Under the pieces are notes generated by a model. It worked only from the letters and a program-made list of their open reading frames with translations, searched no databases and was not told where the DNA came from. The position numbers and the translations under genes are program-made. From positions 434,001 through 498,000 of the forward strand of contig JAUILN010000006.1 in assembly GCA_030432695.1 (NCBI GenBank): a stretch of 64,000 nucleotides of DNA, written 5' to 3'. This stretch comes from a bacterium. GTDB taxonomy: Bacteria; Planctomycetota; UBA1135; UBA2386. Below are positions 1 through 64,000 of this stretch, piece by piece (the stretch's first letter is position 1; the number at the start of each line of letters is the position of its first letter).

Positions 1-1210
1 TCCGATGGATCTCGAAGCGGCGCGACGCCGTCAGCAGGTCGTCGCGGGCCCGGGCCTCGCGGTGGATCGCCGCCAGCAGCGCCTCGCGGTAGGCCTCACG
101 GGCGCGGTCGCGTGCTTCTTCGGCGGTGGCGATGTTGCCGCGGTTGCGGTCGAACAGCGGGAGGTCGAGGTCGAGCTGCGGACCGAGGGTCGGCTCGCCG
201 CGGTCGTCTTCGAAGGTCGGGCCGAACGCGATGGCTGGATACTGCTTGCGCACCTCGAGTCGCAGCGAGGCTTCGGCGAGCCGGTAGGCCGCCTCCGCGG
301 CGCGCAGCCCCGGCAGGTCCATCAGCGCCTGCCGGTCGGTGGCCGCGAGGTCGGGGACGGCGAAGTCGGCGTCGAGGCGCAGCTCCACGGGCGCGTCGGG
401 CAGCAGCCCCATCAGCGCGGACAGGTCGCTGCGGGTCCGGCGGATCTCGGCGAGCACGTCTTCCAGGGCGAGCCGGGTCTCGTCGTGTTCGCTGCGGGCG
501 AGATACACGGACACGGCATCGAGCTGACCGGCAGCCTGCAGGTCGCCGACCCAGCGGAGCAGGTCCGCTTGCGACCGGGCCAGATCGTCGAGCGTCGCGC
601 GCTGGCGCTGCAACCGGGACAGGCGGAGGAACGCCCGGCGCGTCTCGGACAGTGCTTCGAGCTCGGCCTCGACGACCTGCAGGACGCGCTGGTCGGCGAG
701 TGCCGCGGCGCGTTCCCTTCGGGCAGCGGCCACTCCCCACAGCGGCAGTTCCCAGGTCACGCTGGCCGGGAAGATCCACTGCGAGTCCTGCAGGGAGATG
801 CGCGGACCCAGCGAGAGCTGCGGATTCTCCAGCACGCCGGCCTGCAGCACCTGCGCGCCGGCGATGCGGGCCGCGGCGCGGGCGTCGCGCACGGTCGGGG
901 CGTAGCACAGCGCGAGCGTGCTGGCTTCGGCGAGGTCGAGACCGTCGTCGAACACCACGTCGGCCTCGAGTGGGAACCACTCGCTCCGCCACGGTCCGGG
1001 GTGGACGGCGGTGAGGTCCTGCGCGGCCCGTAGCTCGAGTTCGCGCAGGATCTCGGCGGGGACCAGCGGGTCCGGTCGGTAGCTGACGCAGGCCGACAGG
1101 GTCAGGATCGCCAACGGAATCAGCCGTGGCGCGATGGCCGGTGGACGCAGGGTGCGTCCGCGGGCGCGGGATGGGGCGGGGGCGGCGGTCCCCGAGGGAG
1201 CGTCGTGCAC
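1..1210 (-). CDS. Outer-membrane efflux lipoprotein, TolC/CzcC family (C-terminus outside window)
   Basis: Outer-membrane channel subunit of a tripartite RND-type pump, probably for metal ions. The minus-strand frame reads through from about 1210 to the window edge without a stop. A signal peptide ends in the lipobox LSAC (Cys codon 1088-1090), so the mature protein should be lipid-anchored. Downstream are typical outer_membrane efflux (PF02321) features: long Ala/Arg/Glu/Leu-rich helices and the segment QYPAIAFGPTFEDDRGEPT, followed by LDLDLPLFDRNRGNIATAEE, matching the conserved 'LDLPLFDRNRG' region of CzcC/TolC proteins. A GTG at 1208-1210 is the best start I see; a start closer to the lipobox (TTG near 1114) is possible. 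A histidine-rich secreted protein lies immediately upstream, which favours a metal-efflux role. The membrane-fusion and RND genes would lie beyond the left edge. Family call is firm; substrate is inferred. Confidence 0.85.
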   Translation of the reverse strand, partial: MHDAPSGTAAPAPSRARGRTLRPPAIAPRLIPLAILTLSACVSYRPDPLVPAEILRELELRAAQDLTAVHPGPWRSEWFPLEADVVFDDGLDLAEASTLALCYAPTVRDARAAARIAGAQVLQAGVLENPQLSLGPRISLQDSQWIFPASVTWELPLWGVAAARRERAAALADQRVLQVVEAELEALSETRRAFLRLSRLQRQRATLDDLARSQADLLRWVGDLQAAGQLDAVSVYLARSEHDETRLALEDVLAEIRRTRSDLSALMGLLPDAPVELRLDADFAVPDLAATDRQALMDLPGLRAAEAAYRLAEASLRLEVRKQYPAIAFGPTFEDDRGEPTLGPQLDLDLPLFDRNRGNIATAEEARDRAREAYREALLAAIHREARARDDLLTASRRFEIHR

Positions 1211-1292
1211 TGCTTCGGTCGCTGGCGGGTCGTCTGATGCTGCTGCCGGTACGGACCGGCGGCGTGGGACGCGGCGCTACCGCGTCACGGGA

Positions 1293-1769
1293 TCAGACGA
1301 GTGCCGGGGGCGCCCGGGGCCGCGCCGGTGTGCACGGAGGTGGTCGCTGGACCCGCGGTCCCAGCGGGATCGGTCGCGATGCGGTGCGGCCGCCGGGGGG
1401 CAAGCCGGGGAACGGCTCCGGCAGCGCGGCGCACAGCTCGTGGTGCGCCGGCGCCGGCGGCGGCTGCTGGTCCTGCTGGTCGTCGAGATGGTCTTCGACC
1501 GGGTGCGGATGGTGGGGCGCGCCGGAATCGTCGCCGTGGGTGTGGGCGTGGGCGTGGCGGTGCGATGCCGAGTGGTGCCCCAGCGCCAGATCCTGCGACG
1601 AACCGTGATGCTGCGCAGCGTGGCCGTGGTCCTGATGACCGTGAGCAGCGAGCCGATGTTCGTGCGCGGCGAGGTGCAGTGGCACCCACAACGTCTGCAG
1701 CACCAGACACGCACACGCGACGACTGCGAGCAGTCGCTTGGAGTGGCGGGTCTGGAGGAGGGCGCGCAT
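1293..1769 (-). CDS. Histidine-rich secreted or membrane protein upstream of efflux gene
   Basis: A 158-residue protein with an N-terminal hydrophobic segment (LLAVVACACLVLQTLWVPL, about residues 13-31) followed by a region with more than 20 histidines in about 90 residues (runs such as HRHAHAHTHGDD), plus acidic residues. The C-terminal third is Pro/Arg-rich and looks disordered. No enzyme motif is visible. His-rich periplasmic proteins of this kind commonly accompany CzcCBA-type pumps and are thought to buffer or hand over divalent metals such as Zn, Co or Ni. The gene lies 82 bases upstream of the TolC/CzcC-like gene on the same strand, so the two are probably co-transcribed. Metal binding is inferred from composition and context only. 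Confidence 0.7.
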   Translation of the reverse strand: MRALLQTRHSKRLLAVVACACLVLQTLWVPLHLAAHEHRLAAHGHQDHGHAAQHHGSSQDLALGHHSASHRHAHAHTHGDDSGAPHHPHPVEDHLDDQQDQQPPPAPAHHELCAALPEPFPGLPPGGRTASRPIPLGPRVQRPPPCTPARPRAPPALV

Positions 1770-1878
1770 CGAGGGGTGACCTTGGGCCGTCAGGCTTAGC
1801 GTGGTTGGAGGAGTGGCGCAAGGTCGGCGAGTTGGAACGGCGGGCGGCGCGGCCCGGTGGGCCAGCGGTCACTCATCG

Positions 1879-2502
1879 CTACGGGCGCTTCTCGCGCGCT
1901 CGACGATCCGTTGCTTCGGGGCCGCCTTCGCGCGAGCTGGGGACATCTGCGGGCCTGGCCTGGTCCAACGTGGGGCCCTCATCCTGCAGCGGCACCGCGT
2001 CCTCGATCGGTGTGTAGACGAGGGTCATGGGCTGCACGGCCGACTCGCCGCTGCGCCGGACCTCGCGCAGGATGGTCTGCGAGCGCGACTCGTCGGCGTG
2101 GACGTACCACTGCTCGCCGAAGCTGTCGGTGTCGATGCGGACGATCGGGCTCCATGGCCGATCGTCGGGCCAAGCGCCGAGCATGTCGGGTGCGCCATAG
2201 GCGCCGTTGATCACCGGCACGCGTGCGCCATCGGGCAAGGCGATCGAGCGGGCATTCGCGGGGATGCGGTCCGGTCCGGGATGCGCGGTCTGGAACTCCT
2301 CGAGACTCATGGAGGTCGCCGCTGCGGTGTGCGCCGGCGTGGCGCCGCGCGCCGCCGGGCTCGTCTGGGGGGCCTCCGCCGGCGCGGCCTTCGGGGTCGG
2401 CTCGGGCGCGGAACGGGTCGGCTCGGGCGCGCCGCGCGTCGCGTAAAGGGCGCCGACCGCCAGCAGGGCGAGCAGCGCCAGGGCCAGGAGGACTCGCGGC
2501 AT
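1879..2502 (-). CDS. Membrane-anchored hypothetical protein
   Basis: I do not recognise a family. Starting at the ATG at 2502, the protein opens with one hydrophobic segment (MPRVLLALALLALLAVGALY), then a Pro/Ala/Glu-rich linker of about 45 residues, then a compact domain of about 100 residues beginning near LEEFQTAHPGPDRIPAN and containing YGAPDMLGAWPDDRPW and FGEQWYVHADESRSQ. A single-pass inner-membrane or secreted protein is likely. The frame stays open upstream to 2577, but the extra Arg/Pro-rich residues look like non-coding extension, and the ATG at 2502 places the hydrophobic segment at the N-terminus. It is divergent from the secreted-protein gene starting at 2726. Function unknown. 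Confidence 0.6.
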   Translation of the reverse strand: MPRVLLALALLALLAVGALYATRGAPEPTRSAPEPTPKAAPAEAPQTSPAARGATPAHTAAATSMSLEEFQTAHPGPDRIPANARSIALPDGARVPVINGAYGAPDMLGAWPDDRPWSPIVRIDTDSFGEQWYVHADESRSQTILREVRRSGESAVQPMTLVYTPIEDAVPLQDEGPTLDQARPADVPSSREGGPEATDRRAREKRP

Positions 2503-2725
2503 CGAGCGTGGGCTTGCGGCGTGAGGGTCGGAGACGGGGGAGGTTCGGCCGCGCGGGCGGGCCATCGGGCGAGCCACCGGTAGCGGGCCGCGATGCTACA
2601 CTGCCCCGCGCTGTGGGGTCGAAGGACCGTTGGTCACGGCGCGCTCCCCACGCCTTTCTTCCTTCTCGTCTTCTCGAACGCGCCGCGCGGCTCGTGCACG
2701 GTGCCGTAGATCGGTCAGGAGTCCC

Positions 2726-3775
2726 ATGCGAAGCCCGCTCGTCGTTCTCTCCCTGGTCCTTTCCCTGCTTCCGTTCCTCGGCGCCGCTGCCGGCGCGCAG
2801 GACGTCCTCAACGAATACGTCATCTATCCCGGTCCCGACGGCCGCTTCTACGACCGCGGCAATCTCGGGACCAGCGAGGGTGAGGTGCTGCAGGGCTACC
2901 ACAAGAGCACCCTGGCAGGTCTCGGCGACGACGGCACCGCGGCGCGGATCGAGAGGATCGTCACGCCGATCGCCGACTTCCGGAACAACACGCAGGAGAC
3001 CTACGACGTGGTGGTGCGAGGCGGCACCGATGCCGCGGGACCCGACCTGAGCGTCGCGCCGCTCGGCGAGGTGATCGGCCTCAACACGCCGCTGCTCACC
3101 AATGGCAACCGCACCGCGTGGTATCTCACTGCGCGGCTCGCTGCGCCGATCGCGATCCCGCGCAACGACTTCTTCACGGTGGGCCTGCGCTTCGAGGCCG
3201 AGCCGACCTGGCCGGCCGACGGCAATGCGGTGATGGTCAGTCCGATGACCACCCACAAGAGCGGTCCCCAGCAGGAGGACCAGGCCTGGAACGTGGTCGG
3301 CGATGCCTCGAACGGCAACGCCAATGGCGCCACCGTCTCGCATCCGGCCGGCATGGTCTCCTACCACATGCGGGTCGGCACCTCGCAGCCGGTCTTCCAG
3401 CTCGGCGTGGACGACGTCGGCACGCTGCGCTTCGGCTATGGCGGCATGTTCCCCGACCCGGGCTTCACCACGCTGGCCGCGCTGGTGCAGCACCGCTCCG
3501 CGGCCGCCACGGGCCAGGGCACCGCGTTCGTGTTCGCCTCGACCCCGATGCTGCCGTTCCCGCTGCAGATCCCCGGGCTGGCGAACAGCATGTGGATCAA
3601 CCCGAGCATCCTGGTCCCGGTCGGCAGCTTCCCGCTCGCCGCGGCCGACGGCATCGGCACGCGCACCCTGTTCCCGGTGCCGTTGGTGGCGCCCGGCACG
3701 GCGCTCGGCTTCCAGGCGGTGACCACCGACGGAACCGGGTTCTGGTTCACCAACGCGCAGGACTGTCGGATGTGA
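2726..3775 (+). CDS. Secreted hypothetical protein with shared C-terminal module
   Basis: Starts at the ATG at 2726, which has an AGGA Shine-Dalgarno six bases upstream and gives a clean signal peptide (MRSPLVVLSLVLSLLPFLGA, then AGAQ). The frame is open further upstream to 2630, but those residues are Arg/Ser-rich and unlike a signal sequence. The mature protein, about 325 residues, is rich in Gly, Thr, Asn and Val with few charges, consistent with an extracellular beta-rich fold; I recognise no catalytic motif. The end (VAPGTALGFQAVTTDGTGFW, then FTNAQD) resembles the C-termini of five other secreted proteins in this window (see findings). It is followed 91 bases later by an ECF sigma factor on the same strand. 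Function unknown. Confidence 0.75.
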   Translation: MRSPLVVLSLVLSLLPFLGAAAGAQDVLNEYVIYPGPDGRFYDRGNLGTSEGEVLQGYHKSTLAGLGDDGTAARIERIVTPIADFRNNTQETYDVVVRGGTDAAGPDLSVAPLGEVIGLNTPLLTNGNRTAWYLTARLAAPIAIPRNDFFTVGLRFEAEPTWPADGNAVMVSPMTTHKSGPQQEDQAWNVVGDASNGNANGATVSHPAGMVSYHMRVGTSQPVFQLGVDDVGTLRFGYGGMFPDPGFTTLAALVQHRSAAATGQGTAFVFASTPMLPFPLQIPGLANSMWINPSILVPVGSFPLAAADGIGTRTLFPVPLVAPGTALGFQAVTTDGTGFWFTNAQDCRM

Positions 3776-3866
3776 GCTGGGGCCGGCGGTCGTTCCTGGT
3801 GAACTCGCGGGAGCCGGGGGATCGATCTGCGGCGCTCGATCCGTCGCGCGCTTTCGGCGAATCGCG

Positions 3867-5405
3867 GTGACGCCAGCGCCCGTCCTGGCAAGGACTGATC
3901 GCGTGGACCCGCTCGCCCACCAGTTCGACCGCTACCGCCGGTACGCCGACCTCGACGCGCTCGCCGCGGTGTTCGACGCGACCGCGCCGAAGATGCTGCG
4001 GATCGCGCTGCACCTTGCCGGGGACCCTCACGATGCGGAGGACCTGCTGCAGCAGGCCTTCCTGGTGGCGATCGAGCGCGCCGAGAGCATCGACGCGCGG
4101 CAGCCGCTGACTCCATGGCTGCTCGGCATCGTGCGCCAGCTCGCGCGTGGCGGGCGGCGGCGCCGGGAGGTCGAGGCGCTCGAGTCGTCGGCGGAGCCGG
4201 TGGTCGAAGACGCGACCCCCGATCGGGACGCCGAGGCCGCCGAACTGCGGTCGCTGCTGCAGCGGCACATCGAGCGCCTGGCCAGCGAGCAGCGCCAGGT
4301 CCTGCTGCTCCAGCTGCGCTACGGGCTGGAGCCGGCGGAGATCGCGCAGGTGCTCGAGCTGGCACCGAGCACGGTCCGGATGCGGCTCAAGCGCGGTCGT
4401 GACGCGCTGCGCCGGCTGTTGCCCGCGGGCGTCGGTGCGGTGGTCGCTCTGGGAGTGGGTGGCTCCACATTGGCTGCGGTTCGGGCTCGAACGCTCGCCG
4501 TGGCAGGCCAGGTCGTGCGGCCCGTCGCGTGGGGCGGGTTGGGAGGCGGAGTGGCTCTGGGAGGCGTGGGGTTCGCGATGAAGAACTGGTTGGTGGTCGC
4601 CGGCGCAGTGCTGGTGTCGGTGTTCGCGGGTGTCTGGTGGAGCGGTGGACTGTTCTCCGGGGCCCAGGAAGTCGCGCCGCGCGGCGTCGTCGCGGAGGCG
4701 CAGTCTACTGACGGTGGGAAACGAGCCGGTCAGGATCCAGGGCAGAGCGTCGCGGCGCACGTGGACTCGAGCGAACGGGGTGCCGAGCCTGGTCGAGACG
4801 CGGCAGCGGGGCCGCGCAGGGTCATGCCGTCGGCAGCTCCGCTGGAGACTCCGGCGGAACTCGTCCCTCCCACGGACATCGTCGGGTTCGTCGGCTGGCA
4901 ACTGGAGAGGAGCGGTGGGTTTGCCAGAACCGTCCTGAAGTCGCCGAACTACTCCGTCGAGGACGCTCTTAGAGATAGGAAGTTGAACCCCGAGGGGAAG
5001 GTCCCGAGCGAGGTGCAGAGGGAGCGTCTGCAACGGTTGATCGCGGATCACCGCACCGCGATCGAGCCGGTGGAACGCGATCTCGCCGAGAAGCTCGACG
5101 ACGCCATCGTGTCGAGCGCCGCGCGGGGCAACTACCGGCAGATCCATCGGCTGGACGCCGACGGGCAGCCGGTTCCGGGGGCTTCGACGAAGGTCTTGGA
5201 GTTCCAGAAGGAGCTTCACGACACCTACGGAGCCTTCGGGCGAGATCACTGGAGGGTGACCTTTGGGGGGCGCGCAGACGGGGAGGCTCTGTTCGTCTAC
5301 ACGCATCGCGGCCACTCGCCGGAGGTATTCTCCGCGTCGGATCGGCTCCAGTTGCTCTACAGCGATCGCTCGAGTGCGCTGTGGGACTTCATCCGCGGCA
5401 TGTGA
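3867..5405 (+). CDS. ECF-type RNA polymerase sigma factor with C-terminal membrane and extracytoplasmic extension
   Basis: Alternative sigma factor. Residues about 35-105 contain sigma region 2 (DPHDAEDLLQQAFLVAIERA, TPWLLGIVRQLAR) and about 135-185 contain region 4 (LLLQLRYGLEPAEIAQVLEL, then APSTVRMRLKRGRDALRRLL, a helix-turn-helix). It then continues for more than 300 residues, unlike ordinary ECF factors of about 190: a Gly/Val-rich hydrophobic stretch, a clear membrane segment (NWLVVAGAVLVSVFAGVWW, about residue 240), a disordered Ser/Ala/Gly linker and a folded-looking domain of about 200 residues. Such sigma factors with fused membrane domains are known in Planctomycetota, where the fused part is thought to replace a separate anti-sigma factor. 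Start is GTG at 3867. An internal ATG at 4578 just before the membrane segment could allow a separate product, but nothing in the sequence requires it. Confidence 0.88.
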   Translation: MTPAPVLARTDRVDPLAHQFDRYRRYADLDALAAVFDATAPKMLRIALHLAGDPHDAEDLLQQAFLVAIERAESIDARQPLTPWLLGIVRQLARGGRRRREVEALESSAEPVVEDATPDRDAEAAELRSLLQRHIERLASEQRQVLLLQLRYGLEPAEIAQVLELAPSTVRMRLKRGRDALRRLLPAGVGAVVALGVGGSTLAAVRARTLAVAGQVVRPVAWGGLGGGVALGGVGFAMKNWLVVAGAVLVSVFAGVWWSGGLFSGAQEVAPRGVVAEAQSTDGGKRAGQDPGQSVAAHVDSSERGAEPGRDAAAGPRRVMPSAAPLETPAELVPPTDIVGFVGWQLERSGGFARTVLKSPNYSVEDALRDRKLNPEGKVPSEVQRERLQRLIADHRTAIEPVERDLAEKLDDAIVSSAARGNYRQIHRLDADGQPVPGASTKVLEFQKELHDTYGAFGRDHWRVTFGGRADGEALFVYTHRGHSPEVFSASDRLQLLYSDRSSALWDFIRGM

Positions 5406-5543
5406 GTCTCGGGCGACTCATCAGGTGTCCGCTCGAGGCAGGGCGGTGTGCTGCGGGGTCGCGTGGGATGCGCAGGAAGGCCAGTCTTCGCGATCTCGAC
5501 GATGGGTGGGCCGGGCGGGTGATGCGATCGCGTCGGCGGACTC

Positions 5544-5573
5544 GACGGAAAGAGACGGAAAGAGACGGAAAGA
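5544..5573. repeat. Three perfect tandem copies of a 10-bp unit
   Basis: The unit GACGGAAAGA is present three times without interruption in the 182-base convergent gap between the sigma-factor gene (ends 5405) and the AlbA_2-family gene (ends 5588). It is a purine-rich tract on the plus strand. The rest of the gap shows nothing I can assign; no classical terminator stem is obvious. Confidence 0.8.
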
Positions 5574-5587
5574 GCCAAGTCCCTGCC

Positions 5588-6991
5588 TCAAAGGCACTTC
5601 CAGCGGGATCCCCGGCCGTGACCTTCGAGCTTCACGAGTTGGAGCCGACGTAGATGGGCCAACTCATCCCGCACTTGGCGAACGCTCACCTCCGCATCGA
5701 TACGCGCGACGATCTCCGCGAGAGCCAGCCCTGCCCTCGCCTCCGCCAGCACGGCCAGGATCCGCTGCTGTCGTTCCGTGACGTCCAGCCCCACGCGCTG
5801 CGGGGGCACGTACCGCGTCGGCCGGAACCGGACGGTCACGCATCCGCCCCCATCCTCGATCTCCGGCCGCGGAAGGCCCGCCGACGACGTCAGCTCGGAC
5901 CTCTTGATCGTGCCGCGTCGCTCGGACTCGATGACCCCTCGCCGGTAGAAGACTCGCGCGACCAGCGGGTTCCACGGCATCGACTCGTGCGGTTCGAACA
6001 GGGATTCGGCGGTCAGTCCGAAGTGCAGCGGGCCCGACGAGGTGACTTCGAGCCGGTCGTCGTAGATCGCCAACGCGACGGAGCCACCGCCGATCGAGTA
6101 GTCCCGGTGGCAGAACGCATTGGCCAGCGCCTCACGCAACGCCACCGGGGGATACAGCGGGTCGTCGATCCGCTCGAAGAGTCCCGGGGTGACGCGGCCC
6201 GCCACCGGCAGGTTCTCGCGGAGGAATCGCTCGCCCTTCCGCAGCAACTCGAACGCGTTGCCGTGGAGCTGGCGGTTGTCGAGGAATTCGCTCTTGTCGA
6301 TGCCTCGGAACTTCGCCACGCGAAGGAGGCACTGCGGCATCTCCAGCTCCAGGCGCTCGGCGCGACCGAACAGCACGAGGGCCGCGCGCAGCAGCGTGTC
6401 GTCCTTCATCAGGTCGAGGCCGCGTAGGAGTTCGGCGGGGTCTCGGGTTCCCGGGTCCTCGGCCCTACCCCGACGGATCGCCTCTTCGACTGTGAGCACC
6501 AGCTCCCGGGTATCGAGGTCCGCCACCGACCAATCGGGAGCTGGTCGGTTCTCCCAACGCTGCTCGCCATGCACCCGCTCGAGCAGCATCCGGTCGGCCT
6601 CGTCGCGCGAGAGCTTCACATTCGTGGAGCCGCGCCGTCGCCAGCTCTCGCCCTTGTAGGTGTACGGCCGGTTGGTACCTGGGCTGGTCGAGACGACGAG
6701 AGCCTGCCGTCCCTCTGGGAGCACCACGGTTTCGATGCTCGGATACACGGGAGGATCGATCCGCCCGATCTCTTCGGAGAGCTTGCGCAGCGTGGAGTCG
6801 CTGACCTCCTGGCCGACGACTCGGCCATCGTCCTCGACGCCGAACAGCACTCTTCCTCCGCAGTGGTTCAGCATCGCGCAGAGGGAACGGCAGCCCTCGA
6901 CGGCCAGCGCAGTCGATCGCTTGAACTCCAGCGACTCGGATTCGCCGCTGGCGACCCATTCGAGGAGCTCGGATCGTGGAATGCCGCTCAT
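5588..6991 (-). CDS. AlbA_2 / HATPase_c_4 putative transcriptional regulator (RecG-like N-terminus)
   Basis: 467-residue protein of the family often annotated as 'ATP-binding protein' or 'RecG-like helicase'. Residues about 12-130 form the AlbA_2 (formerly AAA_4) domain: GESESLEFKRS, then NHCGGRVLFGVEDDGRVVGQ, and YKGESWRRRGSTN. Residues about 270-360 carry the GHKL-type HATPase_c_4 domain with an N-box (LREALANAFCHRDYSIGGG) and DDRLEVTSSGPL. The last 60 residues look like a winged helix (TERQQRILAVLAEARAGLAL). Members are thought to be DNA-binding regulators and are frequent in accessory or defence-associated loci. It is the third gene of a minus-strand run after valS and the truncated paralogue, with 6 bases between its start and the stop of the preceding gene. 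Biological role unknown. Confidence 0.85.
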   Translation of the reverse strand: MSGIPRSELLEWVASGESESLEFKRSTALAVEGCRSLCAMLNHCGGRVLFGVEDDGRVVGQEVSDSTLRKLSEEIGRIDPPVYPSIETVVLPEGRQALVVSTSPGTNRPYTYKGESWRRRGSTNVKLSRDEADRMLLERVHGEQRWENRPAPDWSVADLDTRELVLTVEEAIRRGRAEDPGTRDPAELLRGLDLMKDDTLLRAALVLFGRAERLELEMPQCLLRVAKFRGIDKSEFLDNRQLHGNAFELLRKGERFLRENLPVAGRVTPGLFERIDDPLYPPVALREALANAFCHRDYSIGGGSVALAIYDDRLEVTSSGPLHFGLTAESLFEPHESMPWNPLVARVFYRRGVIESERRGTIKRSELTSSAGLPRPEIEDGGGCVTVRFRPTRYVPPQRVGLDVTERQQRILAVLAEARAGLALAEIVARIDAEVSVRQVRDELAHLRRLQLVKLEGHGRGSRWKCL

Positions 6992-6997
6992 GGCGCT

Positions 6998-7798
6998 CTA
7001 CTCATCGACGAGGTCAGCTCGATCAGAGGATCCGCGCGCCCGCACACAACAGCGGATCCACTGTGCGTCCGCGTGCAGCTCGAGCGGGGGATGACCGGCC
7101 TTCTCCAATTCTCGCCGAGCGAGCTGGATACCGAACCCGAAGCGCTGGGCCAGGCCGAGCACCCGCATCGCCTCCGCCAGGATCGGGTTGCGATAGTCGA
7201 CGACACCGGGTTGGCCGATCGTGTCGGTGCGGACGAGGCCGTAGGGACCACCAGGGCTCGAGATCTCGATCCGGTCGTCGAACCAGTAGACGTGCACCGG
7301 GGCATTCGTGTGCTGGTAGGTCCGGTGCATGACCGCATTGCGGGTCAGCTGGTCCAACGCAGCCCGCGGGTAGGTCGATTCCCTGCGTTCGATCGGCCCG
7401 GAGGTGATGTCGACCGCGGTTTGGTTGTGTGCGATCAGCTTCTGGTCGACCTGCCGGATCAGGTCGGGGATGGGGCCTTCGCAGACCGCGGCGTCCTGCA
7501 GGGGGTCACCGAGCTCGGTGCCTCGGATCCTGAGGAACTGCACGTAGCTGCCCGGCAGGAAGTCGCGCGGTCGCTTGCCGAGGACGAGGACGCCGGCCAC
7601 CGTGGGAACGGGTTCGTCGGCGGAGACGACCATCTTCATGGCCGCCAGCCGCTGCTCGTAGCTGCGCTCGTTGGCGGCCAGGACTTCGGGTGCGATGGCC
7701 TGCGGCAGGTAGTCGTCCTCGAAGATCCGGCGCGACAGATCGTCGAGGGTCGCGGTGAGGACCGGCAGCGCGTCGAACTCCGCGTCGGTGTAGGTCAT
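6998..7798 (-). CDS. HATPase_c_4-family protein lacking the AlbA_2 N-terminal domain
   Basis: 266-residue relative of the downstream AlbA_2 gene. It begins where the middle of a full-length member would be (PTVAGVLVLGKRPRDFLPG, then YVQFLRIRGTELGDPLQ) and contains the ATPase-like part with a diverged N-box (ALDQLTRNAVMHRTYQHT) and DDRIEISSPGGPYG. The AlbA_2 domain of about 120 residues is missing, and there is no room for it: valS ends at 7811, only 12 bases upstream of the ATG at 7798. It is therefore either a naturally short regulator or an N-terminally truncated remnant that kept its frame. It probably shares a transcript with valS and the gene at 5588-6991. Family call is good; activity is uncertain. 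Confidence 0.75.
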   Translation of the reverse strand: MTYTDAEFDALPVLTATLDDLSRRIFEDDYLPQAIAPEVLAANERSYEQRLAAMKMVVSADEPVPTVAGVLVLGKRPRDFLPGSYVQFLRIRGTELGDPLQDAAVCEGPIPDLIRQVDQKLIAHNQTAVDITSGPIERRESTYPRAALDQLTRNAVMHRTYQHTNAPVHVYWFDDRIEISSPGGPYGLVRTDTIGQPGVVDYRNPILAEAMRVLGLAQRFGFGIQLARRELEKAGHPPLELHADAQWIRCCVRARGSSDRADLVDE

Positions 7799-7810
7799 CT
7801 CACGGCGATC

Positions 7811-10800
7811 CTACAACCCCGCCAGATTCCCCTCGATCGCCGCCAACTGCTTCTTCATGTCGGCGAGCCGCGCCTTCTCGGCCTCCACCACCTCCGGCGG
7901 TGCCTTGGCCACGAAGCCTTCGTTGCCGAGCTTCTTCTCGCTGCCGGCGATGCGGCCGGCGAGCTGGTCGCGTTCCTTCTCGAGCTTTTGGCGCTCCTTC
8001 TCGAGGTCGACCACGCCGAAGACGTAGCAGTCGACGTCGCGGACCACCGCGGTGGCGGCGTCCTTGGGCTTGTCGGCGGCGGCGTCGATGGTGACCGACT
8101 CGGCGCCGGCCATCAGCGCGACGAGGTGATCGAGTCCGGTGAGGCGATCCGCGGAGGCGCCGTCGGCCTTGAGGACGATCGGCATGCGCGCGCTGGGTGC
8201 CACGCCGTAGCGGGCGCGGACCTCGCGCAGTGCGCCGACGGTCTCCTGCGCGAAGGCGAAGCGGGCCTCGAGGTCTTCGTCGCGCCAGGCGGCGTCGGCC
8301 ACCGGCCACTTCGCTTGCACCAGCAGGCTGTCGATCGACTCGAGCTTCGCCAGCACGCCGCGCTCCGGCGCGAGTTCGCCGAGCTTGGCCCACAGGGTCT
8401 CGGTGACGAACGGCACGAACGGGTGCAACAGGCGGAGCACCTGATCGAGGCAGGTGGCCAACACCTGGCGGGCCAGCGGTGCCTCGGCCTCGTCGCGCAT
8501 CCGCGGCTTCAGCAGCTCGAGGTACCAGTCGCAGAGTTCGTTCCAGAAGAACTCGCGGGCGGCGGTCACCGCGACCGACGGGTTGTAGTTCTCGAGGCCG
8601 GCCTCGACGCGTTGGATCGCGTCGGTGAGGCGGGACAGGATCCAGCGGTCTTCGAGCTTCAGCTCGTCGCGCTGCCGCGGCTGGAACCCGGTGCCCTCCA
8701 GGTTCATGAACGCGAAGCGCGCCGCGTTCCACAGCTTGTTGCAGAACGCGCCGCCGACCTCGAAGCGGCTGGAGGTGGCGCGGGCGGCCGGCACGCCCTG
8801 CTCCGCCATCAGGCCGACCATGTCGAAGACCTCGCCGTTGCGCGGGTCCTTGAAGGTGCCCTTGTAGGGACCGGGCTGGCAGTCGGCGAGTTCGATGCGT
8901 TCACCGTCGACCGGCGAGATCACCTGCACCGGGAGGCGGATGTCCTGCGTGCCGGTCTGCATCTCGCAGAGCACGTAGCGCATCGCGTCGGCGCCGAACT
9001 CGGCGATCACGTCGAGCGGGTCGACGCCGTTGCCCTTCGACTTCGACATCCGCTCGCCCTTGCCGTCCAGGATGGTGGCGTGCAGGAACACGTCGGTGAA
9101 CGGCACGTCGCCGAGGTTGTAGAGGCCGGCGATCACCATGCGCGCGACCCACAGCGTGATGATGTCGCGGCCGGTCACCAGGCAGGAGCCGGGGTAGTAG
9201 AACGACAGCGAGTCGGGCCGGCCGTCGGCAGCGCCAAGCGGCGTCTGGCCGTCGTTGACCTTGGCGGTCGTCGGGTCGGGCCAGCCGAGCGTGCTGTGCG
9301 GCCACAGCGCCGAGCTGAACCAGGTGTCGAGGACGTCTTCCTCGAGCACCAGGCCCGCACCTTCCAGCATCGAGCGCACGTTGGCTTCCTTGTCGACCTC
9401 GCGGATGCAGAGGAGTCCCTCGACCTGGTTGGTCCGCGGGTCGCCCTGCTTCACCAACTCGATCGCCTCGAGCGGGCTCACCTGCGTGCCGTCGGCGAGC
9501 ACGATCCACGCCGCCATGCCGTCCTGCGGGTTGGCGAGGATGCCCTCCACTGCCAGCAGTTGCTGGCCGGTGAAGGTGCCCTTCCACACCGGGATGCGGT
9601 GGCCCCACCAGAGCTGCCGCGAGATGCACCAGTCGCGCTTCTCGCCGAGCCAGTCGCGGTACATCTTGCTGTAGCGGTCCTGGTCGGGGTGGAAGCGCAC
9701 GTGGCGACCGGTCGGCGACGACCAGCCCGGGTCCACCGCGTCGATCGCGGCCTGGGCGAGTCCGGCGCTCCGGAACTCGTTCGGCGTGCCGCGGCCGCAG
9801 ACGATGCCGCCATCGCGGTCGCCCATCGCCACGAACCACTGCTTGGAGACGAACGGCTCGATGATCGTCTTGCTGCGGTCGGAGTGGTCGATCTCGATGG
9901 TGCGGTCCTCGATGCGCTCGAGCAGGCCCTGGGCCTCGAGGTCGGCGACGACCTTCTTGCGCGCGTCGAAGCGGTCGAGGCCCTCGTAGGCGCCGCCGTT
10001 GGCGTTGATCTTCCCGTCGACCTCCAGGACGTTGATCATCCCGATCTCGTCCTTGTGCCGGCTCCACACGTCGTAGTCGTTCGGGTCGTGCGCCGGCGTG
10101 ATCTTCACGCAGCCCGAGCCGAGCTCCGGCTTGGCCCAGTCGTCGAGGATCAGCGGGATCTCGCGGTCCATCAGCGGCAGGCGGATCTTGCGACCGGCCT
10201 TGGCCATCGCAGCGAAGGTCTCGAGCTGGGCGAGCCAGGTGTTCTTGCGCTCGCGCAGCGCCTCGAGTTCGGCCTCCGCCGCGGCCTGGTCCTTGGCCGC
10301 CGCCTTCGCGAGCTTGTCCTCGACCCGCGCGATCTCCCGGTCGAGCGCCTTGCCGGGCTCGGGATGACAGGCCACCGCGGTGTCGCCGAGCATCGTCTCG
10401 GGTCGGGTGGTCGCGACGATCACGTGCGTGGGCTCGCCGGGCTGTGGATCGATCACCGGGTAGCGCAGGTGCCAGAAGTGGCCCTGCACCGTCGCCTTGT
10501 AGAGCTCGTCGTCGGCCACCGCGGTCTGCAGCGCGCAGTCCCAGTTCACCAGCCGGTCGCCGCGGTAGATCAGCCCGTCGGCGAACATCTTGAAGAACGT
10601 GTGCCGCACCGCGCGGGCGCAGACCTCGTCCATCGTGAAGCGCTGCCGGTCCCAGTCGCAGCCGCAGCCCATCCGCTGCTGCTGGCCGACGATGCGGGCC
10701 TGGTACTGGTCCTTCCACTGCCAGATCCGCCGCACGAGTTCCTCGCGGCCGACGTCGTGGCGGGTCTTGCCCTCGAGCTCGAACAGCCGCGTCTCGACCA

Positions 10801-11074
10801 CCTGTTGGGTCGCGATGCCGGCGTGGTCGGTGCCCGCCTGCCACAGGGTGTTGTCGCCCTGCATGCGGTGCCACCTCGTCAGCAGGTCCTGCATGACGTT
10901 GTCCATCGCGTGCCCCATGTGCAGCGCGCCGGTGACGTTCGGCAGCGGCATCATGACGACGTAGCGGTCCTCGCGGTCGTCGGGCGTGGCCGCGAAGGCC
11001 TTGCCTTCCAACCACTTGCGGGTCACGTCGGCCTCCAGCGAGGCGGGATCGTAGTTCTTCGGCAGCTCGGACAT
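7811..11074 (-). CDS. valS: Valine-tRNA ligase
   Basis: Class I aminoacyl-tRNA synthetase that charges tRNA(Val) in the cytoplasm. From the ATG at 11074 the protein is 1087 residues. The HIGH-type motif is HMGH (in LPNVTGALHMGHAMDN, about residue 52), the KMSKS loop is RMSKSKGN (about residue 676), and the editing-domain motif TTRPETMLGDTAVACHPEP is present. The C-terminal coiled-coil arm is rich in Lys/Glu (VVDLEKERQKLEKERDQLAG). Two features lengthen it beyond the usual 880-950 residues: an Ala/Lys/Glu-rich helical insert of about 50 residues after the TTRPET motif (AKAAAKDQAAAEAELEALRE), and another insert near QPGPYKGTFKDPRNGEVF. The frame is open upstream of 11074, but the residues there are not ValS-like, whereas MSELPKNYDPASLE is a typical ValS N-terminus. 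Confidence 0.97.
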   Translation of the reverse strand: MSELPKNYDPASLEADVTRKWLEGKAFAATPDDREDRYVVMMPLPNVTGALHMGHAMDNVMQDLLTRWHRMQGDNTLWQAGTDHAGIATQQVVETRLFELEGKTRHDVGREELVRRIWQWKDQYQARIVGQQQRMGCGCDWDRQRFTMDEVCARAVRHTFFKMFADGLIYRGDRLVNWDCALQTAVADDELYKATVQGHFWHLRYPVIDPQPGEPTHVIVATTRPETMLGDTAVACHPEPGKALDREIARVEDKLAKAAAKDQAAAEAELEALRERKNTWLAQLETFAAMAKAGRKIRLPLMDREIPLILDDWAKPELGSGCVKITPAHDPNDYDVWSRHKDEIGMINVLEVDGKINANGGAYEGLDRFDARKKVVADLEAQGLLERIEDRTIEIDHSDRSKTIIEPFVSKQWFVAMGDRDGGIVCGRGTPNEFRSAGLAQAAIDAVDPGWSSPTGRHVRFHPDQDRYSKMYRDWLGEKRDWCISRQLWWGHRIPVWKGTFTGQQLLAVEGILANPQDGMAAWIVLADGTQVSPLEAIELVKQGDPRTNQVEGLLCIREVDKEANVRSMLEGAGLVLEEDVLDTWFSSALWPHSTLGWPDPTTAKVNDGQTPLGAADGRPDSLSFYYPGSCLVTGRDIITLWVARMVIAGLYNLGDVPFTDVFLHATILDGKGERMSKSKGNGVDPLDVIAEFGADAMRYVLCEMQTGTQDIRLPVQVISPVDGERIELADCQPGPYKGTFKDPRNGEVFDMVGLMAEQGVPAARATSSRFEVGGAFCNKLWNAARFAFMNLEGTGFQPRQRDELKLEDRWILSRLTDAIQRVEAGLENYNPSVAVTAAREFFWNELCDWYLELLKPRMRDEAEAPLARQVLATCLDQVLRLLHPFVPFVTETLWAKLGELAPERGVLAKLESIDSLLVQAKWPVADAAWRDEDLEARFAFAQETVGALREVRARYGVAPSARMPIVLKADGASADRLTGLDHLVALMAGAESVTIDAAADKPKDAATAVVRDVDCYVFGVVDLEKERQKLEKERDQLAGRIAGSEKKLGNEGFVAKAPPEVVEAEKARLADMKKQLAAIEGNLAGL

Positions 11075-11236
11075 GGTAGGGGGCGGGGAGTGTACCGGGA
11101 TGCTTCCCGAATCGCCCGTGCCCCGTGCACACGGCCCAGCCGACCCCGGTTCCGTCGCGTCGTGTCCGGTGCGATCACGGTTGCCGGGCCGCTCGGGTCG
11201 ACTGTGCAGCCGATCCCTGGCAGCATCCGCGGCCCG

Positions 11237-13765
11237 ATGATCGCTCGCACGAGACTCCTCCGTTCGGCGTTGGCCCTCGCGGTCGCGGCGCCGTTGTCCG
11301 CCCAGTCGGCGCCGCCGCCCTCGTTCGTCGTGGATGGCCTCCGCCACCTGCCGCTGTTCGACGGGCGGGTCACCTGCCTCGTGTCCGGGGACTTCGACGG
11401 CGACCACCTGGTCGATCTCGCGACGTTCACGCGGTCGGGTTCGGGCGCCTTCCTTCGGGCGACCGAGCCGGGCTACTTCGAGGTCAGCCAGAGCATCGAG
11501 GAGCCGGCTCGCTGGTTCGCGTGTGCAGCGGGCGACTTCGACGGCGATGGCGACGTCGACGTCTGCGCGTCGCGCCAGGTGAGCGGCACCGATTCGTCGA
11601 CCCGGATGGTGCTCTGGGTCAATCAGGGAGGAGCGTTCCAGGAGGCACCTGCGTCACGCTTCCCCGTGGCTGGTGGAGGGCGGATCGATCAGCTGAACGT
11701 GCTCGACGTCGACGGCGATGGCGATCTCGATCTCGCGACCGATCGTTACTTCCTGATCAACGACGGTTCGGCAACGTTCTCCGAGGGTACGGAGTACGCG
11801 TCGAGGCAGGGCGGGGAGGTCCGGTCGCTGGTCGCGGACCTCGACGGCGACGGCCTGCTCGACGTCTGGACCGTCGACGGCAGGCAGGCCGCGGTGCTGC
11901 TCGGCCAGTCCGGCGGAGGCTTCGTGCAGGTCTTCCGGCAGCCGTCGGTCGGCCCCAAGCGTTCCGCTCTCGGAGACTTCGACGGCGACGGCGACCTCGA
12001 CCTGGCGTTCGCCCTCGTGAGGCAGACCGGCCTGGCTCCGGGGCGGCTCTGGGTCTTCGAGAACCGACTGCAGGGCGGCTTCGTCGACCGGAGCGCCGAC
12101 TGGTTGCAGGAGGTACCCCTCAGCCCCGACGCGCTGTTCGCCGCGGACCTCGACGGCGATGGCGACAGCGACCTCGTGACCACCGACGTCGGTCGCCCCG
12201 CGGTGCTGCTCAGCGACGGCACGGGGCGGTTCACGACGTATCGGGAACTGGACGTGCCGGGTCGGTCGATCCCGCTGCTCGTCTTCGACGCGGACGGCGA
12301 TGGTGACCAGGACGTCGCCGCAGAAGGTCGGCTGTTCCTGAACGACGGTGCGGGCCGGTTCGTCGACGCGAACCGGCGCCGGATTCCGAGCGATCTGGAG
12401 GGAGCGACGCAGATCGTCGCGGCCGACCTCGACGGCGACGGTGCCGAGGACCTGCTCCTGCAGCGGTGGGACGGCCTGACGATCCTGCGCAACGCCGATC
12501 CGGGACCCTTCGAGCGGTCGAGCCTCGACGTGGCGGTGCTCTATCCGGGCTTCCATCAGTCCAGCCGGAGCACCGTGGTCGACTTCGACGCCGATGGTGC
12601 TCTGGACCTCGCGGTGCCGGTGTCGGGCCTCGGCACGCGCCTGCTCCGCAATACCGGCAACCTGCAGTTCATGGACGTCACCGCAGGTCGGATTCCGGAC
12701 GACGAACCGTACGGCGGAACCAACGCGGTGGTGTTCGGCGACTTCGACGGTGACGGCGACGTCGACGCGGTCGAGAGCGAACAGCGGCGCTACATCCGGC
12801 TGCTGCGCAACGACGGGACCGGGGTGTTCCAGGCGGAGCAGATCTTCGAGAGTTCTTCGACGGGAGTCGATCTGCTGGCGGGCGACGTCGATGGGGACGG
12901 TGACCTCGATGTCGTGCACCAGCCTCGGATCGCGCGATCGGGGCTGCTGTGGAACGACGGCACGGGTCGCTTCACGGAGGCCGTCGTGGCGTCCTGGCTG
13001 AGTCAGACCGTGCAGGCCCTCGTGGACATCGATGCGGACGGCGACCTCGACGTGGTGGCTCGCGGAGCGAGTCTGCCGGCGTCGGCGACGCTGTACCGCA
13101 ACCTCGACGGGACGTCCTTCGACGCCGGCACGCCACTCGGCCTGGAGGCCGTCACGCAGGTCGCGGCCGGCGACTTCGACGCGGACGGGGACGTGGACCT
13201 GGTCCTGACGCAGAGCTTCGGCCTGGAGTCCTCGGTGGCGCGCCTGCTGCTCAACGACGGCACGGGTCGCTTCGAGCCCACTCCCGAGGAACTCATCGAG
13301 TCCACGGTGGACCCGGGAGTCTGGGGGAGTCTCGACGCGGACGGTGATGGCGACCTCGACCTGGTCCGTTCCGTGTCGGGTGAGACCCTGCTGTTCGTCA
13401 ACCGGCTGCGCCAACTCCGGAGCCTGCGCCTCGGTCGTCCGGGTCGCTCGCTCGAGTACCGCTTCGCGAATGCCGCCACCGGCGTGCCGACGTTGGTGAT
13501 CACCCGCTTCGCCGCCGGCCTCGCCGACCCAGGCCTCCCGCTGCCTTTCTTCGGCGTGTTCCGCCTCGACCCGTTCACCATGATCGATGGCCCCGAGGTG
13601 ATCCTGCCGGACCCGGGCGGCGAGGTCGCGCGCACTCTGCCGTTACCTGCCGACCGGGCGTTGGTCGGTGCGGAGGTGTTCTGTCAGGCGCTGCTGGTGT
13701 CCGGCAGCGACCTCTCGGAGTGGCGCCTGACCAACGTCGTGGCCAACGAGATCGTCGGCAACTGA
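11237..13765 (+). CDS. Secreted FG-GAP/VCBS repeat protein
   Basis: 842-residue extracellular protein with signal peptide (MIARTRLLRSALALAVAAPL, then SAQ). It consists mainly of FG-GAP/VCBS repeats of about 50 residues: about fourteen Ca-binding-type loops of the form DxDGDxDxD (for example DFDGDGDVD, DVDGDGDLD, DADGDGDQD), each followed by LLxNDGTGRF-type strands. These repeats build a beta-propeller like that of integrin alpha chains and are usually calcium-stabilised. The final 100 residues leave the repeat pattern and end in LVGAEVFCQALLVSGSDLSE, then WRLTNVVANEIVGN, the C-terminal module shared with other secreted proteins here. The frame is open for 1.5 kb upstream of 11237 only as an antisense shadow of valS; the ATG at 11237 supplies the signal peptide. 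Adhesion or binding is likely but unproven. Confidence 0.92.
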   Translation: MIARTRLLRSALALAVAAPLSAQSAPPPSFVVDGLRHLPLFDGRVTCLVSGDFDGDHLVDLATFTRSGSGAFLRATEPGYFEVSQSIEEPARWFACAAGDFDGDGDVDVCASRQVSGTDSSTRMVLWVNQGGAFQEAPASRFPVAGGGRIDQLNVLDVDGDGDLDLATDRYFLINDGSATFSEGTEYASRQGGEVRSLVADLDGDGLLDVWTVDGRQAAVLLGQSGGGFVQVFRQPSVGPKRSALGDFDGDGDLDLAFALVRQTGLAPGRLWVFENRLQGGFVDRSADWLQEVPLSPDALFAADLDGDGDSDLVTTDVGRPAVLLSDGTGRFTTYRELDVPGRSIPLLVFDADGDGDQDVAAEGRLFLNDGAGRFVDANRRRIPSDLEGATQIVAADLDGDGAEDLLLQRWDGLTILRNADPGPFERSSLDVAVLYPGFHQSSRSTVVDFDADGALDLAVPVSGLGTRLLRNTGNLQFMDVTAGRIPDDEPYGGTNAVVFGDFDGDGDVDAVESEQRRYIRLLRNDGTGVFQAEQIFESSSTGVDLLAGDVDGDGDLDVVHQPRIARSGLLWNDGTGRFTEAVVASWLSQTVQALVDIDADGDLDVVARGASLPASATLYRNLDGTSFDAGTPLGLEAVTQVAAGDFDADGDVDLVLTQSFGLESSVARLLLNDGTGRFEPTPEELIESTVDPGVWGSLDADGDGDLDLVRSVSGETLLFVNRLRQLRSLRLGRPGRSLEYRFANAATGVPTLVITRFAAGLADPGLPLPFFGVFRLDPFTMIDGPEVILPDPGGEVARTLPLPADRALVGAEVFCQALLVSGSDLSEWRLTNVVANEIVGN

Positions 13766-13771
13766 CACGGG

Positions 13772-15328
13772 TCAGCGCACCACCAACTCGAACCCGTCGA
13801 AAGGCTCCAGCGCGCGGGGCACCAGCTCGAACCGCTCGCGCAGCAGTTGCACCAGCACCGGTCCCGAGGGGTGGCGCTCGGGGTGCTGCTCGAGGATCTC
13901 CAGGGTGCGCCGACTCACGAAGGTCCGACCGCCGGCGGGGGTGGTGGTCACCAGGGCGGTGATCAGCGGTGCGTGCCCGCGGAGTGAGATGGCGTCCACC
14001 TGGGCCAGGGCGCTGAGGTCGACGTGGTCGAGCGGTGGCTCGGTGGCGACGCAGGCGGCCATCTCGTCGAGGTCGCAAGCGATGTGGTCGATCCGCGGGT
14101 TCAGCAGCACCAGGACCCGCATGGGGCGGTCGGCGGCGAGCTGGCGGACGGCGGCGGCGTAGGGGGCGAGGCGGTTGCGGTCGACGTCGGCGTGGGCGAC
14201 GTGGAGCAGCGCGGCGGTGGTCGCGACGACCAGGCCGAGGATCGGCACGGCGGGCGGGCGGGCGCGCGCCAGGAGGGTGGCGACCGGGATCGCCAGCGGC
14301 AGGACGTAGGCGCCGAACTCGGCGTGGGCGAGGTCCACCGCACCGCAGAGGAACAGGTAGCCCAGCAGGGCCAGCCCGAGTCCCGCGGCCTCCCGCCGGA
14401 GCTGCGGCGTCCGCGCGCTCCACCAGACCAGCAGCGACAGCGGGGCGAACGGCAGCAGCCACTCGTGCCAGAGGGAGCGGGGCAGGTGGGCGAAGCCGCC
14501 GGCGAGCCGCGGCAACAGGCCGGACTCCAGGTACGGGGCGGGGGCGTGGGGCGTGCACCAGCCGTACGTCTCGAGGACCGCCACGCCGCCGCGCCACAGG
14601 ACGAGTTGGATCGCGAGCGCCGCGCCACAGAGGTTCGCACCGAGCAGGAGGTCTCGTGGGCCCCGGATCCGCTGCAGGCCGAACAGCGTGGCGGCGGCGG
14701 GCACCAGCACCAGTCCGCTGTTGTGCACCATGGTCGCCAGGGCGGCGAGCGCACCGACCAGGACCGTGCCGCCGAGCGCGGGCAGCAGCCGCCGCTCCTC
14801 GGCGAGCCGTCGTAGCCAGCCGTGCGCGGCGGCGAAGGTGACCGCAACGAAGGGCAGGAACAGGCCGTGCCGCTCGGTGGTGGTCGCGAAGAACGTCACC
14901 GACGGCGTGGCGGCGAACAGCCCGCCGGCCAGCAGGGCGCGCCGGGGGCCCGCGCCCTGGCGTCTCGCGAGGCCGACCACCAGCCAGGTCGCGAGCGCCG
15001 CCGACACCGCGGACAGGCTGGTGATCGCGCGCTGCGGATCGAGGCCGGTGAGCGCCCACCACAGGCTGAACAGCGGCGCGTCGAGGCGGTGGCGGTCGAC
15101 GCGGAACTCGCCGCTGCGGAGCTGCTCGATCAGGAAATGGCCGTCGGACAGGAACAGCGTGTCCTGTCCCAACGCGAGCCAGGCGAGGCCGACCGACACG
15201 GCGAGCAGGACTGCGGTGGCGCGGGCGCCGAAGGTGCTGGATGCGTCGTTCGAGGCCACGGGATCGGCGTTCCGGACTCCCTCGGGGGCGGCAACGTGGA
15301 CGGTATCGAGGGCGCCGGCTGCGGGCAA
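13772..15328 (-). CDS. Polytopic membrane protein, glycosyltransferase-39/PMT-like
   Basis: 518-residue integral membrane protein with about ten hydrophobic segments (for example ATAVLLAVSVGLAWLALG, VGALAALATMVHNSGLVLVP, LGLALLGYLFLCGAV). The layout, a first membrane helix followed by a loop with Asp (LFLSDGHFLIEQL), then many helices and a soluble C-terminal domain, resembles dolichyl- or undecaprenyl-phosphate sugar transferases (GT39/PMT-like), but I cannot point to a diagnostic motif. The C-terminal 130 residues (RVLVLLNPRIDHIACDLDEM onward) are soluble. The start is a TTG preceded by an excellent Shine-Dalgarno (GAGGTGAT); a GTG at 15259 is the alternative. Convergent with the VCBS gene (6 bases apart) and divergent from the lipoprotein at 15392. 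Substrate unknown. Confidence 0.72.
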   Translation of the reverse strand: MPAAGALDTVHVAAPEGVRNADPVASNDASSTFGARATAVLLAVSVGLAWLALGQDTLFLSDGHFLIEQLRSGEFRVDRHRLDAPLFSLWWALTGLDPQRAITSLSAVSAALATWLVVGLARRQGAGPRRALLAGGLFAATPSVTFFATTTERHGLFLPFVAVTFAAAHGWLRRLAEERRLLPALGGTVLVGALAALATMVHNSGLVLVPAAATLFGLQRIRGPRDLLLGANLCGAALAIQLVLWRGGVAVLETYGWCTPHAPAPYLESGLLPRLAGGFAHLPRSLWHEWLLPFAPLSLLVWWSARTPQLRREAAGLGLALLGYLFLCGAVDLAHAEFGAYVLPLAIPVATLLARARPPAVPILGLVVATTAALLHVAHADVDRNRLAPYAAAVRQLAADRPMRVLVLLNPRIDHIACDLDEMAACVATEPPLDHVDLSALAQVDAISLRGHAPLITALVTTTPAGGRTFVSRRTLEILEQHPERHPSGPVLVQLLRERFELVPRALEPFDGFELVVR

Positions 15329-15391
15329 ATCACCTCGGATGGCTGCTCGCCGATCGACTCACCGCCGGCCTCGGTGTCGCGTAGTCCGGCC

Positions 15392-15670
15392 ATGATCCAG
15401 AGCGTGACGCGTCGGTTTCCGAACCTCCATGGCGGGCTCGTGCTGCCGTTGCTCGCGGCTGCAACGCTGCTCGGCAGCTGTGTCCTCGAGGACCCGATCG
15501 GCGCCGAGCGGCGCGGTTCGTCGCGTGGCGCGGGGGTCGACCGGACGATGGATGGGCTGACGGTGAAGGAGGGGCCCGACGGCGGCGAGCAGGTGTCGGT
15601 GGATCGCTCGATCGAGTTCGGCGAGCGCAGCGAGGTGGAGGAGATGCTGCGGCCGGATGGCGGGCGGTGA
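15392..15670 (+). CDS. Small lipoprotein, hypothetical
   Basis: 92-residue protein with a type II signal peptide: positively charged N-terminus (MIQSVTRRFPN), hydrophobic core (GGLVLPLLAAATL) and lipobox LGSC near residue 30. The mature part of about 60 residues is short, charged and probably disordered (VDRTMDGLTVKEGPDG, IEFGERSEVEEMLRPD). No family is recognised. The same reading frame is open well upstream, but only the ATG at 15392 places the signal peptide at the N-terminus. It is divergent from the membrane protein at 13772-15328, with about 60 bases between. Confidence 0.6.
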   Translation: MIQSVTRRFPNLHGGLVLPLLAAATLLGSCVLEDPIGAERRGSSRGAGVDRTMDGLTVKEGPDGGEQVSVDRSIEFGERSEVEEMLRPDGGR

Positions 15671-15707
15671 TTCGGTGCTTGGAGCGCTGATTCCCGAGAG
15701 CAGCAGG

Positions 15708-17018
15708 TCAGAGCACGCGGTGCGCCGCGCCGATCGCGTGGGAGCGCGCCTCGCTCACTCCTGCGCGCACCGCGAACTCGGGCCATTCGGCGACCGCGGC
15801 CAGCACCTCGTCGAGGATCGCGTCCGGGCGGCCGCGCTTGAGCGATACGGTGCGGCCCACGACGCGGAAGTCGTCGCGGTCGAAGTCGTCGCGCTTGCCG
15901 TTGAGTGACATCTGGTGGCGCGAGGTCCAGGCTCCGTCCGGGTTGTGGGCGAAGGTCAGGTCGAAGGCGGGCGCCAGCGACCAGGCGCCACTCTGGTCCA
16001 TCAGGAAGGCGATGTTCTTGACGTGGTCGTCCTGGTTGCGGGCGACGACGTTGAACGCCATGCGTCGGAACAGCTCCTCGAGGTCCGCCATCCGCAGCTC
16101 GAGCCGGCGGATCACGAGCATGGCCTGCTCGTAGCTGTGGGCCCCGGCCTGATTGAAGTCGAGGTGGGCGATCGCACCCAGCGACTGCATGTGCAGCTTG
16201 CCGGTCGACGAGGGCCGGTCGAAGCGGCGCGTCATGAAGTGGCTGCGGCCGCCCTCCTCCAGCAGGCGGCACTCCGACATGTCGATCCCTGCTGCCCGAG
16301 CCATCTCCGAGTAGGCGAACTCGATCCGTCCGAAGCCGAGTGGGTCGACGAGTTCGCGGTCGCGGTTGTTCGTCACGCCGTCGAACTTCAGGAGCCAGTG
16401 CTCGAAGCCGTCGGGAGCATCGAGCTGTCCCGACCGGACCTCCTCGGTCGTGCGATTCCAGGCGATGACCGCTTTCGCGCGTGCGCCGCCCGCCGAACTC
16501 CCGACGCGGAGGATCTCGAGGAGCGCGTCCGGGTGGCGATCGACGTCCAGAGTCGAGTCGAGGCCGCTGCGGTGGGACAGGATGTCCGAGGCGAGGTCGA
16601 CCAGCGCAGCCAGGTCGAGTCGTTCGGCCGCGTTCGCGGTGGGCGCGAGTACGGGTTCGAACTCGAGTGCACCCATGCCGCGCCGTCCCGTGTAGCAGAG
16701 CCGCTCCACGGCATCGATCTCGCTCGGAGCGCGTCCGCGCGCGGCCAACCAGGCATCGAGGATCGCGTTGCCGAACTTGTCGGGCAGGGAGTCGGCGAGC
16801 AGGCCGGGGAGGCCATGGAAGGTCTCGTGGGCGAGGGCTCCGAAGCGATGGACCCGAGGCCCGGCTCCGGGGGCCAGCGGCATCGTCAATGGAGCGATCT
16901 CGATGCCGCTGCGGCGGAACTCGGGCGTGTACTCGAAGGCCGCGACCTTGCCGGGGCCGTCGACCGAGACGGCGCCGATCTGCCGTCCCCACAGGCGGAC
17001 CTCTGCGACGCTGGTCAC
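15708..17018 (-). CDS. hipA: HipA-family serine/threonine kinase toxin
   Basis: 436-residue type II toxin of the HipA family, protein kinases that in E. coli phosphorylate glutamyl-tRNA synthetase and trigger dormancy. The N-terminal HipA subdomain is present (FEYTPEFRRSGIEIAPL, HRFGALAHETFHGLPGLLAD, then SLPDKFGNAILDAWL). The loop SSAGGARAKAVI near residue 175 corresponds to the autophosphorylated Ser region of E. coli HipA. The catalytic motif ARNQDDHVKNIAFLMD (Asp about residue 330) and the metal-binding LAPAFDLTFA (Asp about residue 352) are intact, so an active kinase is expected. Its ATG overlaps the stop of the upstream HTH gene by 4 bases (ATGA), a typical translationally coupled hipBA arrangement. 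The target in this organism is unknown. Confidence 0.93.
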   Translation of the reverse strand: MTSVAEVRLWGRQIGAVSVDGPGKVAAFEYTPEFRRSGIEIAPLTMPLAPGAGPRVHRFGALAHETFHGLPGLLADSLPDKFGNAILDAWLAARGRAPSEIDAVERLCYTGRRGMGALEFEPVLAPTANAAERLDLAALVDLASDILSHRSGLDSTLDVDRHPDALLEILRVGSSAGGARAKAVIAWNRTTEEVRSGQLDAPDGFEHWLLKFDGVTNNRDRELVDPLGFGRIEFAYSEMARAAGIDMSECRLLEEGGRSHFMTRRFDRPSSTGKLHMQSLGAIAHLDFNQAGAHSYEQAMLVIRRLELRMADLEELFRRMAFNVVARNQDDHVKNIAFLMDQSGAWSLAPAFDLTFAHNPDGAWTSRHQMSLNGKRDDFDRDDFRVVGRTVSLKRGRPDAILDEVLAAVAEWPEFAVRAGVSEARSHAIGAAHRVL

Positions 17019-17353
17019 TCGCCCCAGCTCCAGTCGGTCCCGGCGGGATCGCCGTCGGGTCGGCGCGGGGCGCGGCGGCGGGTGCGGCGGGTGGACTCCA
17101 GTTGCTCGAGCGGGCTCGGACCGGCGGCGGGCAGGAACGCGAGGAAGTCGTCGAGCAGGTTCAGGCCGCGCAGCACTCGCACGAAGTTCGTGAGCTGGGT
17201 CGAGCGGCCGGCTTCCAGGCGGGTGACCGTGCTCAGGGAGACGCCCGACTCGTCCGCGAGGGCGGCCTGGCTCAGGCCCAGGTCGAGCCGGATCCGTGCC
17301 AGTCGTCGGCCCAGTTCCGCGAGGGCAGCGGGGTCGCTCGGTGACGAGTGCAT
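17015..17353 (-). CDS. hipB: HipB-like HTH antitoxin/repressor
   Basis: 112-residue partner of the HipA toxin. Residues about 13-69 are a Cro/CI-type (HTH_3) helix-turn-helix: LGRRLARIRLDLGLSQAALA, then DESGVSLSTVTRLEAGR. The C-terminal 40 residues are Arg/Pro-rich and probably flexible; in E. coli HipB the C-terminal tail affects toxin binding and stability. First gene of the operon. The 56 bases upstream of its ATG hold two GTCA-N4-TGAC palindromes (17357-17368 and 17398-17409), the likely sites through which HipB and the HipAB complex repress their own promoter. Neutralisation of HipA is inferred from family knowledge. Confidence 0.9.
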   Translation of the reverse strand: MHSSPSDPAALAELGRRLARIRLDLGLSQAALADESGVSLSTVTRLEAGRSTQLTNFVRVLRGLNLLDDFLAFLPAAGPSPLEQLESTRRTRRRAPRRPDGDPAGTDWSWGE

Positions 17354-17356
17354 TCA

Positions 17357-17409
17357 GTCAATTGTGACGTGTTGGAAGCTATCGAGGGCTTTAAATAGTC
17401 AAAAATGAC
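17357..17409 (-). promoter_or_regulatory. Paired operator-like palindromes of the hipBA operon
   Basis: Two copies of the palindrome GTCA-N4-TGAC lie at 17357-17368 (spacer attg) and 17398-17409 (spacer aaaa), 41 bases apart, about four helical turns, so both face the same side of the DNA. Each is followed on the plus strand by GTGT or GTGT-like bases, making a longer direct repeat. On the minus strand a TTGACT -35-like hexamer (17397-17402) overlaps the distal operator, and the proximal operator ends a few bases before the hipB start codon. I see no convincing -10 at standard spacing. The patch is clearly AT-richer than its surroundings. Confidence 0.75.
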
Positions 17410-17431
17410 GTGTGAGGAGCCCGCGTCGCCG

Positions 17432-18865
<1,434 letters not shown>

Positions 18866-18869
18866 CGCC

Positions 18870-21239
18870 TCAGCTCCGTGTGATCGTCTCGTGCAGGTTC
18901 AGCAGTGCGCGCGCCACCGTCGTCCAGGCCGCGACCTCGCCGAGGTCGTGACGGCCGGGCCACGGCGCGTCGCCGACCTTCATCAGTGACTCCGCGGCCT
19001 CGGGGTGCGCGGCGTAGTGGCGACGCTCGGCGACGAGCAGGCTCCGCAGCTCGTCGATCTCGGCGACGTGCGGTCGGCGCCCGGTGCAGCGGCTCCACAT
19101 CGCGGCGAGGCGCGCGGCGTCGTCGGGATGCTCCTCGTCGAGCGCGCGCGCGGCGAAGTGCCGGGCGGCCTCGACGAAGCACGGGTCGTTGAGCAGGGTC
19201 AACGCCTGCAGCGGCGTGTTGCTCACCGCGCGCTCCGCGGTGCACTCCTCGCGGGTCGGCCCGTCGAAGGCCTTCAGCATCGGGTGCAGGAACATCCTCT
19301 GCCAGTGCACGTAGACGCCGCGGCGGTACTGCCGCGCGTCGTGCATCGCCTGGTATTCCCGTGGCGGGAAGTTCAGGTGCGCGTAGAGGCCGGCCGGCTG
19401 GGCCGGCTTGACGCTCGGTCCGCCGAGCGGGCCCTCCACCAACAGGCCCGAGACGTACAGCATCGTGTCGCGGACGAACTCGGCTTCGAGGCGCCGGCGG
19501 TTCTGGTGCGCGAGCAGTTCGTTGGCCGGGTCGACCGCCGCGAGTCCGGGCCGCGGCAGCGAAGCCTGCCGCCAGGTCCGCGAGGTCACGATCGTGCGGA
19601 TGACGTGGCGCAGGTCCCAGCCGGAGTCGATGAAGTCACGCGCCAGCCAATCGAGCAGCTCGGGGTGCGAGGGCCAGTCGCCCTGCGAACCGTTGTCGGC
19701 GAGCGTGGTCGACAGGCCGCGGCCGAACAGCAAGGCCCACAGCCGGTTGACCACTACACGGGCGGTCTGCGGGTGGTCGGGGCGGGTCAGCCAGGCAGCG
19801 AGGTCGAGGCGGTTCGCACGGCGCTCGCCGACGTCGAGCGGCGGCAGGCAGGCGGGTGCGCCAGGGCTCACCACCTCGCCCGACTCGTCCATCCAGTTGC
19901 CGCGCGCCAACACCCGGGTGATCCGCGGCTCCGCCAGCGCCTGGGTGACCATCACCTTGCGGCGGGCCTGCTCCAGCTCGACACGCTCCTTCTCGAGCTT
20001 GATGATCTCGCGCTTGGCAGGCGACACGCGGCCGGCGGCCTGGTCGGCCTGGACCTGCTCGCGCAGCGTGGCGAGCCGGTCGTCGACCGCGGCCAGGCGC
20101 TCGTGCTCGTAGACCCCCTGCACGTCGATCTCCGGCAGCCGGCGCGTCGGCGTGGTGTTCGGGGCCTTCCACATCCGCTCTTCGTCGATGTCGGCGAAGA
20201 ACGCGGCCAGGCGGTAGAAGTCGCGCTGGGTGTAGGGGTCGTACTTGTGGTCGTGGCACTCGGCGCAGCCGACGGTCGCGCCGAGCCACACCGCGGAGAC
20301 GTTGCGGACCCGGTCGGCGGCATACTTGGCCAGGTACTCGCCCGGCTGCACGCCGCCCTCGTGCGAGGTCTGCAGCAGGCGGTTGTAGGCCGAGGCGGTG
20401 CGTTGCTCCTCGGTCGCCCCGTCGATGAGATCGCCGCCGAGTTGCTCGCGCGTGAACCGGTCGAAGGGGTAGTTGTCGTGGAACGCCTTCAACACGTAGT
20501 CACGGTAGGGCGTCGACTCGTGTTCCTGGTCACCGTGGTAGCCGACGGTGTCGGCGAAGCGGACCAGGTCGAGCCACCAGACGGCGAGGCGCTCGGCGTG
20601 GCGTTGGCTCGCGAGCAGGCGGTCGACCAGGCGTACGAAGCGGTCCTGGGACCGGTCCGCCAGGAAGGCATCGAGTTCGTCGGGGCTCGGCGGGATTCCG
20701 GTGAGGTCGAGGAAGACACGGCGGGCGAGCACCGCCGGCTCGGCCTCGGCTGCGTGATCGATGCCGGCGTCGATCTGCGCGCGGCGCACGAAGCGGTCGA
20801 TCGGGTTGTCGCTCCACGCCGGGTCCTCGATCTCCGGCGGGGTGACTTCGCCCAGCGGACGGAACGACCAGTGCTGCTCGTAGGGTGCACCGGCCTCCAG
20901 CCAGCGCCGTAGGATCTCCCGCTCCTCGGCGGCGAGTTCCTTGCCCGACGACTCGGGTGGCATCCGCTCGTCGCGGTCCTCGTGGGTCACCCGCTCCCAG
21001 AACACGCTGCCGAGTGGTGCGGCCGGGTCGAGGACCTCGGCCGCACCTTCCGCGATGTCGAGCCTCAGATCGGCCTCGCGGTGGCCGGCGTCGGGGCCGT
21101 GGCACGCGAAGCACTTGTCCGACAGGATCGGGCGGACGTCGCGGTTGAAGCGCGGGGTGCCGGCCCCGGCGGACTGGGAGGTGGCGATGGGCGCGAGGAC
21201 TGCGCCGGCGAGCAGGACGAAGGGCAGCGTGGAGCGCAT
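18870..21239 (-). CDS. PSCyt1 / DUF1549 / DUF1553 cytochrome-like secreted protein
   Basis: 789-residue planctomycete-specific protein. Signal peptide MRSTLPFVLLAGAVLAPIAT; then a PSCyt1 (cytochrome c-like) domain with heme motif CFACH at residues 43-47, a DUF1549 (PSCyt2) domain (RRVFLDLTGIPPSPDELDAF; WWLDLVRFADTVGYHGD) with a second heme-type motif CAECH in GCAECHDHKYDP, a coiled region of about 50 residues, and a C-terminal DUF1553 (PSD1) domain (RVVVNRLWALLFGRGLSTTL, AERAVSNTPLQALTLLNDP). The start at 21239 has GGAAG upstream; an alternative ATG nine codons earlier (21266) would add MGRYSGSAL. The gene pairs with the DUF1501 gene 4 bases downstream. Electron transfer coupled to an extracytoplasmic enzyme is the usual guess, without experimental proof known to me. 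Confidence 0.95.
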   Translation of the reverse strand: MRSTLPFVLLAGAVLAPIATSQSAGAGTPRFNRDVRPILSDKCFACHGPDAGHREADLRLDIAEGAAEVLDPAAPLGSVFWERVTHEDRDERMPPESSGKELAAEEREILRRWLEAGAPYEQHWSFRPLGEVTPPEIEDPAWSDNPIDRFVRRAQIDAGIDHAAEAEPAVLARRVFLDLTGIPPSPDELDAFLADRSQDRFVRLVDRLLASQRHAERLAVWWLDLVRFADTVGYHGDQEHESTPYRDYVLKAFHDNYPFDRFTREQLGGDLIDGATEEQRTASAYNRLLQTSHEGGVQPGEYLAKYAADRVRNVSAVWLGATVGCAECHDHKYDPYTQRDFYRLAAFFADIDEERMWKAPNTTPTRRLPEIDVQGVYEHERLAAVDDRLATLREQVQADQAAGRVSPAKREIIKLEKERVELEQARRKVMVTQALAEPRITRVLARGNWMDESGEVVSPGAPACLPPLDVGERRANRLDLAAWLTRPDHPQTARVVVNRLWALLFGRGLSTTLADNGSQGDWPSHPELLDWLARDFIDSGWDLRHVIRTIVTSRTWRQASLPRPGLAAVDPANELLAHQNRRRLEAEFVRDTMLYVSGLLVEGPLGGPSVKPAQPAGLYAHLNFPPREYQAMHDARQYRRGVYVHWQRMFLHPMLKAFDGPTREECTAERAVSNTPLQALTLLNDPCFVEAARHFAARALDEEHPDDAARLAAMWSRCTGRRPHVAEIDELRSLLVAERRHYAAHPEAAESLMKVGDAPWPGRHDLGEVAAWTTVARALLNLHETITRS

Positions 21240-21328
21240 CAAAGCACTTCCACTGTACCTCCCCATGCCAGGACTGCCACCGACGCGAGGGGGCCTCCGT
21301 TCGGCACCGTGGCGCGCCGTCCGGGCCC

Positions 21329-24300
21329 TCACCGATAACTCGTCGCCGCCACGTTCGTCACCGGGATCGGCGTAGATCCGGGACTGCCGAGGTCGAGCTG
21401 CATCGCCTGTGCATACCAGGTCGCGCCGCGCAGCGGGGACCCGGCTCGGAGCGGGCCGATGCGCGCCGCGCCGGTGGTCGCGTCGTGGCGCGCAGCCGGC
21501 TCGATCAGGAACACCGAGGCGAAGTTCAGGCCGATGTCGAGCGAGACCACGCCGGGTAGCACCGAAGGCTGGCGGAACGGGCTGAGGACCAGGTAGCTCG
21601 CCAGATTGCCGCTCGCACCGCCGTGGTGGGTGAACCAGATCTGGTCGTCGCCGACCGACAGGCTGCGCGCGGTCGCCAGGATCCGGCTCGTCGGGTAGAC
21701 GAGCTGGGCGTTGCGCGAGTTGCTGCGTCCCGCCGGGTTCACGAGGCGGATCGGATAGCTGCCGGCGGCGAGACCTTGCGGGACGAAGATCTCGATCCGG
21801 GTGTCCGAGACGATCCGGAACCAGCCGTCGGCGAAGCCGCGCTCGTTGCGGCTCGCGAATGCCAGGGTGCCGAACTCGATCTCGTTCACGCCCTGGAAGT
21901 CGGTGCCCGTGAGCACCAGTGGCGTGTTGCCGACGGTGGTCGTGGTCCGCACCGGCGAGCCGCTGATCAGCGGGGCGCGCAGGTACTGGATCGTGTCGCT
22001 GCGGATGTTGCTGACGTTGCCAGCGGTGTCGCGGACCTGCACGTAGAGCCGCTTGGTGCCCTCGTTCGCGTTGCCGCCGAACGCCGACAGGTCGACGCCT
22101 CGGCTGGCCGCATAGACCTGCCAACCGCTCCAGTTGCTGTTGTCGGCCGAGTAGCGGATCCGGTCGAGGCCGCTGTTGTCGTCGCTCGCGGCGACGCGGA
22201 CCTGCACGCCGAGGATCGCGGTGTGGCTCGCGCCGCCTCCGAGTTCGACCGAGGTGAGCACCGGGGCGACGGTGTCGATGAGGACCGGGCCGAAGCGGGC
22301 CACGGCCCCGCGGTTGTCGACGTTGTCGATCGCCCGGAGCTCGAACATGTAGCCGCCGCTGGCGGCGGGAGTGTCCGAGGCCGTGAACGATGTCGAGGTG
22401 GCCGCGCCTGACATGTTCACCGCCGTCGGATCGGCCGGGTCCCCGCGGCCCCAGGCGTAGGCGAGTCCGTCCAGTCCGGCGCAGCCGTTGTCGTTCGCCG
22501 CGCTCCACAGGAACCGGACGTTGCGGTCGTTCGACCACCGGCTGGCGGTGTGGCTGCTGCTGCGCAGGTTGGCGATGCCGCTCGGCGCGAGGCCGTCGAC
22601 GCAGACCTGGACCGAGTTCGTCGCAGGTTGGGGCGAGGGGGAGGCCGCCGCCGAGGTGCTCAGGGTGAACGTCCCGCTGTTGGTCGGCGCGCGCAGCGTG
22701 TAGCGCACCGAGCGGTCGGTGCCGCGGCCGAGGACCACCTCGCCGGTGAGGCTCGGGTACGGTGACGACGGGTAGCCGATGCCGACCGGATAGCTGTAGA
22801 CGTCGCCCTCGGCCGAGGTCCGAGCCATCTCCAGCGTCACGAAGGGCGAGAAGCTCGGGTCGACGCGCGCGGTCTCGAACTCGCCGAGGCCCACCGCCTC
22901 GCGGATCCGGGCGGTTGCGACGATCTCGGTGCCGGGGCGGATCACGTCGTCGCTGACCGAGAGCACGTGGACCGGGCCGGCGACGTAGGTGTCGTCGCGG
23001 TAGGCGACCACCGACAGCGCCGGATAGCAGGCGCTCGACACGCTCTGGCCGAAGACCTTGAAGCGGATCCGCTTGCCGCGCGCCGAGTCGATGAAGCTGG
23101 CGGTCCGGCTGGCGAACGACAGCATGTTCTCGATGCCGCTCGCCAGCGAGAAGTCGCCGGCGTTGCCAGCGCTGTCGAACGGTTCGACGTCGACGTAGCA
23201 GCGGAGGTCGTTGACTCGTGCCTGGGTCGCGCCGGCGGACGCGGCGGGTTCGATCCAGGTGACCACCGCCTTCATCGCCTCGAGGTCGGTCGGTGCCTGG
23301 ATCTCCCAGTAGAACCAGTTGCCCGAGCTGCTGATCGGCGTCGAGCGGACGCCGTTCCACAGACTCCAGTTCGAGGTGCTCCAGTGCATGCGGTAGGCGT
23401 TGATCAGGCCGAAGCCGCCCTGGCTGCCGAACCAGCCGCTCGAGCTGCCCGGGTTGCTCCACCACTCGGCCGTCGCCGCGGCGGTGGCCTTCATGTTCTG
23501 CGGACGCAGGTTGAAGGTGCTCGAGTGGTCGATCAGCCCGATGAGCGTGCCGGTCACGTGCGGTGCGGCCATGCTGGTGCCGGACTTGTTGGTGTAGCCG
23601 CGCTGCGAGAGATTGCTGGTCGAGGTGATCGAGCTGCCTGGTGCGACGACCTCGGGCTTGCGGCGGTTGTCGCGGGTGCCGTACTGCGAGAACGACGACA
23701 TCGCGCCGGCTGCGGTGCTGGTGTCGGAGTAGTCGTCGACCGAGCCGACCGTGAGGCAGTTCTTCGCGGTGCCCTCGAGCAGCACGCCGACCCCACGGTT
23801 GCCGGCCGCGAAGACGTGCAGCTGGCGGTGGTCGTAGACGTAACCGTCGACCGTGCGCGGTGCGGACTCGGTGCCGTACCACTGGTTGGTCGAGGGCGGC
23901 GTGCCCCAGGAGTTGTTGATCACGGGCGGCTTCGGTGAGGTCTCGCCGCCGGCGGTGTAGCCGTTGCTCATCGCGGCGTAGAGCGATGCGAAGCTGCCGT
24001 GCGGCGCGCCGGTGTCGTCGAAGAGCCGGCCGATGAACACACGGCTGTATCCGTAGTCGCCGATGTCGGGAGCTGCGCCCTTGTATCGGACGTCCACCGA
24101 GCCGCTGCCGCCGACCGTGCCGGTCACGTGCGTGCCGTGGCCGTGGCCGTCCACGAACGGGCTGCCGCCGGGCACGTTCGACCAGCCGACGAAGTTCTTG
24201 TTCAGGTCGAAGTGCCGGCCGCTGCTGCCCTGGACCCCGGAGTCGACGATGCCCACGGTGATTCCGCTACCGCCGTAACTGGAGCGCACCCGGTCGACGC

Positions 24301-25258
24301 CGATCATCGACATCGAGGTGTCGTCCTGGAGTTCCGGCGCGAGGCGCAGCTCGAGGAAGGCGACCTCGTCGAGGGCGGCGAGGCGGGCGACCGCGTGGCG
24401 GGCGACCCGGCCGTGGAAGACGAACACGTCGGCGACTTCGTGGTACTCCTCGAACCGGAAGCCGGCGTCCTCGAGTGCCTGCTGGATCGGACCGTTCGGG
24501 ATCGTCGTGGTGTGCGTCGCTTCCTCGAGCTGGCGGTCGTCGTCGTGCGTGGTGCGCGTGCCGAGTTCGACCGTGCGACTCCGGTCGTCGAGGTCCGAGG
24601 CATGCACCGAGACCGTGATCTCCAGGCCCTCGGTGCCGTCGCCCTCGAGCAGCCGTTCGGCGAGGTGCGGTTCGACCTTCTGCGCGTCCTGCGGGTAGCC
24701 GATCCAGCGCACGAACGGCAGCTCGGCGAGTCCTGGGATGGCGGCATGCGGCACGCGCGCGACCCAGCTCTGCCAGGTGTGGGTGCCCAGGATCTCACCG
24801 CCTCGAGCCACGAACGCGGCGCGCTTCGACTCGTCGGCGAGACGGCCGCTCACCATCACGTAGGCGAAGCTGTGGCCGGCTGGATCGCTGCGTCGCGCCG
24901 TCTCCAGGCGCGGATCGATCCCAGGCGCCGGCCGCCAGGTGCCGCCGGCGAAGGCCAGCGTGTAGGGGTCGCCCACGGGCCGGGTGCCGACCACGTTGCC
25001 GTCCTCGTCGAGGACCTCTTCCGTGGGGCGGAAGTCGGGTGCGTCGTCGGTGATGGGCTGATGGAACGTCTGGTCGGCGGAGAGCCACAGCGGCTCGTGG
25101 ACCATCGCCGGACCGATCTCGGCGGTGCGGGTCGGCTCCTGTGGCGTATCCAGCGCGACCGGGATGCGGTCCTGGGCGGGGAGTGCCGCGAGTGCCGCGG
25201 CGGCTACCGCGAGGCCGGCCAGTGCCTGTCGGCCGCGGCGGCGAAGTCTGTGTTGCAT
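21329..25258 (-). CDS. Secreted subtilisin-like serine protease (S8), multidomain
   Basis: 1309-residue secreted protease. Signal peptide (MQHRLRRRGRQALAGLAVAA, then AALAALPAQ); AAGGA-type Shine-Dalgarno about 9 bases before the ATG at 25258. A propeptide-like region of about 300 residues precedes the S8 domain. The triad is complete: Asp in GIVDSGVQG (about 338), His in DGHGHGTHVTGTVGG (about 374), oxyanion Asn in INNSWGTPP (about 447) and Ser in NKSGTSMAAPHVTGTLIG (about 561). After the protease come several beta-sandwich-like regions of about 100 residues each, including Ig-like blocks (AVARFGPVLIDTVAPVLTSV; ASDDNSGLDRIRYSADNSNW) and an IPT-like block (NTPLVLTGTDFQGVNEIEFG). The end (LRGATWYAQAMQLDLGSPGS, then TPIPVTNVA) fits the C-terminal module shared with other secreted proteins here. 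An extracellular degradative role is likely. Confidence 0.95.
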   Translation of the reverse strand: MQHRLRRRGRQALAGLAVAAAALAALPAQDRIPVALDTPQEPTRTAEIGPAMVHEPLWLSADQTFHQPITDDAPDFRPTEEVLDEDGNVVGTRPVGDPYTLAFAGGTWRPAPGIDPRLETARRSDPAGHSFAYVMVSGRLADESKRAAFVARGGEILGTHTWQSWVARVPHAAIPGLAELPFVRWIGYPQDAQKVEPHLAERLLEGDGTEGLEITVSVHASDLDDRSRTVELGTRTTHDDDRQLEEATHTTTIPNGPIQQALEDAGFRFEEYHEVADVFVFHGRVARHAVARLAALDEVAFLELRLAPELQDDTSMSMIGVDRVRSSYGGSGITVGIVDSGVQGSSGRHFDLNKNFVGWSNVPGGSPFVDGHGHGTHVTGTVGGSGSVDVRYKGAAPDIGDYGYSRVFIGRLFDDTGAPHGSFASLYAAMSNGYTAGGETSPKPPVINNSWGTPPSTNQWYGTESAPRTVDGYVYDHRQLHVFAAGNRGVGVLLEGTAKNCLTVGSVDDYSDTSTAAGAMSSFSQYGTRDNRRKPEVVAPGSSITSTSNLSQRGYTNKSGTSMAAPHVTGTLIGLIDHSSTFNLRPQNMKATAAATAEWWSNPGSSSGWFGSQGGFGLINAYRMHWSTSNWSLWNGVRSTPISSSGNWFYWEIQAPTDLEAMKAVVTWIEPAASAGATQARVNDLRCYVDVEPFDSAGNAGDFSLASGIENMLSFASRTASFIDSARGKRIRFKVFGQSVSSACYPALSVVAYRDDTYVAGPVHVLSVSDDVIRPGTEIVATARIREAVGLGEFETARVDPSFSPFVTLEMARTSAEGDVYSYPVGIGYPSSPYPSLTGEVVLGRGTDRSVRYTLRAPTNSGTFTLSTSAAASPSPQPATNSVQVCVDGLAPSGIANLRSSSHTASRWSNDRNVRFLWSAANDNGCAGLDGLAYAWGRGDPADPTAVNMSGAATSTSFTASDTPAASGGYMFELRAIDNVDNRGAVARFGPVLIDTVAPVLTSVELGGGASHTAILGVQVRVAASDDNSGLDRIRYSADNSNWSGWQVYAASRGVDLSAFGGNANEGTKRLYVQVRDTAGNVSNIRSDTIQYLRAPLISGSPVRTTTTVGNTPLVLTGTDFQGVNEIEFGTLAFASRNERGFADGWFRIVSDTRIEIFVPQGLAAGSYPIRLVNPAGRSNSRNAQLVYPTSRILATARSLSVGDDQIWFTHHGGASGNLASYLVLSPFRQPSVLPGVVSLDIGLNFASVFLIEPAARHDATTGAARIGPLRAGSPLRGATWYAQAMQLDLGSPGSTPIPVTNVAATSYR

Positions 25259-25739
25259 CGGGGATGTCCTTCGAGGTGGTGGGGCCGGAGCCCCGGTTCG
25301 GCCTCGAAGTGACGTGCCCACGGTGGTGCGCACGCGCGACAGCGGAAAAAACGGCGAGCGTGCGCTGCTCGACCACTTCCGAGAATCGGCGCGCCCGGCG
25401 CTGATTCTCGGGGGGATTCGATCCAAACCCAAACAACACGGGCAGCTCGGCCGACTGCCTCGGGGCATGGCGAGCGCAGCGAGTCATGCCCCTTCGGTCG
25501 AGGCAGGAGGCCGCGCTGCGGGGCATGATCCGGAACGCCGGGGCTCCGGTCGGCTCGGACTCCGCGAGTGCTGCCGTTCGCCGGACACCGCCGTACGCCG
25601 CCCCGTCGGGGCCGGATTTCACCGAGTAGACACCGGGGCCCATTCCCGCCTCGCGGGCGGCGCGTATCGTGGAGGCCTGGCTCGACAGCTCGACGGCACA
25701 CTGCCGCGAGCGGTCCTTTCCTCACCAACCAGAGCCCTG
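25259..25739. other. 481-base divergent intergenic region
   Basis: Lies between the divergent S8 protease and secreted-protein genes and must contain both promoters. Apart from the extended inverted repeat at 25455-25506, listed separately, I see no convincing coding frame, RNA gene or canonical -35/-10 pair. A second copy of the GGGGCATG element occurs at about 25519-25526. Confidence 0.6.
25455..25506. repeat. Extended two-part inverted repeat (large stem-loop)
   Basis: Left arm CTGCCTCG plus GGGCATG (25455-25469) pairs with right arm CATGCCC (25485-25491) and CGAGGCAG (25499-25506). The two stem blocks of 7 and 8 bp are perfect and are separated on the right side by a 7-base bulge (CTTCGGT); the loop is 15 bases. 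Because both flanking genes are transcribed away from it, it is not a 3' terminator for either. It could be a regulatory palindrome, a dispersed REP-like element or a leader structure. Confidence 0.7.
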
Positions 25740-26801
25740 ATGAAGTCCTCCTCCCTTCTCGTCGCGACCCTCTGCCTCGCCGGCACCGCGACGTCCCAGT
25801 TCACCAGTCCCGCAGGCTACCTCACGACCGAGGGCAGCAGCAACCACGACTACATCCTGTTCAAGTACGACCTGATGCGCTGGCAGCAGCTCGATGACAC
25901 GAGCGTCGGCCAGGCGCCGATGCAGGCGTCGCGCATCTCCTGGCGGCGTGACGGCACCAACACCGGTGACGCCACGTGGTTCGCGCGCACCATGGACATC
26001 GAGGTCATCCTCTCCGAGTCGGTGCCCGCCGCCGGCGTGTCGGTGAACCAGGACGCCAACTACCTCAACCCCGGCGCTCCGACCACCGTGTTCACGATGA
26101 AGCCGGTGAACCTGCCCGACTGGACCGCGCAGCCCGGCACGACCCCCGCCCCCTTCGACCTGGTACTGCCGCTCGACACCCCGTGGGTGTACACGGCGCA
26201 GAACTCCTACCTCTGGGAGGTGCGCACGCGGAACAACACCTCGGCCAGCGACTACGGCAACGACTTCCAGTCGATCTCGGGCAGCCGCCCGAGCATCAAC
26301 AGCGGCACCAACGTCGGCACAGGTTGCGTGACCACCGGCAACACCGCGGCGATGACGCTGTCGGCGCGCGCCGAGAACCAGATCAGCCGGTTCCGCATCG
26401 ACTACGAGCTCAGCAACGCGCCGATGAGCACCGGCACGTTCTTGAACCTCGACTTCGTGAACTCGAACCTGACCATCCCGGGTCTGTGCACGACCGTGGT
26501 CGCCGTGCCGACCCTCAACCTGTTCGCCGGCACCACCGACGTCGCCGGTGACCTGCAGTTCGGCCTCGAGAACATCCCGCCGCTGCCGGGCCTCGCCGGC
26601 GCGACCGTGTTCTCGCAAGCGTTGGCGATCGACCCGAACCTCGGCCTCGGAGTCGCGCTCTCCAACGGCGAGCAGAACACCTTCCCGAGCTTCACCGGCA
26701 CGCCGGTGCAGACCACGCGCGTCTACGGCTACCAGCTCACGAACGGCTCGATGCGGGCCCCCAGCGCGTGGACCGGCGGCATCGTCACGCGCTTCGACTG
26801 A
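25740..26801 (+). CDS. Secreted hypothetical protein with shared C-terminal module
   Basis: 353-residue secreted protein; signal peptide MKSSSLLVATLCLAGTATSQ from the ATG at 25740. The mature chain is rich in Thr, Asn, Ser and aromatic residues with few Lys, as for extracellular beta-rich proteins (DYILFKYDLMRWQQLDDTSV, WYVYTAQ-like segments, TRNNTSASDYGNDFQSISGS). No catalytic motif is recognised. The C-terminal third starts with TIPGLCTTVVAVPTLNLFAG and contains LAGATVFSQALAIDPNLGLG followed by VALSNGEQN, matching the module found at the ends of five other secreted proteins; here about 35 extra residues with a second LTNG follow. The same frame is open from 25125, but the upstream part lacks coding character. 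Divergent from the S8 protease gene. Function unknown. Confidence 0.8.
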   Translation: MKSSSLLVATLCLAGTATSQFTSPAGYLTTEGSSNHDYILFKYDLMRWQQLDDTSVGQAPMQASRISWRRDGTNTGDATWFARTMDIEVILSESVPAAGVSVNQDANYLNPGAPTTVFTMKPVNLPDWTAQPGTTPAPFDLVLPLDTPWVYTAQNSYLWEVRTRNNTSASDYGNDFQSISGSRPSINSGTNVGTGCVTTGNTAAMTLSARAENQISRFRIDYELSNAPMSTGTFLNLDFVNSNLTIPGLCTTVVAVPTLNLFAGTTDVAGDLQFGLENIPPLPGLAGATVFSQALAIDPNLGLGVALSNGEQNTFPSFTGTPVQTTRVYGYQLTNGSMRAPSAWTGGIVTRFD

Positions 26802-26834
26802 TCGTCTCCGAGCGGGGAGTCCGCGTGGCTCCGG

Positions 26835-27857
26835 TCAGCGCACCCGCACCAGTCGATGCGCCGGCAGCGCCTGGCCGCGCAGCCACGGCGCGATGTCGGC
26901 AAGGAAGCGCTGGCCGTCGACGTAGTAGCCGGCGGTCGGCTGCAGGCCGGGGATCCGCGCGGTGAACCACTCGTTGAGCACCGTCATCAGCAGTTCGCGG
27001 ACGTACTTCGCCATGCAGCTGGCCAGCGCCGTGGGGAACGCGCGCTCCTCGCCGCCCTGTGCGAAGGTCACGCGGATCGTCGTGTCGCGGCCGGCCGGCC
27101 GCAGTTCGTAGGTGGAGACCATGGCGCCGTCGGTGCCTCGCAGCACCCGCCAGTCCGGCAGCGCCCGGCCGAGTGCGCTGCGGTAGTGGGCGCGGCCGCC
27201 GCAGCGGTCGACCATCACGTGGCCGCTGTCCCGGATCGAGACCGCTTCGAGCAGGCGACCGAGCACCGCGGCGATCGCCTCGAAGTGGGTCGTCGACTTG
27301 TTGTCGGTGGCGGCGATCGAGGCGTTGAACTCCTCGACGTCGACCGGGCGTAGCGCGAGCGGGCCGAGGGGAGCGATGCCGGCGCGGTCCATGCAGCGGC
27401 GCAGCAGGTGGCCGCGGAGCGCCAGCTCGTCGAGGCTGTCGGCGGCGATCGGCAGGGCGCGGTGGTCGAGTTCCTCGTACCACGGACAGCGATCGATCCA
27501 CGTGCGGTCGACGCCGGCGCGGTCCAGCAGGTCGCCGACCGTCTCGGGCAGCTCGCCGTCGTGCCACGCGGCCCAGCTCACCAGCACCGTGCGCTCCAGT
27601 CGCTCCAGGCCGCGCGGCCCCTGCTTCACCTTCTTGCTGTCGGCGACCACGATCTGGTCGCTCCGCGGACGAGACCGCGCGACCACCGGCTCCAGTGCCT
27701 GCCAGGGATCGGTGCCCGGTGGACCCTCAAGTCCGGCGCCGGCGACCACCAGCGGTCCGAGGATCGGCCCGAGTCCGGCCTCGTCGACGCCGGCCAGGCA
27801 GCGGTTGGACGCGGTCGGATTCAGGGAAGGCCTCCGTCGCGCCGATAGGGATCGCAT
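26835..27857 (-). CDS. RNase HII/HIII-like protein, divergent and enlarged
   Basis: 340-residue relative of type 2 ribonucleases H, which cleave the RNA strand of RNA-DNA hybrids. The N-terminal signature GVDEAGLGPILGPLVVAG holds the first two acidic ligands (Asp25, Glu26) and is followed by VADSKKVKQG. Asp217 lies in VMVDRCGGRAHY, and the last acidic residue is Glu288 in CMAKYVRELLM. The resulting D-E-D-E set is that of RNase HIII rather than the D-E-D-D of HII, yet the N-terminal TBP-like domain of HIII is absent. A region of about 100 residues between DSKK and DVEEFNASI is longer than in ordinary RNase HII (about 200 residues total). The ATG at 27857 avoids overlap with the divergent gene at 27897; the frame is open to 27926. 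Confidence 0.82.
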   Translation of the reverse strand: MRSLSARRRPSLNPTASNRCLAGVDEAGLGPILGPLVVAGAGLEGPPGTDPWQALEPVVARSRPRSDQIVVADSKKVKQGPRGLERLERTVLVSWAAWHDGELPETVGDLLDRAGVDRTWIDRCPWYEELDHRALPIAADSLDELALRGHLLRRCMDRAGIAPLGPLALRPVDVEEFNASIAATDNKSTTHFEAIAAVLGRLLEAVSIRDSGHVMVDRCGGRAHYRSALGRALPDWRVLRGTDGAMVSTYELRPAGRDTTIRVTFAQGGEERAFPTALASCMAKYVRELLMTVLNEWFTARIPGLQPTAGYYVDGQRFLADIAPWLRGQALPAHRLVRVR

Positions 27858-27896
27858 CGGTCCCCAGTTCGGGGGGCAGGAGCCGGCAGGAACGAC

Positions 27897-28307
27897 ATGG
27901 AGATCCTCCTCATCGAGAGCGACCACCTGATCCGCGACCAGATCAAGGTCGGCCTCCAGCAGTTCCCGGAGTTCACGATCACGTGTGGCGAAGGATACGG
28001 AGGGATCAACCTCCTGCGCCAGCGTCGCTACGACCTCGCGTTCCTCGGCGTGCGCGCCAACGCGACCGAGGCCCGGCGCACGATCGAGTATCTGCGCAGC
28101 TTCGAGCAGAGCGTCGACGTGGTGGTGGTGACCGCGCAGAAGACCGCGCGCGACCTGCAGAGCGAGAAGTCGCGGCTGAACATCTGGTCATTCCTCAGCA
28201 CGCCGGTGCAGGTCAGCGAGTTCTTCCGGATGGTGTCCCGGATCCGCGAACGCCTGCACACGCCGGTGGCGGCCGCGGCGGGTCAGTCCCTGGCACCGCA
28301 CCGCTGA
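27897..28307 (+). CDS. Receiver-like protein without phospho-acceptor Asp (pseudo-receiver)
   Basis: 136 residues with the length and strand order of a CheY-type receiver domain and no output domain. The acidic pair is present in modified form (LLIESDHLIRDQI, Glu7/Asp9), but the phospho-acceptor position after strand 3 is Gly51 (YDLAFLGVRANATEA, where LLDIxMP is usual). The conserved Thr is kept (VVVVTAQKT, Thr79), and the conserved Lys of the KP pair is Thr102 (WSFLSTPVQVSEF). Aspartate phosphorylation is therefore not expected; the protein may act as a constitutive or ligand-controlled adaptor. A CAGGA Shine-Dalgarno precedes the ATG. The Pus10-like gene starts 30 bases downstream and is probably co-transcribed. 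Confidence 0.78.
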   Translation: MEILLIESDHLIRDQIKVGLQQFPEFTITCGEGYGGINLLRQRRYDLAFLGVRANATEARRTIEYLRSFEQSVDVVVVTAQKTARDLQSEKSRLNIWSFLSTPVQVSEFFRMVSRIRERLHTPVAAAAGQSLAPHR

Positions 28308-28337
28308 CCGCAGCCACCGGGTCGGTATCATGCCCGG

Positions 28338-29117
28338 GTGAAGGCGAAGCCGCGTGTGCTCCTCGAGTCCCGCTACCGCAAGCTGGAGCGTGGGCTGCCG
28401 CAGACCATCCATTTCTGTCCGGCCTGCGGCGGGCGGCGCCGACAGCGGCAGAAATGCACGGTCTGCGAAGGGCGAGGGCGGATCAGCGAGGACTCGGTGC
28501 AGCAGCTCTTGTCGCGGCGGATCCTGCCCGCCTTCGACGCCCGCAAGTGCAAGTTCCATGGGGCGGGGCGCGAGGACGTGGACGTGCTGATGCTCGGCCG
28601 CGGCCGTCCGTTCGTCTTCGAAGTCGAGGAGCCGAAGGTCGAGGACGTGGATCTGGAAGCGCTGCGCGCGAAGATCCATGCCGAAGTCGGCGAACGGGTC
28701 CAGTTGACCGAGCCGTTCCGTCGGGTCCAGCGGCGGCGGGTCGGCGAGATCAAGGAGGCGCACTGGTCGAAGCACTACCGCATCGGGGTAGCGGTCGAGT
28801 CGGCGCTGCCGGCGGACGCTGCCGAGCGCCTTGCGGCTCGCGAATTCCTGGTGAGGCAGCGGACCCCGGAACGCGTCGCGCATCGGCGGGCCGACATGGT
28901 GCGGACCCGCCAGATCCGCATCCTCGCGGTCCGCGTGCCGGGACCCGACCATCCGCTCGAACTCGACATCGAGACCTCCCACGGCACCTACGTGAAGGAG
29001 TGGGTGTCGGGCGATGGGGGACGGTCGGAGCCGAGCCTCGCCGAGATGCTCGGGACTCCGGCCAGCTGCGAACGGCTCGACGTGCTGGAGATCCTGGACG
29101 TCACTCCCCCGCGATGA
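28338..29117 (+). CDS. Pus10-like tRNA pseudouridine synthase, short bacterial form
   Basis: 259 residues strongly resembling the catalytic half of Pus10, the enzyme that makes pseudouridine 54/55 in archaeal and eukaryotic tRNAs. Diagnostic blocks: FHGAGREDVDVLMLGRGRPF, then VFEVEEPK (catalytic Asp expected at Asp80 in GRED), FLVRQRTPERVAHRRADMVR, and SHGTYVKEWVSGDGGRSEPS, then LAEML. The large THUMP-containing N-terminal half of archaeal Pus10 is replaced by about 60 residues carrying a zinc-knuckle pattern CPAC (27-30) and CTVC (40-43) followed by EGRGRI, like a DnaJ-type zinc repeat. Start is GTG at 28338. The 3' end overlaps the convergent membrane-protein gene by 17 bases. Pus10 is mainly an archaeal/eukaryotic family, so this is an unusual bacterial member; the uridine position is unknown. 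Confidence 0.85.
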   Translation: MKAKPRVLLESRYRKLERGLPQTIHFCPACGGRRRQRQKCTVCEGRGRISEDSVQQLLSRRILPAFDARKCKFHGAGREDVDVLMLGRGRPFVFEVEEPKVEDVDLEALRAKIHAEVGERVQLTEPFRRVQRRRVGEIKEAHWSKHYRIGVAVESALPADAAERLAAREFLVRQRTPERVAHRRADMVRTRQIRILAVRVPGPDHPLELDIETSHGTYVKEWVSGDGGRSEPSLAEMLGTPASCERLDVLEILDVTPPR

Positions 29118-31026
29118 ACCGCGGATACCCGCGGTCGAAGCCGAGTCGGAGCGGAGTGCGGTTGGCGTGGGTGGCGGTGAACTGACCGTTCACCATGCGC
29201 CCGGCCTCGACCAACAGCGGGAAGCGCAGCGACAGGTCGAGGGCGGTGGGCGTGGCCAGCGCGAAGGCGACGTGGTGTTCGTCGGCCGCGTCGTATTCCA
29301 CGTGGCGGGCGGTCAGCAGCTCGAGCACGTCGATCTGGCCGGAGTCGAGGTCCGGCCCGGCGCGGTCGGGTAGCAGCACCGTGAGGTAGCCGCCGGCGGT
29401 GAACAGGCTCACCCGGTAGTGCTGTGCACGCACCGAGACGCGGATCCGGTGCACCCTGCTGCCCTCGTGCAGTGCCAGCAGGTCGCGGGTCGCCACCACT
29501 TCGGGCCCGAGGTTCTCGAGCTGCAGCGGCTGCAACCCGGCGCGAGGCAGCAGGACCGCGGTCCGGCCGTCGGCGCTTACCTGCATGGTCGGCAGGTCGA
29601 ACGGCAGTGCCGACGATTCGCCGTAGGGTAGGGTCCGGACCAGGGGATCCTGGGCCAGTGGTCGCAGCGCCAGCACCTCGCGTTGTTCGGCCGCCGGCAC
29701 GAACGGTGGACGCAGGATCCGGTCGACGCCCAGGTGGTAGGCGACCGCGGTGCCACGTCGGTTGGTCCGCGGCAGGCCGTGGACGAACAGCGTCTCGGCG
29801 TCGGTCTCGCTGCCGAACTCCTGCACCCGCTCGTGGATCTGCCGCGTGTCGTCGAACAGGCCGAAGTAGTCGCGGTGTACCTGTACCAGCGGCAGCGCGA
29901 AGACCGCGAGCATCAGGGTGCCCGGCAGCGGTCCGGCGGAGGCGATCCACAGCGCCATCGCGGCGAACGGCAGGTAGTAGAGGCGCAGGCTCTCGGGGTT
30001 CTGCCAGTCGCCCCAGCTGTGCACCGCCGGCAACACCGCGATCGCGTAGGCGGCGAGGCCCAGCAGCGCGTGGGCGTGGCGGCGACGGAACAGCAGCCAG
30101 GCCAGCGCGACCACCGGCGGCAGGTAGCCGAGCGGGACCAGCCACCCTGGGGGTGCTGCGTCGCCGGGTGCGCAGAGCGGCAGGGGATTGAGTGCTCGCG
30201 CGGTGCCGGCGCCGAGACCGATGAGTGTGTCGAGGCCCAGAGGTGGGCTCTCGACGTAGCCGCCGAGGAATCGTCCGAGCACCGCGTAGCGCAGTGCGAA
30301 GTAGCCGACCAGCAGCAGGGCGAACGGCAAGGTCGCCCGGATCGCGGTTTGGAGTCGTCGGTCGGTCCTCGCCGCGGCGAACGCCGTCACGGCGACGAGT
30401 CCCGGCAGCACCATCGCCGACTCCTTGCTGCACAGGGCACCTGCCGCGGTGACGAGCGCGAAGGCCAGTGCGCGGCGCCGGCCGTCGACCCATCTGGTGA
30501 CCAGCAGCAGCGTGGCGAGCACCCAGACCGTGGTGTGGCTGTCGACCCGACCGACCGCCCACAGGATCGAACCGGCGTGGGTCGGTGCGAGGGCCCAAAG
30601 GAGCCCGGCGAGGAAGCCGCGGAGCGGGCCGACGAGGCGTGCGCCCAACGCGCCGAGGAGGACCGCCGAGGTCGCGTGGGCCAGCGTGTTGACCACGTGG
30701 GCGACCAGTGGATCGGCGCCGAACACCGCCTGTTCCAGCCAGAAGCTGAAGGTGATCAGCGGCCGGTAGAACCAGACCACGCCGGGCAGGTGGTACTGGT
30801 TGCCGGCGAAGTCGGCGAGCGCGCGGTCGAGGTCGTGCGCGTAGTGGACCGCGATCCAGTCGTCGCTCTGCCAGAACGACTGCAGCGGCCACCACGCAGC
30901 TGTCGCGAGCACGAAGAGCAACCACGGCAGCGGCAGCCGTTCACGCGGCGATGGGGTGGCGTCGGCTGCGAGCCGGTCGAGGTCGCGCTCGTTGGCGTCC
31001 ACGGGACTCGACGGCCACATCGTCAT
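29101..31026 (-). CDS. Polytopic membrane protein, possible GT39/PMT-like glycosyltransferase
   Basis: 641 residues with about eleven hydrophobic segments in the first 400, then a soluble C-terminal domain of about 240 residues. The first extracytoplasmic loop contains WQSDDWIAVHYAHDLDRALA, an Asp-Asp pair placed like the catalytic acidic residues of GT39/PMT-type transferases, followed by YRPLITFSFWLEQAVFG. Other segments: AHVVNTLAHATSAVLLGALG, WAVGRVDSHTTVWVLATLLL. This layout, including a lumenal 'WYRP'-like stretch, is typical of large putative mannosyltransferases in planctomycetes, but the donor and acceptor cannot be read from sequence. Lies 22 bases downstream of the FabZ-like gene on the same strand; convergent with and overlapping the Pus10-like gene by 17 bases. 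Confidence 0.75.
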   Translation of the reverse strand: MTMWPSSPVDANERDLDRLAADATPSPRERLPLPWLLFVLATAAWWPLQSFWQSDDWIAVHYAHDLDRALADFAGNQYHLPGVVWFYRPLITFSFWLEQAVFGADPLVAHVVNTLAHATSAVLLGALGARLVGPLRGFLAGLLWALAPTHAGSILWAVGRVDSHTTVWVLATLLLVTRWVDGRRRALAFALVTAAGALCSKESAMVLPGLVAVTAFAAARTDRRLQTAIRATLPFALLLVGYFALRYAVLGRFLGGYVESPPLGLDTLIGLGAGTARALNPLPLCAPGDAAPPGWLVPLGYLPPVVALAWLLFRRRHAHALLGLAAYAIAVLPAVHSWGDWQNPESLRLYYLPFAAMALWIASAGPLPGTLMLAVFALPLVQVHRDYFGLFDDTRQIHERVQEFGSETDAETLFVHGLPRTNRRGTAVAYHLGVDRILRPPFVPAAEQREVLALRPLAQDPLVRTLPYGESSALPFDLPTMQVSADGRTAVLLPRAGLQPLQLENLGPEVVATRDLLALHEGSRVHRIRVSVRAQHYRVSLFTAGGYLTVLLPDRAGPDLDSGQIDVLELLTARHVEYDAADEHHVAFALATPTALDLSLRFPLLVEAGRMVNGQFTATHANRTPLRLGFDRGYPRFIAGE

Positions 31027-31048
31027 CGGGGGCGTGCGGGCGAGTCGT

Positions 31049-31528
31049 TCACAGCAGGACGCCGAGCAGTTCCATGTCCATCACCATCTTGCCCTCGCAG
31101 AAGGCCTGCGCCGGGTACTTGGCGATGCGGTTGCCGCTGCGGCTGCCTACCTTGGAGACGAAGTAGACCCGGGCCGGAGGGGTGACCTGACCGCGATAGC
31201 GGACCTTGTCGAGGCCGCCAAGGCCGATGAAGCGCTCCGCGCCCCAGCCTTCGCTCTTCTTCATCAGGATCGTCGCGACCTGAGCGGCACCTTCGGCCAG
31301 CAGCACGCCCGGCATCAGCGGTCGGCCGGGAATGTGGCCGCGACCCCACCAGGGCTCCTCCTCCCAGTCCTTGTAGCCCACCACCACGCCGGCCTCGAGG
31401 TCGAGGTGGCAGATGCCGTCGATCAGCTGGAACTCGTGCCGGTGCGGCAGCATCGTCCGCAACTCGTCTTCTGGCAGGACGTCGCGTTCGAGATCGAGGG
31501 TGGACAGGTCGACGAGTTCGCGGGCCAT
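31049..31528 (-). CDS. FabZ-like 3-hydroxyacyl-ACP dehydratase (hot-dog fold)
   Basis: 159-residue hot-dog protein of the FabA/FabZ family, which removes water from 3-hydroxyacyl-ACP in fatty-acid synthesis. The active-site block GRGHIPGRPLMPGVLLAEGA, then AQVA, matches FabZ GHFPxxPxMPGVLxxEAxAQ with the catalytic His65 and Glu79 in place. MLPHRHEFQLIDGI corresponds to the conserved LPHRxPFLLVD block, with the usual aromatic/Asp pattern slightly altered. The segment after the central helix (GLGGLDKVRYRGQVTPPARV) fits the substrate-tunnel strands. Length is normal for FabZ. It may be a stand-alone paralogue rather than the housekeeping fabZ, since no lpx or fab genes surround it. It heads a probable two-gene unit with the membrane protein downstream. 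Confidence 0.85.
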   Translation of the reverse strand: MARELVDLSTLDLERDVLPEDELRTMLPHRHEFQLIDGICHLDLEAGVVVGYKDWEEEPWWGRGHIPGRPLMPGVLLAEGAAQVATILMKKSEGWGAERFIGLGGLDKVRYRGQVTPPARVYFVSKVGSRSGNRIAKYPAQAFCEGKMVMDMELLGVLL

Positions 31529-31645
31529 CGTCGAGGCACCGTAGCCGGGGGGCGGGTGCCGCGGAAGCGAGGAGTGCCGGCGGGTTGCGTCGGGGTGTCG
31601 GCGCAGCGCAGTCGGGTGATGCTCCCGGACCCGGGAAGGTCCCTC

Positions 31646-31683
31646 GACTACCGGGGTAGTTTTTTTCGACTACTGTGGTAGTC
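31646..31683 (+). promoter_or_regulatory. Two BlaI-type operators upstream of blaI
   Basis: Two palindromes ACTAC-N4-GTAGT occur at 31647-31660 (spacer cggg) and 31669-31682 (spacer tgtg; the second is flanked by G and C, giving 6-bp arms). Their starts are 22 bases apart, about two helical turns. ACTAC/GTAGT half-sites resemble the TACTA-type half-sites recognised by BlaI/MecI repressors, and the adjacent gene encodes such a repressor starting at 31730. A run of seven T residues lies between the boxes. Repression of the operon by its own BlaI is the natural reading. Confidence 0.8.
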
Positions 31684-31729
31684 CTGAGCCTCGTCGTGCG
31701 TCCGACCGGGCGCGCGTCGCCACCTGATC

Positions 31730-32140
31730 GTGATGGAACGACACCGACTCGGAGATCTGCAGCTCGCCATCCTCGAGGTCCTCTGGGACCGGGGGGAGGC
31801 GACCACCGGAGAGGTCCACCAGGCGCTTCTGGAGGCGCGCGGCCTCGCGCCGACGACCATCGCCACGATGCTGCGCAAGATGGACGACCGCGGGCTGGTC
31901 GCGCACCGCCGCGACGGGCGGATCCTGGTGCACCGGGCCGCGGTGCCGCGCGACTCGGTGCATCGCTCGATGGTCGAGGACCTGGTCGAGCGGCTGTTCG
32001 GCGGCGACCCGCGTGAGCTGGTGAACCACCTGGTTCGCGAAGGAGAACTCGGCCAGGGCGACCTCGACGCGATCCGCCGCAAGGTGGCGAAGGCGCGGCG
32101 CAGCGGTGGCCGCGGAGGTGCGGAGGTGCAGGATGACTGA
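31730..32140 (+). CDS. BlaI/MecI-family transcriptional repressor
   Basis: About 135-residue winged-helix repressor. MERHRLGDLQLAILEVLWDR, then GEATTGEVHQALLEARGLAP and TTIATMLRKMDDRGLVAHRR, follow the BlaI/Penicillinase_R pattern, with the second helix pair reading DNA. The C-terminal half (MVEDLVERLFGGDPRELVNH) is the dimerisation part. GTG at 31730 or the next codon, ATG 31733, may be the start. Two ACTAC-N4-GTAGT palindromes lie 47-84 bases upstream. The 3' end overlaps the M56 peptidase start by 8 bases, so repressor and sensor protease are translationally coupled. No beta-lactamase gene is nearby, so the regulon is likely envelope stress or the LysM protein downstream rather than antibiotic resistance. 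Confidence 0.93.
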   Translation: MMERHRLGDLQLAILEVLWDRGEATTGEVHQALLEARGLAPTTIATMLRKMDDRGLVAHRRDGRILVHRAAVPRDSVHRSMVEDLVERLFGGDPRELVNHLVREGELGQGDLDAIRRKVAKARRSGGRGGAEVQDD

Positions 32141-33851
32141 CCTCGGCATCCTGGGGCTGCTCGGTGCGTTCGTCGTCGCCTACGCGCTGCACGCCGGTGT
32201 GGTGCTCGCCGTCGCCTGGGTCGTCACGCGGCTCGGCCGCCGCGACGAGGCGTTCGTGGAGCGGATCTGGCGCGCGGCGCTGTGGCTGCCGTTCGCGACC
32301 CTGGCGCTGCAGTCGACGGCCGGACTCGGGCCGACGCTCGATTGGGCCCGACCGGCGCCGGCGGTCGAGGCGACCGCGCACGGGGTCGGTCCGGAGCGGT
32401 CGTCGCCCGGAGAGGCGTGGGGCCACGACGGGTCGTTCGGCGACCCGCGAGCCGATGCGTCGCCGCTGGACGGGGACCTCGACCTGGAGGGCGGTGAGCT
32501 CGGCGCTGGGCTCGAGCAGGAACCGGGCGTGGCTTCGGATCCTGCGGAGGCGATGTTGCCCGTACCGCTCCGCGCGCGCGAACTCTTGCCGCCGGAGCTC
32601 GATGCCGTGTCACCTGAACCGCGGTCCGAGACCGTGGCGCCGACGTCGGAGTCGGGACGGAACGGGACCGCCGTGGCGGCGGACTGGTTCGGGCAGCTGC
32701 TGCCGTTGCTCGGCGTCGGCGCGCTGCTCGCGGCCGCGCTCGGCGTCGCGCGCCTCGGGGCGCTGCGCTACCGGCTGTCGCGCCTGCTCGTCGGGCGTCG
32801 TCCGGTCACCTCGGGTCGGCTGGCGATCGCATGGCGGCACGTCGCCGGTCCCGATGCGGCGCGGATCCGGCTGACGGTCGCGGACTCCCTGTCTTCGCCG
32901 ATCGCGTTCGGCGTGCTGCGTCGCGAGGTCTGCCTGCCGTCCCGCGTGGACGACGAGTTGGAAGGTGCGGCGCTCGCGGCGCTGCTCGCCCACGAGTACG
33001 CCCACCACGAGCACCGTGACCCACTGCGGCTCGAGGTCGCGCACACGTTGGTCGCGCTGCTGCCCTGGCATCCGCTGCCGCACGCCGCGCGGTCGCGGCT
33101 GCGGGTCGCCGCCGAGTATCGCTGCGACCGCCGCGCCGCCGAGCGCGTCGAGCCGGTGGCGGTCGCCGAGTGCCTGGTCGAGGTCGCCGGTTGGCTGCGT
33201 CGGCCCGGGAACGCCCTGGGGCTGGTGCCCGGCATGGCGGTGCAGCGCGACGGGCTCGAGCAGCGGGTCGAGCGGCTCCTGGCGACGTCGGGCGGTGCGG
33301 TCGGCGTACGGCTCGGCGGCGGATTGCGCGCCGGACTCGCGGTGCTCGCGATCGCCGGCGTGGCGTTGGCGGTGCCGCGGGTCGAGTCCGCGCCGGTGGC
33401 CTCCTCACCGGAGGCTCCGGCCGAGGCCGAGGGCGACGTCGATGCGGCCCTGCCGACCGTCGAGCCCGCGAGGTCGTCCGATCGCGATGCGCCCACTGCG
33501 CGCGAGTCCACCCAGGACATGCCGGCCGTCACCGAGGCGGCAGCGGCGGCCTCGCTCACCGAACTCCGCGAGGTGCTCGACCTCGTCGAGATCGAGCGCA
33601 GCGCGTTGGCCACCGAGGTCGTGCGGCTGCGCGCCGAGGTCGCCGAGCTGGCCCGCCTCGAAGGTCGGCGTGATGCGCAGCTCGACGTGCTGCTCGCGGC
33701 GTTGACGAAGCAACTGGAGCTGGTCCACCTCCGCCAGGAGCGGATCCGTGCCCAGCTCGACGCGGGAGCCCTCGGGCTCCTGTCGACGATCGAACCAGAC
33801 AGTGGAACTGACCCTGCCGCCGGCGCGCTCCCCGCCGGGTCGCGGCGCTGA
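32133..33851 (+). CDS. M56-family (BlaR1-type) membrane metalloprotease
   Basis: 572 residues from the ATG at 32133. The N-terminal 65 residues carry two hydrophobic segments (LGILGLLGAFVVAYALHAGV, VVLAVAWVVTRLG); a low-complexity acidic linker of about 120 residues follows; then a third segment ([20 protein letters not shown]) and the M56 peptidase domain with zinc motif HEYAHH (in LLAHEYAHHEHRDPLRLE, about residue 286) and AAEYRCDRRA, which supplies the usual third ligand. A fourth hydrophobic segment (GLRAGLAVLAIAGVALAVP) is followed by a linker and a C-terminal coiled coil of about 80 residues (LREVLDLVEIERSALATEVV, LRAEVAELARLEGRRDAQLD) instead of the penicillin-binding sensor of BlaR1. 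It probably senses an envelope signal and inactivates the BlaI repressor encoded upstream. Stop and next gene are 35 bases apart. Confidence 0.9.
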   Translation: MTDLGILGLLGAFVVAYALHAGVVLAVAWVVTRLGRRDEAFVERIWRAALWLPFATLALQSTAGLGPTLDWARPAPAVEATAHGVGPERSSPGEAWGHDGSFGDPRADASPLDGDLDLEGGELGAGLEQEPGVASDPAEAMLPVPLRARELLPPELDAVSPEPRSETVAPTSESGRNGTAVAADWFGQLLPLLGVGALLAAALGVARLGALRYRLSRLLVGRRPVTSGRLAIAWRHVAGPDAARIRLTVADSLSSPIAFGVLRREVCLPSRVDDELEGAALAALLAHEYAHHEHRDPLRLEVAHTLVALLPWHPLPHAARSRLRVAAEYRCDRRAAERVEPVAVAECLVEVAGWLRRPGNALGLVPGMAVQRDGLEQRVERLLATSGGAVGVRLGGGLRAGLAVLAIAGVALAVPRVESAPVASSPEAPAEAEGDVDAALPTVEPARSSDRDAPTARESTQDMPAVTEAAAAASLTELREVLDLVEIERSALATEVVRLRAEVAELARLEGRRDAQLDVLLAALTKQLELVHLRQERIRAQLDAGALGLLSTIEPDSGTDPAAGALPAGSRR

Positions 33852-33886
33852 TGCCCCCGGGAGCGAGTCGACAGACGGAGAGAAGC

Positions 33887-35818
33887 ATGATGACGATGTT
33901 CCGCCATCGGGTGGCCCGCGCGGTCGCCCTCTGTGGCCTCGGCCTCGCGGTCACCGCGGGTCTGCAGGGCCAGGACAACTCTCGACAGGCCCAACGCCTG
34001 CTCGAGATGCTCGACGACTGCCACACGCGGGCGACCAAGGACCAGCCCGGTCCCGACGACAAGCGCGTGCTGGCGGAGAAGCTCGAAGAGGCCCGCGCGA
34101 TGGTGCGGCGCTACATCGAGACCGCGGCCCAGCAGGTCGATCGTTCGCGCCAGCAGGCGCTCGAGCATGAGCGCACGGTGCGGGCTCAGCACGAAGAGAT
34201 CACCGCACTCCGCGAGCGCGCCGAGGAGTTCCAGCGCGCGATGGCCGAGCGTGAGCGCGAGATGGAGCGGGCCCGCGAGACCATGGAGCGCGACCTGCAT
34301 CGTGAGCTGGAGGGGCGAAAGAAGGAGATGGAGCGTGCACGCCTGGAGATCGAGCGCGCCCGCGAGGTCATGGAGCGCGACCTGCACCGGCAGATGGAGG
34401 CCCGCGAGCGCGAGATGGCGCAGGTGCGCGAGCAGGCAGAACGCCACGCGCAGCAGGCTCGCGAGGAGCTGGAACGCGCGCTCGTCGAGAGGGAGCGGGC
34501 GATGGAGCGGGAACGCTCCGACCGGGAGCGCGAGCTGGACGCCCTGCGCGGTCGACTGGAGCGGGGCGAAGGTGCCGCGCGCGGTCGCTCCGGTGCGAGC
34601 GGCAGCGGCCAGGCTCCGCAGGACGACGGTGATCGGCGCCGCGCCGATCGCGAGCAGGAGCGTTTCGACCGGATGCGTGCCGAGCTCGAAGCGCGGGCTG
34701 CGGAGCTCCGCGACCGGGAACAGGCGATGCGTCGCGAACTCGAGGATCGTCGGACCCAGATCGGGGACGCGGCACGGCGCTCCCGCGAAGGTGCTCCGGA
34801 ACCCGAGGGGGACGATGCGAACCCGATCGCTCGGGTCCGTCGCGCCCTGGAATCGGCTCGGGCGAGGTCGGCGCGTGGCGACGAAGGTGACGACGTGGCC
34901 GAGATCCGGCAGCGAGCCGACGAGGCCCGGGTCCGCGCCGACGAGGCTCGCGCGCGCGCCGAGGAAGCCCGCGCCCGGCAGGGTCGGACCGATGCGCCGC
35001 GCGTCCGCGCGCGTGGTGTCGGAGGTGGCTCGGTCGGCGTCGCGGCACCGGTCCCGCCGCCCCCCCCGGCCCCGGGCGCGTCACCCGCGCCGCCGGCTCC
35101 GCCCGCGCCGCTCGCCGGGGTCCACGCGCCGCAGACGGGCGGCACCGTGACGATCCGATCGGGCGACAGCCTGTTCGGCATCGCGCAGCGGGTTCGGGGG
35201 GACCGTCCGGCCCCCGAGGTCGTCGAGGAGATCCTGCGTGCCAACCCGGGCCTCGATCCGCGTCGCATCGCCGTTGGTCAGTCGCTGCGTGTGCCGGCTC
35301 CTCCGGCTCCGCCGCAGCCCGTGGGTCAGGCGCCCGGTGGTTCCCAGGCGCCCATGGTCCAGCACCACGAGCACGTCCATCACCACTACGGTGACGCGGT
35401 GGAGCCGGCGCGCCAGGTGCACGACGAACTGAAGTCGCTGCGCGACGAGCTGCGCAAGACCCGCGAGATGGTCGAGGAGCTGCGGCAGGCGGTCGCCGAA
35501 CGGCGGCGCTCGGTGGGAGCGGTGCCATTCGGGTTCACGGAGCTTATCGCGCCGGTGCGCGGCGGGTTCCCGGTCCTGCCCCCGCTGCGAAACACACCCG
35601 CCGACTTGCCGCAGACCCGGGACTTTCCGGCCCTCGTAGCACCGGCCGACTCGACTCGGGTCGAGCCGACTCCGGCGGACACCTCACCCGAGCCCTTGCC
35701 CGCTCCCGAGGCCCGCGAGCCGGACTCGGAACCGGCGGTGGTTCCGGCGGCAGATGGTGTGCTCCGACGGGTGCCGCTCCTCGAGAAGTTCTTCGAGGCC
35801 CGTACCGGCTCGTTCTGA
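33887..35818 (+). CDS. Secreted coiled-coil protein with LysM domain
   Basis: 643 residues from the ATG at 33887, chosen because GGAGAGAAG precedes it and a signal peptide follows (RHRVARAVALCGLGLAVTAG, then LQGQ); an ATG at 33851 is also in frame. Residues about 50-330 form a very long charged coiled coil rich in Glu/Arg, with an internal duplication around MERDLHRELEGRKKEMERAR and MERDLHRQMEAREREMAQVR. A Pro/Ala linker leads to a LysM peptidoglycan-binding domain (about residues 420-470: TVTIRSGDSLFGIAQRVRGD; LDPRRIAVGQSLRVP). A short His-rich segment (HHEHVHHHYGD), a second coil and a Pro-rich tail follow. It is the third gene of the blaI-M56 operon and the plausible output or sensor partner at the cell wall. 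Confidence 0.85.
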   Translation: MMTMFRHRVARAVALCGLGLAVTAGLQGQDNSRQAQRLLEMLDDCHTRATKDQPGPDDKRVLAEKLEEARAMVRRYIETAAQQVDRSRQQALEHERTVRAQHEEITALRERAEEFQRAMAEREREMERARETMERDLHRELEGRKKEMERARLEIERAREVMERDLHRQMEAREREMAQVREQAERHAQQAREELERALVERERAMERERSDRERELDALRGRLERGEGAARGRSGASGSGQAPQDDGDRRRADREQERFDRMRAELEARAAELRDREQAMRRELEDRRTQIGDAARRSREGAPEPEGDDANPIARVRRALESARARSARGDEGDDVAEIRQRADEARVRADEARARAEEARARQGRTDAPRVRARGVGGGSVGVAAPVPPPPPAPGASPAPPAPPAPLAGVHAPQTGGTVTIRSGDSLFGIAQRVRGDRPAPEVVEEILRANPGLDPRRIAVGQSLRVPAPPAPPQPVGQAPGGSQAPMVQHHEHVHHHYGDAVEPARQVHDELKSLRDELRKTREMVEELRQAVAERRRSVGAVPFGFTELIAPVRGGFPVLPPLRNTPADLPQTRDFPALVAPADSTRVEPTPADTSPEPLPAPEAREPDSEPAVVPAADGVLRRVPLLEKFFEARTGSF

Positions 35819-35841
35819 ACGACCGTACCCGCGGCGGGGGA

Positions 35842-36006
35842 CTACGACTCCCGCCTGGCGCGCCGACAACGCTCCGAGCAGTAGCGCACCGACTCCCAAC
35901 AGCGCGCCCACTTCTTCCGCCACTGGAACGGCCTGCCGCAGGCCGTGCAGTCCTTGGTGGGCAGAGCCTGCTTGAAGCCCTTGCTGCTTCGCTCGCGCAC
36001 CGTCAC
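35842..36006 (-). CDS. DUF2256 zinc-ribbon-like small protein
   Basis: 54-residue DUF2256 protein. The cysteine layout [19 protein letters not shown], then [15 protein letters not shown], is characteristic of the family and looks like a small zinc-binding module. Starts with GTG at 36006, whose last bases overlap the TGA of the photolyase gene upstream (GTGA), so translation is coupled. DUF2256 genes are often next to cryptochrome/photolyase-like genes in bacteria, exactly as here; the functional link is not established. Too short to be convincing without the motif and the neighbour. Confidence 0.85.
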
Positions 36007-37706
36007 GAGGTCTTCTCCCGCAGCTCCTCGGGCGTGATCCGACCGCCGCGCGCCAGGGTCCGCGACACCACGTCGAAGGTCGCCTCGTCGCGGCTCCGGT
36101 CGTTCTCGCTGCGCCGCTCCGCGGTCCTGAGCGGCATCGTCAGCCGCGGATTGCCCTCGAGCTGGTCGCGGTGGCGGTTCAGGAAGGCCCAGTAGAGCCG
36201 CGTGATCGGACAGCTCTTCTTGGGGTGGAAGGCGCAGTCGTCGCAGTAGTCGCTCATCCGGTCGATGTAGGCGGCGCCGGAGACGTACGGCTTGGTGGTG
36301 AACAGGTCGCCGACCGCGAAGGTGCCCATGCCGAGCACGTTCGGTTCGACCACCCAGTCGTAGGCGTCGGTGTAGGCGCACCAGAACCAGTCGGTGAGTT
36401 CGCGCGGATCCCAGTCGAGCAGCGTGCCGAGGTTCGCGACCACCATCAGCCGGGTGATGTGGTGGCTGTAGGCCTCGTCCCAGACGCTCGCCACGACCGT
36501 GTCGAGGCAGTGCAGGCCCGATGGCGTGCCCCAGAGTGCCGGCGGCACGCCGCGCCGCGACTCCAGGCGCGAGGGTGCGGCGCCGCCCCAGCCCTCGGTG
36601 CCTTCGGCGGGCCAGTCCGCACCCTTCCACCGCGCGAAGCCGCCGTCGCCCGCGGCCTCGCGGGGGCGGATCGTCGTGCGCGTGCCGTCGCGGCCGGGCA
36701 GCGACCGGAAGCCGTCGGTCTCGCGGTGCACGTGGCGCATGAACTCGCGCCAGCCGAGGAGCTGCCGCACGAAGCCCTCCTTGCTGTTCAGCGGCAGGTC
36801 CATCGCGACCACGTCTTCGAGGACCTCGCGCGGCAGCAGCCGGTGCAGGTGCAGGAGCGAAGAGAGGCGGGTGTGGAACAGCGTCGTCGACGCGGCACTC
36901 ATCGCGTCCTCGTAGGTGCCGAAGTGTTCGAGGCATTGCTGCCTGGCCCAGCGCCACAGCGCGATCGCCTGCGCCTTGCTGGCCGGGAGTGCTGCGGGAT
37001 CGATCCGGCCGGGGTGGCCGGGGAAGGCGCGCTCGACCAGTTCGCAGACCTCCAGGGTGATCGCGTCGGCTTCGAAGGTCGGCGGAGAGGCGGCTGGCGG
37101 CTCGCCCTTCCATGGTTCGCGGTTCTCGGTGTCGAAGCTGAACTTGCCACCCAGCGGCTCGTCGCCGTCCATCAGGATCCCGGTCTCCTGACGCACGAGC
37201 TTGTAGAACGCGTCCATCCGCCAGGGCGGGTGGCGGCGGTGGCGCTGGAACTGGTCCTCGGTGGTGAGCCAGCCGGTGTGCGGCACGATCTCGAGCAGCG
37301 CTTCGTCGACCAGCGGCGCGAGGTCGACGCGCAGTTCGCGTTCGGCAGGCTCCATCACCTGCAGGGGCCCGAGTTCCTCGGCGAGCGGTCGCAGTGCGTC
37401 GGCATAGTTGCCGGGGTGGACGACGTGGCGCACCGCGACGCCGCGCTCGGCCTGCTCGATCGCGAAGTGGCGCAGGTTGGCGAGCACCAGCGCGATCTTC
37501 TGGCGGTGGTAGGGTCGCCGCGCCGCCTTGCCGGGATTCTCCACGAGGACGATGCCGAGGTCCTCGGGCTGCTGGGTCGACAGCGGACCGATCCGATCGC
37601 TGAGCTGGTCGTAGGGCACGAAGAGCCAGGTCCGCCTCGATCTCTCGTGCGGAGCGACTGCACTCAGGGCCTTCCCGAAGGATGAACTTGCGCTCTTCGC
37701 ATCCAT
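36003..37706 (-). CDS. FeS-BCP / PhrB-type cryptochrome-photolyase-related protein
   Basis: 567 residues of the 'deoxyribodipyrimidine photolyase-related' family (prokaryotic (6-4) photolyase/cryptochrome PhrB, CryB), FAD enzymes that also bind a [4Fe-4S] cluster. N-terminal alpha/beta domain: [37 protein letters not shown]-terminal FAD domain: [35 protein letters not shown], and the cluster region [20 protein letters not shown] with three Cys; the fourth is probably the Cys of [12 protein letters not shown] or an upstream one. About 55 residues inserted near [20 protein letters not shown] are unusual. The ATG at 37706 gives about 27 extra N-terminal residues before the conserved start. The DUF2256 gene follows with a GTGA overlap. 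Repair of UV (6-4) lesions is the expected role. Confidence 0.9.
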
Positions 37707-37821
37707 CGAGGCGGAGGTTCGCCGACCGACCGGTGGAGATGCATCGATTAGTCCGTGGAAGTTTGCGTTTGATCGCGGTCGATATCGGTTTCCACCCGAT
37801 CCGGGTCGTCGGCTGGTTTCG

Positions 37822-40068
37822 GTGGGTCCCGACCGGTTGCATGAGGCCTTGGACCTCTCCCGTCGACCTCCTGTCGAGCCGGCCCTGCGCTGCGTCCTCG
37901 GTGGCGGTATCGCGCTCGGGTTCGCGTGGGGGCTGCGAGCCGCGGGAGGAATCGACCGCCGCTTCGGGGGGACGGTCGCCCACGACGGGGCCCGGCTCGA
38001 CCTCGCGGCCTGGGAGGTGGTGACGCACACGGTCACCGGGCCGGCGTTGCTCGCGGTGATCCTGCTGGCGGTGATCCTCGTGGGAGGTGGCGGCCGAGGT
38101 GCGCGGATGATCGGGGCCCAGATCCTCGGCGGCCTCGCGGTCGGGCTCGTCAAGGTCCTCGACCCGCGTGTCCGACCCGATGGCGGTGACGGCAGCTGGC
38201 CCTCGGGCCATACCGTCTCGGCGGTGCTGCTGGCCCTCGGACTGGCGGCTGCCGTGCCGCGAAGTCGGCGCAGTGCCCGACGACTCGCGGTGCTCCTGCT
38301 GTCGGGCTGGTCGATCGCCGTCGGAGTGAGTCGAGTGGCGCTCGGGCGTCACTGGCCCACCGATGTTCTCGCCGGCGTGGGGGTGGCGCTCCTGGTCCAC
38401 GCCGCGAGCGGTGTTCGCAGCTGGGGCATCGTCGGTCGCTGGCTTCGTGTCGACGTGCTGCGCAGCGCCGTGGTGCTCGGGTTCCTGGCCTGGGCCGTCC
38501 AGCAGCTCGCGGACCCGTTCCCCGAGACCACGCCGCGGGCCTGGGCGCTGGCGTTCCTGGCGTTCTCGTGGCTGCGGCTCGAGGCCGGTCGCGAACCACA
38601 GGTGCCGACGGTCAGGACGCGCGCGCGGGAGATCGCGGGCGTCGCGTCGCTCGCCGCATGTTGTTTCCTGGCAGCGCTGGTCGGCAGTGGTGCGACCGAA
38701 CTCTGGACTTCGGACGAGGCCCGGGCCGTGGCCGCAACAGGCGTCGGTTCCCTGCTCGGCGATCAGCTCCGCGCACTCGGCGGCGCAGCGCTCGGTGCGG
38801 GCAGTCTCGCGGAACGTTGGTCCGCGGCGCTCGGCTTCGGTCTCGGCGTGCCGGCGGTGGTCGGCCTCGCCGGTGCGCTGGGGCTCCGCGGGCGGTGGCG
38901 TCTCGGCGCGGGGTTGGTGTTCGCTTCGGCGCTGGGCCCGCTCGCCGTCGCGCACCTGGCGACCGACGACGCGCTGCGGTTGGCGGAGCTGCTGTGGATG
39001 ATGTGGGCGGTCGCATCGCTCGGCACGACCACTTCGCGGCGACAGCGTGTGGCGCTGTGGCTGGCCGCGGGAGTCGCGCTGCTCGATCTCGCCGCGTCCG
39101 GTGTGTGGTGGGCTCCGGCTGCGGCGCTGCTCGGCGGCGGAGCGGCGGCCGCGTGCCGGATCTGTCCGCGCCGATGGATCGGTTCGGTCTCCGCCATGAT
39201 CGCTGCCGTGGCACTCGGAGCTTCGGTGTGGCGGGGGGCCGGCCCTTCGCCGGTTTGGATCGCACTGGCTTTCCTGCCGTGGTGGTGCGGGTTCCTGGTC
39301 GGGCGAGGGCCCGAGGGCGGCGAAGCGAACGTGCCGCCGCGAGGCCTCGTGGTCGCGGCATGGGCGTACGCATGCGCAGTCTTCGGAAGTGCCGAGCCGA
39401 TGCTCGCCGTCGTCGCGACGGTGCCTGGTCTCGCCCTCGCCGTGACCGCTCGACTGGCTCGTGTGGACCGGTTCGAGAACGCCGCGCAATCGGTGGCTCG
39501 CCGCCCCGCAGTCACCGTCGGGTGGGGAGTGACCGGTGTCGGCCTCGCGGCGGCGGCGGTGTGGTTCTGGGTCGATCCTGTTGCGGAGCTTCCGCCCGCG
39601 CCGCCTCTCGCCGTCGCGCTGGTGCTGTGGCTCGTTGGTGGCGGACTGGTGGTGGCTCGGCATGCCTGGGGGAGCTGCACCTGGCTCGCGCTGCGCGGCC
39701 TCGCGGTGGTCGTGATCGCGACGGGAGGGATCCTGGTGGCGAGCGTCTGGCCGTTCGCCATGCGCGGGTCGATGACGCGGCAGGTCGTGCATGCCGCCGC
39801 GCGCTTCGAGGTCGCGCGCGAGGTGCTGCTGGTCGGCGTCGACCCGGGCCCGTTGTCGCGCTACGTCGCACCCGTGTTGGTCGACGCGGGCCGCGACGGC
39901 CCGTCGGTCGTCGCCCGCCTGGACGCCGGCGGGCTCGGCTTGCTGGTCGACTCACGACGACTCGACGGACTGCGCCGCGCGGGCCTGATCGCCGAGCCGA
40001 CCGTGCGCTTCGAAGGCTTCGTGCCGCACGCCTGGGAGCGGCAGGTGTGGCTGTGGTTCGCGCCGTGA
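37822..40068 (+). CDS. PAP2-family phosphatase fused to a large polytopic membrane domain
   Basis: 748 residues. The first 200 form a PAP2 (type 2 phosphatidic acid phosphatase) domain with the full signature: KVLDPRVRP (K-x6-RP, about residue 110), PSGHT (about 126-130) and [12 protein letters not shown] (about 170-181). Such enzymes remove phosphate from lipid phosphates such as undecaprenyl-PP, phosphatidate or lipid A. The rest, about 500 residues, is another integral membrane region with roughly ten segments (for example [60 protein letters not shown]) and a small soluble tail ([20 protein letters not shown]). I do not recognise the second part, which may be a transferase or flippase-like module. 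GTG at 37822 is the assumed start. Divergent from the photolyase gene, with 115 bases between. Confidence 0.82.
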
Positions 40069-40170
40069 CCGGGCGCGGCACTCCGACCGGTCCAGGTCAA
40101 TCCTCCGTGAAGCCGCGCCGATCCACCGGCCGATGCTGGTCCGCACGGCGCCGAACGCGACGATGCGCCG

Positions 40171-42750
40171 ATGATCCGCTGCCCGCTGTCGGTTGCGCCG
40201 CTCCTCCTGTTCCTCGCCACTACCGCGAGCATGCCCTGCTCGGTTGCCGTCGCGCAGATCGTCGTGCACCGGCCTCAGGTGCCGGATCCCGAGCCTGCGG
40301 GTCCGCTCGGCGAATGGCCCGGGCGGCAGGCCGACGGCTCGGTGCGGCTGCCGAGCGGTTGGAGCGTGAACGCTCACGGCGAGCAGATCACGCTGGCTTC
40401 CGATCTGCCGGTGCGCGCGGTGCGCAATCCGCAGTGGAACTGGCTCGCGGTCCAGCACGCCGGCTACCGCGACCACGGCGTCGGCTTCGTCGCGCTCGAT
40501 ACGGAGCCCGGCTCCGGGGCGGCGACGCTCGGTGGCTTCTCGAAGCTGCCGAAGACCTGGTCGGGCCTGGCGTGGCGACCGGACGGCGGTCGGCTCTACG
40601 TCAGTGGCGGCGTCGACGACGTGGTCCACGTGCTCGACTTCGACCCAGATGCGGGGACCGCCGAGCTGGTGAAGAGCCTGCCGGTGGGCGACCCGAGTCG
40701 GCTCGACCTCGTCGCGGGACTGGCGTTCGCACCCGGCGGCAACCTGTTCGTCTGCCTGCAGCGCTCGCAGCAGGTGGTCTGCATCGACGCCGACGACGGT
40801 GAGCAGGAGTTCTCGATCGGACTGGCGGACGGCAGCTTCCCCAACGAGTGCCTGATCGTCGAACGTCCGGAGGATGCCACCGGCTTCGCGCGCGAACTCG
40901 CGAGCGACTTCCTGGTCGTGTCCGGCTGGGGTGCCGGCAAGGTGTGGTTCTTCGACGCGCGCACCGGCAAGGCCCTCGCCCAGGTGCCGACCGGCCAGCA
41001 TCCGTCCAGTCTGCTGTTCGCACCGCTGACCCGCCGCCTGTTCGTCAGCAACGCCAACGAGAACAGCGTCTCGGTGATCGACCTCGAGACGCTGCTGCCC
41101 AGCGAGACCCTGAGTTCGGCGCTCTACCCCGGCGTGCCGCCCGGCTCGACCCCCGACGCGCTGGCGCTCGACGGCCGCGAGAACCTGCTGCTGGTCGCCA
41201 ACGCCGACAACAACAACTGCGCGGTCCTCGACGTCTCGGAGCCGGGCGAGGCGCGCGGTCTCGGCTACATCCCGCTCGGTCTCTATCCGACCGCGCTGCT
41301 GTTCGCCGACGGCGACCAGGAGGTGTTCGCGGTCAACGGCAAGGGCAGCGTCGGCTCGCGTGCCAACCCGGAGGGACCGCAGCCGATCCGTGGCCACGTG
41401 CGCCGCTACGAGGACTACGCCGGCGCCCTGTTCACCGGCTCGCTGTCGCGCTTCCGCTTTCCCGAGCCGCGCGAGCTGCAGGCGCTGTCGCAGCAGGCCT
41501 ACGCCTGCAGTCCGCTGCGCGCCGACCTCGCGGTGCGCGGCGTCGACGCACGGCCGGCCGACTCGCCGATCCCCGCCGAGGTCGGCGGCGAGTCGCCGAT
41601 CCGGCACTGCGTCTACGTAATCAAGGAGAACCGCACCTACGACCAGGTGTTCGGCGACGTCGAGCGCGGCAACGGCGATCCTCTGCTGTGTCTGTTCGGC
41701 GAGGACGTGACGCCCAACCACCACGCCTGGGTCGACCGGTTCGTGCTGCTCGACAGCTTCTACGTCGAGTCCGAGGTGTCGGCCGACGGCCACGAGTGGA
41801 CGATGGGCGCCTACGCGACCGACTTCGTCGAGCGCACCTGGCCGGTGACCTACGGCGGCAAGGGCCAGGGCCTCGGCTACCCCGCCGAGGCCAACTTCGA
41901 GATCGCCTTCCCCAAGGGCCGCTACCTGTTCGACCTGGCGGCGAACGCCGGCGTGTCGTTCCGCAGCTACGGCGAGTTCATCCAGAACGGCGCGACGCCG
42001 GCCGATCCCGGCACCGCCAAGATGCCGGTGCTCGAGGGCCGGTTCGATCCCGGCTACCGCGGCTACGACCTCGCCTACCGCGACGTCGACCGCGCCGCGC
42101 GCTTCCTGGAAGAGCTGGCCCGCTTCGAGGCCGAGGGCGAGTTCCCACGGCTGACCGTGCTCCGCCTGCCCAACGACCACACCTCGGGCACCGTGGTCGG
42201 CAAACTCACCCCTCGCGCGATGGTCGCCGACAACGACCTGGCGCTGGGCCGCGTCCTCGAGGGTCTGTCGAAGTCGTCGTTCTGGAAGTCGATGGTGGTG
42301 TTCGTGGTCGAGGACGACGCGCAGAACGGTCCCGACCACGTCGACGCGCACCGCACCGTGGGTCTCGTCGCGGGCCCGTACGTGAAGCAGGGTGGCGAGG
42401 TCGTGTCGACGATGTACTCCACCTGCTCGATGCTGCGCACGATGGAGCTGATCCTCGGCCTGCCGCCGATGAGCCAGTTCGACGCCGCGGCGCGGCCCAT
42501 GTACGACTGCTTCACCGCGACCCCGGACCTGACCCCGTTCGAGGCGCTGCCCGCCACCTGGGACCTCGACGAGAGGAACCCCAAGACCGCCTGGGGTGCG
42601 GAGATGTCGGAGCGCTTCGACCTGAGCCGCGAGGACGCCGCCGACGACCTGCTGCTCAACGAGGTGGTCTGGCGCTCGGTGAAGGGCGCGGACTCACCGA
42701 TGCCGCGTCCGGTGCGCGCGGCGTTCGTGCGGGTGGTGGGGGAAGATTGA
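40171..42750 (+). CDS. Secreted beta-propeller plus phosphoesterase-family protein
   Basis: 859 residues with signal peptide (MIRCPLSVAPLLLFLATTAS, then MPCSVAVAQ). Residues about 60-420 form a YVTN/YncE-like beta-propeller: WSGLAWRPDGGRLYVSGGVD, RLFVSNANENSVSVIDLETL, LLVANADNNNCAVLDVSEPG. From about residue 480 the phosphoesterase domain (PF04185, phospholipase C/acid phosphatase AcpA type) begins with HCVYVIKENRTYDQVFGDVE and continues with EVSADGHEWTMGAYATDFVE, LRLPNDHTSG and VVFVVEDDAQNGPDHVDAHR, which carry the metal-binding acidic and His residues of the family. Organic phosphate scavenging is likely; two-domain proteins of this kind are common in planctomycetes and acidobacteria. An ECF sigma factor follows 87 bases downstream on the same strand. 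Confidence 0.92.
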   Translation: MIRCPLSVAPLLLFLATTASMPCSVAVAQIVVHRPQVPDPEPAGPLGEWPGRQADGSVRLPSGWSVNAHGEQITLASDLPVRAVRNPQWNWLAVQHAGYRDHGVGFVALDTEPGSGAATLGGFSKLPKTWSGLAWRPDGGRLYVSGGVDDVVHVLDFDPDAGTAELVKSLPVGDPSRLDLVAGLAFAPGGNLFVCLQRSQQVVCIDADDGEQEFSIGLADGSFPNECLIVERPEDATGFARELASDFLVVSGWGAGKVWFFDARTGKALAQVPTGQHPSSLLFAPLTRRLFVSNANENSVSVIDLETLLPSETLSSALYPGVPPGSTPDALALDGRENLLLVANADNNNCAVLDVSEPGEARGLGYIPLGLYPTALLFADGDQEVFAVNGKGSVGSRANPEGPQPIRGHVRRYEDYAGALFTGSLSRFRFPEPRELQALSQQAYACSPLRADLAVRGVDARPADSPIPAEVGGESPIRHCVYVIKENRTYDQVFGDVERGNGDPLLCLFGEDVTPNHHAWVDRFVLLDSFYVESEVSADGHEWTMGAYATDFVERTWPVTYGGKGQGLGYPAEANFEIAFPKGRYLFDLAANAGVSFRSYGEFIQNGATPADPGTAKMPVLEGRFDPGYRGYDLAYRDVDRAARFLEELARFEAEGEFPRLTVLRLPNDHTSGTVVGKLTPRAMVADNDLALGRVLEGLSKSSFWKSMVVFVVEDDAQNGPDHVDAHRTVGLVAGPYVKQGGEVVSTMYSTCSMLRTMELILGLPPMSQFDAAARPMYDCFTATPDLTPFEALPATWDLDERNPKTAWGAEMSERFDLSREDAADDLLLNEVVWRSVKGADSPMPRPVRAAFVRVVGED

Positions 42751-42837
42751 CCCCATCATCGCACTGTGCGGCCGGCATCCCGGGATGCCTGTGGGAACGA
42801 TCACCTCTCCGCATTGCGAGGCGTAGTATCCTCCGGG

Positions 42838-43419
42838 GTGTTGAGCGATCGTACCCGAACCCTCGTCGATGCCGTGACCCACGGCGATCCGGCCGCGCTG
42901 GAGGAGCTGGTGGGCGCGTGCCTGCCGCGACTGCATGCCTATGTCCGGCTCAACATGGGCAATGGACTCCGCGCCCGCGAGGACTCCCTGGACGTCGTCC
43001 AGTCGGTCTGTCGGGAGGTGCTGAGCAGCATCCAGGGCGGCTTCGAATACCGCGGCGAGAAGGCGTTCCTCGGTTACGTGTTCCAGGCGGCACTGAACAA
43101 GATGCGAATGCGTCACCGCACGATGCATAGTCAGATGCGCGACGTGGATCGCGAACGCGGTGGTGACGAGGACCTGGCGGCGCAATATGCGAGCATGGCG
43201 TCACCGAGTCAGGACGCCATGGCGCGGGAGAGGATCGAACGACTCGAGCAGGCTTTCGGGGAACTCTCCGAAGACCACCGCGAGGTGATCACACGCTCGC
43301 AGATCCTCGGCATGTCGGTCGCCGAGATCGCCAAAGACATCGGGCGGACCGAGGATTCGGTTCGCGGCTTGCTCGGGCGCGGAATGCGCGCGCTGGCGCG
43401 GCTGCTGCCCGAAGACTGA
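42838..43419 (+). CDS. ECF-type RNA polymerase sigma factor
   Basis: 193 residues. Region 2: ALEELVGACLPRLHAYVRLN, then RAREDSLDVVQSVCREVLSS, EYRGEKAFLGYVFQAALNKM. Region 4: FGELSEDHREVITRSQILGM, then SVAEIAKDIGRTEDSVRGLL, a typical ECF helix-turn-helix. Size and motifs fit the planctomycete ECF groups often encoded with Ser/Thr kinases. The GTG at 42838 is the best start; the frame remains open to 42766, but the earlier residues do not look like a sigma N-terminus. It faces the kinase gene tail to tail, with 14 bases between, an arrangement that allows joint evolution but not one transcript. Confidence 0.9.
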   Translation: MLSDRTRTLVDAVTHGDPAALEELVGACLPRLHAYVRLNMGNGLRAREDSLDVVQSVCREVLSSIQGGFEYRGEKAFLGYVFQAALNKMRMRHRTMHSQMRDVDRERGGDEDLAAQYASMASPSQDAMARERIERLEQAFGELSEDHREVITRSQILGMSVAEIAKDIGRTEDSVRGLLGRGMRALARLLPED

Positions 43420-43433
43420 GGGCGGATGGTGCG

Positions 43434-46400
43434 TCACGGGATCGACCAGACGAACGCACTTGCCGGACCGTGAGTCGGCCCGCAGATGCCCGCCAGACTC
43501 CTGCCGTCGGGCGAGAAGCGACTCCCCGAGCCGCCGAGGGCCATGCGGATCGCGACCACCGGCATGCTCAGCCGAGGATCGAGCAGGCGTACCACGCCAT
43601 CGCCACACCCTGCCGCGATGCGCGCGTCGTCTGGCGACCAGTCGAGTCCCCAGGCGGCCGGCGTGGGAATCTGGCCCTGGAGCACCCCGGTCCGCGTGTC
43701 CCAGATCCGAACGACCTGGTCGATGCCACTCGCAGCGGCGAGGTCGCCGCGGTGCGCACAGGCGAGTTCGAACGCCGCCGGCATCGGCGTCGCCATGAGG
43801 AGTGTGCCGTGTGCGTCGAAGCGAGCCGCGCCGCTGCCGCCGGCATCCACGGTGACGAACCCGCTCCCACCGTCGATGGCGGCGACGGCGATCGGTCCGT
43901 TGCCGACGCGAACTCGTCCGACCTCGCGGAGCGAGCTGCTCTCATAGAGCACGACCGCTCGTTCGACGCCCAGCGCGATCCGGCCAGCCACGGTGAGGTA
44001 GGCGACGGACCGCGGCACGAAGTCATGTTCGATCGCCGTCAGTCTCGTCATCGCCGGTGTCGCGAAGGTCTGGAGGTGGCCGATCGAAGCGGCTGCGACC
44101 TGCGCGTCGTCGTCGTTCGTGGCGAGCAACGGGGCATCGAGTCCGGTCTCGGCCTCGCCGAGTCGGGTTCCGGTCCGCGGGTCCCAGCAGCGCAGCGATC
44201 CGAGCTGGGACGACGTGATCAGCCGTCCTGCCGCGTCGAACCGCACGTCGCAGAGTCCGCGGCCGACCGGCACCACGACCGGTTGCTGGACCTGGTCCAG
44301 TTGCCAGGCCCTGATCGTCAGGTCGGAGCTGGCGGTGAAGAACTCGCTCGCCGACGCTGCCGACCCGATCGCGACCCCTTCGACGCCGGTCGCGTGGCCA
44401 TTGAAACTGCAGATGGTCTCGCCGTTCGCCAGCCCGAGCAAGGTCGTCACGGGACGGCTGAAGCCGCCGACGACCAGCAGGCCGCGCGCCGAGAACGCCA
44501 CGTCGCTCAGTCGCCCCAGACCGAGGTGCACCGACCAGCGCGGCTCGGTGGTGCCCCAGTCGACCAGATGGACGTCGCCCGCCGTCGTGACGCAGGCGAG
44601 CGAACCACCGTCGGGCGCGATCCGGAGTGCGCGCGGGAACACGTCGCCCTCGGCCGGTAGGAGTCGGAATCGCTGGGTGGTCTGCCGGGTCAGCAGGTCC
44701 ACGATGTGGACTTCTCCGGACCGTCCGAGGCACGCGAGGGTGCCGTCGTGCGGGTGGAATGCCGCGCGGACGTCGGCGCCCAACCCGTCGATGCGCCAGG
44801 TTCCCCCGGAGCCGAGCGGATAGAGGAAGCAGGAGTCGATGGTGTCGCCGGCGGCGATCCAATCGTCCTCGGGCGACCAAGCCACGCCTCCGCCACCGCC
44901 GGGATGTCCTTCGGCAACGGTGCGCTCGATCTCCAGACCCGGCAACCGCAGGATCCGAACCCGTCCCGATTGATCGATCTCCGCGATCCGGCTCCCGTCG
45001 CCGGCGGGCGCGATCCGTGGATGTTCGCCGGTGTCCTCGCGCCGGGCGAGCACCCTGCCGTCGGCGGCCCTGAGCACGGCCGTGATGCCGGAAGCTGCGG
45101 CGACCACGTGACTGCCGCAGACCTTCACGTCGTGCCAACGCGCGTTCACCTCGCGGCCCATCACCCGAGTCGACTCGTCGAGCTGGGATTCGAGATACTG
45201 CCATTCCCAGCGACGCGCTTCGGGCGGTACGGCGGCCAGGCGCAGGCCGACCTCCCGCGGGCGACTCAGCTCGAACGCGGCGAAGCCTGCGGCCATGTTG
45301 GCCGCGTTCCGGGCCGCCACCGCCTCGTCGCGCGCCCTGGTCGCTTGGAATAGACCGGACAGGACACCGCCCGCCGCGATGCCGAGCGACAGCAGGACCG
45401 TCGCCGCGATGCCGACCGCCGCCCGGTGGCGACGTCCGAACTTGCGCAGGACGTACCAACTCGAGGTGGGCCGCGCCGCCACGGGTTCATCCCGGAGGTG
45501 ACGCTCCAGGTCTCGCGCGAAGTCGATCACCGATCCGTAGCGGGCATCGGCGTGCCGGGCGAGGGCTCGTCGGAGGATCCACTCGAGGTCCGAGCGGAGC
45601 ACCCGGAGCAGCGGGCCGGCTTGGGTGGCGCGTCGACTTGCGACCTGCTCGGCATCCACGGCCGCACGGAACGCAACGCTCAGCCGGCGCGGTGCCTCGC
45701 GCTGCACGATCTCCGCGACCGTCTGCAAGGTCTGGCCCCGCAGCCGGTGCCGGCCGAACGGCAGGTCTCCGGTCAGCAGTTCGAACAGCAGGGCGCCAAG
45801 TGCCCACACGTCGGTACGCGTGTCGACGGGATCGCCGGCCGACTGCTCCGGACTCATGTATTCCGGAGTTCCGACGACACTGCGATCGGATCCGGAGGTG
45901 GTCGGTTCCGACTCGTCGACCAGCGCTGCGACGCCGAAGTCGATGATCTTCGGCACCATCTCGGCCGCAGAGGACCCGTGGCGCACGAGGATGTTCGACG
46001 GCTTGAGGTCGCGGTGGATGAAGCCGCGCTGATGTGCATGGATGACTCCGGCGCAGACGGCGAGGAACAGCTCGATCCGCGCTCGGATGCCCAGGGCCGC
46101 GCGGTCAGCGAAACGGATGATCGGCAGACCCTCCACGAGTTCCATCGCGAAGAAGGGGCGTCCTTCCGGCGTGATCCCCGCGTCGTAGATCTGGGCGATT
46201 GCCGCGTGACTCATCCTGGCGAGGGCGTCACGTTCCAGTTCGAAACGACGGGCGCTGCGGGCCTCGTTGCCCCACGAAGCGTGCAGCACCTTGAGCGCTA
46301 CCACGCGACGAACCGGTTCGAGCTGATACGCGCGGAAGACCTGACCGAAGCCGCCCCGTCCCAGGGTCTCCTGCAGCAGATAGGGACCGATCCGTCGGCT

Positions 46401-46613
46401 GGCCAGGGGCTCCGCGGCGATCGGCGCCAGGATCTCGTTCGAGCGGGACAGCTCCGCGACGATGGCGTGGATCGATGCCGAGTCGTCGGGATGCCGTTCC
46501 GCGAGGGCGTCGATCGCCGCGTCACGTCGGTCCGCAGCCGACTCGAACCACGCCGCGTAGACGAGGTCCTCGAGTTCGTCGGACAGCCTGCGGGGATCGG
46601 GTTCGATGGTCAC
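43434..46613 (-). CDS. Membrane-anchored Ser/Thr protein kinase with WD40-like repeat domain
   Basis: 1059 residues. Short N-terminal region (1-75), then a Hanks-type kinase domain: LGRGGFGQVF loop (84-93), Lys108 in VVALKVLH, HRDLKPSN catalytic loop (200-207), DFG (225-227) and GTPEYMSPEQ activation segment. All catalytic residues are present. A single membrane segment (AAVGIAATVLLSLGIAAGGV) at about residue 410 is followed by a coil (ATRARDEAVAARNAANMAAG) and about 600 residues of WD40-type repeats (VAWSPEDDWIAAGDTIDSCF, LDWSPDDARIAAGCGDGVVR). This kinase-TM-WD40 layout is typical of planctomycetes. Start is GTG at 46613. The neighbouring sigma factor is a plausible partner or substrate. 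Ligand of the outer repeats unknown. Confidence 0.95.
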   Translation of the reverse strand: MTIEPDPRRLSDELEDLVYAAWFESAADRRDAAIDALAERHPDDSASIHAIVAELSRSNEILAPIAAEPLASRRIGPYLLQETLGRGGFGQVFRAYQLEPVRRVVALKVLHASWGNEARSARRFELERDALARMSHAAIAQIYDAGITPEGRPFFAMELVEGLPIIRFADRAALGIRARIELFLAVCAGVIHAHQRGFIHRDLKPSNILVRHGSSAAEMVPKIIDFGVAALVDESEPTTSGSDRSVVGTPEYMSPEQSAGDPVDTRTDVWALGALLFELLTGDLPFGRHRLRGQTLQTVAEIVQREAPRRLSVAFRAAVDAEQVASRRATQAGPLLRVLRSDLEWILRRALARHADARYGSVIDFARDLERHLRDEPVAARPTSSWYVLRKFGRRHRAAVGIAATVLLSLGIAAGGVLSGLFQATRARDEAVAARNAANMAAGFAAFELSRPREVGLRLAAVPPEARRWEWQYLESQLDESTRVMGREVNARWHDVKVCGSHVVAAASGITAVLRAADGRVLARREDTGEHPRIAPAGDGSRIAEIDQSGRVRILRLPGLEIERTVAEGHPGGGGGVAWSPEDDWIAAGDTIDSCFLYPLGSGGTWRIDGLGADVRAAFHPHDGTLACLGRSGEVHIVDLLTRQTTQRFRLLPAEGDVFPRALRIAPDGGSLACVTTAGDVHLVDWGTTEPRWSVHLGLGRLSDVAFSARGLLVVGGFSRPVTTLLGLANGETICSFNGHATGVEGVAIGSAASASEFFTASSDLTIRAWQLDQVQQPVVVPVGRGLCDVRFDAAGRLITSSQLGSLRCWDPRTGTRLGEAETGLDAPLLATNDDDAQVAAASIGHLQTFATPAMTRLTAIEHDFVPRSVAYLTVAGRIALGVERAVVLYESSSLREVGRVRVGNGPIAVAAIDGGSGFVTVDAGGSGAARFDAHGTLLMATPMPAAFELACAHRGDLAAASGIDQVVRIWDTRTGVLQGQIPTPAAWGLDWSPDDARIAAGCGDGVVRLLDPRLSMPVVAIRMALGGSGSRFSPDGRSLAGICGPTHGPASAFVWSIP

Positions 46614-46651
46614 GCGTGGAGGGATGTTAGCTCCGGAGTCGCGGGGGCTGG

Positions 46652-46684
46652 CGCGGCTCCGCTGCCGAGGGAATCGGAGCCGCG
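46652..46684 (-). terminator. Hairpin between papain-like protease and kinase genes
   Basis: Perfect 10-bp inverted repeat CGCGGCTCCG (46652-46661) / CGGAGCCGCG (46675-46684) with a 13-base loop. It sits downstream of the protease gene (ends 46735, minus strand) and upstream of the kinase start (46613). No clear U-run follows, so intrinsic termination is plausible but not certain. Confidence 0.5.
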
Positions 46685-46734
46685 AAGTGCTGCCAGCCCG
46701 GCCCGACCTCTGGGTGGCGCCCAGGACGCCCCGT

Positions 46735-48798
46735 TCAGCTTCCGATGCGGGTCCGCACGCCGTTGCTGAACGTGGCCCCCAAGGCGTTGGCGGTCGGATC
46801 CAGCACGTAGAACTGGGTGTAGAGGTAGGCGCCGACCATGCTCGGGTCGCCGAACCTGAACAGCACGGACGCTCGACCCGAACCGGTGGTCCGCGCCAGG
46901 ATCGAGACCAGCGATTCGGTGTGGTACCAGCAACCCGGTGCGCCGAGGCTGGTCAAGTTCATCGGCAGCGGAACACCGGTCGACGTCCGCTGGCTGTCGA
47001 TCCCGAAGTTCAGCACGCATTGAGCGTTGCCCGGTGCGGTGGAGAGTTCGTAGTTGACGGGCCTGCCGATCGACGGAGTCCCGGCGGCCCAGTGTGACAG
47101 CGGGCCAGCACGGCCGCCGCAGGTGGAGCCGAAGGTGTTGAAGCGGCCGCTGACGACGTTGGCGAGGCGAACGCCGTAGATGCCTTCGGTGCCGCCACCG
47201 ACCGTCGCAGCACCAGCGAAGACGCCGCGCTGCCAGCTCAGCATCCAGCAGTCGGTCGTGACCGCGCGGCCATCGGCGAGGACGAAGGAGAGATCGAGGA
47301 TCCGCGGATTGGCGAGGAGGGATTTGGCGACCACGGTCCGGGTCGAGCCGTTGTCGGTGATGCGACATCGCAGGCCGGCCCAGGTGCCGCGCTGAGCGGC
47401 CGGCACCACACTGTCGTCGCGATCCTCGAAGACCATCCGAGCCGTTACACCATCGAGCTGCACCTGCCACTCGCCGAGGTATTGGAGCACGTCGTTCGGA
47501 GTGGAGCCGGAGAAGCTCGGCTGGAGGAAGCCGTCGCTGCCGAGGATGGAACTCGGTTCGCGGGCATAGCCCCCGAAAGCTGGATTGGGGAGGGCGCCGG
47601 GGTTGTCCTGGTGCCAGCCTGCCAACTCCGCCCCGTCTTGGTCGACGATGTAGTAGGTGAATCCACGGCCGACGCCGGTGTTGCTCTCGCGCTCGTCGTC
47701 CCAGCGCATGTTCGGGTAGGAGCCTTTGAACCAGAACAGCAGCTTGTCGCCTTGGATCCGGCCGTTGACCCGATGGGCGGTGCCGTTCGCGTCGAAGAAG
47801 GTGCCGATCCTTCGGTCGGGGACATTGACGCCCCGCTCGGTCAGCCAGAGCTGGGCGATCCCCGGCAGATGGGTGACGTCGAGCGTGCCGCGGTGGCCGT
47901 CGAAGCAGAGGTTGCGTCGGCCGACGAACGCGACCTGCGGCCATGGCCCGGGGGTGGCGACTCCGGTGAAGTAACCGGCCTCGTAGCCGTACTGGACGTA
48001 GTCGTAGCCGATCCGCGTGAAGCCGCCCGGGTTCGAGGTCGGCCCCCAACTGTTCTTGGCGAGGAAGTAGTGCTGGCGGGGGTCGGGGTGGGTGCGGTCG
48101 TAGCCGACGAGCAACATCGAGTGAGCGCCCTGGCTGGGGCGGTTCGGGTCCGCGTGCCAGATGCTGCCGCTGCGGTCGCCACGGAGGCTGAAGTCCCAGA
48201 CGACCTCGCGTCGGCTACGCAGCACGGATTCGATCTCGGTCGCGCTGGAGGGGACGCGCAGCGTGGCGTAGCCGGTTGCGTAGAAGTAGCGAGGCGCCGT
48301 CAGCGCTGCGCGCGGCAGGTTCCTCGGGTCGAGGTTGAAGGTGTTCACGTTGCGCTGGACCTGCCAGTGCGGATCCTGCCAGCTTGGGTGGGCGCCCAGG
48401 TCGTAGCCGCCCGGCCGGTAGCGCATCCGCTGCTCCTCGGGCACCCGCATGCCGTTCGCCAGCCACTTCACGTGGCCGGTGCCGCCACCGCCGCCGAACG
48501 CTCCCACCTGGTTCTCGGTCTCGTCGGCACTGCCGATGTCGTTCCAGGTCTGGTGGAGCCAGAACGTCTTGCCGAGGTAGTTCTCGAACTCCTCGGACAG
48601 GTCGATGGAGGTCCAGCCGACCCGCTTGTAGGCGGCCTCGAGGGCGGCGACCGCTGCGAAGGTCACGCAGGTGTTCCGCGACCCCTGGTTGCGGATCGGC
48701 GTCTGGTCGGCGATCAGATCGAACGCCGACTGGGTGGCGCTGGGGGCGGCGAGGAAGCCCGCGGCGAGCAGGGCAACGGCGAATGGCGATGTCTTCAT
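46735..48798 (-). CDS. Secreted papain-like (C1) cysteine protease with shared C-terminal module
   Basis: 687 residues from the ATG at 48798, preceded by AGGAG at good spacing; signal peptide MKTSPFAVALLAAGFLAAPS, then ATQS. Peptidase C1 motifs: QGSRNTCVTFAAVAALEAAY (oxyanion Gln38, catalytic Cys44), GAHSMLLVGYD (His about 226) and FLAKNSWGP (Asn about 249). There is no obvious propeptide, as in other bacterial C1A enzymes that start close to the Cys. After the catalytic domain come about 400 residues of beta-rich domains (GTFFDANGTAHRVNGRIQGD, GEWQVQLDGVTARMVFEDRD). The final 100 residues (LGAPGCWYHTESLVSILART to YLYTQFYVLDPTANALGATF, then SNGVRTRIG) are the clearest copy of the C-terminal module found on several secreted proteins here. 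Extracellular proteolysis is expected. Confidence 0.92.
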   Translation of the reverse strand: MKTSPFAVALLAAGFLAAPSATQSAFDLIADQTPIRNQGSRNTCVTFAAVAALEAAYKRVGWTSIDLSEEFENYLGKTFWLHQTWNDIGSADETENQVGAFGGGGGTGHVKWLANGMRVPEEQRMRYRPGGYDLGAHPSWQDPHWQVQRNVNTFNLDPRNLPRAALTAPRYFYATGYATLRVPSSATEIESVLRSRREVVWDFSLRGDRSGSIWHADPNRPSQGAHSMLLVGYDRTHPDPRQHYFLAKNSWGPTSNPGGFTRIGYDYVQYGYEAGYFTGVATPGPWPQVAFVGRRNLCFDGHRGTLDVTHLPGIAQLWLTERGVNVPDRRIGTFFDANGTAHRVNGRIQGDKLLFWFKGSYPNMRWDDERESNTGVGRGFTYYIVDQDGAELAGWHQDNPGALPNPAFGGYAREPSSILGSDGFLQPSFSGSTPNDVLQYLGEWQVQLDGVTARMVFEDRDDSVVPAAQRGTWAGLRCRITDNGSTRTVVAKSLLANPRILDLSFVLADGRAVTTDCWMLSWQRGVFAGAATVGGGTEGIYGVRLANVVSGRFNTFGSTCGGRAGPLSHWAAGTPSIGRPVNYELSTAPGNAQCVLNFGIDSQRTSTGVPLPMNLTSLGAPGCWYHTESLVSILARTTGSGRASVLFRFGDPSMVGAYLYTQFYVLDPTANALGATFSNGVRTRIGS

Positions 48799-49379
48799 GA
48801 GTGACTCCTGGTCGTGCTGCCTGCTGGATGGCCGGCACGCCAGGAGTGCAAGGCGGTCGCGATTCCGTCGCGCCATCGAACGGAATTGTCGGGAGGCGGA
48901 CCGGGGGCCTGACCCCGAGCCCCGGGTCGGCCGATGTCGGCCGCGCGGACCGGTGTTCCACTCCGATGGAGAACACCCGGATCACGGCCCACGGACCGGC
49001 GGCGGACTCGTGCGGGCGACGGCCAAGGAATGCCGGTCAAGCCGGCACGAGTCGCTTCCTGGCGCGTCTCCCGGTGCTCCCGGTATCCCTCCTCCCCCGG
49101 CCCCCGGACGGACACGCTGTTCCTCGAGTTGAACACCGCGCCGCTCACCGGACGGGTGGACTCCCATTCGGAGATCGTGGCGTCGACGGCCTCGCTGCGG
49201 GGTGGGAGTCTGTCCTGGCACAGCGAGGTCCCCGATCCGAAGCCGGGCTACTCGCGGCCCCCGCTTCGGAGTTCGAGCTGGCCAAGGTCACCGCGGTCTC
49301 GGCCGTCGCCGCGACCGTTGCGAGCGGCGGTCGTGCGGGTGGTTGGGGAGGACGAGGAGGACCTGGAGCGGAGGGAGAC
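48799..49379. other. 581-base region without a confident gene; possible degraded coding remnant
   Basis: Lies upstream of the C1 protease and downstream of the DUF262 gene, both on the minus strand. It must hold the protease promoter. On the plus strand around 49110-49260, one frame reads like real protein (LFLELNTAPLTGRVDSHSEI, then VASTASLRGGSLSWHSEVPD), and another frame at 49262-49330 does too (ASEFELAKVTAVSAVAATVA), which would fit a frameshifted remnant. No start codon with ribosome-binding site joins them. I cannot name the family, and the reading may be chance in GC-rich sequence. Confidence 0.3.
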
Positions 49380-50921
49380 TCAGGCCGGAAGCTCTCGAGC
49401 GACCGACTCGTGGGGCGCGAGCAGTTCGTCTTCGCAGCGGGAGAGGTCTTCGACACGCTGGCGGATGAAGGCTTCGGGGCCGAGGTCGTGCAGGGCCCGA
49501 ATCGCTTCGTTGGTGATCACGTGCCCCGCCATCTGCCCGCTGCCGAGTTCCCCTGACTTCAGTTCCTGCCTGAGTTGGGAGAGGTCCTCTGGCGGCGCGA
49601 CGATCCGGTTGCCGGGGCTGGCGTGGAGTTCGCCGGCCTGATGTCGCGGCAGGAGATCGCGGACCGCGCCCTTGCCTTCTTGGTTCAGCAACTTCAGGGA
49701 AGCTGCTCCTGCTCGCTCTGCCAGCATCAAGCAAAGCGCGCGGGCGCGGGCGGCGCGGTAGTCGAAGCGGCGAGGTAGCGGAGTCCTCTCGTATGGGCGG
49801 ACTCCGGGCCAGCGGAGTTGGCCGTCCTCGGCGGTCAGGAGGAGGTCGCGAAGCGCGCGCTCGGTCCGGTATCCGCTCATTCCGGCGAAGGCTCCGGCAT
49901 AGGTGGTCAACCAGAACCAATGCTCGATCGTCTGGTTCGGTGTCTGGAACTTGTCGAGCGTCACGGCCAACAGCACGGCCTGCATCGAATATGGGACGAG
50001 GCCGAACGAGCGGACTCGCGCAATCCGATCGACATATTCGGCGGTCCGGCGGATGGCCTCGAACGCGCGGTCCAGCAGTTCGGGCTGGTCCGACATGGCG
50101 TCGGTAAGCTGTTCGACGGTGCCCGCGTAGACGTCCAGGCCGGCGAGCCCCTTGCAGGTCTTGAGGATCACCTCGTCGTCGACGTCTCGCCAGCCGAGCG
50201 GGTCGAGCACGTGTTCCCGTTTCGCGTCGAGCGCTTCCCGGAACTCCATCCGACCGGCGACCAGCGCGTGCACCATGTGCGCCTCGCTCATCTTGGTGCC
50301 ACCTGAGTTGGCCTTCTGGAAAGTTCGCGTCGCTGCTTCCAGGTCGTCGGTGCGGATGTTGATGATTGCGACCTTGTACTCGCGGAACGACCGGGCCAAC
50401 TGATCGGTGATCGTCAGCCAATCTTCGCGATCCGCTGCGAGTCGGCGCTGGAACGCCAGCAAGCGCCGACTGTCTTCGAGCGCGGAAAGAGGGAGCAGTT
50501 CCGGTCGCTGGTCGTCGCCGGGCGCGAAGACGAAGTCGTTCTCGCGGAGGTCGAACCGGATGACTTCGCCCGACGGAGCCTCGGTGTCATCGCCGGAGCT
50601 GGCGTCCGAGAAGGCGCTGAACAGCGTCGACATGCGCTGCAGGCCATCCAGCAGGTAGCGGCGAGGGGACTTGGAGGCGGCGAGCCGGAATTCGCCGATC
50701 TGCTGGACGGTACCGAGGTTCTCCAGGTCGGTGGTCCACACCAGGATCGATCCCATCGGGATCCCGTCGCGGATGCTCCGGAGCAGATCGAGCTGTTGCT
50801 CGCGCTTCCAGACCAGCGGGCGCTGGAAGATGGGGATCGCGAGACTGCCGTCGCGAAGCTGTTCGAGTACCTGATAGAGGTACAGGACCGTGGGGTCGGC
50901 GATGGGGCTGGGCCCGGACAT
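49380..50921 (-). CDS. DUF262 family protein, third gene of candidate defence operon
   Basis: 513 residues with an N-terminal DUF262 (ParB-like/Srx-fold nuclease or NTPase-like) domain: LAIPIFQRPLVWKREQQLDL, then LRSIRDGIPMGSILVW, and the family motif in YLLDGLQRMSTLFSAF (usually DGQQR; here DGLQR). FQKANSGGTKMSEAHMVHAL is another conserved DUF262 block. The C-terminal 250 residues are helical without a recognisable nuclease motif; no DUF1524 HNH (HIxP) was seen, so it is not a complete GmrSD-type enzyme. DUF262 proteins include the GmrS part of the GmrSD modification-dependent restriction system and SspE-like effectors. It lies 9 bases downstream of the TOPRIM-like gene, in one operon with it and the AAA/DUF3696 ATPase. 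Confidence 0.88.
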   Translation of the reverse strand: MSGPSPIADPTVLYLYQVLEQLRDGSLAIPIFQRPLVWKREQQLDLLRSIRDGIPMGSILVWTTDLENLGTVQQIGEFRLAASKSPRRYLLDGLQRMSTLFSAFSDASSGDDTEAPSGEVIRFDLRENDFVFAPGDDQRPELLPLSALEDSRRLLAFQRRLAADREDWLTITDQLARSFREYKVAIINIRTDDLEAATRTFQKANSGGTKMSEAHMVHALVAGRMEFREALDAKREHVLDPLGWRDVDDEVILKTCKGLAGLDVYAGTVEQLTDAMSDQPELLDRAFEAIRRTAEYVDRIARVRSFGLVPYSMQAVLLAVTLDKFQTPNQTIEHWFWLTTYAGAFAGMSGYRTERALRDLLLTAEDGQLRWPGVRPYERTPLPRRFDYRAARARALCLMLAERAGAASLKLLNQEGKGAVRDLLPRHQAGELHASPGNRIVAPPEDLSQLRQELKSGELGSGQMAGHVITNEAIRALHDLGPEAFIRQRVEDLSRCEDELLAPHESVARELPA

Positions 50922-50930
50922 GGGTGGAGT

Positions 50931-51935
50931 CTACCGGGCGAGTCTCAGGATCGAACGGATCACCGCGTTCATCTCCTCCCAAGCGCCGTCGTCGCGAAGC
51001 AACGTCTCGGTGACGCGACCCGGTTGGCGGAACAGCTCGCCGATGTCACTGCCGAGGCCCCTGGTAAGAGTCGCCCGGACATCGACAGGAACGTCCTCGT
51101 AGAGGCGCTCCACCGTTGCCGCGGTAGCCGGGTCGCGCTCCCGGAGCTTCGCGAGTCGCGCGGAGTCGCCTTCGAATCCCGCCTTCAGGTGGAAATGGTG
51201 CCGTTGTTCGTCGCGGAGCTGTAGGAAGGACTGTGCCTTGCTCCACCGTTGACGCTTCTTCTCGAGGCCCCAATCGCGGACGGAGCGCTTCGGCAGGTAG
51301 CTCTCCTGATAGCGGCGAGTCGTCTGGTGGAACCCGACTCCCTTCGAGCGGCAGGCGTCGGCGGCAACCTTCGAGGAATGGTCGGGCGTTCCTGGCGCGA
51401 GCGCGTCGGAGTCGAACACGGCGAACCATCGCGAGGTTTCCGGCGTGTTCGCCGCGATTCGCTCGACTCGCTTCTTTACCTCGGAGATGCCGCCGCAGTG
51501 CGCCCACTCGATCCATCGACGCTCCAGCAGGAAGTCCAGCCGATCGCGCTCCTCCTTCGTGGCGAATGCGCGCAGGAACGCCGAGTCGTTGTAGTCGTGC
51601 TCCAGGAGCACGCGGACGGGCTGCTCGAGGAACGTCTTCGCGCGCGGCAGCGAGAGCTGCGGCGGAGACGCATCAGGTCGATCGCGATCGCAGGTGACGA
51701 TCAGGGTCGTGGCTGCCGGCGTACGCGTCTCAAGCTTCGCAGAGGAGTCGAGCGCCAGCTTGCAGGCCGACTGGAGTTCGGGGGCTTGCCGTGCGACCCA
51801 GGCCGCGAACGCCGGTTCCGCGTCGAGTGCGAGACGGATCCGATGGCGACCCTCCTCCGCGAAGGCGAACAGGGCGATGAGCGCGGTGGGATGCTCACCG
51901 CGTTCGAACAGCTCTGCCTCCAATTCGGCGATCAT
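50931..51935 (-). CDS. TOPRIM-like putative nuclease, second gene of candidate defence operon
   Basis: 334 residues; no certain family name. From about residue 105 the chain follows the TOPRIM pattern of DUF4435/OLD-type effectors: PVRVLLEHDYNDSAFLRAFA (Glu112, then Asp114/Asp117), WIEWAHCGGISEVKKRVERI (Gly-Gly at 148-149), WFAVFDSDALAPG (Asp175-Ser-Asp177, the DxD motif) and FHQTTRRYQESYLPK, which resembles the 'R-x-IE-x-YLP' block of that group. The N-terminal 100 residues are helical with Glu/Ala richness, and the C-terminal 100 are helical. The ATG overlaps the stop of the ATPase gene by 4 bases (ATGA). In PARIS-type systems an ATPase (AriA) holds a TOPRIM nuclease (AriB), which is the closest described parallel. 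Nuclease activity is inferred, not shown. Confidence 0.65.
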   Translation of the reverse strand: MIAELEAELFERGEHPTALIALFAFAEEGRHRIRLALDAEPAFAAWVARQAPELQSACKLALDSSAKLETRTPAATTLIVTCDRDRPDASPPQLSLPRAKTFLEQPVRVLLEHDYNDSAFLRAFATKEERDRLDFLLERRWIEWAHCGGISEVKKRVERIAANTPETSRWFAVFDSDALAPGTPDHSSKVAADACRSKGVGFHQTTRRYQESYLPKRSVRDWGLEKKRQRWSKAQSFLQLRDEQRHHFHLKAGFEGDSARLAKLRERDPATAATVERLYEDVPVDVRATLTRGLGSDIGELFRQPGRVTETLLRDDGAWEEMNAVIRSILRLAR

Positions 51936-53170
51936 GCCCGCGATTGCGTGCGCTGCGAGGCGAGCAGGCGACGGGCCTGGTCGATGTCCTCGTCGAAGAC
52001 ACCCTCCGGCCAGCGGTCATGTAGCAGTCGACCTTTCTCGTCGAGCTCGATCAGCTCGGCCATGCCGATGCCGTCGTCACGCTGCCTGACCCAGTAGATC
52101 GCCACGCGTTCTCGTGGGAGTCGACCCTCGGCGACCGCGAGTTGCACCTCGAGCAGGAAGTGCTCCGAGTGGGTCTCGAGCACGATCGAAGGCGGCGCGG
52201 AGCCAGCACCTGTCTCGCAGAAGAACCGCGCCAGCTCGACCTGGGCTCGCGGATGCAGGTGAAGTTCTGGATGTTCGATCGTCAACACCTGCTCCGCCGA
52301 GCGCGGGTGGGTTGCAGATCGCCCAGTCTGGGCGACGACGGGGAGGACTTGGGCCATGCCTTCGCCGGTGTCCACCAAGGAGACGCTCATGCTCGGGCTC
52401 CTGGCGGGGCTGAGTTCGATTCCGACCTGGTCGCCCTGGCGCCGGACGCCCAGCGAATGCCCGGTTGCTCGCCCGAACCACTCCGTGAGCTGTCGGAAGC
52501 TCTGCTCGCCACGCTTCTCGGCGTAGGCGATCGCGGCAACGGCACCCGAACCGTCGGGCTCGATCGTCTTGGGCTCGGCTCGCAGCGTCTGCATGCGCTC
52601 GGGCACCGTGCGAAGTGCCGTCAGCCAATGCACCTGGTCGGGTAATGCGAGAAGGCGTGCGTCGAGTTCCTGGAGCACGGAAGCGGCGTCCACGAACGGT
52701 GGGCGGAGGCTCGAGAACGTGCCCTGGGAGGTCGTCCGGTCTGCGCCGGAGAGGTGGTAGATGTCGATCTCGCCGTCTCCAGTCGCCTCCGGCTGCCAGA
52801 CGGCTCGGAGCTGCTGGCCCCCGGCTTCCACGTGCAGTGCCAGGACGACCTGACGTCCCTCGTCCGGCAGATCGAGCAGGGTCCAGTTCGCCCGGAGGTC
52901 CTGCCAATCCAACTCGAACTCGATCCGCTCGCTCTTCCGATGGGCGGACAACAGGTCCCTGAACGATGCCTTGCGGATGGCGCGGCTGTCGAGATCGAGT
53001 GGCCCCGTGGTGTTGGGATCGACCGAGTCGGCGAGGAATCGCAGCGCACGCAGCAGTGAACTCTTGCCCGCGCTGTTGTAGCCGAACAGCAGCGTCAGCG
53101 GACGGAACTCGAGCTTCGTCCGTTCGGAGAAGGCTCGGTAGCCTTGCAGCGAGAGGGAGCGCAGGCGCAT
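51932..53170 (-). CDS. AAA/ABC-type ATPase with DUF3696 C-terminus, first gene of candidate defence operon
   Basis: 412-residue SMC/OLD-like ATPase. N-terminus MRLRSLSLQGYRAFSERTKL; Walker A FGYNSAGKSS (29-38). Signature-like segment SLVDTGEGMAQVLPVVAQ (264-281), Walker B with catalytic Glu in VLTIEHPELHLHP (295-307), switch His in VLETHSEHFLLEVQLA (His334). The last 60 residues (GRLPRERVAIYWVRQ; LLHDRWPEGVFDEDIDQARR) match DUF3696. It lacks the long SMC coiled coil. It is cotranslated with the TOPRIM-like gene (4-base overlap) and followed by the DUF262 gene. ATPases of this type act as sensors in several antiphage systems. The 82-base gap to the class II photolyase gene upstream shows no clear promoter. 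Confidence 0.92.
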   Translation of the reverse strand: MRLRSLSLQGYRAFSERTKLEFRPLTLLFGYNSAGKSSLLRALRFLADSVDPNTTGPLDLDSRAIRKASFRDLLSAHRKSERIEFELDWQDLRANWTLLDLPDEGRQVVLALHVEAGGQQLRAVWQPEATGDGEIDIYHLSGADRTTSQGTFSSLRPPFVDAASVLQELDARLLALPDQVHWLTALRTVPERMQTLRAEPKTIEPDGSGAVAAIAYAEKRGEQSFRQLTEWFGRATGHSLGVRRQGDQVGIELSPARSPSMSVSLVDTGEGMAQVLPVVAQTGRSATHPRSAEQVLTIEHPELHLHPRAQVELARFFCETGAGSAPPSIVLETHSEHFLLEVQLAVAEGRLPRERVAIYWVRQRDDGIGMAELIELDEKGRLLHDRWPEGVFDEDIDQARRLLASQRTQSRA

Positions 53171-53252
53171 GGCTGGCAGTCTACCGTCTCGCGATTCGAT
53201 TGCGCTCGGTAGGCGTCGCTGCGTTCCGGGTGGGGGGCCTTGGTGATTCGGC

Positions 53253-54731
53253 TCACATCGGCGCGTAGCGCGCCAGATACTCCTTCAACCGCAGCTTTCG
53301 CCGCGTGCTGTCCGAGGTCATGTAGCGGATCTTGCCGAACACCGGGCGCTCGGGGCCCCACGCCCGGTCGTAGCGGCCGAGGCACCAGAAGATGCCCGAG
53401 TAGGAGTTGGGGTTGCGGCCGTCGAGGGCGTAGCGGTTGTTGAGTTCGATGAGGCAGGCCAGCGCGGTCTCGGCGTCCGGGGTCCAGCTCAGCACCTTCT
53501 TGCCCCACAGCATGCGCAGGTAGTTGTGCATGCGGCCTTCCTGACGGAGCTGGGTCTGCGCCGCGTTCCAGATCTCGTCGTCGGTGGCGGCGTCGGCGAG
53601 CTGGTCGAGGGTGTAGAGGGCGTCGCGCTCGTCGCCCTCGTGCTCGGCGAGGCTGTTGCGGGCCCAGCCGGGCAGGGACTCGTAGTCCATGTAGTCGTCG
53701 GGCCGGTGGTGGCACATGTTGAAGCCGACCTCGCGCCAGGTGACCAGTTCGTCGAGGAACGACTCGGCGGGCGTCGACATGTGCCACCAGCCTTCCGACT
53801 TGCCGTCGGTGCGGCCGCCGACGTCCTTGGCGCTCCAGTCCTCGCGGGCGGCCAGCTCGTGCAGGATCTGGTGGCTGCTCACGTGGCCGAAGTGCAGCCA
53901 TGGCGACAGGTTCGACTGCGCGGCGTCGTCGGGGTGGTTGCGGCCGTCGGCGTAGCGGGGGAGGTCCTCGCGGAGGAACTCGCGGAGCCGGGCGGTGCCG
54001 GCCTCGCTGCCGCCGTGCAGCACGTCGGACGGCGCGACCTCGTGGTCGATCGGCAACGCCGCCAGCGCGTCGGCCTCGGCGCGCAGGGTCGCGGCGTCGG
54101 CCAGCGGCCAGCGGTCGGTGATCGCCTTGGGGAGCTTCGCGCGGGGCAGGTCGCGCAGCGTCGCCAGCGGGTCGGGTGAGGGGACCTCCTGGAGATGGAC
54201 GCCGAGGTTCTTCTGCAGGAAGCGGCGGAAGTCGAACGCGCGGGAGAAGGTCTTGGGCGCGGCGCGCAGCGGCAGCAGGCCGTTGCCGTCGACGGTCTCC
54301 AGCGCGACCGGCAGGCGCTCCGCGGCGGCGGCGACCATCCTTGGCAGGAAGAAGCACGGGAACTCGTCGGTCACCACCACGCAGGCGCGCTCGGCCAGCG
54401 CCTCGAGCAGGCCGCTGCCGGCGCCCTCCGCGTCCTCGACGTACGGGTAGTAGGCGACCCCGGCAGCCTTGCAGGCGTCGCGGTTGTCGGCCATGCCCTG
54501 CAGCACGAAGGCGTGGATGCGGTCGCTGGCCCAGCGGTAGCCGCAGCGCAGGGCCTCCAGGATCAGCAGCGGCTTGCCGTGCTCCACCGCGTGCTCGCAG
54601 GCCCGGTCGAGGGCGAAGCTGTGGCTGGTGCGGCGCGCGGCGATCATCCAGTAGAGGACGAAGTCGCCATCGAAGCGCAGCGGGCGGTCGTTGGCCTGGA
54701 CGATGCGGAGCGCGGGGGTGCGGAGAACCAT
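53253..54731 (-). CDS. phr: Class II CPD deoxyribodipyrimidine photolyase
   Basis: 492-residue class II photolyase, an FAD flavoenzyme that uses blue/near-UV light to split cyclobutane pyrimidine dimers. N-terminal alpha/beta domain: DGDFVLYWMIAARRTSHSFA, then LDRACEHAVEHGKPLLIL. FAD-binding part: LSPWLHFGHVSSHQILHELA, SFLDELVTWREVGFNMCHHR. The C-terminal block ALDGRNPNSYSGIFWCLGRY, then DRAWGPERPVFGKIRYMTSD, is diagnostic for class II. Length is normal. It is upstream of the candidate defence operon on the same strand (82-base gap) and downstream of the carboxypeptidase-regulatory-like gene (48 bases). A second photolyase of another class is encoded at 36003-37706. Confidence 0.95.
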   Translation of the reverse strand: MVLRTPALRIVQANDRPLRFDGDFVLYWMIAARRTSHSFALDRACEHAVEHGKPLLILEALRCGYRWASDRIHAFVLQGMADNRDACKAAGVAYYPYVEDAEGAGSGLLEALAERACVVVTDEFPCFFLPRMVAAAAERLPVALETVDGNGLLPLRAAPKTFSRAFDFRRFLQKNLGVHLQEVPSPDPLATLRDLPRAKLPKAITDRWPLADAATLRAEADALAALPIDHEVAPSDVLHGGSEAGTARLREFLREDLPRYADGRNHPDDAAQSNLSPWLHFGHVSSHQILHELAAREDWSAKDVGGRTDGKSEGWWHMSTPAESFLDELVTWREVGFNMCHHRPDDYMDYESLPGWARNSLAEHEGDERDALYTLDQLADAATDDEIWNAAQTQLRQEGRMHNYLRMLWGKKVLSWTPDAETALACLIELNNRYALDGRNPNSYSGIFWCLGRYDRAWGPERPVFGKIRYMTSDSTRRKLRLKEYLARYAPM

Positions 54732-54779
54732 GAGGCGCAGGCTTCGTCGGATCGGCCCGGATGGAGCCAGTCGATTCGG

Positions 54780-55892
54780 CTACCTGAGCCGCGCCATCCG
54801 CACCTGTAGCGGGTCGGGTTCCTGGCCTTCGACGATGCGCACTTCGCGGGTGGTTCTCTGATAGCCCGGCGCGCTGAAGTGGATGCTGTAGCGGCCGGGG
54901 TGCAGGGCCTGGAACACGTGGACGCCGGCCCGGTCGGTGTGGGCCTGGATCCGGATGTTCTCGGTCGTGTCGATCATCGACAGGTCGAGTTCGACATCCG
55001 CGAGGCCCCACTGAGCATTGAAGACCTCGATCTTGAGGTCTTCGCCGATCGGCACGGTGAGGATCGCCGACTGCACGCCGCTGCCGGCCAGATCCATCAC
55101 CACGCCGGGCGCGCGGACCACCACCGACTCGATGCGCTGGCCGTGGACCAGCACGTCGTAGCCGCCGGCCAGGGTCTCCTCGAACACCACCGAGCCGAAC
55201 GAGTCGGTGGTGCCCACGAGGCGCGGCCGGCCGACCGGTGGATCGGGCATCAGGGTCACCTCGACCTCGGTCACCGGTGCGCGGCGCTGGTCGACCAGGC
55301 GGACCACGAACGGCGAGGGCGGGGTGATGTTCAGCGAGACCTGCGGGTTCCAGTTCGACTCGGTCACCGAGACGATCTGGCTGCTGCCGTTCAGTCCGGC
55401 GGCGAACACCGAGACCCGGTAGCCATGCCGCGAGTAGGGGACCTGCGGGATCGCGAAGTACTGCGGCGAGACGCCGGGATCGACCTTGAAGCCCTGCTGG
55501 GTGTGGAACGGTGGCCGACCCGACGGCAGGAGATCGTCTCCATCGACCATCTCCTCGACGCGCACCACGTAGGCGGTAAAGCGGCTCACCACCGAGGTCG
55601 CGGCGGTGACCCGGCCGTCGAGGATGCCGGCAGGCGGCGGTCCGTCGAGCGGTCCGTCGGGGGCGTCGCGGCCGGTCCGTGGCCGGCCCGGGGCGAGAAC
55701 GGCGTCGGTGCTACGCGCCGCGGGGCCGCTCCGTTGCTCGGGCATCGGCACATCGTCGGCGGGGGCGTCGAGGTCCGGCGCCGGCCCGGGCGGAGCCGGT
55801 GCCGGTCCGGTGTCGCCGGCGAACACCAGGAAGGCGGTCGTCGCACAGACCGCCAGGATGCCGGTCAGCAGGAGGATCTCTTTGGTTTTCAC
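54780..55892 (-). CDS. Membrane-anchored protein with carboxypeptidase-regulatory-like domains
   Basis: 370 residues. One N-terminal membrane segment or uncleaved signal (ILLLTGILAVCATTAFLVFA), then a Pro/Ala/Asp-rich disordered linker of about 65 residues and about 280 residues of beta-sandwich domains. The last two look like CarboxypepD_reg/CNA-B-type modules: VRLVDQRRAPVTEVEVTLMP, then SVVFEETLAGGYDVLVHG; and LKIEVFNAQWGLADVELDLS, then VHVFQALHPGRYSIHFSAPG. The pattern 'F.xLxPGxYxIxxxAPGY' is the classical end of such domains. No enzymatic residues. It is downstream of the giant AsmA-like gene on the same strand (91-base gap). Adhesive or structural envelope role is a guess. Confidence 0.78.
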   Translation of the reverse strand: MKTKEILLLTGILAVCATTAFLVFAGDTGPAPAPPGPAPDLDAPADDVPMPEQRSGPAARSTDAVLAPGRPRTGRDAPDGPLDGPPPAGILDGRVTAATSVVSRFTAYVVRVEEMVDGDDLLPSGRPPFHTQQGFKVDPGVSPQYFAIPQVPYSRHGYRVSVFAAGLNGSSQIVSVTESNWNPQVSLNITPPSPFVVRLVDQRRAPVTEVEVTLMPDPPVGRPRLVGTTDSFGSVVFEETLAGGYDVLVHGQRIESVVVRAPGVVMDLAGSGVQSAILTVPIGEDLKIEVFNAQWGLADVELDLSMIDTTENIRIQAHTDRAGVHVFQALHPGRYSIHFSAPGYQRTTREVRIVEGQEPDPLQVRMARLR

Positions 55893-55983
55893 GCGGCGGT
55901 TCGACCCGTGGACCGGGCTCGAGGTCGAGCCCGGTGAGCAGTTGCTCGGTTCGGAGACCGCATAGTAGCGGCACTTCGATGGG

Positions 55984-58900
55984 TCACGACTCGCGCCGGA
56001 TCCGGATCAGCAGCTGGACCTCGCCGGAGTCGAGATCCTCGACGACCTCCGAGCGCGGCAGCCGCACCTCGATGCGCTCCGCGAAGTCGTCGCCGGCCAA
56101 CTCGCGGAGTGCCTGCTCGACCCGCTGCAGCCGGGAGCGGCCCAGTCCCACCGAGGCTTCCAGGGCGCGCCGGTCGGCCCGTCGGTCGGCGCCCGGCCGG
56201 AGTCGTTCGAGCAGGCGGTCGAGGCTGGCCTCGAGCCGGCCGATCTCGCGGTCGAGTCCCTGCAGGCGCTGGACCGCCTCCCGTGCCTCGGCGACCCGAC
56301 CGATCATGTGGTGGGCTCGTGCCTCGGCGGCGGTCTCCGCCCTCGCGCGGGTCAGCTCGTCGCGCGCCTGCCGCAGGCGGCGTGCCAGCGCCTGGACCGC
56401 CTCGCGCGGCGGGTTCACCAGTTGGTGGACCTTGCTGGCGTCGGGTGCGGCGAGTCGGTGCACCAGCACCAGGGCGTACTCGTCGTCCTCGCGTGCCGCG
56501 TCCAGGGCTTCTCGGATCACCGCGAGGTCCTGTGCGTCGAGGGATGCATCGGCGGGCTCGAAGTCGAGGCTGAACGTCGGCAGGTCGACCGCGACCTCTT
56601 GGCCGGTCAGTCCCACCAGGTCGGTCAGCGAGCCGCCGATGCGGAACGGCGACGAGACGATCGCGTCGGCGATGACCGCGGCGAGCGCGGTGGTCGCGGT
56701 GCTCGCGATCTGCCCCGCGCTGATGCCGCTCGAATCGAGGCGGAAGCTCACCGGGATCACCTGCTCGCGGCGGTCGTTGCGCAGCACGAACAGCACGGAC
56801 TGCAGCGGTGCGGGCAGCTTCAGGTAGGTCTGGATCGGACCGCCCGGAGGTTCGCTGAGGTCAAGGTGGGCGAAGGTGAAGGTCGAGTCGACCTTGATGC
56901 CCTTCTGGCCCTCGAGCCGCAGGTCGATGCCCGCGTCGAGCACGCCGTCGCCGATGGTCACCCCGGAGCCTTCCGCCGCACCCCGTAGCGCGCCGAGTTC
57001 GAAGCCGGCCAGCGAGGTCTTGATCCGACCGGTAATTGTATCCCCGGGCGTGATCTGGCCCTGCACCGCGATCTCCTCGAACAGCACACGTTGCTCGATC
57101 GGGACTTCGTCGTCGGCGCCGAGGACCGCGCGGCCGGCTGCCTCGACCAGTCCGGCGATCGGTGAACTCGACAACTGGCGTTCGGGGAGGTCCACCTTGC
57201 CGCCGCCGACCGCCAGGGAGATGCGGATCGGCGAGGGCGGTCCCGAGTTCAGTCGGATGTCGCGGATCTCGAGGTCGAGAGCGTCGATGGGAATCAGCGT
57301 CAGTTCGGAGCCGGTCTCCTCCTCGATCACGAGGTCGGCGCCGTGGATGGAGATCTCGTCGATCCGCAGGGGGGGGCCGACGGGGGTGTCCGCGGCCACC
57401 GTGGCCGGGTCGGGCGGTGCGGCCGGCGCGGTCGCCGGTGCCGGGGTGGGGGCCGTGCTCGGATCCGCGGGCGGCGGGGTTTTCAACACGAGACCCAGCA
57501 CGTGCAGTCCCTCCTTGTCCTGCCGCGCGCGGCCGACCACGCGGTCGAGGGCGAGCTGTGCGATGTGGACGCCGCCGTCGGGGGTGATCCGCCGCGCATC
57601 CAGGAACAGCTCCTCGAAGCCGGCCAGGACCTCGCCGTCGGGCGTGGCCTGGAAGGCGACGTCCCTCACCGTCGCCTCGACGCCGAATCCGGCAGCGAGG
57701 TCGAACTCGAGCGGGCCGCGGCGGCGCACGCGACCGCTGACGTCGACCTTGGCCTGGAACCGGCCGCCGTCCAGGCCGGAGCCGTCGAGGATCTCGGCGA
57801 GGTCGGGCACGACGCTGGTGAGCCCGTTGCCGGAGATCCCCTCGACCTGGATGTCGAGCGACGCGTGCGGGTCGATGCCGAACGGCGTCGTGACGATGTC
57901 GATCGTCGCCGCGCCGATCACCGGTGCCGCCCCGGCCTCGATGCGCAGTGCGAGCGCGGGCAGCTCCTCGAGCTCGTCGTCGAACAGGACCAGCGGCTCG
58001 GGATTGGTCAGGTGGATGGAGGCGACCAGTGGCGTGGCTTCCGGTGCGGTCTCGTCCCGGAAGCCGAAGCGGGCCACGCCGATGTCGACCTGCTCCACCA
58101 CGATGCGCGGCGCCGGGGCAGCGCCGTCGCGCATGGCCTGGGCGACCGCGGGTGTCGGAGTGGCCGTCTCGTCGGTCGTCGCGTCGCCTGGGTCGGACGG
58201 CGGCGGTGCTGCCGCCGCGTCGAGGCGAAGGCCGAGCAACTCCAGGGTCTGCGCGTCGGTGCGGCGAGCGTCGAGCTCCACGCCTCGCACGGCGAGGCTC
58301 TTCACCTGCACCGCACCTCCGTCTGGATCGAGGCGCGGCACGTCCATGACCAGCTCCTGCAGCGCGAACAGCGGGTCGCCATCCGGGCCGTCACGGAACG
58401 ACACGTCGGAGAGTCGCGCCAGCAGGCCCGTGCCGCCCTCCTCCGCAGGACCGGAGCGGATCTCGGCCGACGCCGCGAGGCGCCCGTCCTGCAGGGTGAG
58501 TTCGAGGCCGGGGGGCAGGTAGGTTGCCAGGGGCCCGGCACGCAGTCCGTTGCCCTCGACCGAGACGGTGGCGGCGAGGCTCTCCGCGCCGAGCTCCGCC
58601 TGGCCCCGCACCGCGAGCTCCTGCAGCGCGTCGTCGATCGAGGTCTTGATCTCGAAGCGCAACGGCGCGTCGGTCGCGGTCGAGAAGTCGAGCAGTTCGA
58701 CGCCGGCGACCAGCGCCAGTCCATCGACGACCGGCGTGACGCTGGCGTCCGACCAGACCACCCTCGCGTCCTTCACGGAGACGCGTTCGATGCTGAGCGG
58801 TGGCGCGGCGGGTCCTGGAGGTGATGGTGGGGCGTCCGGGGCGTCCGGGGCGTCCGCCGCCGCAGGGTCGGAGTCAGCAGAGGCGTCGGATGCGGGCGAG

Positions 58901-61533
58901 GTCGGTGCGACGCGTATACCGGCGGCCAGCAGGCCGCCCTCGGCGTCGCGCGCCAACCGCGCGAACGGTCCTTCGACGTCGATCGAGGTGATCGACGTGC
59001 CGGCCTCGGGATCGACCCTCACCCCGGAGACCGCCACGCGGTCGACGCCGAGCAGGCGTTCGTCGCCGTCGTGGAAGCCCAGATCGGTGAGCGCTGCTTC
59101 CGCGGCCAGAGCCTGACCCTCCTGCTTCGCCGCGGCAACCAGCTTTCCGGACAGCCGACCGTCGCGAAGGCGGGGTTCGAGTTGCAGCGTGGCCAGCAGG
59201 TCGGCCAGCGGCTCCAGATGCAGGCCCTCACCGTTGAGGTCCAGTTCGGTGCGCACGTCGAGCGGGCCGGGCGAGGAGACCAGCGTGCCGGCGACGACGA
59301 GCTGACGGGCGAGCTGCTCGCAGACGAGGCGGGCCCGGATCTGTGACTCGGTCGGCTCCGACTGGCCGGGCGTGCCGCCGAGGCCGAGGTTCTCGACGTC
59401 GACCTCCAGCGGGCCGACCTGCAGATCGAGGGGCGACGTGAGGCTCTCGTCGAGGAATCGGATGCCGGCCTCGCGGAGGGTCAGGCGGCCGAGTTCGATC
59501 CGAAGGCCCGGGGCGTCCGGCGTGGGATCGGCAGCGTCGGGCTTCGTCGGGGGCTTCTGCTCGTCCGGTGTGGCACGGACCGGGGCTCCCGCGTCGGGGG
59601 GCGACTGGGGGAGCCGCGGTGTGCGTTGCGTCGCGGTGACGGTCCGGAGGCCCGCGACGTGCAGCGCCCCTTCGGCGTCACGGCGCAGCGGGAGTCGGAA
59701 GCCGCGCACGTCGATGGTCTCGACGCCGAGTCGTCCGACCGATTCGGCGTCGGCGGCGGGTGTCAGGGTGACGGGGCCGACGGTCACGTCGTCGAGCGCC
59801 AGGAGCTCGGTGCCTTCGTCGGTGAGGGCGAACTCGGTGAGTGCGATGCTCGCTCGGAGGCCGTCGCCACCGCGCAGGCCGAACTCGCCGTGCAGCCTGG
59901 CCCGCAGCTCGCCGGATCCGAAGGTCGACTCCAGTCCGGCCGCAGCCAAGTGGGCCGCGGCGCGCTGCGGGTCGATCCCGGTCAGCTGCAACGAGCCGTC
60001 GAGAGTCTGCTGCACGCCGAGCGGTGTGACGCGGAAGTCGCCCCGGATCGTCTCCACGAGTCCGGGAGCGGCGGCCTCGACTGCCAGCTCGAACTCGCTG
60101 TCGGCGCCGAGTTGCCGCTCCGCATCGCCGGTCGCGGTGAGGGAGTCGAGCCTGAGTTCGAAGCGGGCCGCGGGGGACACGCTGCCGTCGACGAAGGTCG
60201 CAAGGCCGTCGGTGACCGTCACCGAGCCGAGGCCGAAGCGGAACGGAGGGGCCTCGTCGCCGGGCGGGCGCGGTTTGGGTGGTGCCGACGCCGGATCCGT
60301 CGGTGGTGGCGGAGTCGGTTCGGCCGAGGGGTCGGCGGGCAGCAGATCGAGACCGGCCACTCGCAGTGCGCCGTCCGGTCGTTGTTCGGCGTTGGCGCGG
60401 AGGTGGTCGGCGCGGGCCTCGGTGAGGGTCGCGCGTCGGGTGGTCAACTCGTCGACCCGGACCACGAACTGGCCCATGCGCACGGCGTCGTTGCCGTCGG
60501 CAGTCACGTGCGCGCCGGAGACGGTGAGGTCGAGGGAACTCTGCAGTGCCGTGGGGTCGGGGCGCTGCAAGACGATGCGCAGGTCGGCGCCGGCGTCGAG
60601 TTCGCGTGCCACCGGGCGGATGCCGAACGGGGCGAGCCAGGGCTCGAGGACGCCGAGCTGCACGCCGTCGATGCGGGCCGCCGCCTCGACCTCCAGGCCG
60701 GCGGCTTCGGGTGTGCCGGTGGGGACCACGCGGGCGTCGAACGCGGCGAGGTCGATCACATCGAGGGACGTGACCTGGGTCTGGATCCGGCAGGGGCGCT
60801 CGTGACTACCGAGGTCGGAGATCCGGACGTCGACGTCGATGCGTCGAGTGACCGGGGGGGTGACGCTCTCGTCGATCAGGTGGGCGTGGATGCGCTGCAG
60901 GCGGATCGCGTCGACCAGGAGCGGCAGGCTCGGGTCGATCGCCGCCTCCTCGGCGGGCGGCTCGGGCTCAGGCTCCGGAGTGGTGGTCTCTTCGTCGGTG
61001 CCGGCGAACAGCTCCTGGAGATCGATGGTCCCGTCGGCTCGGAGTCGGGCACGCACGTCGAGGCCGTCGATCTCCACCCGACGCACCCGGATCTGGCCGC
61101 CGAACAGGGCGGCGACGTCGAGGTCGACGATCAGGTATTCGAGTTCGATCGGCGGCGAGCCGGCCTCGTCGTCCTGGTCGTCCTCGCCACGGACCTCCAG
61201 GTGCCAGAGCGAGAGTTCCCCGGTGGTCAGCGACAGGTCGAGGCGCTCGTACTCGGCACGTAGACCGACCGCCGACGCGCCGAGGCCGACCAGCCAGGGC
61301 ATCGCGAAGAACAGTGCGACGCGCAGCACGACAGCGATCGCCAACAGCCACACGAACAGCTTGAACAGGCGGCGGCGCCAGCGACCGCGGGGCTTTTGCG
61401 GTTTGCTCGCCGCATCGGCTGCCGCCGATCCGGCCTCCGCCTGCGCGGTGGCGGTCTGCTCGGTGACGGCCTGCTCGTCGACGGTCGGTTCGCGCGCGTC
61501 GATCTCGTGCTCCGGCTTGGTGGCGTCGTTCAT
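55984..61533 (-). CDS. Giant AsmA/DUF748-like envelope protein with repeated modules
   Basis: 1849 residues. A charged cytoplasmic N-terminus (about 50 residues) is followed by one membrane segment (LFVWLLAIAVVLRVALFFAM) and the AsmA/DUF748 start (GLRAEYERLDLSLTTGELSL). The body repeats a module about six times: beta-rich stretch, then a short motif like 'RDAEGALHVAGL' (variants LRADGTIDLQEL, RPDGALRVAGL, RDAEGGLLAAGI, RQDKEGLHVLGL), then a Pro-rich linker, then a strand pair ending near a charged Asp/Glu. The C-terminal 200 residues form a coiled coil (LARRLRQARDELTRARAETA). DUF748/AsmA proteins are linked to outer-membrane lipid homeostasis and are thought to form lipid-conducting bridges; a similar role here is inference. 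Starts within the stop of the upstream lipoprotein gene (4-base overlap). Confidence 0.85.
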   Translation of the reverse strand: MNDATKPEHEIDAREPTVDEQAVTEQTATAQAEAGSAAADAASKPQKPRGRWRRRLFKLFVWLLAIAVVLRVALFFAMPWLVGLGASAVGLRAEYERLDLSLTTGELSLWHLEVRGEDDQDDEAGSPPIELEYLIVDLDVAALFGGQIRVRRVEIDGLDVRARLRADGTIDLQELFAGTDEETTTPEPEPEPPAEEAAIDPSLPLLVDAIRLQRIHAHLIDESVTPPVTRRIDVDVRISDLGSHERPCRIQTQVTSLDVIDLAAFDARVVPTGTPEAAGLEVEAAARIDGVQLGVLEPWLAPFGIRPVARELDAGADLRIVLQRPDPTALQSSLDLTVSGAHVTADGNDAVRMGQFVVRVDELTTRRATLTEARADHLRANAEQRPDGALRVAGLDLLPADPSAEPTPPPPTDPASAPPKPRPPGDEAPPFRFGLGSVTVTDGLATFVDGSVSPAARFELRLDSLTATGDAERQLGADSEFELAVEAAAPGLVETIRGDFRVTPLGVQQTLDGSLQLTGIDPQRAAAHLAAAGLESTFGSGELRARLHGEFGLRGGDGLRASIALTEFALTDEGTELLALDDVTVGPVTLTPAADAESVGRLGVETIDVRGFRLPLRRDAEGALHVAGLRTVTATQRTPRLPQSPPDAGAPVRATPDEQKPPTKPDAADPTPDAPGLRIELGRLTLREAGIRFLDESLTSPLDLQVGPLEVDVENLGLGGTPGQSEPTESQIRARLVCEQLARQLVVAGTLVSSPGPLDVRTELDLNGEGLHLEPLADLLATLQLEPRLRDGRLSGKLVAAAKQEGQALAAEAALTDLGFHDGDERLLGVDRVAVSGVRVDPEAGTSITSIDVEGPFARLARDAEGGLLAAGIRVAPTSPASDASADSDPAAADAPDAPDAPPSPPGPAAPPLSIERVSVKDARVVWSDASVTPVVDGLALVAGVELLDFSTATDAPLRFEIKTSIDDALQELAVRGQAELGAESLAATVSVEGNGLRAGPLATYLPPGLELTLQDGRLAASAEIRSGPAEEGGTGLLARLSDVSFRDGPDGDPLFALQELVMDVPRLDPDGGAVQVKSLAVRGVELDARRTDAQTLELLGLRLDAAAAPPPSDPGDATTDETATPTPAVAQAMRDGAAPAPRIVVEQVDIGVARFGFRDETAPEATPLVASIHLTNPEPLVLFDDELEELPALALRIEAGAAPVIGAATIDIVTTPFGIDPHASLDIQVEGISGNGLTSVVPDLAEILDGSGLDGGRFQAKVDVSGRVRRRGPLEFDLAAGFGVEATVRDVAFQATPDGEVLAGFEELFLDARRITPDGGVHIAQLALDRVVGRARQDKEGLHVLGLVLKTPPPADPSTAPTPAPATAPAAPPDPATVAADTPVGPPLRIDEISIHGADLVIEEETGSELTLIPIDALDLEIRDIRLNSGPPSPIRISLAVGGGKVDLPERQLSSSPIAGLVEAAGRAVLGADDEVPIEQRVLFEEIAVQGQITPGDTITGRIKTSLAGFELGALRGAAEGSGVTIGDGVLDAGIDLRLEGQKGIKVDSTFTFAHLDLSEPPGGPIQTYLKLPAPLQSVLFVLRNDRREQVIPVSFRLDSSGISAGQIASTATTALAAVIADAIVSSPFRIGGSLTDLVGLTGQEVAVDLPTFSLDFEPADASLDAQDLAVIREALDAAREDDEYALVLVHRLAAPDASKVHQLVNPPREAVQALARRLRQARDELTRARAETAAEARAHHMIGRVAEAREAVQRLQGLDREIGRLEASLDRLLERLRPGADRRADRRALEASVGLGRSRLQRVEQALRELAGDDFAERIEVRLPRSEVVEDLDSGEVQLLIRIRRES

Positions 61534-63026
61534 CGGGGCCCCTCCTCGCTCGCCGGGTTCCCCGGCACATCCATCTCGGCGGCCCGGCGTCGTTCACGAT
61601 CGGCGTCGAGCGCAGTGCGTCGCTCGGCGCGCGGTGCCAGCGGGTCGTACTCGGTCGGGGCCAGTTGACGCGCCGCCAGCCAGTCGTAGGCGCGCACCCG
61701 ACTCGCCGGCTCCGACGAGTCGAGGAAGGCGCGGTTCTCGACCACCAGTTCGGCGTTCATCTCTTCGGTGGTGGTGGCGCGCTGCACGATGCCGCGGATC
61801 GCCGGGGCCGACCGGCCGACCTCGCCGACGTTCCGGATCAATGTGCCGCGCAGCGCGTCGCTCAGCTCGTCGCGGTCCAGTCGGTCGGCGATCAGGGTCA
61901 GGGCGGTGCGCTCCAAGGCCCAGCCGAGCGTGCCGGGCTCGGCGTCCTCGAGCGGGAGGTCACGGAACTCGCGGAACTCCTCCTGCAGCGTGCCGAGCCA
62001 CTCCTGGATCTGGTCGTCCTCGGCGGTCAGCGCGAGGTCGAGTGCCAGGTCGCTGTCGAGGTTCTCGGACAGGAAGATCAACGTGCCACGCGGGTTCTGC
62101 AGCGCGTCGATCGCGTCGACGCCGGCGCGGAGCGCGCGGCTCTGGGTCTCCATCAGCGAGGGGCGGGTCGCGCGCTCGAACGCGACCGCGGCCGCCGACT
62201 TCAGGTCGTCCTTCCACCTGGCGACCAGCTCGGCGCCGCCCGGCAGGTCAGGGTCGAACGGCTCGAGGGTCAGGAACGCCGCGAAGCCGCGGCCGGCCTC
62301 GGTGGCGAAGGGCGAGGGGAACAGCATCGTGAGCGGCGTTCCGTCACTTGGCGGGGCGGTGTCGAGGACCACCAGTTGGCGTTGGACCACCTCCGGGTTG
62401 GTCGGAGCGCTGCCGGGGACGGTGTCCTCGATCAGCAGGGAGACCCGGATCTCACTGCGGCCGGATTCCGGTTCGACCTCCGACTCGGACACGAACACGT
62501 TGAGTTGGCGCAGGACCTCTTCGCCGCTCTCGAGGATGCGGCTCTGCTCGGAAGACGCGACGAACACCGCGGTGGCGCTCGGCACCAGCAGCGCCTCGAG
62601 ATTCGCGACCGGCAACGAGCGGATTCGCGTGCCGTCGGTCTTGGCGAGCACGCGGTCCTCCGTCGCGACGCCGACCCGGCTGCCGATGGCGAGCACCGTG
62701 GTCGGCAGCAGCGGCTGGTCACCGCGTGCGCCGATCACCAGCGAAGCGCGTGATGGCAGTGCTTCGAGCATCCGCGGCACCTCGTCGAGGTAGAGCACCC
62801 GCAGCCGCGCGACCCGCGCGGTGAGCAGATCCGGCTCGAGGATCGGCGCGTCGTCGGCGAGCGGCACCGGCCCCCGGAGCAGGGGGCCTTCGAAGTGGGT
62901 CACGCGGATGTCGAGCGGTGGGGCCGACAGCGGGCGTGGTGGTTCGGGCGTCGACGAGCAGGCTGCGAGAGCCAGCAGGCTCGCCGCCCGCAGGAGCTTG
63001 GATCGGAGGCAGAGGTCGCGAATCAC
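61530..63026 (-). CDS. Hypothetical lipoprotein, partner of the AsmA/DUF748-like protein
   Basis: 498 residues from the GTG at 63026; type II signal peptide MIRDLCLRSKLLRAASLLAL with lipobox LAAC (then SSTPEPPRPL). The frame extends upstream to 63065, but the shorter start gives a normal signal length. The mature protein has a repeating alpha/beta feel (LRVLYLDEVPRMLEALPSRA, VANLEALLVPSATAVFVASS, LNVFVSESEVEPESGRSEIR) and a helical C-terminal third (ENLDSDLALDLALTAEDDQI, IVQRATTTEEMNAELVVENR). I recognise no Pfam family. The 4-base overlap with the giant downstream gene indicates coupled translation and a shared envelope function. It is preceded by a strong hairpin at 63159-63194 that insulates it from the upstream gene. 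Confidence 0.75.
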   Translation of the reverse strand: MIRDLCLRSKLLRAASLLALAACSSTPEPPRPLSAPPLDIRVTHFEGPLLRGPVPLADDAPILEPDLLTARVARLRVLYLDEVPRMLEALPSRASLVIGARGDQPLLPTTVLAIGSRVGVATEDRVLAKTDGTRIRSLPVANLEALLVPSATAVFVASSEQSRILESGEEVLRQLNVFVSESEVEPESGRSEIRVSLLIEDTVPGSAPTNPEVVQRQLVVLDTAPPSDGTPLTMLFPSPFATEAGRGFAAFLTLEPFDPDLPGGAELVARWKDDLKSAAAVAFERATRPSLMETQSRALRAGVDAIDALQNPRGTLIFLSENLDSDLALDLALTAEDDQIQEWLGTLQEEFREFRDLPLEDAEPGTLGWALERTALTLIADRLDRDELSDALRGTLIRNVGEVGRSAPAIRGIVQRATTTEEMNAELVVENRAFLDSSEPASRVRAYDWLAARQLAPTEYDPLAPRAERRTALDADRERRRAAEMDVPGNPASEEGPR

Positions 63027-63158
63027 GGACCGCGCAGGATAGCCGCGAGTCTGTGGCGACGGCACCTCGAATGCCGTGTGGCGCGTAGCCCCGGGAGTGA
63101 CCGCCTGCAGCTCGGCGGTCGCCTGTTCGCTGCTCGCGCGGAGGGATCGGATACGAGA

Positions 63159-63194
63159 ACGGGCCTCGAACCACCGAGGTGGTTCGAGGCCCGT
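63159..63194 (-). terminator. 17-bp perfect hairpin downstream of the secreted-protein gene
   Basis: Left arm 63159-63175 (ACGGGCCTCGAACCACC) pairs without mismatch with right arm 63178-63194 (GGTGGTTCGAGGCCCGT); the nominal loop is 2 bases, about 4 once the terminal pair opens. It lies 67 bases past the stop of the gene ending at 63262 (minus strand). On that strand it is followed by TTCTCGTAT, only moderately U-rich. It is the strongest intrinsic-terminator candidate in the window. Confidence 0.75.
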
Positions 63195-63261
63195 CGGGGG
63201 GAGTCGGGTCGAGGACCCGCTCCGTCGGTCGCCGATCCAGAGGATCGGCGGCCGGTCGTTC

Positions 63262-64000
63262 TCAGAAGCCGAACGTGGCGCTCAGGCCGTTCGACACGCC
63301 CACGCCGAGCGCGTTCGGCGGGTTCGTGATGTCGCCGTAGACGCCCTGGCTCTGCAGCGAGACCCCGATCAGGTTGACGTCGTTCGGGATCGGCGTCGAG
63401 ATCAGGCTGCGGCCCATCGCGTTCGGGGCCGGCATCGGCAGCGCGACGAGCGCATCGACCAGCACGAAGCAGCCGGGCGCGCCAAGGATCGTCAGGTCGA
63501 TCGGCGGGGTGGTCGTGGTGCCCAGGTTCAGCGCGGTGGCGAGCTGCGACTGCGGCACGTTGTCGAGGATCAGGTCGATCGTCTGGCCGAGGCCTGGGGG
63601 AGCGCTGGCGGTGTGCGCCAAGGCCACGAAGCCGTCGGTCGAGAACGGCGCTGCGGTGATGTCGGCCGCGACGGCCAGGAGGCCGTTGCCAGCCGAGAAG
63701 CCGGCGAGGAAGTCGGCGGTGGTGATGGACTGCCAGGCCATGACGACCGAGCCGTCGGCGCGGAACTGGATCTGCGCGGTGTTGGCGCCGGTCGCGGAGT
63801 ACTCGGGGACCATGTCCCAGGTGACCATCGCCATGCCCGGGAAGGTGTCGAAGTAGACGCCGCCGCTGTTCGCGGGGTTCAGGTCGTCCCAGAGCAGAGC
63901 CCAGCGCGTGCCTTCATCGACGAACTGCTGGACGCTCTCGGAGAGATCGGAGCCGAGGAACAGACCGGTCGGAGCGATCCAGCCGTTCGAGTCGATGTCG
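63262..64000 (-). CDS. Secreted protein with shared C-terminal module (N-terminus outside window)
   Basis: The frame is open from the window edge (64000) to the stop at 63262, so only about 245 C-terminal residues are seen. The visible part begins IDSNGWIAPTGLFLGSDLSE, then SVQQFVDEGTRWALLWDDLN, followed by GGVYFDTFPGMAMVTWDMVP and NTAQIQFRADGSVVMAWQSI. This is a beta-rich extracellular pattern resembling planctomycete secreted proteins that report a 'nidogen-like' or similar domain; I cannot assign it firmly. The end (LGAPGCFVLVDALVALPMPA, then LQSQGVYGDITNPPNALGVG, then VSNGLSATFG) is a clear copy of the C-terminal module also seen on the C1 protease at 46735 and others. A strong terminator hairpin follows. 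Start and full length unknown. Confidence 0.82.
   Translation of the reverse strand, partial: DIDSNGWIAPTGLFLGSDLSESVQQFVDEGTRWALLWDDLNPANSGGVYFDTFPGMAMVTWDMVPEYSATGANTAQIQFRADGSVVMAWQSITTADFLAGFSAGNGLLAVAADITAAPFSTDGFVALAHTASAPPGLGQTIDLILDNVPQSQLATALNLGTTTTPPIDLTILGAPGCFVLVDALVALPMPAPNAMGRSLISTPIPNDVNLIGVSLQSQGVYGDITNPPNALGVGVSNGLSATFGF

Follow-up and report, generated by a model that had tools for sequence, protein, structure and literature searches.

A THUMP-less Pus10 pseudouridine synthase as the probable replacement for TruB in an order of Planctomycetota

The window analyzed here, by which we mean the whole stretch of 64,000 nucleotides of planctomycete DNA, carries on its forward strand (28338-29117) an open reading frame that starts with GTG at 28338, encodes a protein of 259 amino acids, and ends with a stop codon at 29115-29117, in agreement with the strand and coordinates given by the first-pass annotation. 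The protein matches the NCBIfam model of Pus10, TIGR01213, with 254.5 bits against a curated cut-off of 200 (E 1.6e-75), and the Pfam domain Pus10_C over residues 10-252 (E 1.6e-55; PF21238, 188.7 bits against a cut-off of 27). Among solved sequences, human PUS10 (2v9k) was the sole strong match by phmmer (E 2.5e-27). Placement in the TruB or RluA families, which had been named as an outcome that would speak against Pus10, did not occur: the TruB, RluA, and RsuA families of Pfam and NCBIfam, including the TruB models TIGR00431 and PF01509, gave no match to the protein at E <= 0.1. The gene is single-copy in the window's genome, which is rated 88% complete. Its nearest named relatives are encoded by metagenome-assembled genomes, with 50-61% identity in the best segment; five of the six nearest are titled Planctomycetota and one just "bacterium". 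The surrounding features are collected in Table 1. Genes resembling the response-regulator-like upstream neighbor were found at 11 of 45 Pus10 loci of the window's own order.

Table 1. Features of the pus10 locus, in coordinates of the window
Feature	Position	Strand	Residues	Basis or remark
Divergent RNase HII-like protein	26835..27926	-		PF01351, 37.1 bits
Single-domain response-regulator-like protein	27897..28307	+		PF00072, E 1.6e-6, just under cut-off; directly upstream neighbor, not part of the enzyme
In-frame TGA, stop of the preceding gene	28305..28307	+		11 codons before the GTG
THUMP-less Pus10 pseudouridine synthase	28338..29117	+		TIGR01213, PF21238, AlphaFold2, 2v9k match
C27-x2-C30 ... 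C40-x2-C43 (CPAC...CTVC), presumed zinc knuckle	28416..28466	+	27-43	Alignment with archaeal Pus10
Basic spacer GGRRRQRQK between the CxxC pairs	28428..28454	+	31-39	Longer than archaeal
Catalytic motif GREDVDVLMLGRGRPF	28566..28613	+	77-92	Aligned to GREDVDV of 2v9k
Conserved block VRQRTPERVAHRRAD	28851..28895	+	172-186	Alignment of 124 sequences
Conserved block GTYVKEWVSGDGGRSEPS	28983..29036	+	216-233	Alignment of 124 sequences
PMT_2-like membrane protein, downstream of pus10	29101-31026	-		PF13231, just over cut-off
FabA/FabZ-like dehydratase, downstream of pus10	31049-31528	-		Matched in 30/45 loci of the window's order

The match to TIGR01213 spans only model positions 161-401 of 402, and the protein therefore lacks what would be the first 40% of a typical Pus10. 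The in-frame stop codon shortly upstream of the GTG leaves no space for a THUMP half. Consistent with this, the archaeal Pus10-THUMP model PF22023 matched none of the 41 genomes sampled from the window's order, so that a THUMP half encoded by a separate gene was not found with this model, which performs poorly even on longer Pus10 proteins from planctomycetes (weak matches in 3 of 26 Pus10-bearing Planctomycetota genomes outside the order). The same model matched four archaeal control genomes, and a Pus10_THUMP_arc domain was detected in both full-length archaeal Pus10 proteins scanned. The absence of the THUMP half, already noted in the first-pass annotation, was thus confirmed, and for this reason we classed the protein as a THUMP-less variant, apart from typical Pus10.

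Four cysteines at positions 27, 30, 40, and 43, which form the presumed zinc knuckle, are invariant in a 29-row alignment that includes archaeal Pus10. Full-length archaeal Pus10 proteins have the same four cysteines in the same columns, just before the catalytic domain, and since they carry both the cysteine motif and THUMP, we rejected the idea that the zinc knuckle is a substitute for the missing half. Of the original description of a bacterial Pus10-like enzyme with a knuckle in place of THUMP, one part stands, as the protein is a bacterial Pus10 catalytic half without THUMP, in Planctomycetota; the replacement by the knuckle does not. The stretch that separates the two CxxC pairs varies among the five families of the order (here f1 to f5): it is Arg-rich and 9-10 residues long in f1, f2, and f4, and has 4-6 residues in f3 and f5, compared to 4 in the archaeal rows shown.

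To describe the fold, an AlphaFold2 model was built from the 29-row alignment of the window protein with the sequences of its relatives, archaeal Pus10 included, and it reached a mean pLDDT of 93.3. Foldseek returned 2v9k first (E 1e-22), with the runner-up at 1e-6, and VIA-align superposed the model on 2v9k with Z 26.9 and an rmsd of 2.0 over 235 residues at 34% identity, the runners-up being TruA and Cbf5 at Z 13.0. According to this model, the window protein is predicted to have the PUS10 catalytic-domain fold. In the alignment to 2v9k, Asp80 (28575-28577) pairs with the GRED aspartate of human PUS10, the catalytic Asp344. All 124 aligned relatives retain the GREDVD motif and Asp80, so the loss of the catalytic Asp, proposed earlier as a sign against Pus10, was not observed. 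All three blocks that the first-pass annotation had likened to Pus10 are present in the translation; in the second, Q174, P177, R179, V180, R183, and R184, and in the third, G216, Y218, K220, and E221, are invariant in all 124 aligned sequences.

Compared to known enzymes, the catalytic half is 38-46% identical to that of archaeal Pus10 (COG1258/TIGR01213; here from Thermoplasmata), with which it has in common the Asp of GREDxD, the four preceding cysteines, and the blocks with Arg, Lys, and Tyr. Most archaeal Pus10 proteins, however, have about 160-180 or more extra N-terminal residues, carry THUMP in both proteins scanned, and have a shorter CxxC spacer. In Planctomycetota from outside the order (26 genomes), the Pus10 proteins also score over the TIGR01213 cut-off and are mostly longer; their matches begin at model positions 55-148, in one case at 181. 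The catalytic domain of human PUS10 resembles that of the window protein, as described above, whereas passages of PMC9957541 attribute to the human enzyme a large accessory domain at the N-terminus, part of it related to THUMP, and coexistence with TRUB1. TruB (TIGR00431/PF01509), presumed to carry out the same reaction at the same site, has the superfamily fold in common (Z about 12) but differs in sequence family.

We then considered how Pus10 and TruB are distributed in 392 Planctomycetota genomes, 41 of which belong to the window's order. The Pus10 model matched 72 genomes and 67 passed the cut-off: all 41 of the order (among the non-matching genomes listed, ranked closest kin first, none belongs to it) and 26 outside. 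Five weak matches of 22-40 bits (G006, G029, G033, G282, G284) were dropped, as TruB-type matches lay in the same open reading frames. These divergent frames, on G006:C9, G029:C168, G033:C109, G282:C559, and G284:C19, are both weakly Pus10-like (model positions about 290-373) and TruB/Cbf5-like. In the control genomes, Pus10 was found in 4 of 14, all four archaeal, and in none of the 10 bacterial ones. The first-pass annotation had suggested looking for truB in the same genome; extended to 154 genomes of the order, 53 of them of good quality, this search found TruB in none. The model used was positive in 14 of 14 control genomes. A second model, PF01509, which detected TruB in 6 of 6 TruB-bearing planctomycetes, likewise matched none of the 41 genomes of the order.

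Across the phylum, TruB was found in 190 of the 392 genomes, but in only one of the 67 with strong Pus10 versus 189 of the other 325. When the count was restricted to genomes with a completeness of 90% or more and a contamination of 5% or less, the figures were 0 of 33 versus 120 of 183. By family, using hand-made tallies, TruB was present in 2 of 20 families with Pus10 versus 56 of about 80 without (Fisher p 1e-6); the anti-correlation is clustered by lineage. The single strong-Pus10 genome with TruB, G035, is one of the 26 outside the order, 86% complete and 3% contaminated, in about 1010 contigs. Gaps in assembly are not the cause of the pattern, since TruB is also missing from two Pus10-bearing genomes assembled into one contig of 4.95 Mb (G387) and two contigs (G155). 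At the same time, 136 of the 392 genomes had neither enzyme by these models, indicating that TruB can be lost even where Pus10 is absent and that the lack of TruB is not by itself proof of a takeover. In 32 of these genomes that were rechecked, PF01509 gave no match. The group with neither enzyme includes G004, G007, G049, G057, G070, and G088; some are near-complete and G088 is in one contig.

The substrate sequence is present in the window's own genome. Of 43 tRNAs found, 30 loci were retrieved and 32 distinct genes examined; the T-arm region of all 32 includes GTTC[GA]A, corresponding to a T-loop of G-U54-U55-C-R-A. Given an order with a short Pus10 and without detectable TruB, we consider it probable, with a likelihood of roughly 0.77, that the THUMP-less Pus10 took over the formation of tRNA Psi55 from TruB in the window's order. 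A planctomycete-specific enzyme acting at a new site, as proposed in the first-pass annotation, appears less likely than a takeover of the old site, because TruB was found in none of the 154 genomes of the order and the T-loop is kept in all tRNAs examined.

Pseudouridine synthases act through attack of an Asp on a flipped-out uridine, followed by re-attachment of the base through C5, and in other THUMP enzymes the THUMP domain grips the CCA end. By analogy, the minimal Pus10 would convert U55 of the tRNA T-loop, and possibly also U54, to pseudouridine: Asp80 of GREDVD would attack the flipped-out uridine, the base would be rejoined via C5, with conserved Tyr, Arg, and Lys residues from the remaining blocks holding it in position. 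Without THUMP, recognition may depend on the T-arm itself, which the catalytic domain would hold, perhaps together with the basic zinc knuckle. Passages of PMC9957541 report that a T-arm micro-helix is enough for Methanocaldococcus jannaschii Pus10 to form Psi54 and Psi55 and that human PUS10 is active on CCA-less tRNA; these two activities suggest, by analogy, that THUMP may be dispensable for Pus10.

The question of position 54 divides the order. TrmFO scored over the cut-off in every f3 and f5 genome (15 of 15) and in none of the 26 of f1, f2, and f4, the window's family included. In f1, f2, and f4, the families without TrmFO, Pus10 might therefore make both Psi54 and Psi55, giving archaeal-style T-loops in a bacterium. 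The longer basic knuckle occurs in these same families, and some archaeal Pus10 enzymes form both modifications according to passages of PMC7912444. However, RumA-type m5U methyltransferases (PF05958) show the reversed pattern, with 25 of 26 genomes in f1, f2, and f4 versus 2 of 15 in f3 and f5. The window's genome has two RumA-type proteins with the RlmD model as best match, one over the cut-off and the other just below it (180.2 versus 183.55), and one of the two could methylate U54. TrmY was detected in none of the 67 strong-Pus10 genomes, and the split between families may reflect just one or two evolutionary events. In the families of the order, the near mutual exclusion of TrmFO and RumA-type proteins coincides with the split in Pus10 spacer length. 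U54 could thus be methylated by TrmFO or by a RumA relative; Psi54 in f1, f2, and f4 is possible, and dual modification there seems to us unlikely on balance. The distribution of TrmFO, RumA-type proteins, and TrmY favors Psi55 as the main product of the window's Pus10. The most elaborate version, in which the order swapped TruB for a THUMP-less Pus10 that grips the T-arm with its knuckle and also forms Psi54 in the TrmFO-less families, we regard as quite doubtful.

It is also conceivable, but rather improbable, that Pus10 moved to rRNA or to a few tRNAs, U55 being left unmodified or served by another enzyme. The loss of THUMP, presumed to grip the tRNA end, would fit such a change of substrate, as would the large number of planctomycetes that lack both TruB and Pus10, in which Psi55 is perhaps dispensable or made by another enzyme. 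The near-complete mutual exclusion of Pus10 and TruB across the phylum and the unchanged T-loop nevertheless speak against it, and the takeover of Psi55 formation by Pus10 remains the preferred reading.

As for the origin of the gene, the Pus10 sequences of the order form one clade, with a support of 1.0 in FastTree (46 sequences) and 88 in IQ-TREE (14 sequences), which is not nested in Thermoplasmata in either tree. The sister of this clade differs, as IQ-TREE pairs it with L015, L017, L019, and L119 at 100 and FastTree does not. The trees have low support in their deep branches, draw on a narrow range of archaea, and include one outgroup, the human sequence, which sits on a long branch. The ancient transfer suggested by the first-pass annotation is compatible with a single clade outside Thermoplasmata, but with such deep branches the trees are no proof of it. 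A contig scan retrieved 57 relatives, almost all from Thermoplasmata or Planctomycetota because the scan depends on shared peptide patterns; separate scans of plasmid records and viral contigs gave no match. The most conserved neighbor is the RNase HII-like gene, with a tblastn match at 41 of 45 loci of the order, and together with the single clade it suggests that the gene was acquired once long ago or inherited, and argues against contamination. Indeed, archaeal contamination of planctomycete bins or a decayed gene fragment, to which the archaeal character of Pus10 in the controls and the absence of half of the protein might point, is refuted by its presence in every sampled genome of the order, the single clade, motifs that are invariant at 38-62% identity, the stable neighbor, and the occurrence of pus10 in the one-contig and two-contig genomes.

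To our knowledge, TruB is near-universal in bacteria. Pus10, in turn, is described in reviews as an enzyme of archaea and eukaryotes, and as not occurring in Bacteria in passages of PMC7912444 and PMC5682645; among the titles and abstract openings searched, none reported a bacterial Pus10. Database entries of this name may have been assigned automatically by the NCBIfam model, without a paper. The window protein is a new variant form of Pus10 in an unexpected domain of life. If the takeover is true, a core tRNA enzyme would have been exchanged for a non-orthologous one across a whole order, and the half-size Pus10 would be a natural minimal enzyme for testing the role of THUMP. The need of THUMP for T-arm specificity would then become testable, as would the identity of the Psi55 maker in planctomycetes with neither enzyme.

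Follow-up and report, generated by a model that had tools for sequence, protein, structure and literature searches.

A domain that is absent from Pfam and NCBIfam closes hundreds of unrelated exported proteins in the genome of the planctomycete bacterium analysed here. It was recognised in a window of 64,000 nucleotides, the whole stretch of DNA under study, in which six proteins had been proposed to share a C-terminal module (Table 1). That proposal holds for the proteins at 46735, 63262, 25740 and 11237, and remotely for the one at 21329; for the protein at 2726 the case is suggestive only. By analogy with the T9SS CTD, we are inclined to read the domain as a lineage-specific, folded C-terminal targeting domain, used for sorting or for anchoring.

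Membership of the six window proteins

All six proteins were recovered at the positions from which they had been described, each with an apparent Sec signal peptide by a heuristic call; the protein at 63262 starts just outside the window, and its signal peptide was read beyond the window edge. The host types named beforehand (subtilisin, papain-like protease and VCBS propeller) are borne out by Pfam.

Table 1. Positions of the host proteins and their C-terminal domains within the window, with the supporting evidence.
Feature	Position	Strand	Evidence
Papain-like (Peptidase_C1) protease, host of the clearest copy	46735..48798	-	Pfam PF00112 5e-10; signal peptide MKTSPFAVALLAAGFLAAPSATQ
C-terminal domain, clearest copy, last 144 aa	46738..47169	-	HMM 3e-48; model pLDDT 96.2
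Secreted protein, no assigned fold, start beyond window edge	63262..64000	-	693-codon ORF running on in L163; signal-peptide-like MQNHALRAAAAIAA
C-terminal domain, second clear copy, without first Cys	63268..63693	-	HMM 3e-33
Secreted protein, no assigned fold	25740..26801	+	Signal peptide MKSSSLLVATLCLAGTATSQ; no Pfam match
C-terminal domain, IPGLC variant	26307..26681	+	1.1e-4 with first profile, 1.5e-13 at iteration 2
Tail of ~40 aa after domain	26682..26798	+	Likewise in 11 other own-genome members
FG-GAP/VCBS propeller protein	11237..13765	+	PF13517 1.6e-68; signal peptide MIARTRLLRSALALAVAAPLSAQ
C-terminal domain, diverged copy	13415..13744	+	1.1e-6 at iteration 2; own-seeded iteration leads to main family
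Subtilisin (Peptidase_S8) with signal peptide	21329..25258	-	PF00082 4e-34
C-terminal domain, second, remotely homologous subfamily	21332..21721	-	hhalign 95.4% to main family
Secreted protein, no assigned fold, with signal peptide	2726..3775	+	No Pfam match
C-terminal region, possible remote member	3353..3772	+	hhalign 85.9%, C-terminal half only

Membership of the copies at 46735 and 63262 is certain from their sequences. Profile A1, seeded with 20 copies from the own genome plus the 63262 copy of the window, matches the reading frame at 46735-48876 and the one beginning at 63262 at E values far below 1e-26 (Table 1), both being part of the seed; a plain sequence search from 46735, independent of this profile, also found other copies. 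The proteins at 25740-26801 and 11237-13765 lay outside the seed and were reached with the first profile and at iteration 2, respectively. Iteration seeded from 11237-13765 alone returned the same family, with 229 of 230 matches in common.

For the two remaining C-termini, relatives were gathered from 34 genomes belonging to the taxonomic family. Those of 21329-25258 form a second C-terminal family of 28 sequences, always 4-14 residues from the stop (loci L218-L242 besides the window copy) and represented in 24 of the 34 genomes, which aligns with the main family over its whole length (E 1.9e-8). The nine sequences collected for 2726-3775 align with it over the last ~55 columns only. Reversed and column-shuffled hhalign controls gave at most 1.2%, and among 60 decoys a value above 3% was obtained only for 21329 itself (70%) and for one probable further member (28.6%). 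On these profile comparisons the 21329 C-terminus is counted as a remote member of the main family, and its subfamily may represent a parallel tag class; membership of the 2726 C-terminus is suggestive, and a single-sequence AF2 model of it was uninformative (pLDDT 36).

Sequence, coupled cysteines and predicted fold

The original prediction described a module of about 100 residues beginning at GAPGC or IPGLC. The domain is in fact some 130-145 residues long, with GAPGC in mid-domain, about 65 residues before the end. Its consensus reads fGxGCxGsxG...P.lG.tf.l.l...lllGxs...pLP.dL..lGaPGC.L...G.A...lpiPnDPaL.G..ly.Qa.vlDPgaN.lGl..Sngl..tiG. The two Cys columns are coupled: among 189 copies, 168 have both residues, 11 have neither and 10 have one, so that 179 are concordant. 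This pattern suggests a disulfide, as expected in an exported domain.

With 32 sequences as input, AlphaFold2 predicts an all-beta structure of eight strands at high confidence (mean pLDDT 96.2, pTM 0.88). No solved structure was matched by Foldseek below E 1e-3. Its best rows are a mixture of all-beta and Ig-like proteins at low TM-scores, and among these weak neighbours are Ig-like domains, a carbohydrate-binding module and an S-layer protein. The domain has no match over the curated cut-offs of Pfam and NCBIfam, 21 family members searched against Pfam likewise gave none, and neither PDB sequences nor a plasmid tblastn search yielded a match. No description of the domain was found in the open-licence literature, the only part that was searchable, and an earlier description is possible.

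Copy number and distribution

The own genome comprises 10.03 Mb in 37 contigs. A plain protein search of it with the last 101 residues of 46735 returned at least 150 matches (best non-self E 3e-16), as did profile A1, for which the weakest among the matches listed stands at 5e-16. Around these matches ~2.1 Mb was fetched and the profile iterated, giving 248 ORFs at E<1e-4, or ~246 once two window/locus duplicates are subtracted; the reversed ORFs of the same ~2.1 Mb gave zero profile matches. A random, unbiased 400 kb from the unfetched parts contained 11 further copies. Scaled over the remaining ~7.9 Mb (about 217 further copies), this leads to an estimate of ~450 copies per genome, with a Poisson range on the 11 counts of about 350 to 640 and with diverged subfamilies left out.

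It had been set down beforehand that the similarity should be judged after alignment with statistics, as a refutation test; it proved highly significant, with E values down to 1e-48. That compositionally similar C-termini resemble one another by chance has nothing left in its favour: those E values, the zero reversed-ORF matches, the decoy controls and a pLDDT of 96 together rule it out.

Copy numbers are 50 or more in each of the 12 further genomes of the own family that the relatives set contains, and at least 150 in some; in neighbouring families of the order they lie between 0 and 144. Across a phylum sample, the domain occurs in 61 of 392 Planctomycetota genomes. A scan of contigs from 84,980 species with two exact peptide patterns, and thus non-exhaustive, returned 31 named relatives, all Planctomycetota except one record titled only 'uncultured bacterium'. 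This agrees with the anticipated restriction to planctomycetes, with one record untyped.

There is a tendency for tagged genes to be grouped: one locus (L189) has four tagged ORFs in a span of about 18 kb, and further groups occur at C30:244-248 kb and C36:547-552 kb.

Position, signal peptides and hosts

The position of the domain is close to invariant. Of 244 strong copies, 216 end at most 9 residues from the stop and 225 (92%) at most 18, with a mode of 1 residue. Twelve others are followed by a tail of 34-41 residues, and seven are placed elsewhere: four directly after a signal peptide (L116, L069 and two in L123), two internally (L145, L110) and one in an ORF that runs into the signal peptide of the next gene (L070). 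All 11 copies in the unbiased 400 kb end within 14 residues of the stop, and 39 of 44 copies from other planctomycete genomes within 15. One copy per ORF is the rule in 244 of 244, and no duplicate within an ORF was found. Placement at the extreme C-terminus, as first proposed, is nearly always found; in the window, 25740 departs from it by its tail.

The tailed copies constitute a subgroup in which 34-44 residues follow the domain (in the window and at L112, L062, L160, L146, L150, L088 and others) and which is found in other planctomycete genomes too (L048, L057, L044). The tail may add further strands or serve as a second element in processing.

Signal peptides were called for 209 of 231 tagged proteins (90%) and for 509 of 1054 other genes (48%; Fisher p 6e-36) by a lenient heuristic; many of the 22 tagged proteins without a call seem to have a miscalled start or an interrupted ORF. 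Matches are accordingly neither scattered internally nor spread over cytoplasmic proteins. The stronger expectation, that they would always be C-terminal and accompanied by a signal peptide, has exceptions, about 6 of 244 being N-terminal or internal.

The host parts are diverse. From 218 of them, 83 unrelated sequence clusters were obtained, 63 of which are singletons, and Pfam assigned 42 families on 85 hosts, including Kelch and FG-GAP propellers, subtilisins, sulfatases, lectins, beta-helix proteins, a beta-lactamase and an endonuclease; CBM96 and laminin-G proteins are also represented. For two of the tagged sulfatases there are untagged paralogs whose sequences stop 30-50 residues after the aligned catalytic part, and since these paralogs end just after the catalytic domain, the C-terminal domain is an add-on. 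At one locus (L154:17685-18803) a partial Ser/Thr kinase-like ORF continues in frame into the domain; this is probably a collapsed or frameshifted region of the assembly, or else a real fusion.

The host range bears on the idea that the domain caps the structure of beta-propellers and other exported proteins, or chaperones their folding, and plays no part in targeting. Among hosts with a Pfam match, Kelch and FG-GAP propellers are indeed the most frequent. The domain is also found, however, on sulfatases, subtilisins, a beta-lactamase and an endonuclease, a very short host (L189, roughly 75 residues) carries it too, and the untagged sulfatase paralogs do without it, all of which makes such a role improbable.

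A more serious competitor is an extracellular CBM-like or Ig-like binding domain that would hold secreted proteins non-covalently to a surface polymer, S-layer, sheath or environmental polysaccharide, with no sorting signal involved. Accessory domains of this kind resemble the present one in being all-beta, extracellular and attached to enzymes and propellers, and the weak Foldseek neighbours, together with hosts that bear lectins, CBM96 or laminin-G, point the same way. The few N-terminal and internal copies do so as well: if the signal were strictly C-terminal, neither the four copies that follow a signal peptide nor the two internal ones would be permitted. They count against a tag and make the binding domain the main rival that is still alive. 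Binding modules, however, often repeat and occur at both protein ends, whereas this domain is never repeated within an ORF, is nearly always terminal and is assigned by neither Pfam nor Foldseek. That so many unrelated hosts carry it speaks against binding as well, and we regard this live alternative as unlikely on the whole.

Proposed role in sorting or anchoring

The function first suggested was an export or surface-anchoring tag. Position, signal peptides and unrelated hosts agree with that suggestion, and the tag function itself is what we infer. Three features by which a functional class of this kind is recognised were found, namely a nearly always terminal position, one copy per protein and many unrelated hosts. 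Because the domain is folded, terminal, present once per ORF and carried in lineage-specific numbers by very many unrelated Sec-exported hosts, a tag read by one shared machine would explain its occurrence.

In the targeting mechanism proposed here, Sec export would come first, after which the domain would fold in the periplasm and form its disulfide. The folded shape, not a linear motif, would then be recognised by one shared partner; recognition would be by the folded domain because a TM segment and a basic tail are absent. That partner might be a translocon in the outer membrane or a receptor that anchors proteins at the surface, and would bring the cargo to the cell surface or beyond it. 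The logic would be that of the T9SS CTD, reached through an apparently unrelated sequence and a putative machine.

Low-copy relatives (family f3; L172-L181) encode one tagged protein of ~560 residues in a conserved gene run, with products of about 855, 570, 125, 560 (tagged), 510 and 607 residues, that adjoins a gene for a secreted protein judged by eye to be metallo-beta-lactamase-like. The run common to these genomes includes no obvious translocase, as judged from the sequences only. A new planctomycete sorting or outer-membrane secretion pathway, in which a folded, disulfide-linked C-terminal signal of ~140 residues would serve several hundred cargoes per genome independently of T9SS, exosortase and sortase, is put forward tentatively, as a possibility that we hold somewhat doubtful.

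How planctomycetes move extracellular proteins across their unusual envelope, and hold them there, is little understood. With the domain family, hundreds of hypothetical proteins can be annotated as exported, a set of cargo is defined, and a genetic search for the putative machine becomes possible. Should there be a translocon, it would constitute a further C-terminal-domain secretion route besides T9SS.

Comparison with known C-terminal tag systems

The PEP-CTERM/exosortase, GlyGly-CTERM/rhombosortase, MYXO-CTERM/myxosortase and LPXTG/sortase systems resemble the present one in placing a C-terminal tag on many unrelated exported proteins per genome. Tripartite tags consist of a short motif, a TM helix and a basic tail (PMC11980579). 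In contrast to these short tags, the present domain is folded, and a TM-like segment was seen in 2 and a basic tail in 6 of 244 copies, which rules out a tripartite CTERM tag of the PEP-CTERM kind. The own genome does encode one exosortase and two PEP-CTERM proteins (G000:C5:373636-374406, C34:152545 and C30:442217), a small separate tag system with no bearing on this domain.

The T9SS CTD is the closer comparison. It is an Ig-like sandwich of low sequence identity, and its recognition has been attributed to the fold (PMC5445135). That the domain is itself a diverged T9SS CTD, served by a true T9SS, would fit its C-terminal position on Sec-exported cargo and its comparable all-beta fold class. 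Against this, no Por_Secre_tail match over cut-off was found in the own genome, and PDB sequences gave no match even though T9SS CTD structures exist there. SprA_N was found neither in the own genome nor in the 392 Planctomycetota genomes, and C25 was not found either, in searches that had no positive control and leave these absences unproven. Membership of T9SS is thus not supported, and we consider it very improbable. Eight strands are predicted where the T9SS fold is a seven-strand, Ig-like 3+4 sandwich, and no T9SS CTD was recognised among the best 50 Foldseek rows, a ranking made without direct superposition. The T9SS CTD (Por_Secre_tail/TIGR04183) belongs to Bacteroidota and measures ~70-80 residues, whereas the present domain occurs in Planctomycetota, where the T9SS core went undetected in that uncontrolled search, is nearly twice as long, has a conserved Cys pair and shows neither PxGxYVV nor KxxxK in its consensus. 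What the two have in common is a folded, all-beta, C-terminal domain carried by many unrelated Sec-exported hosts.
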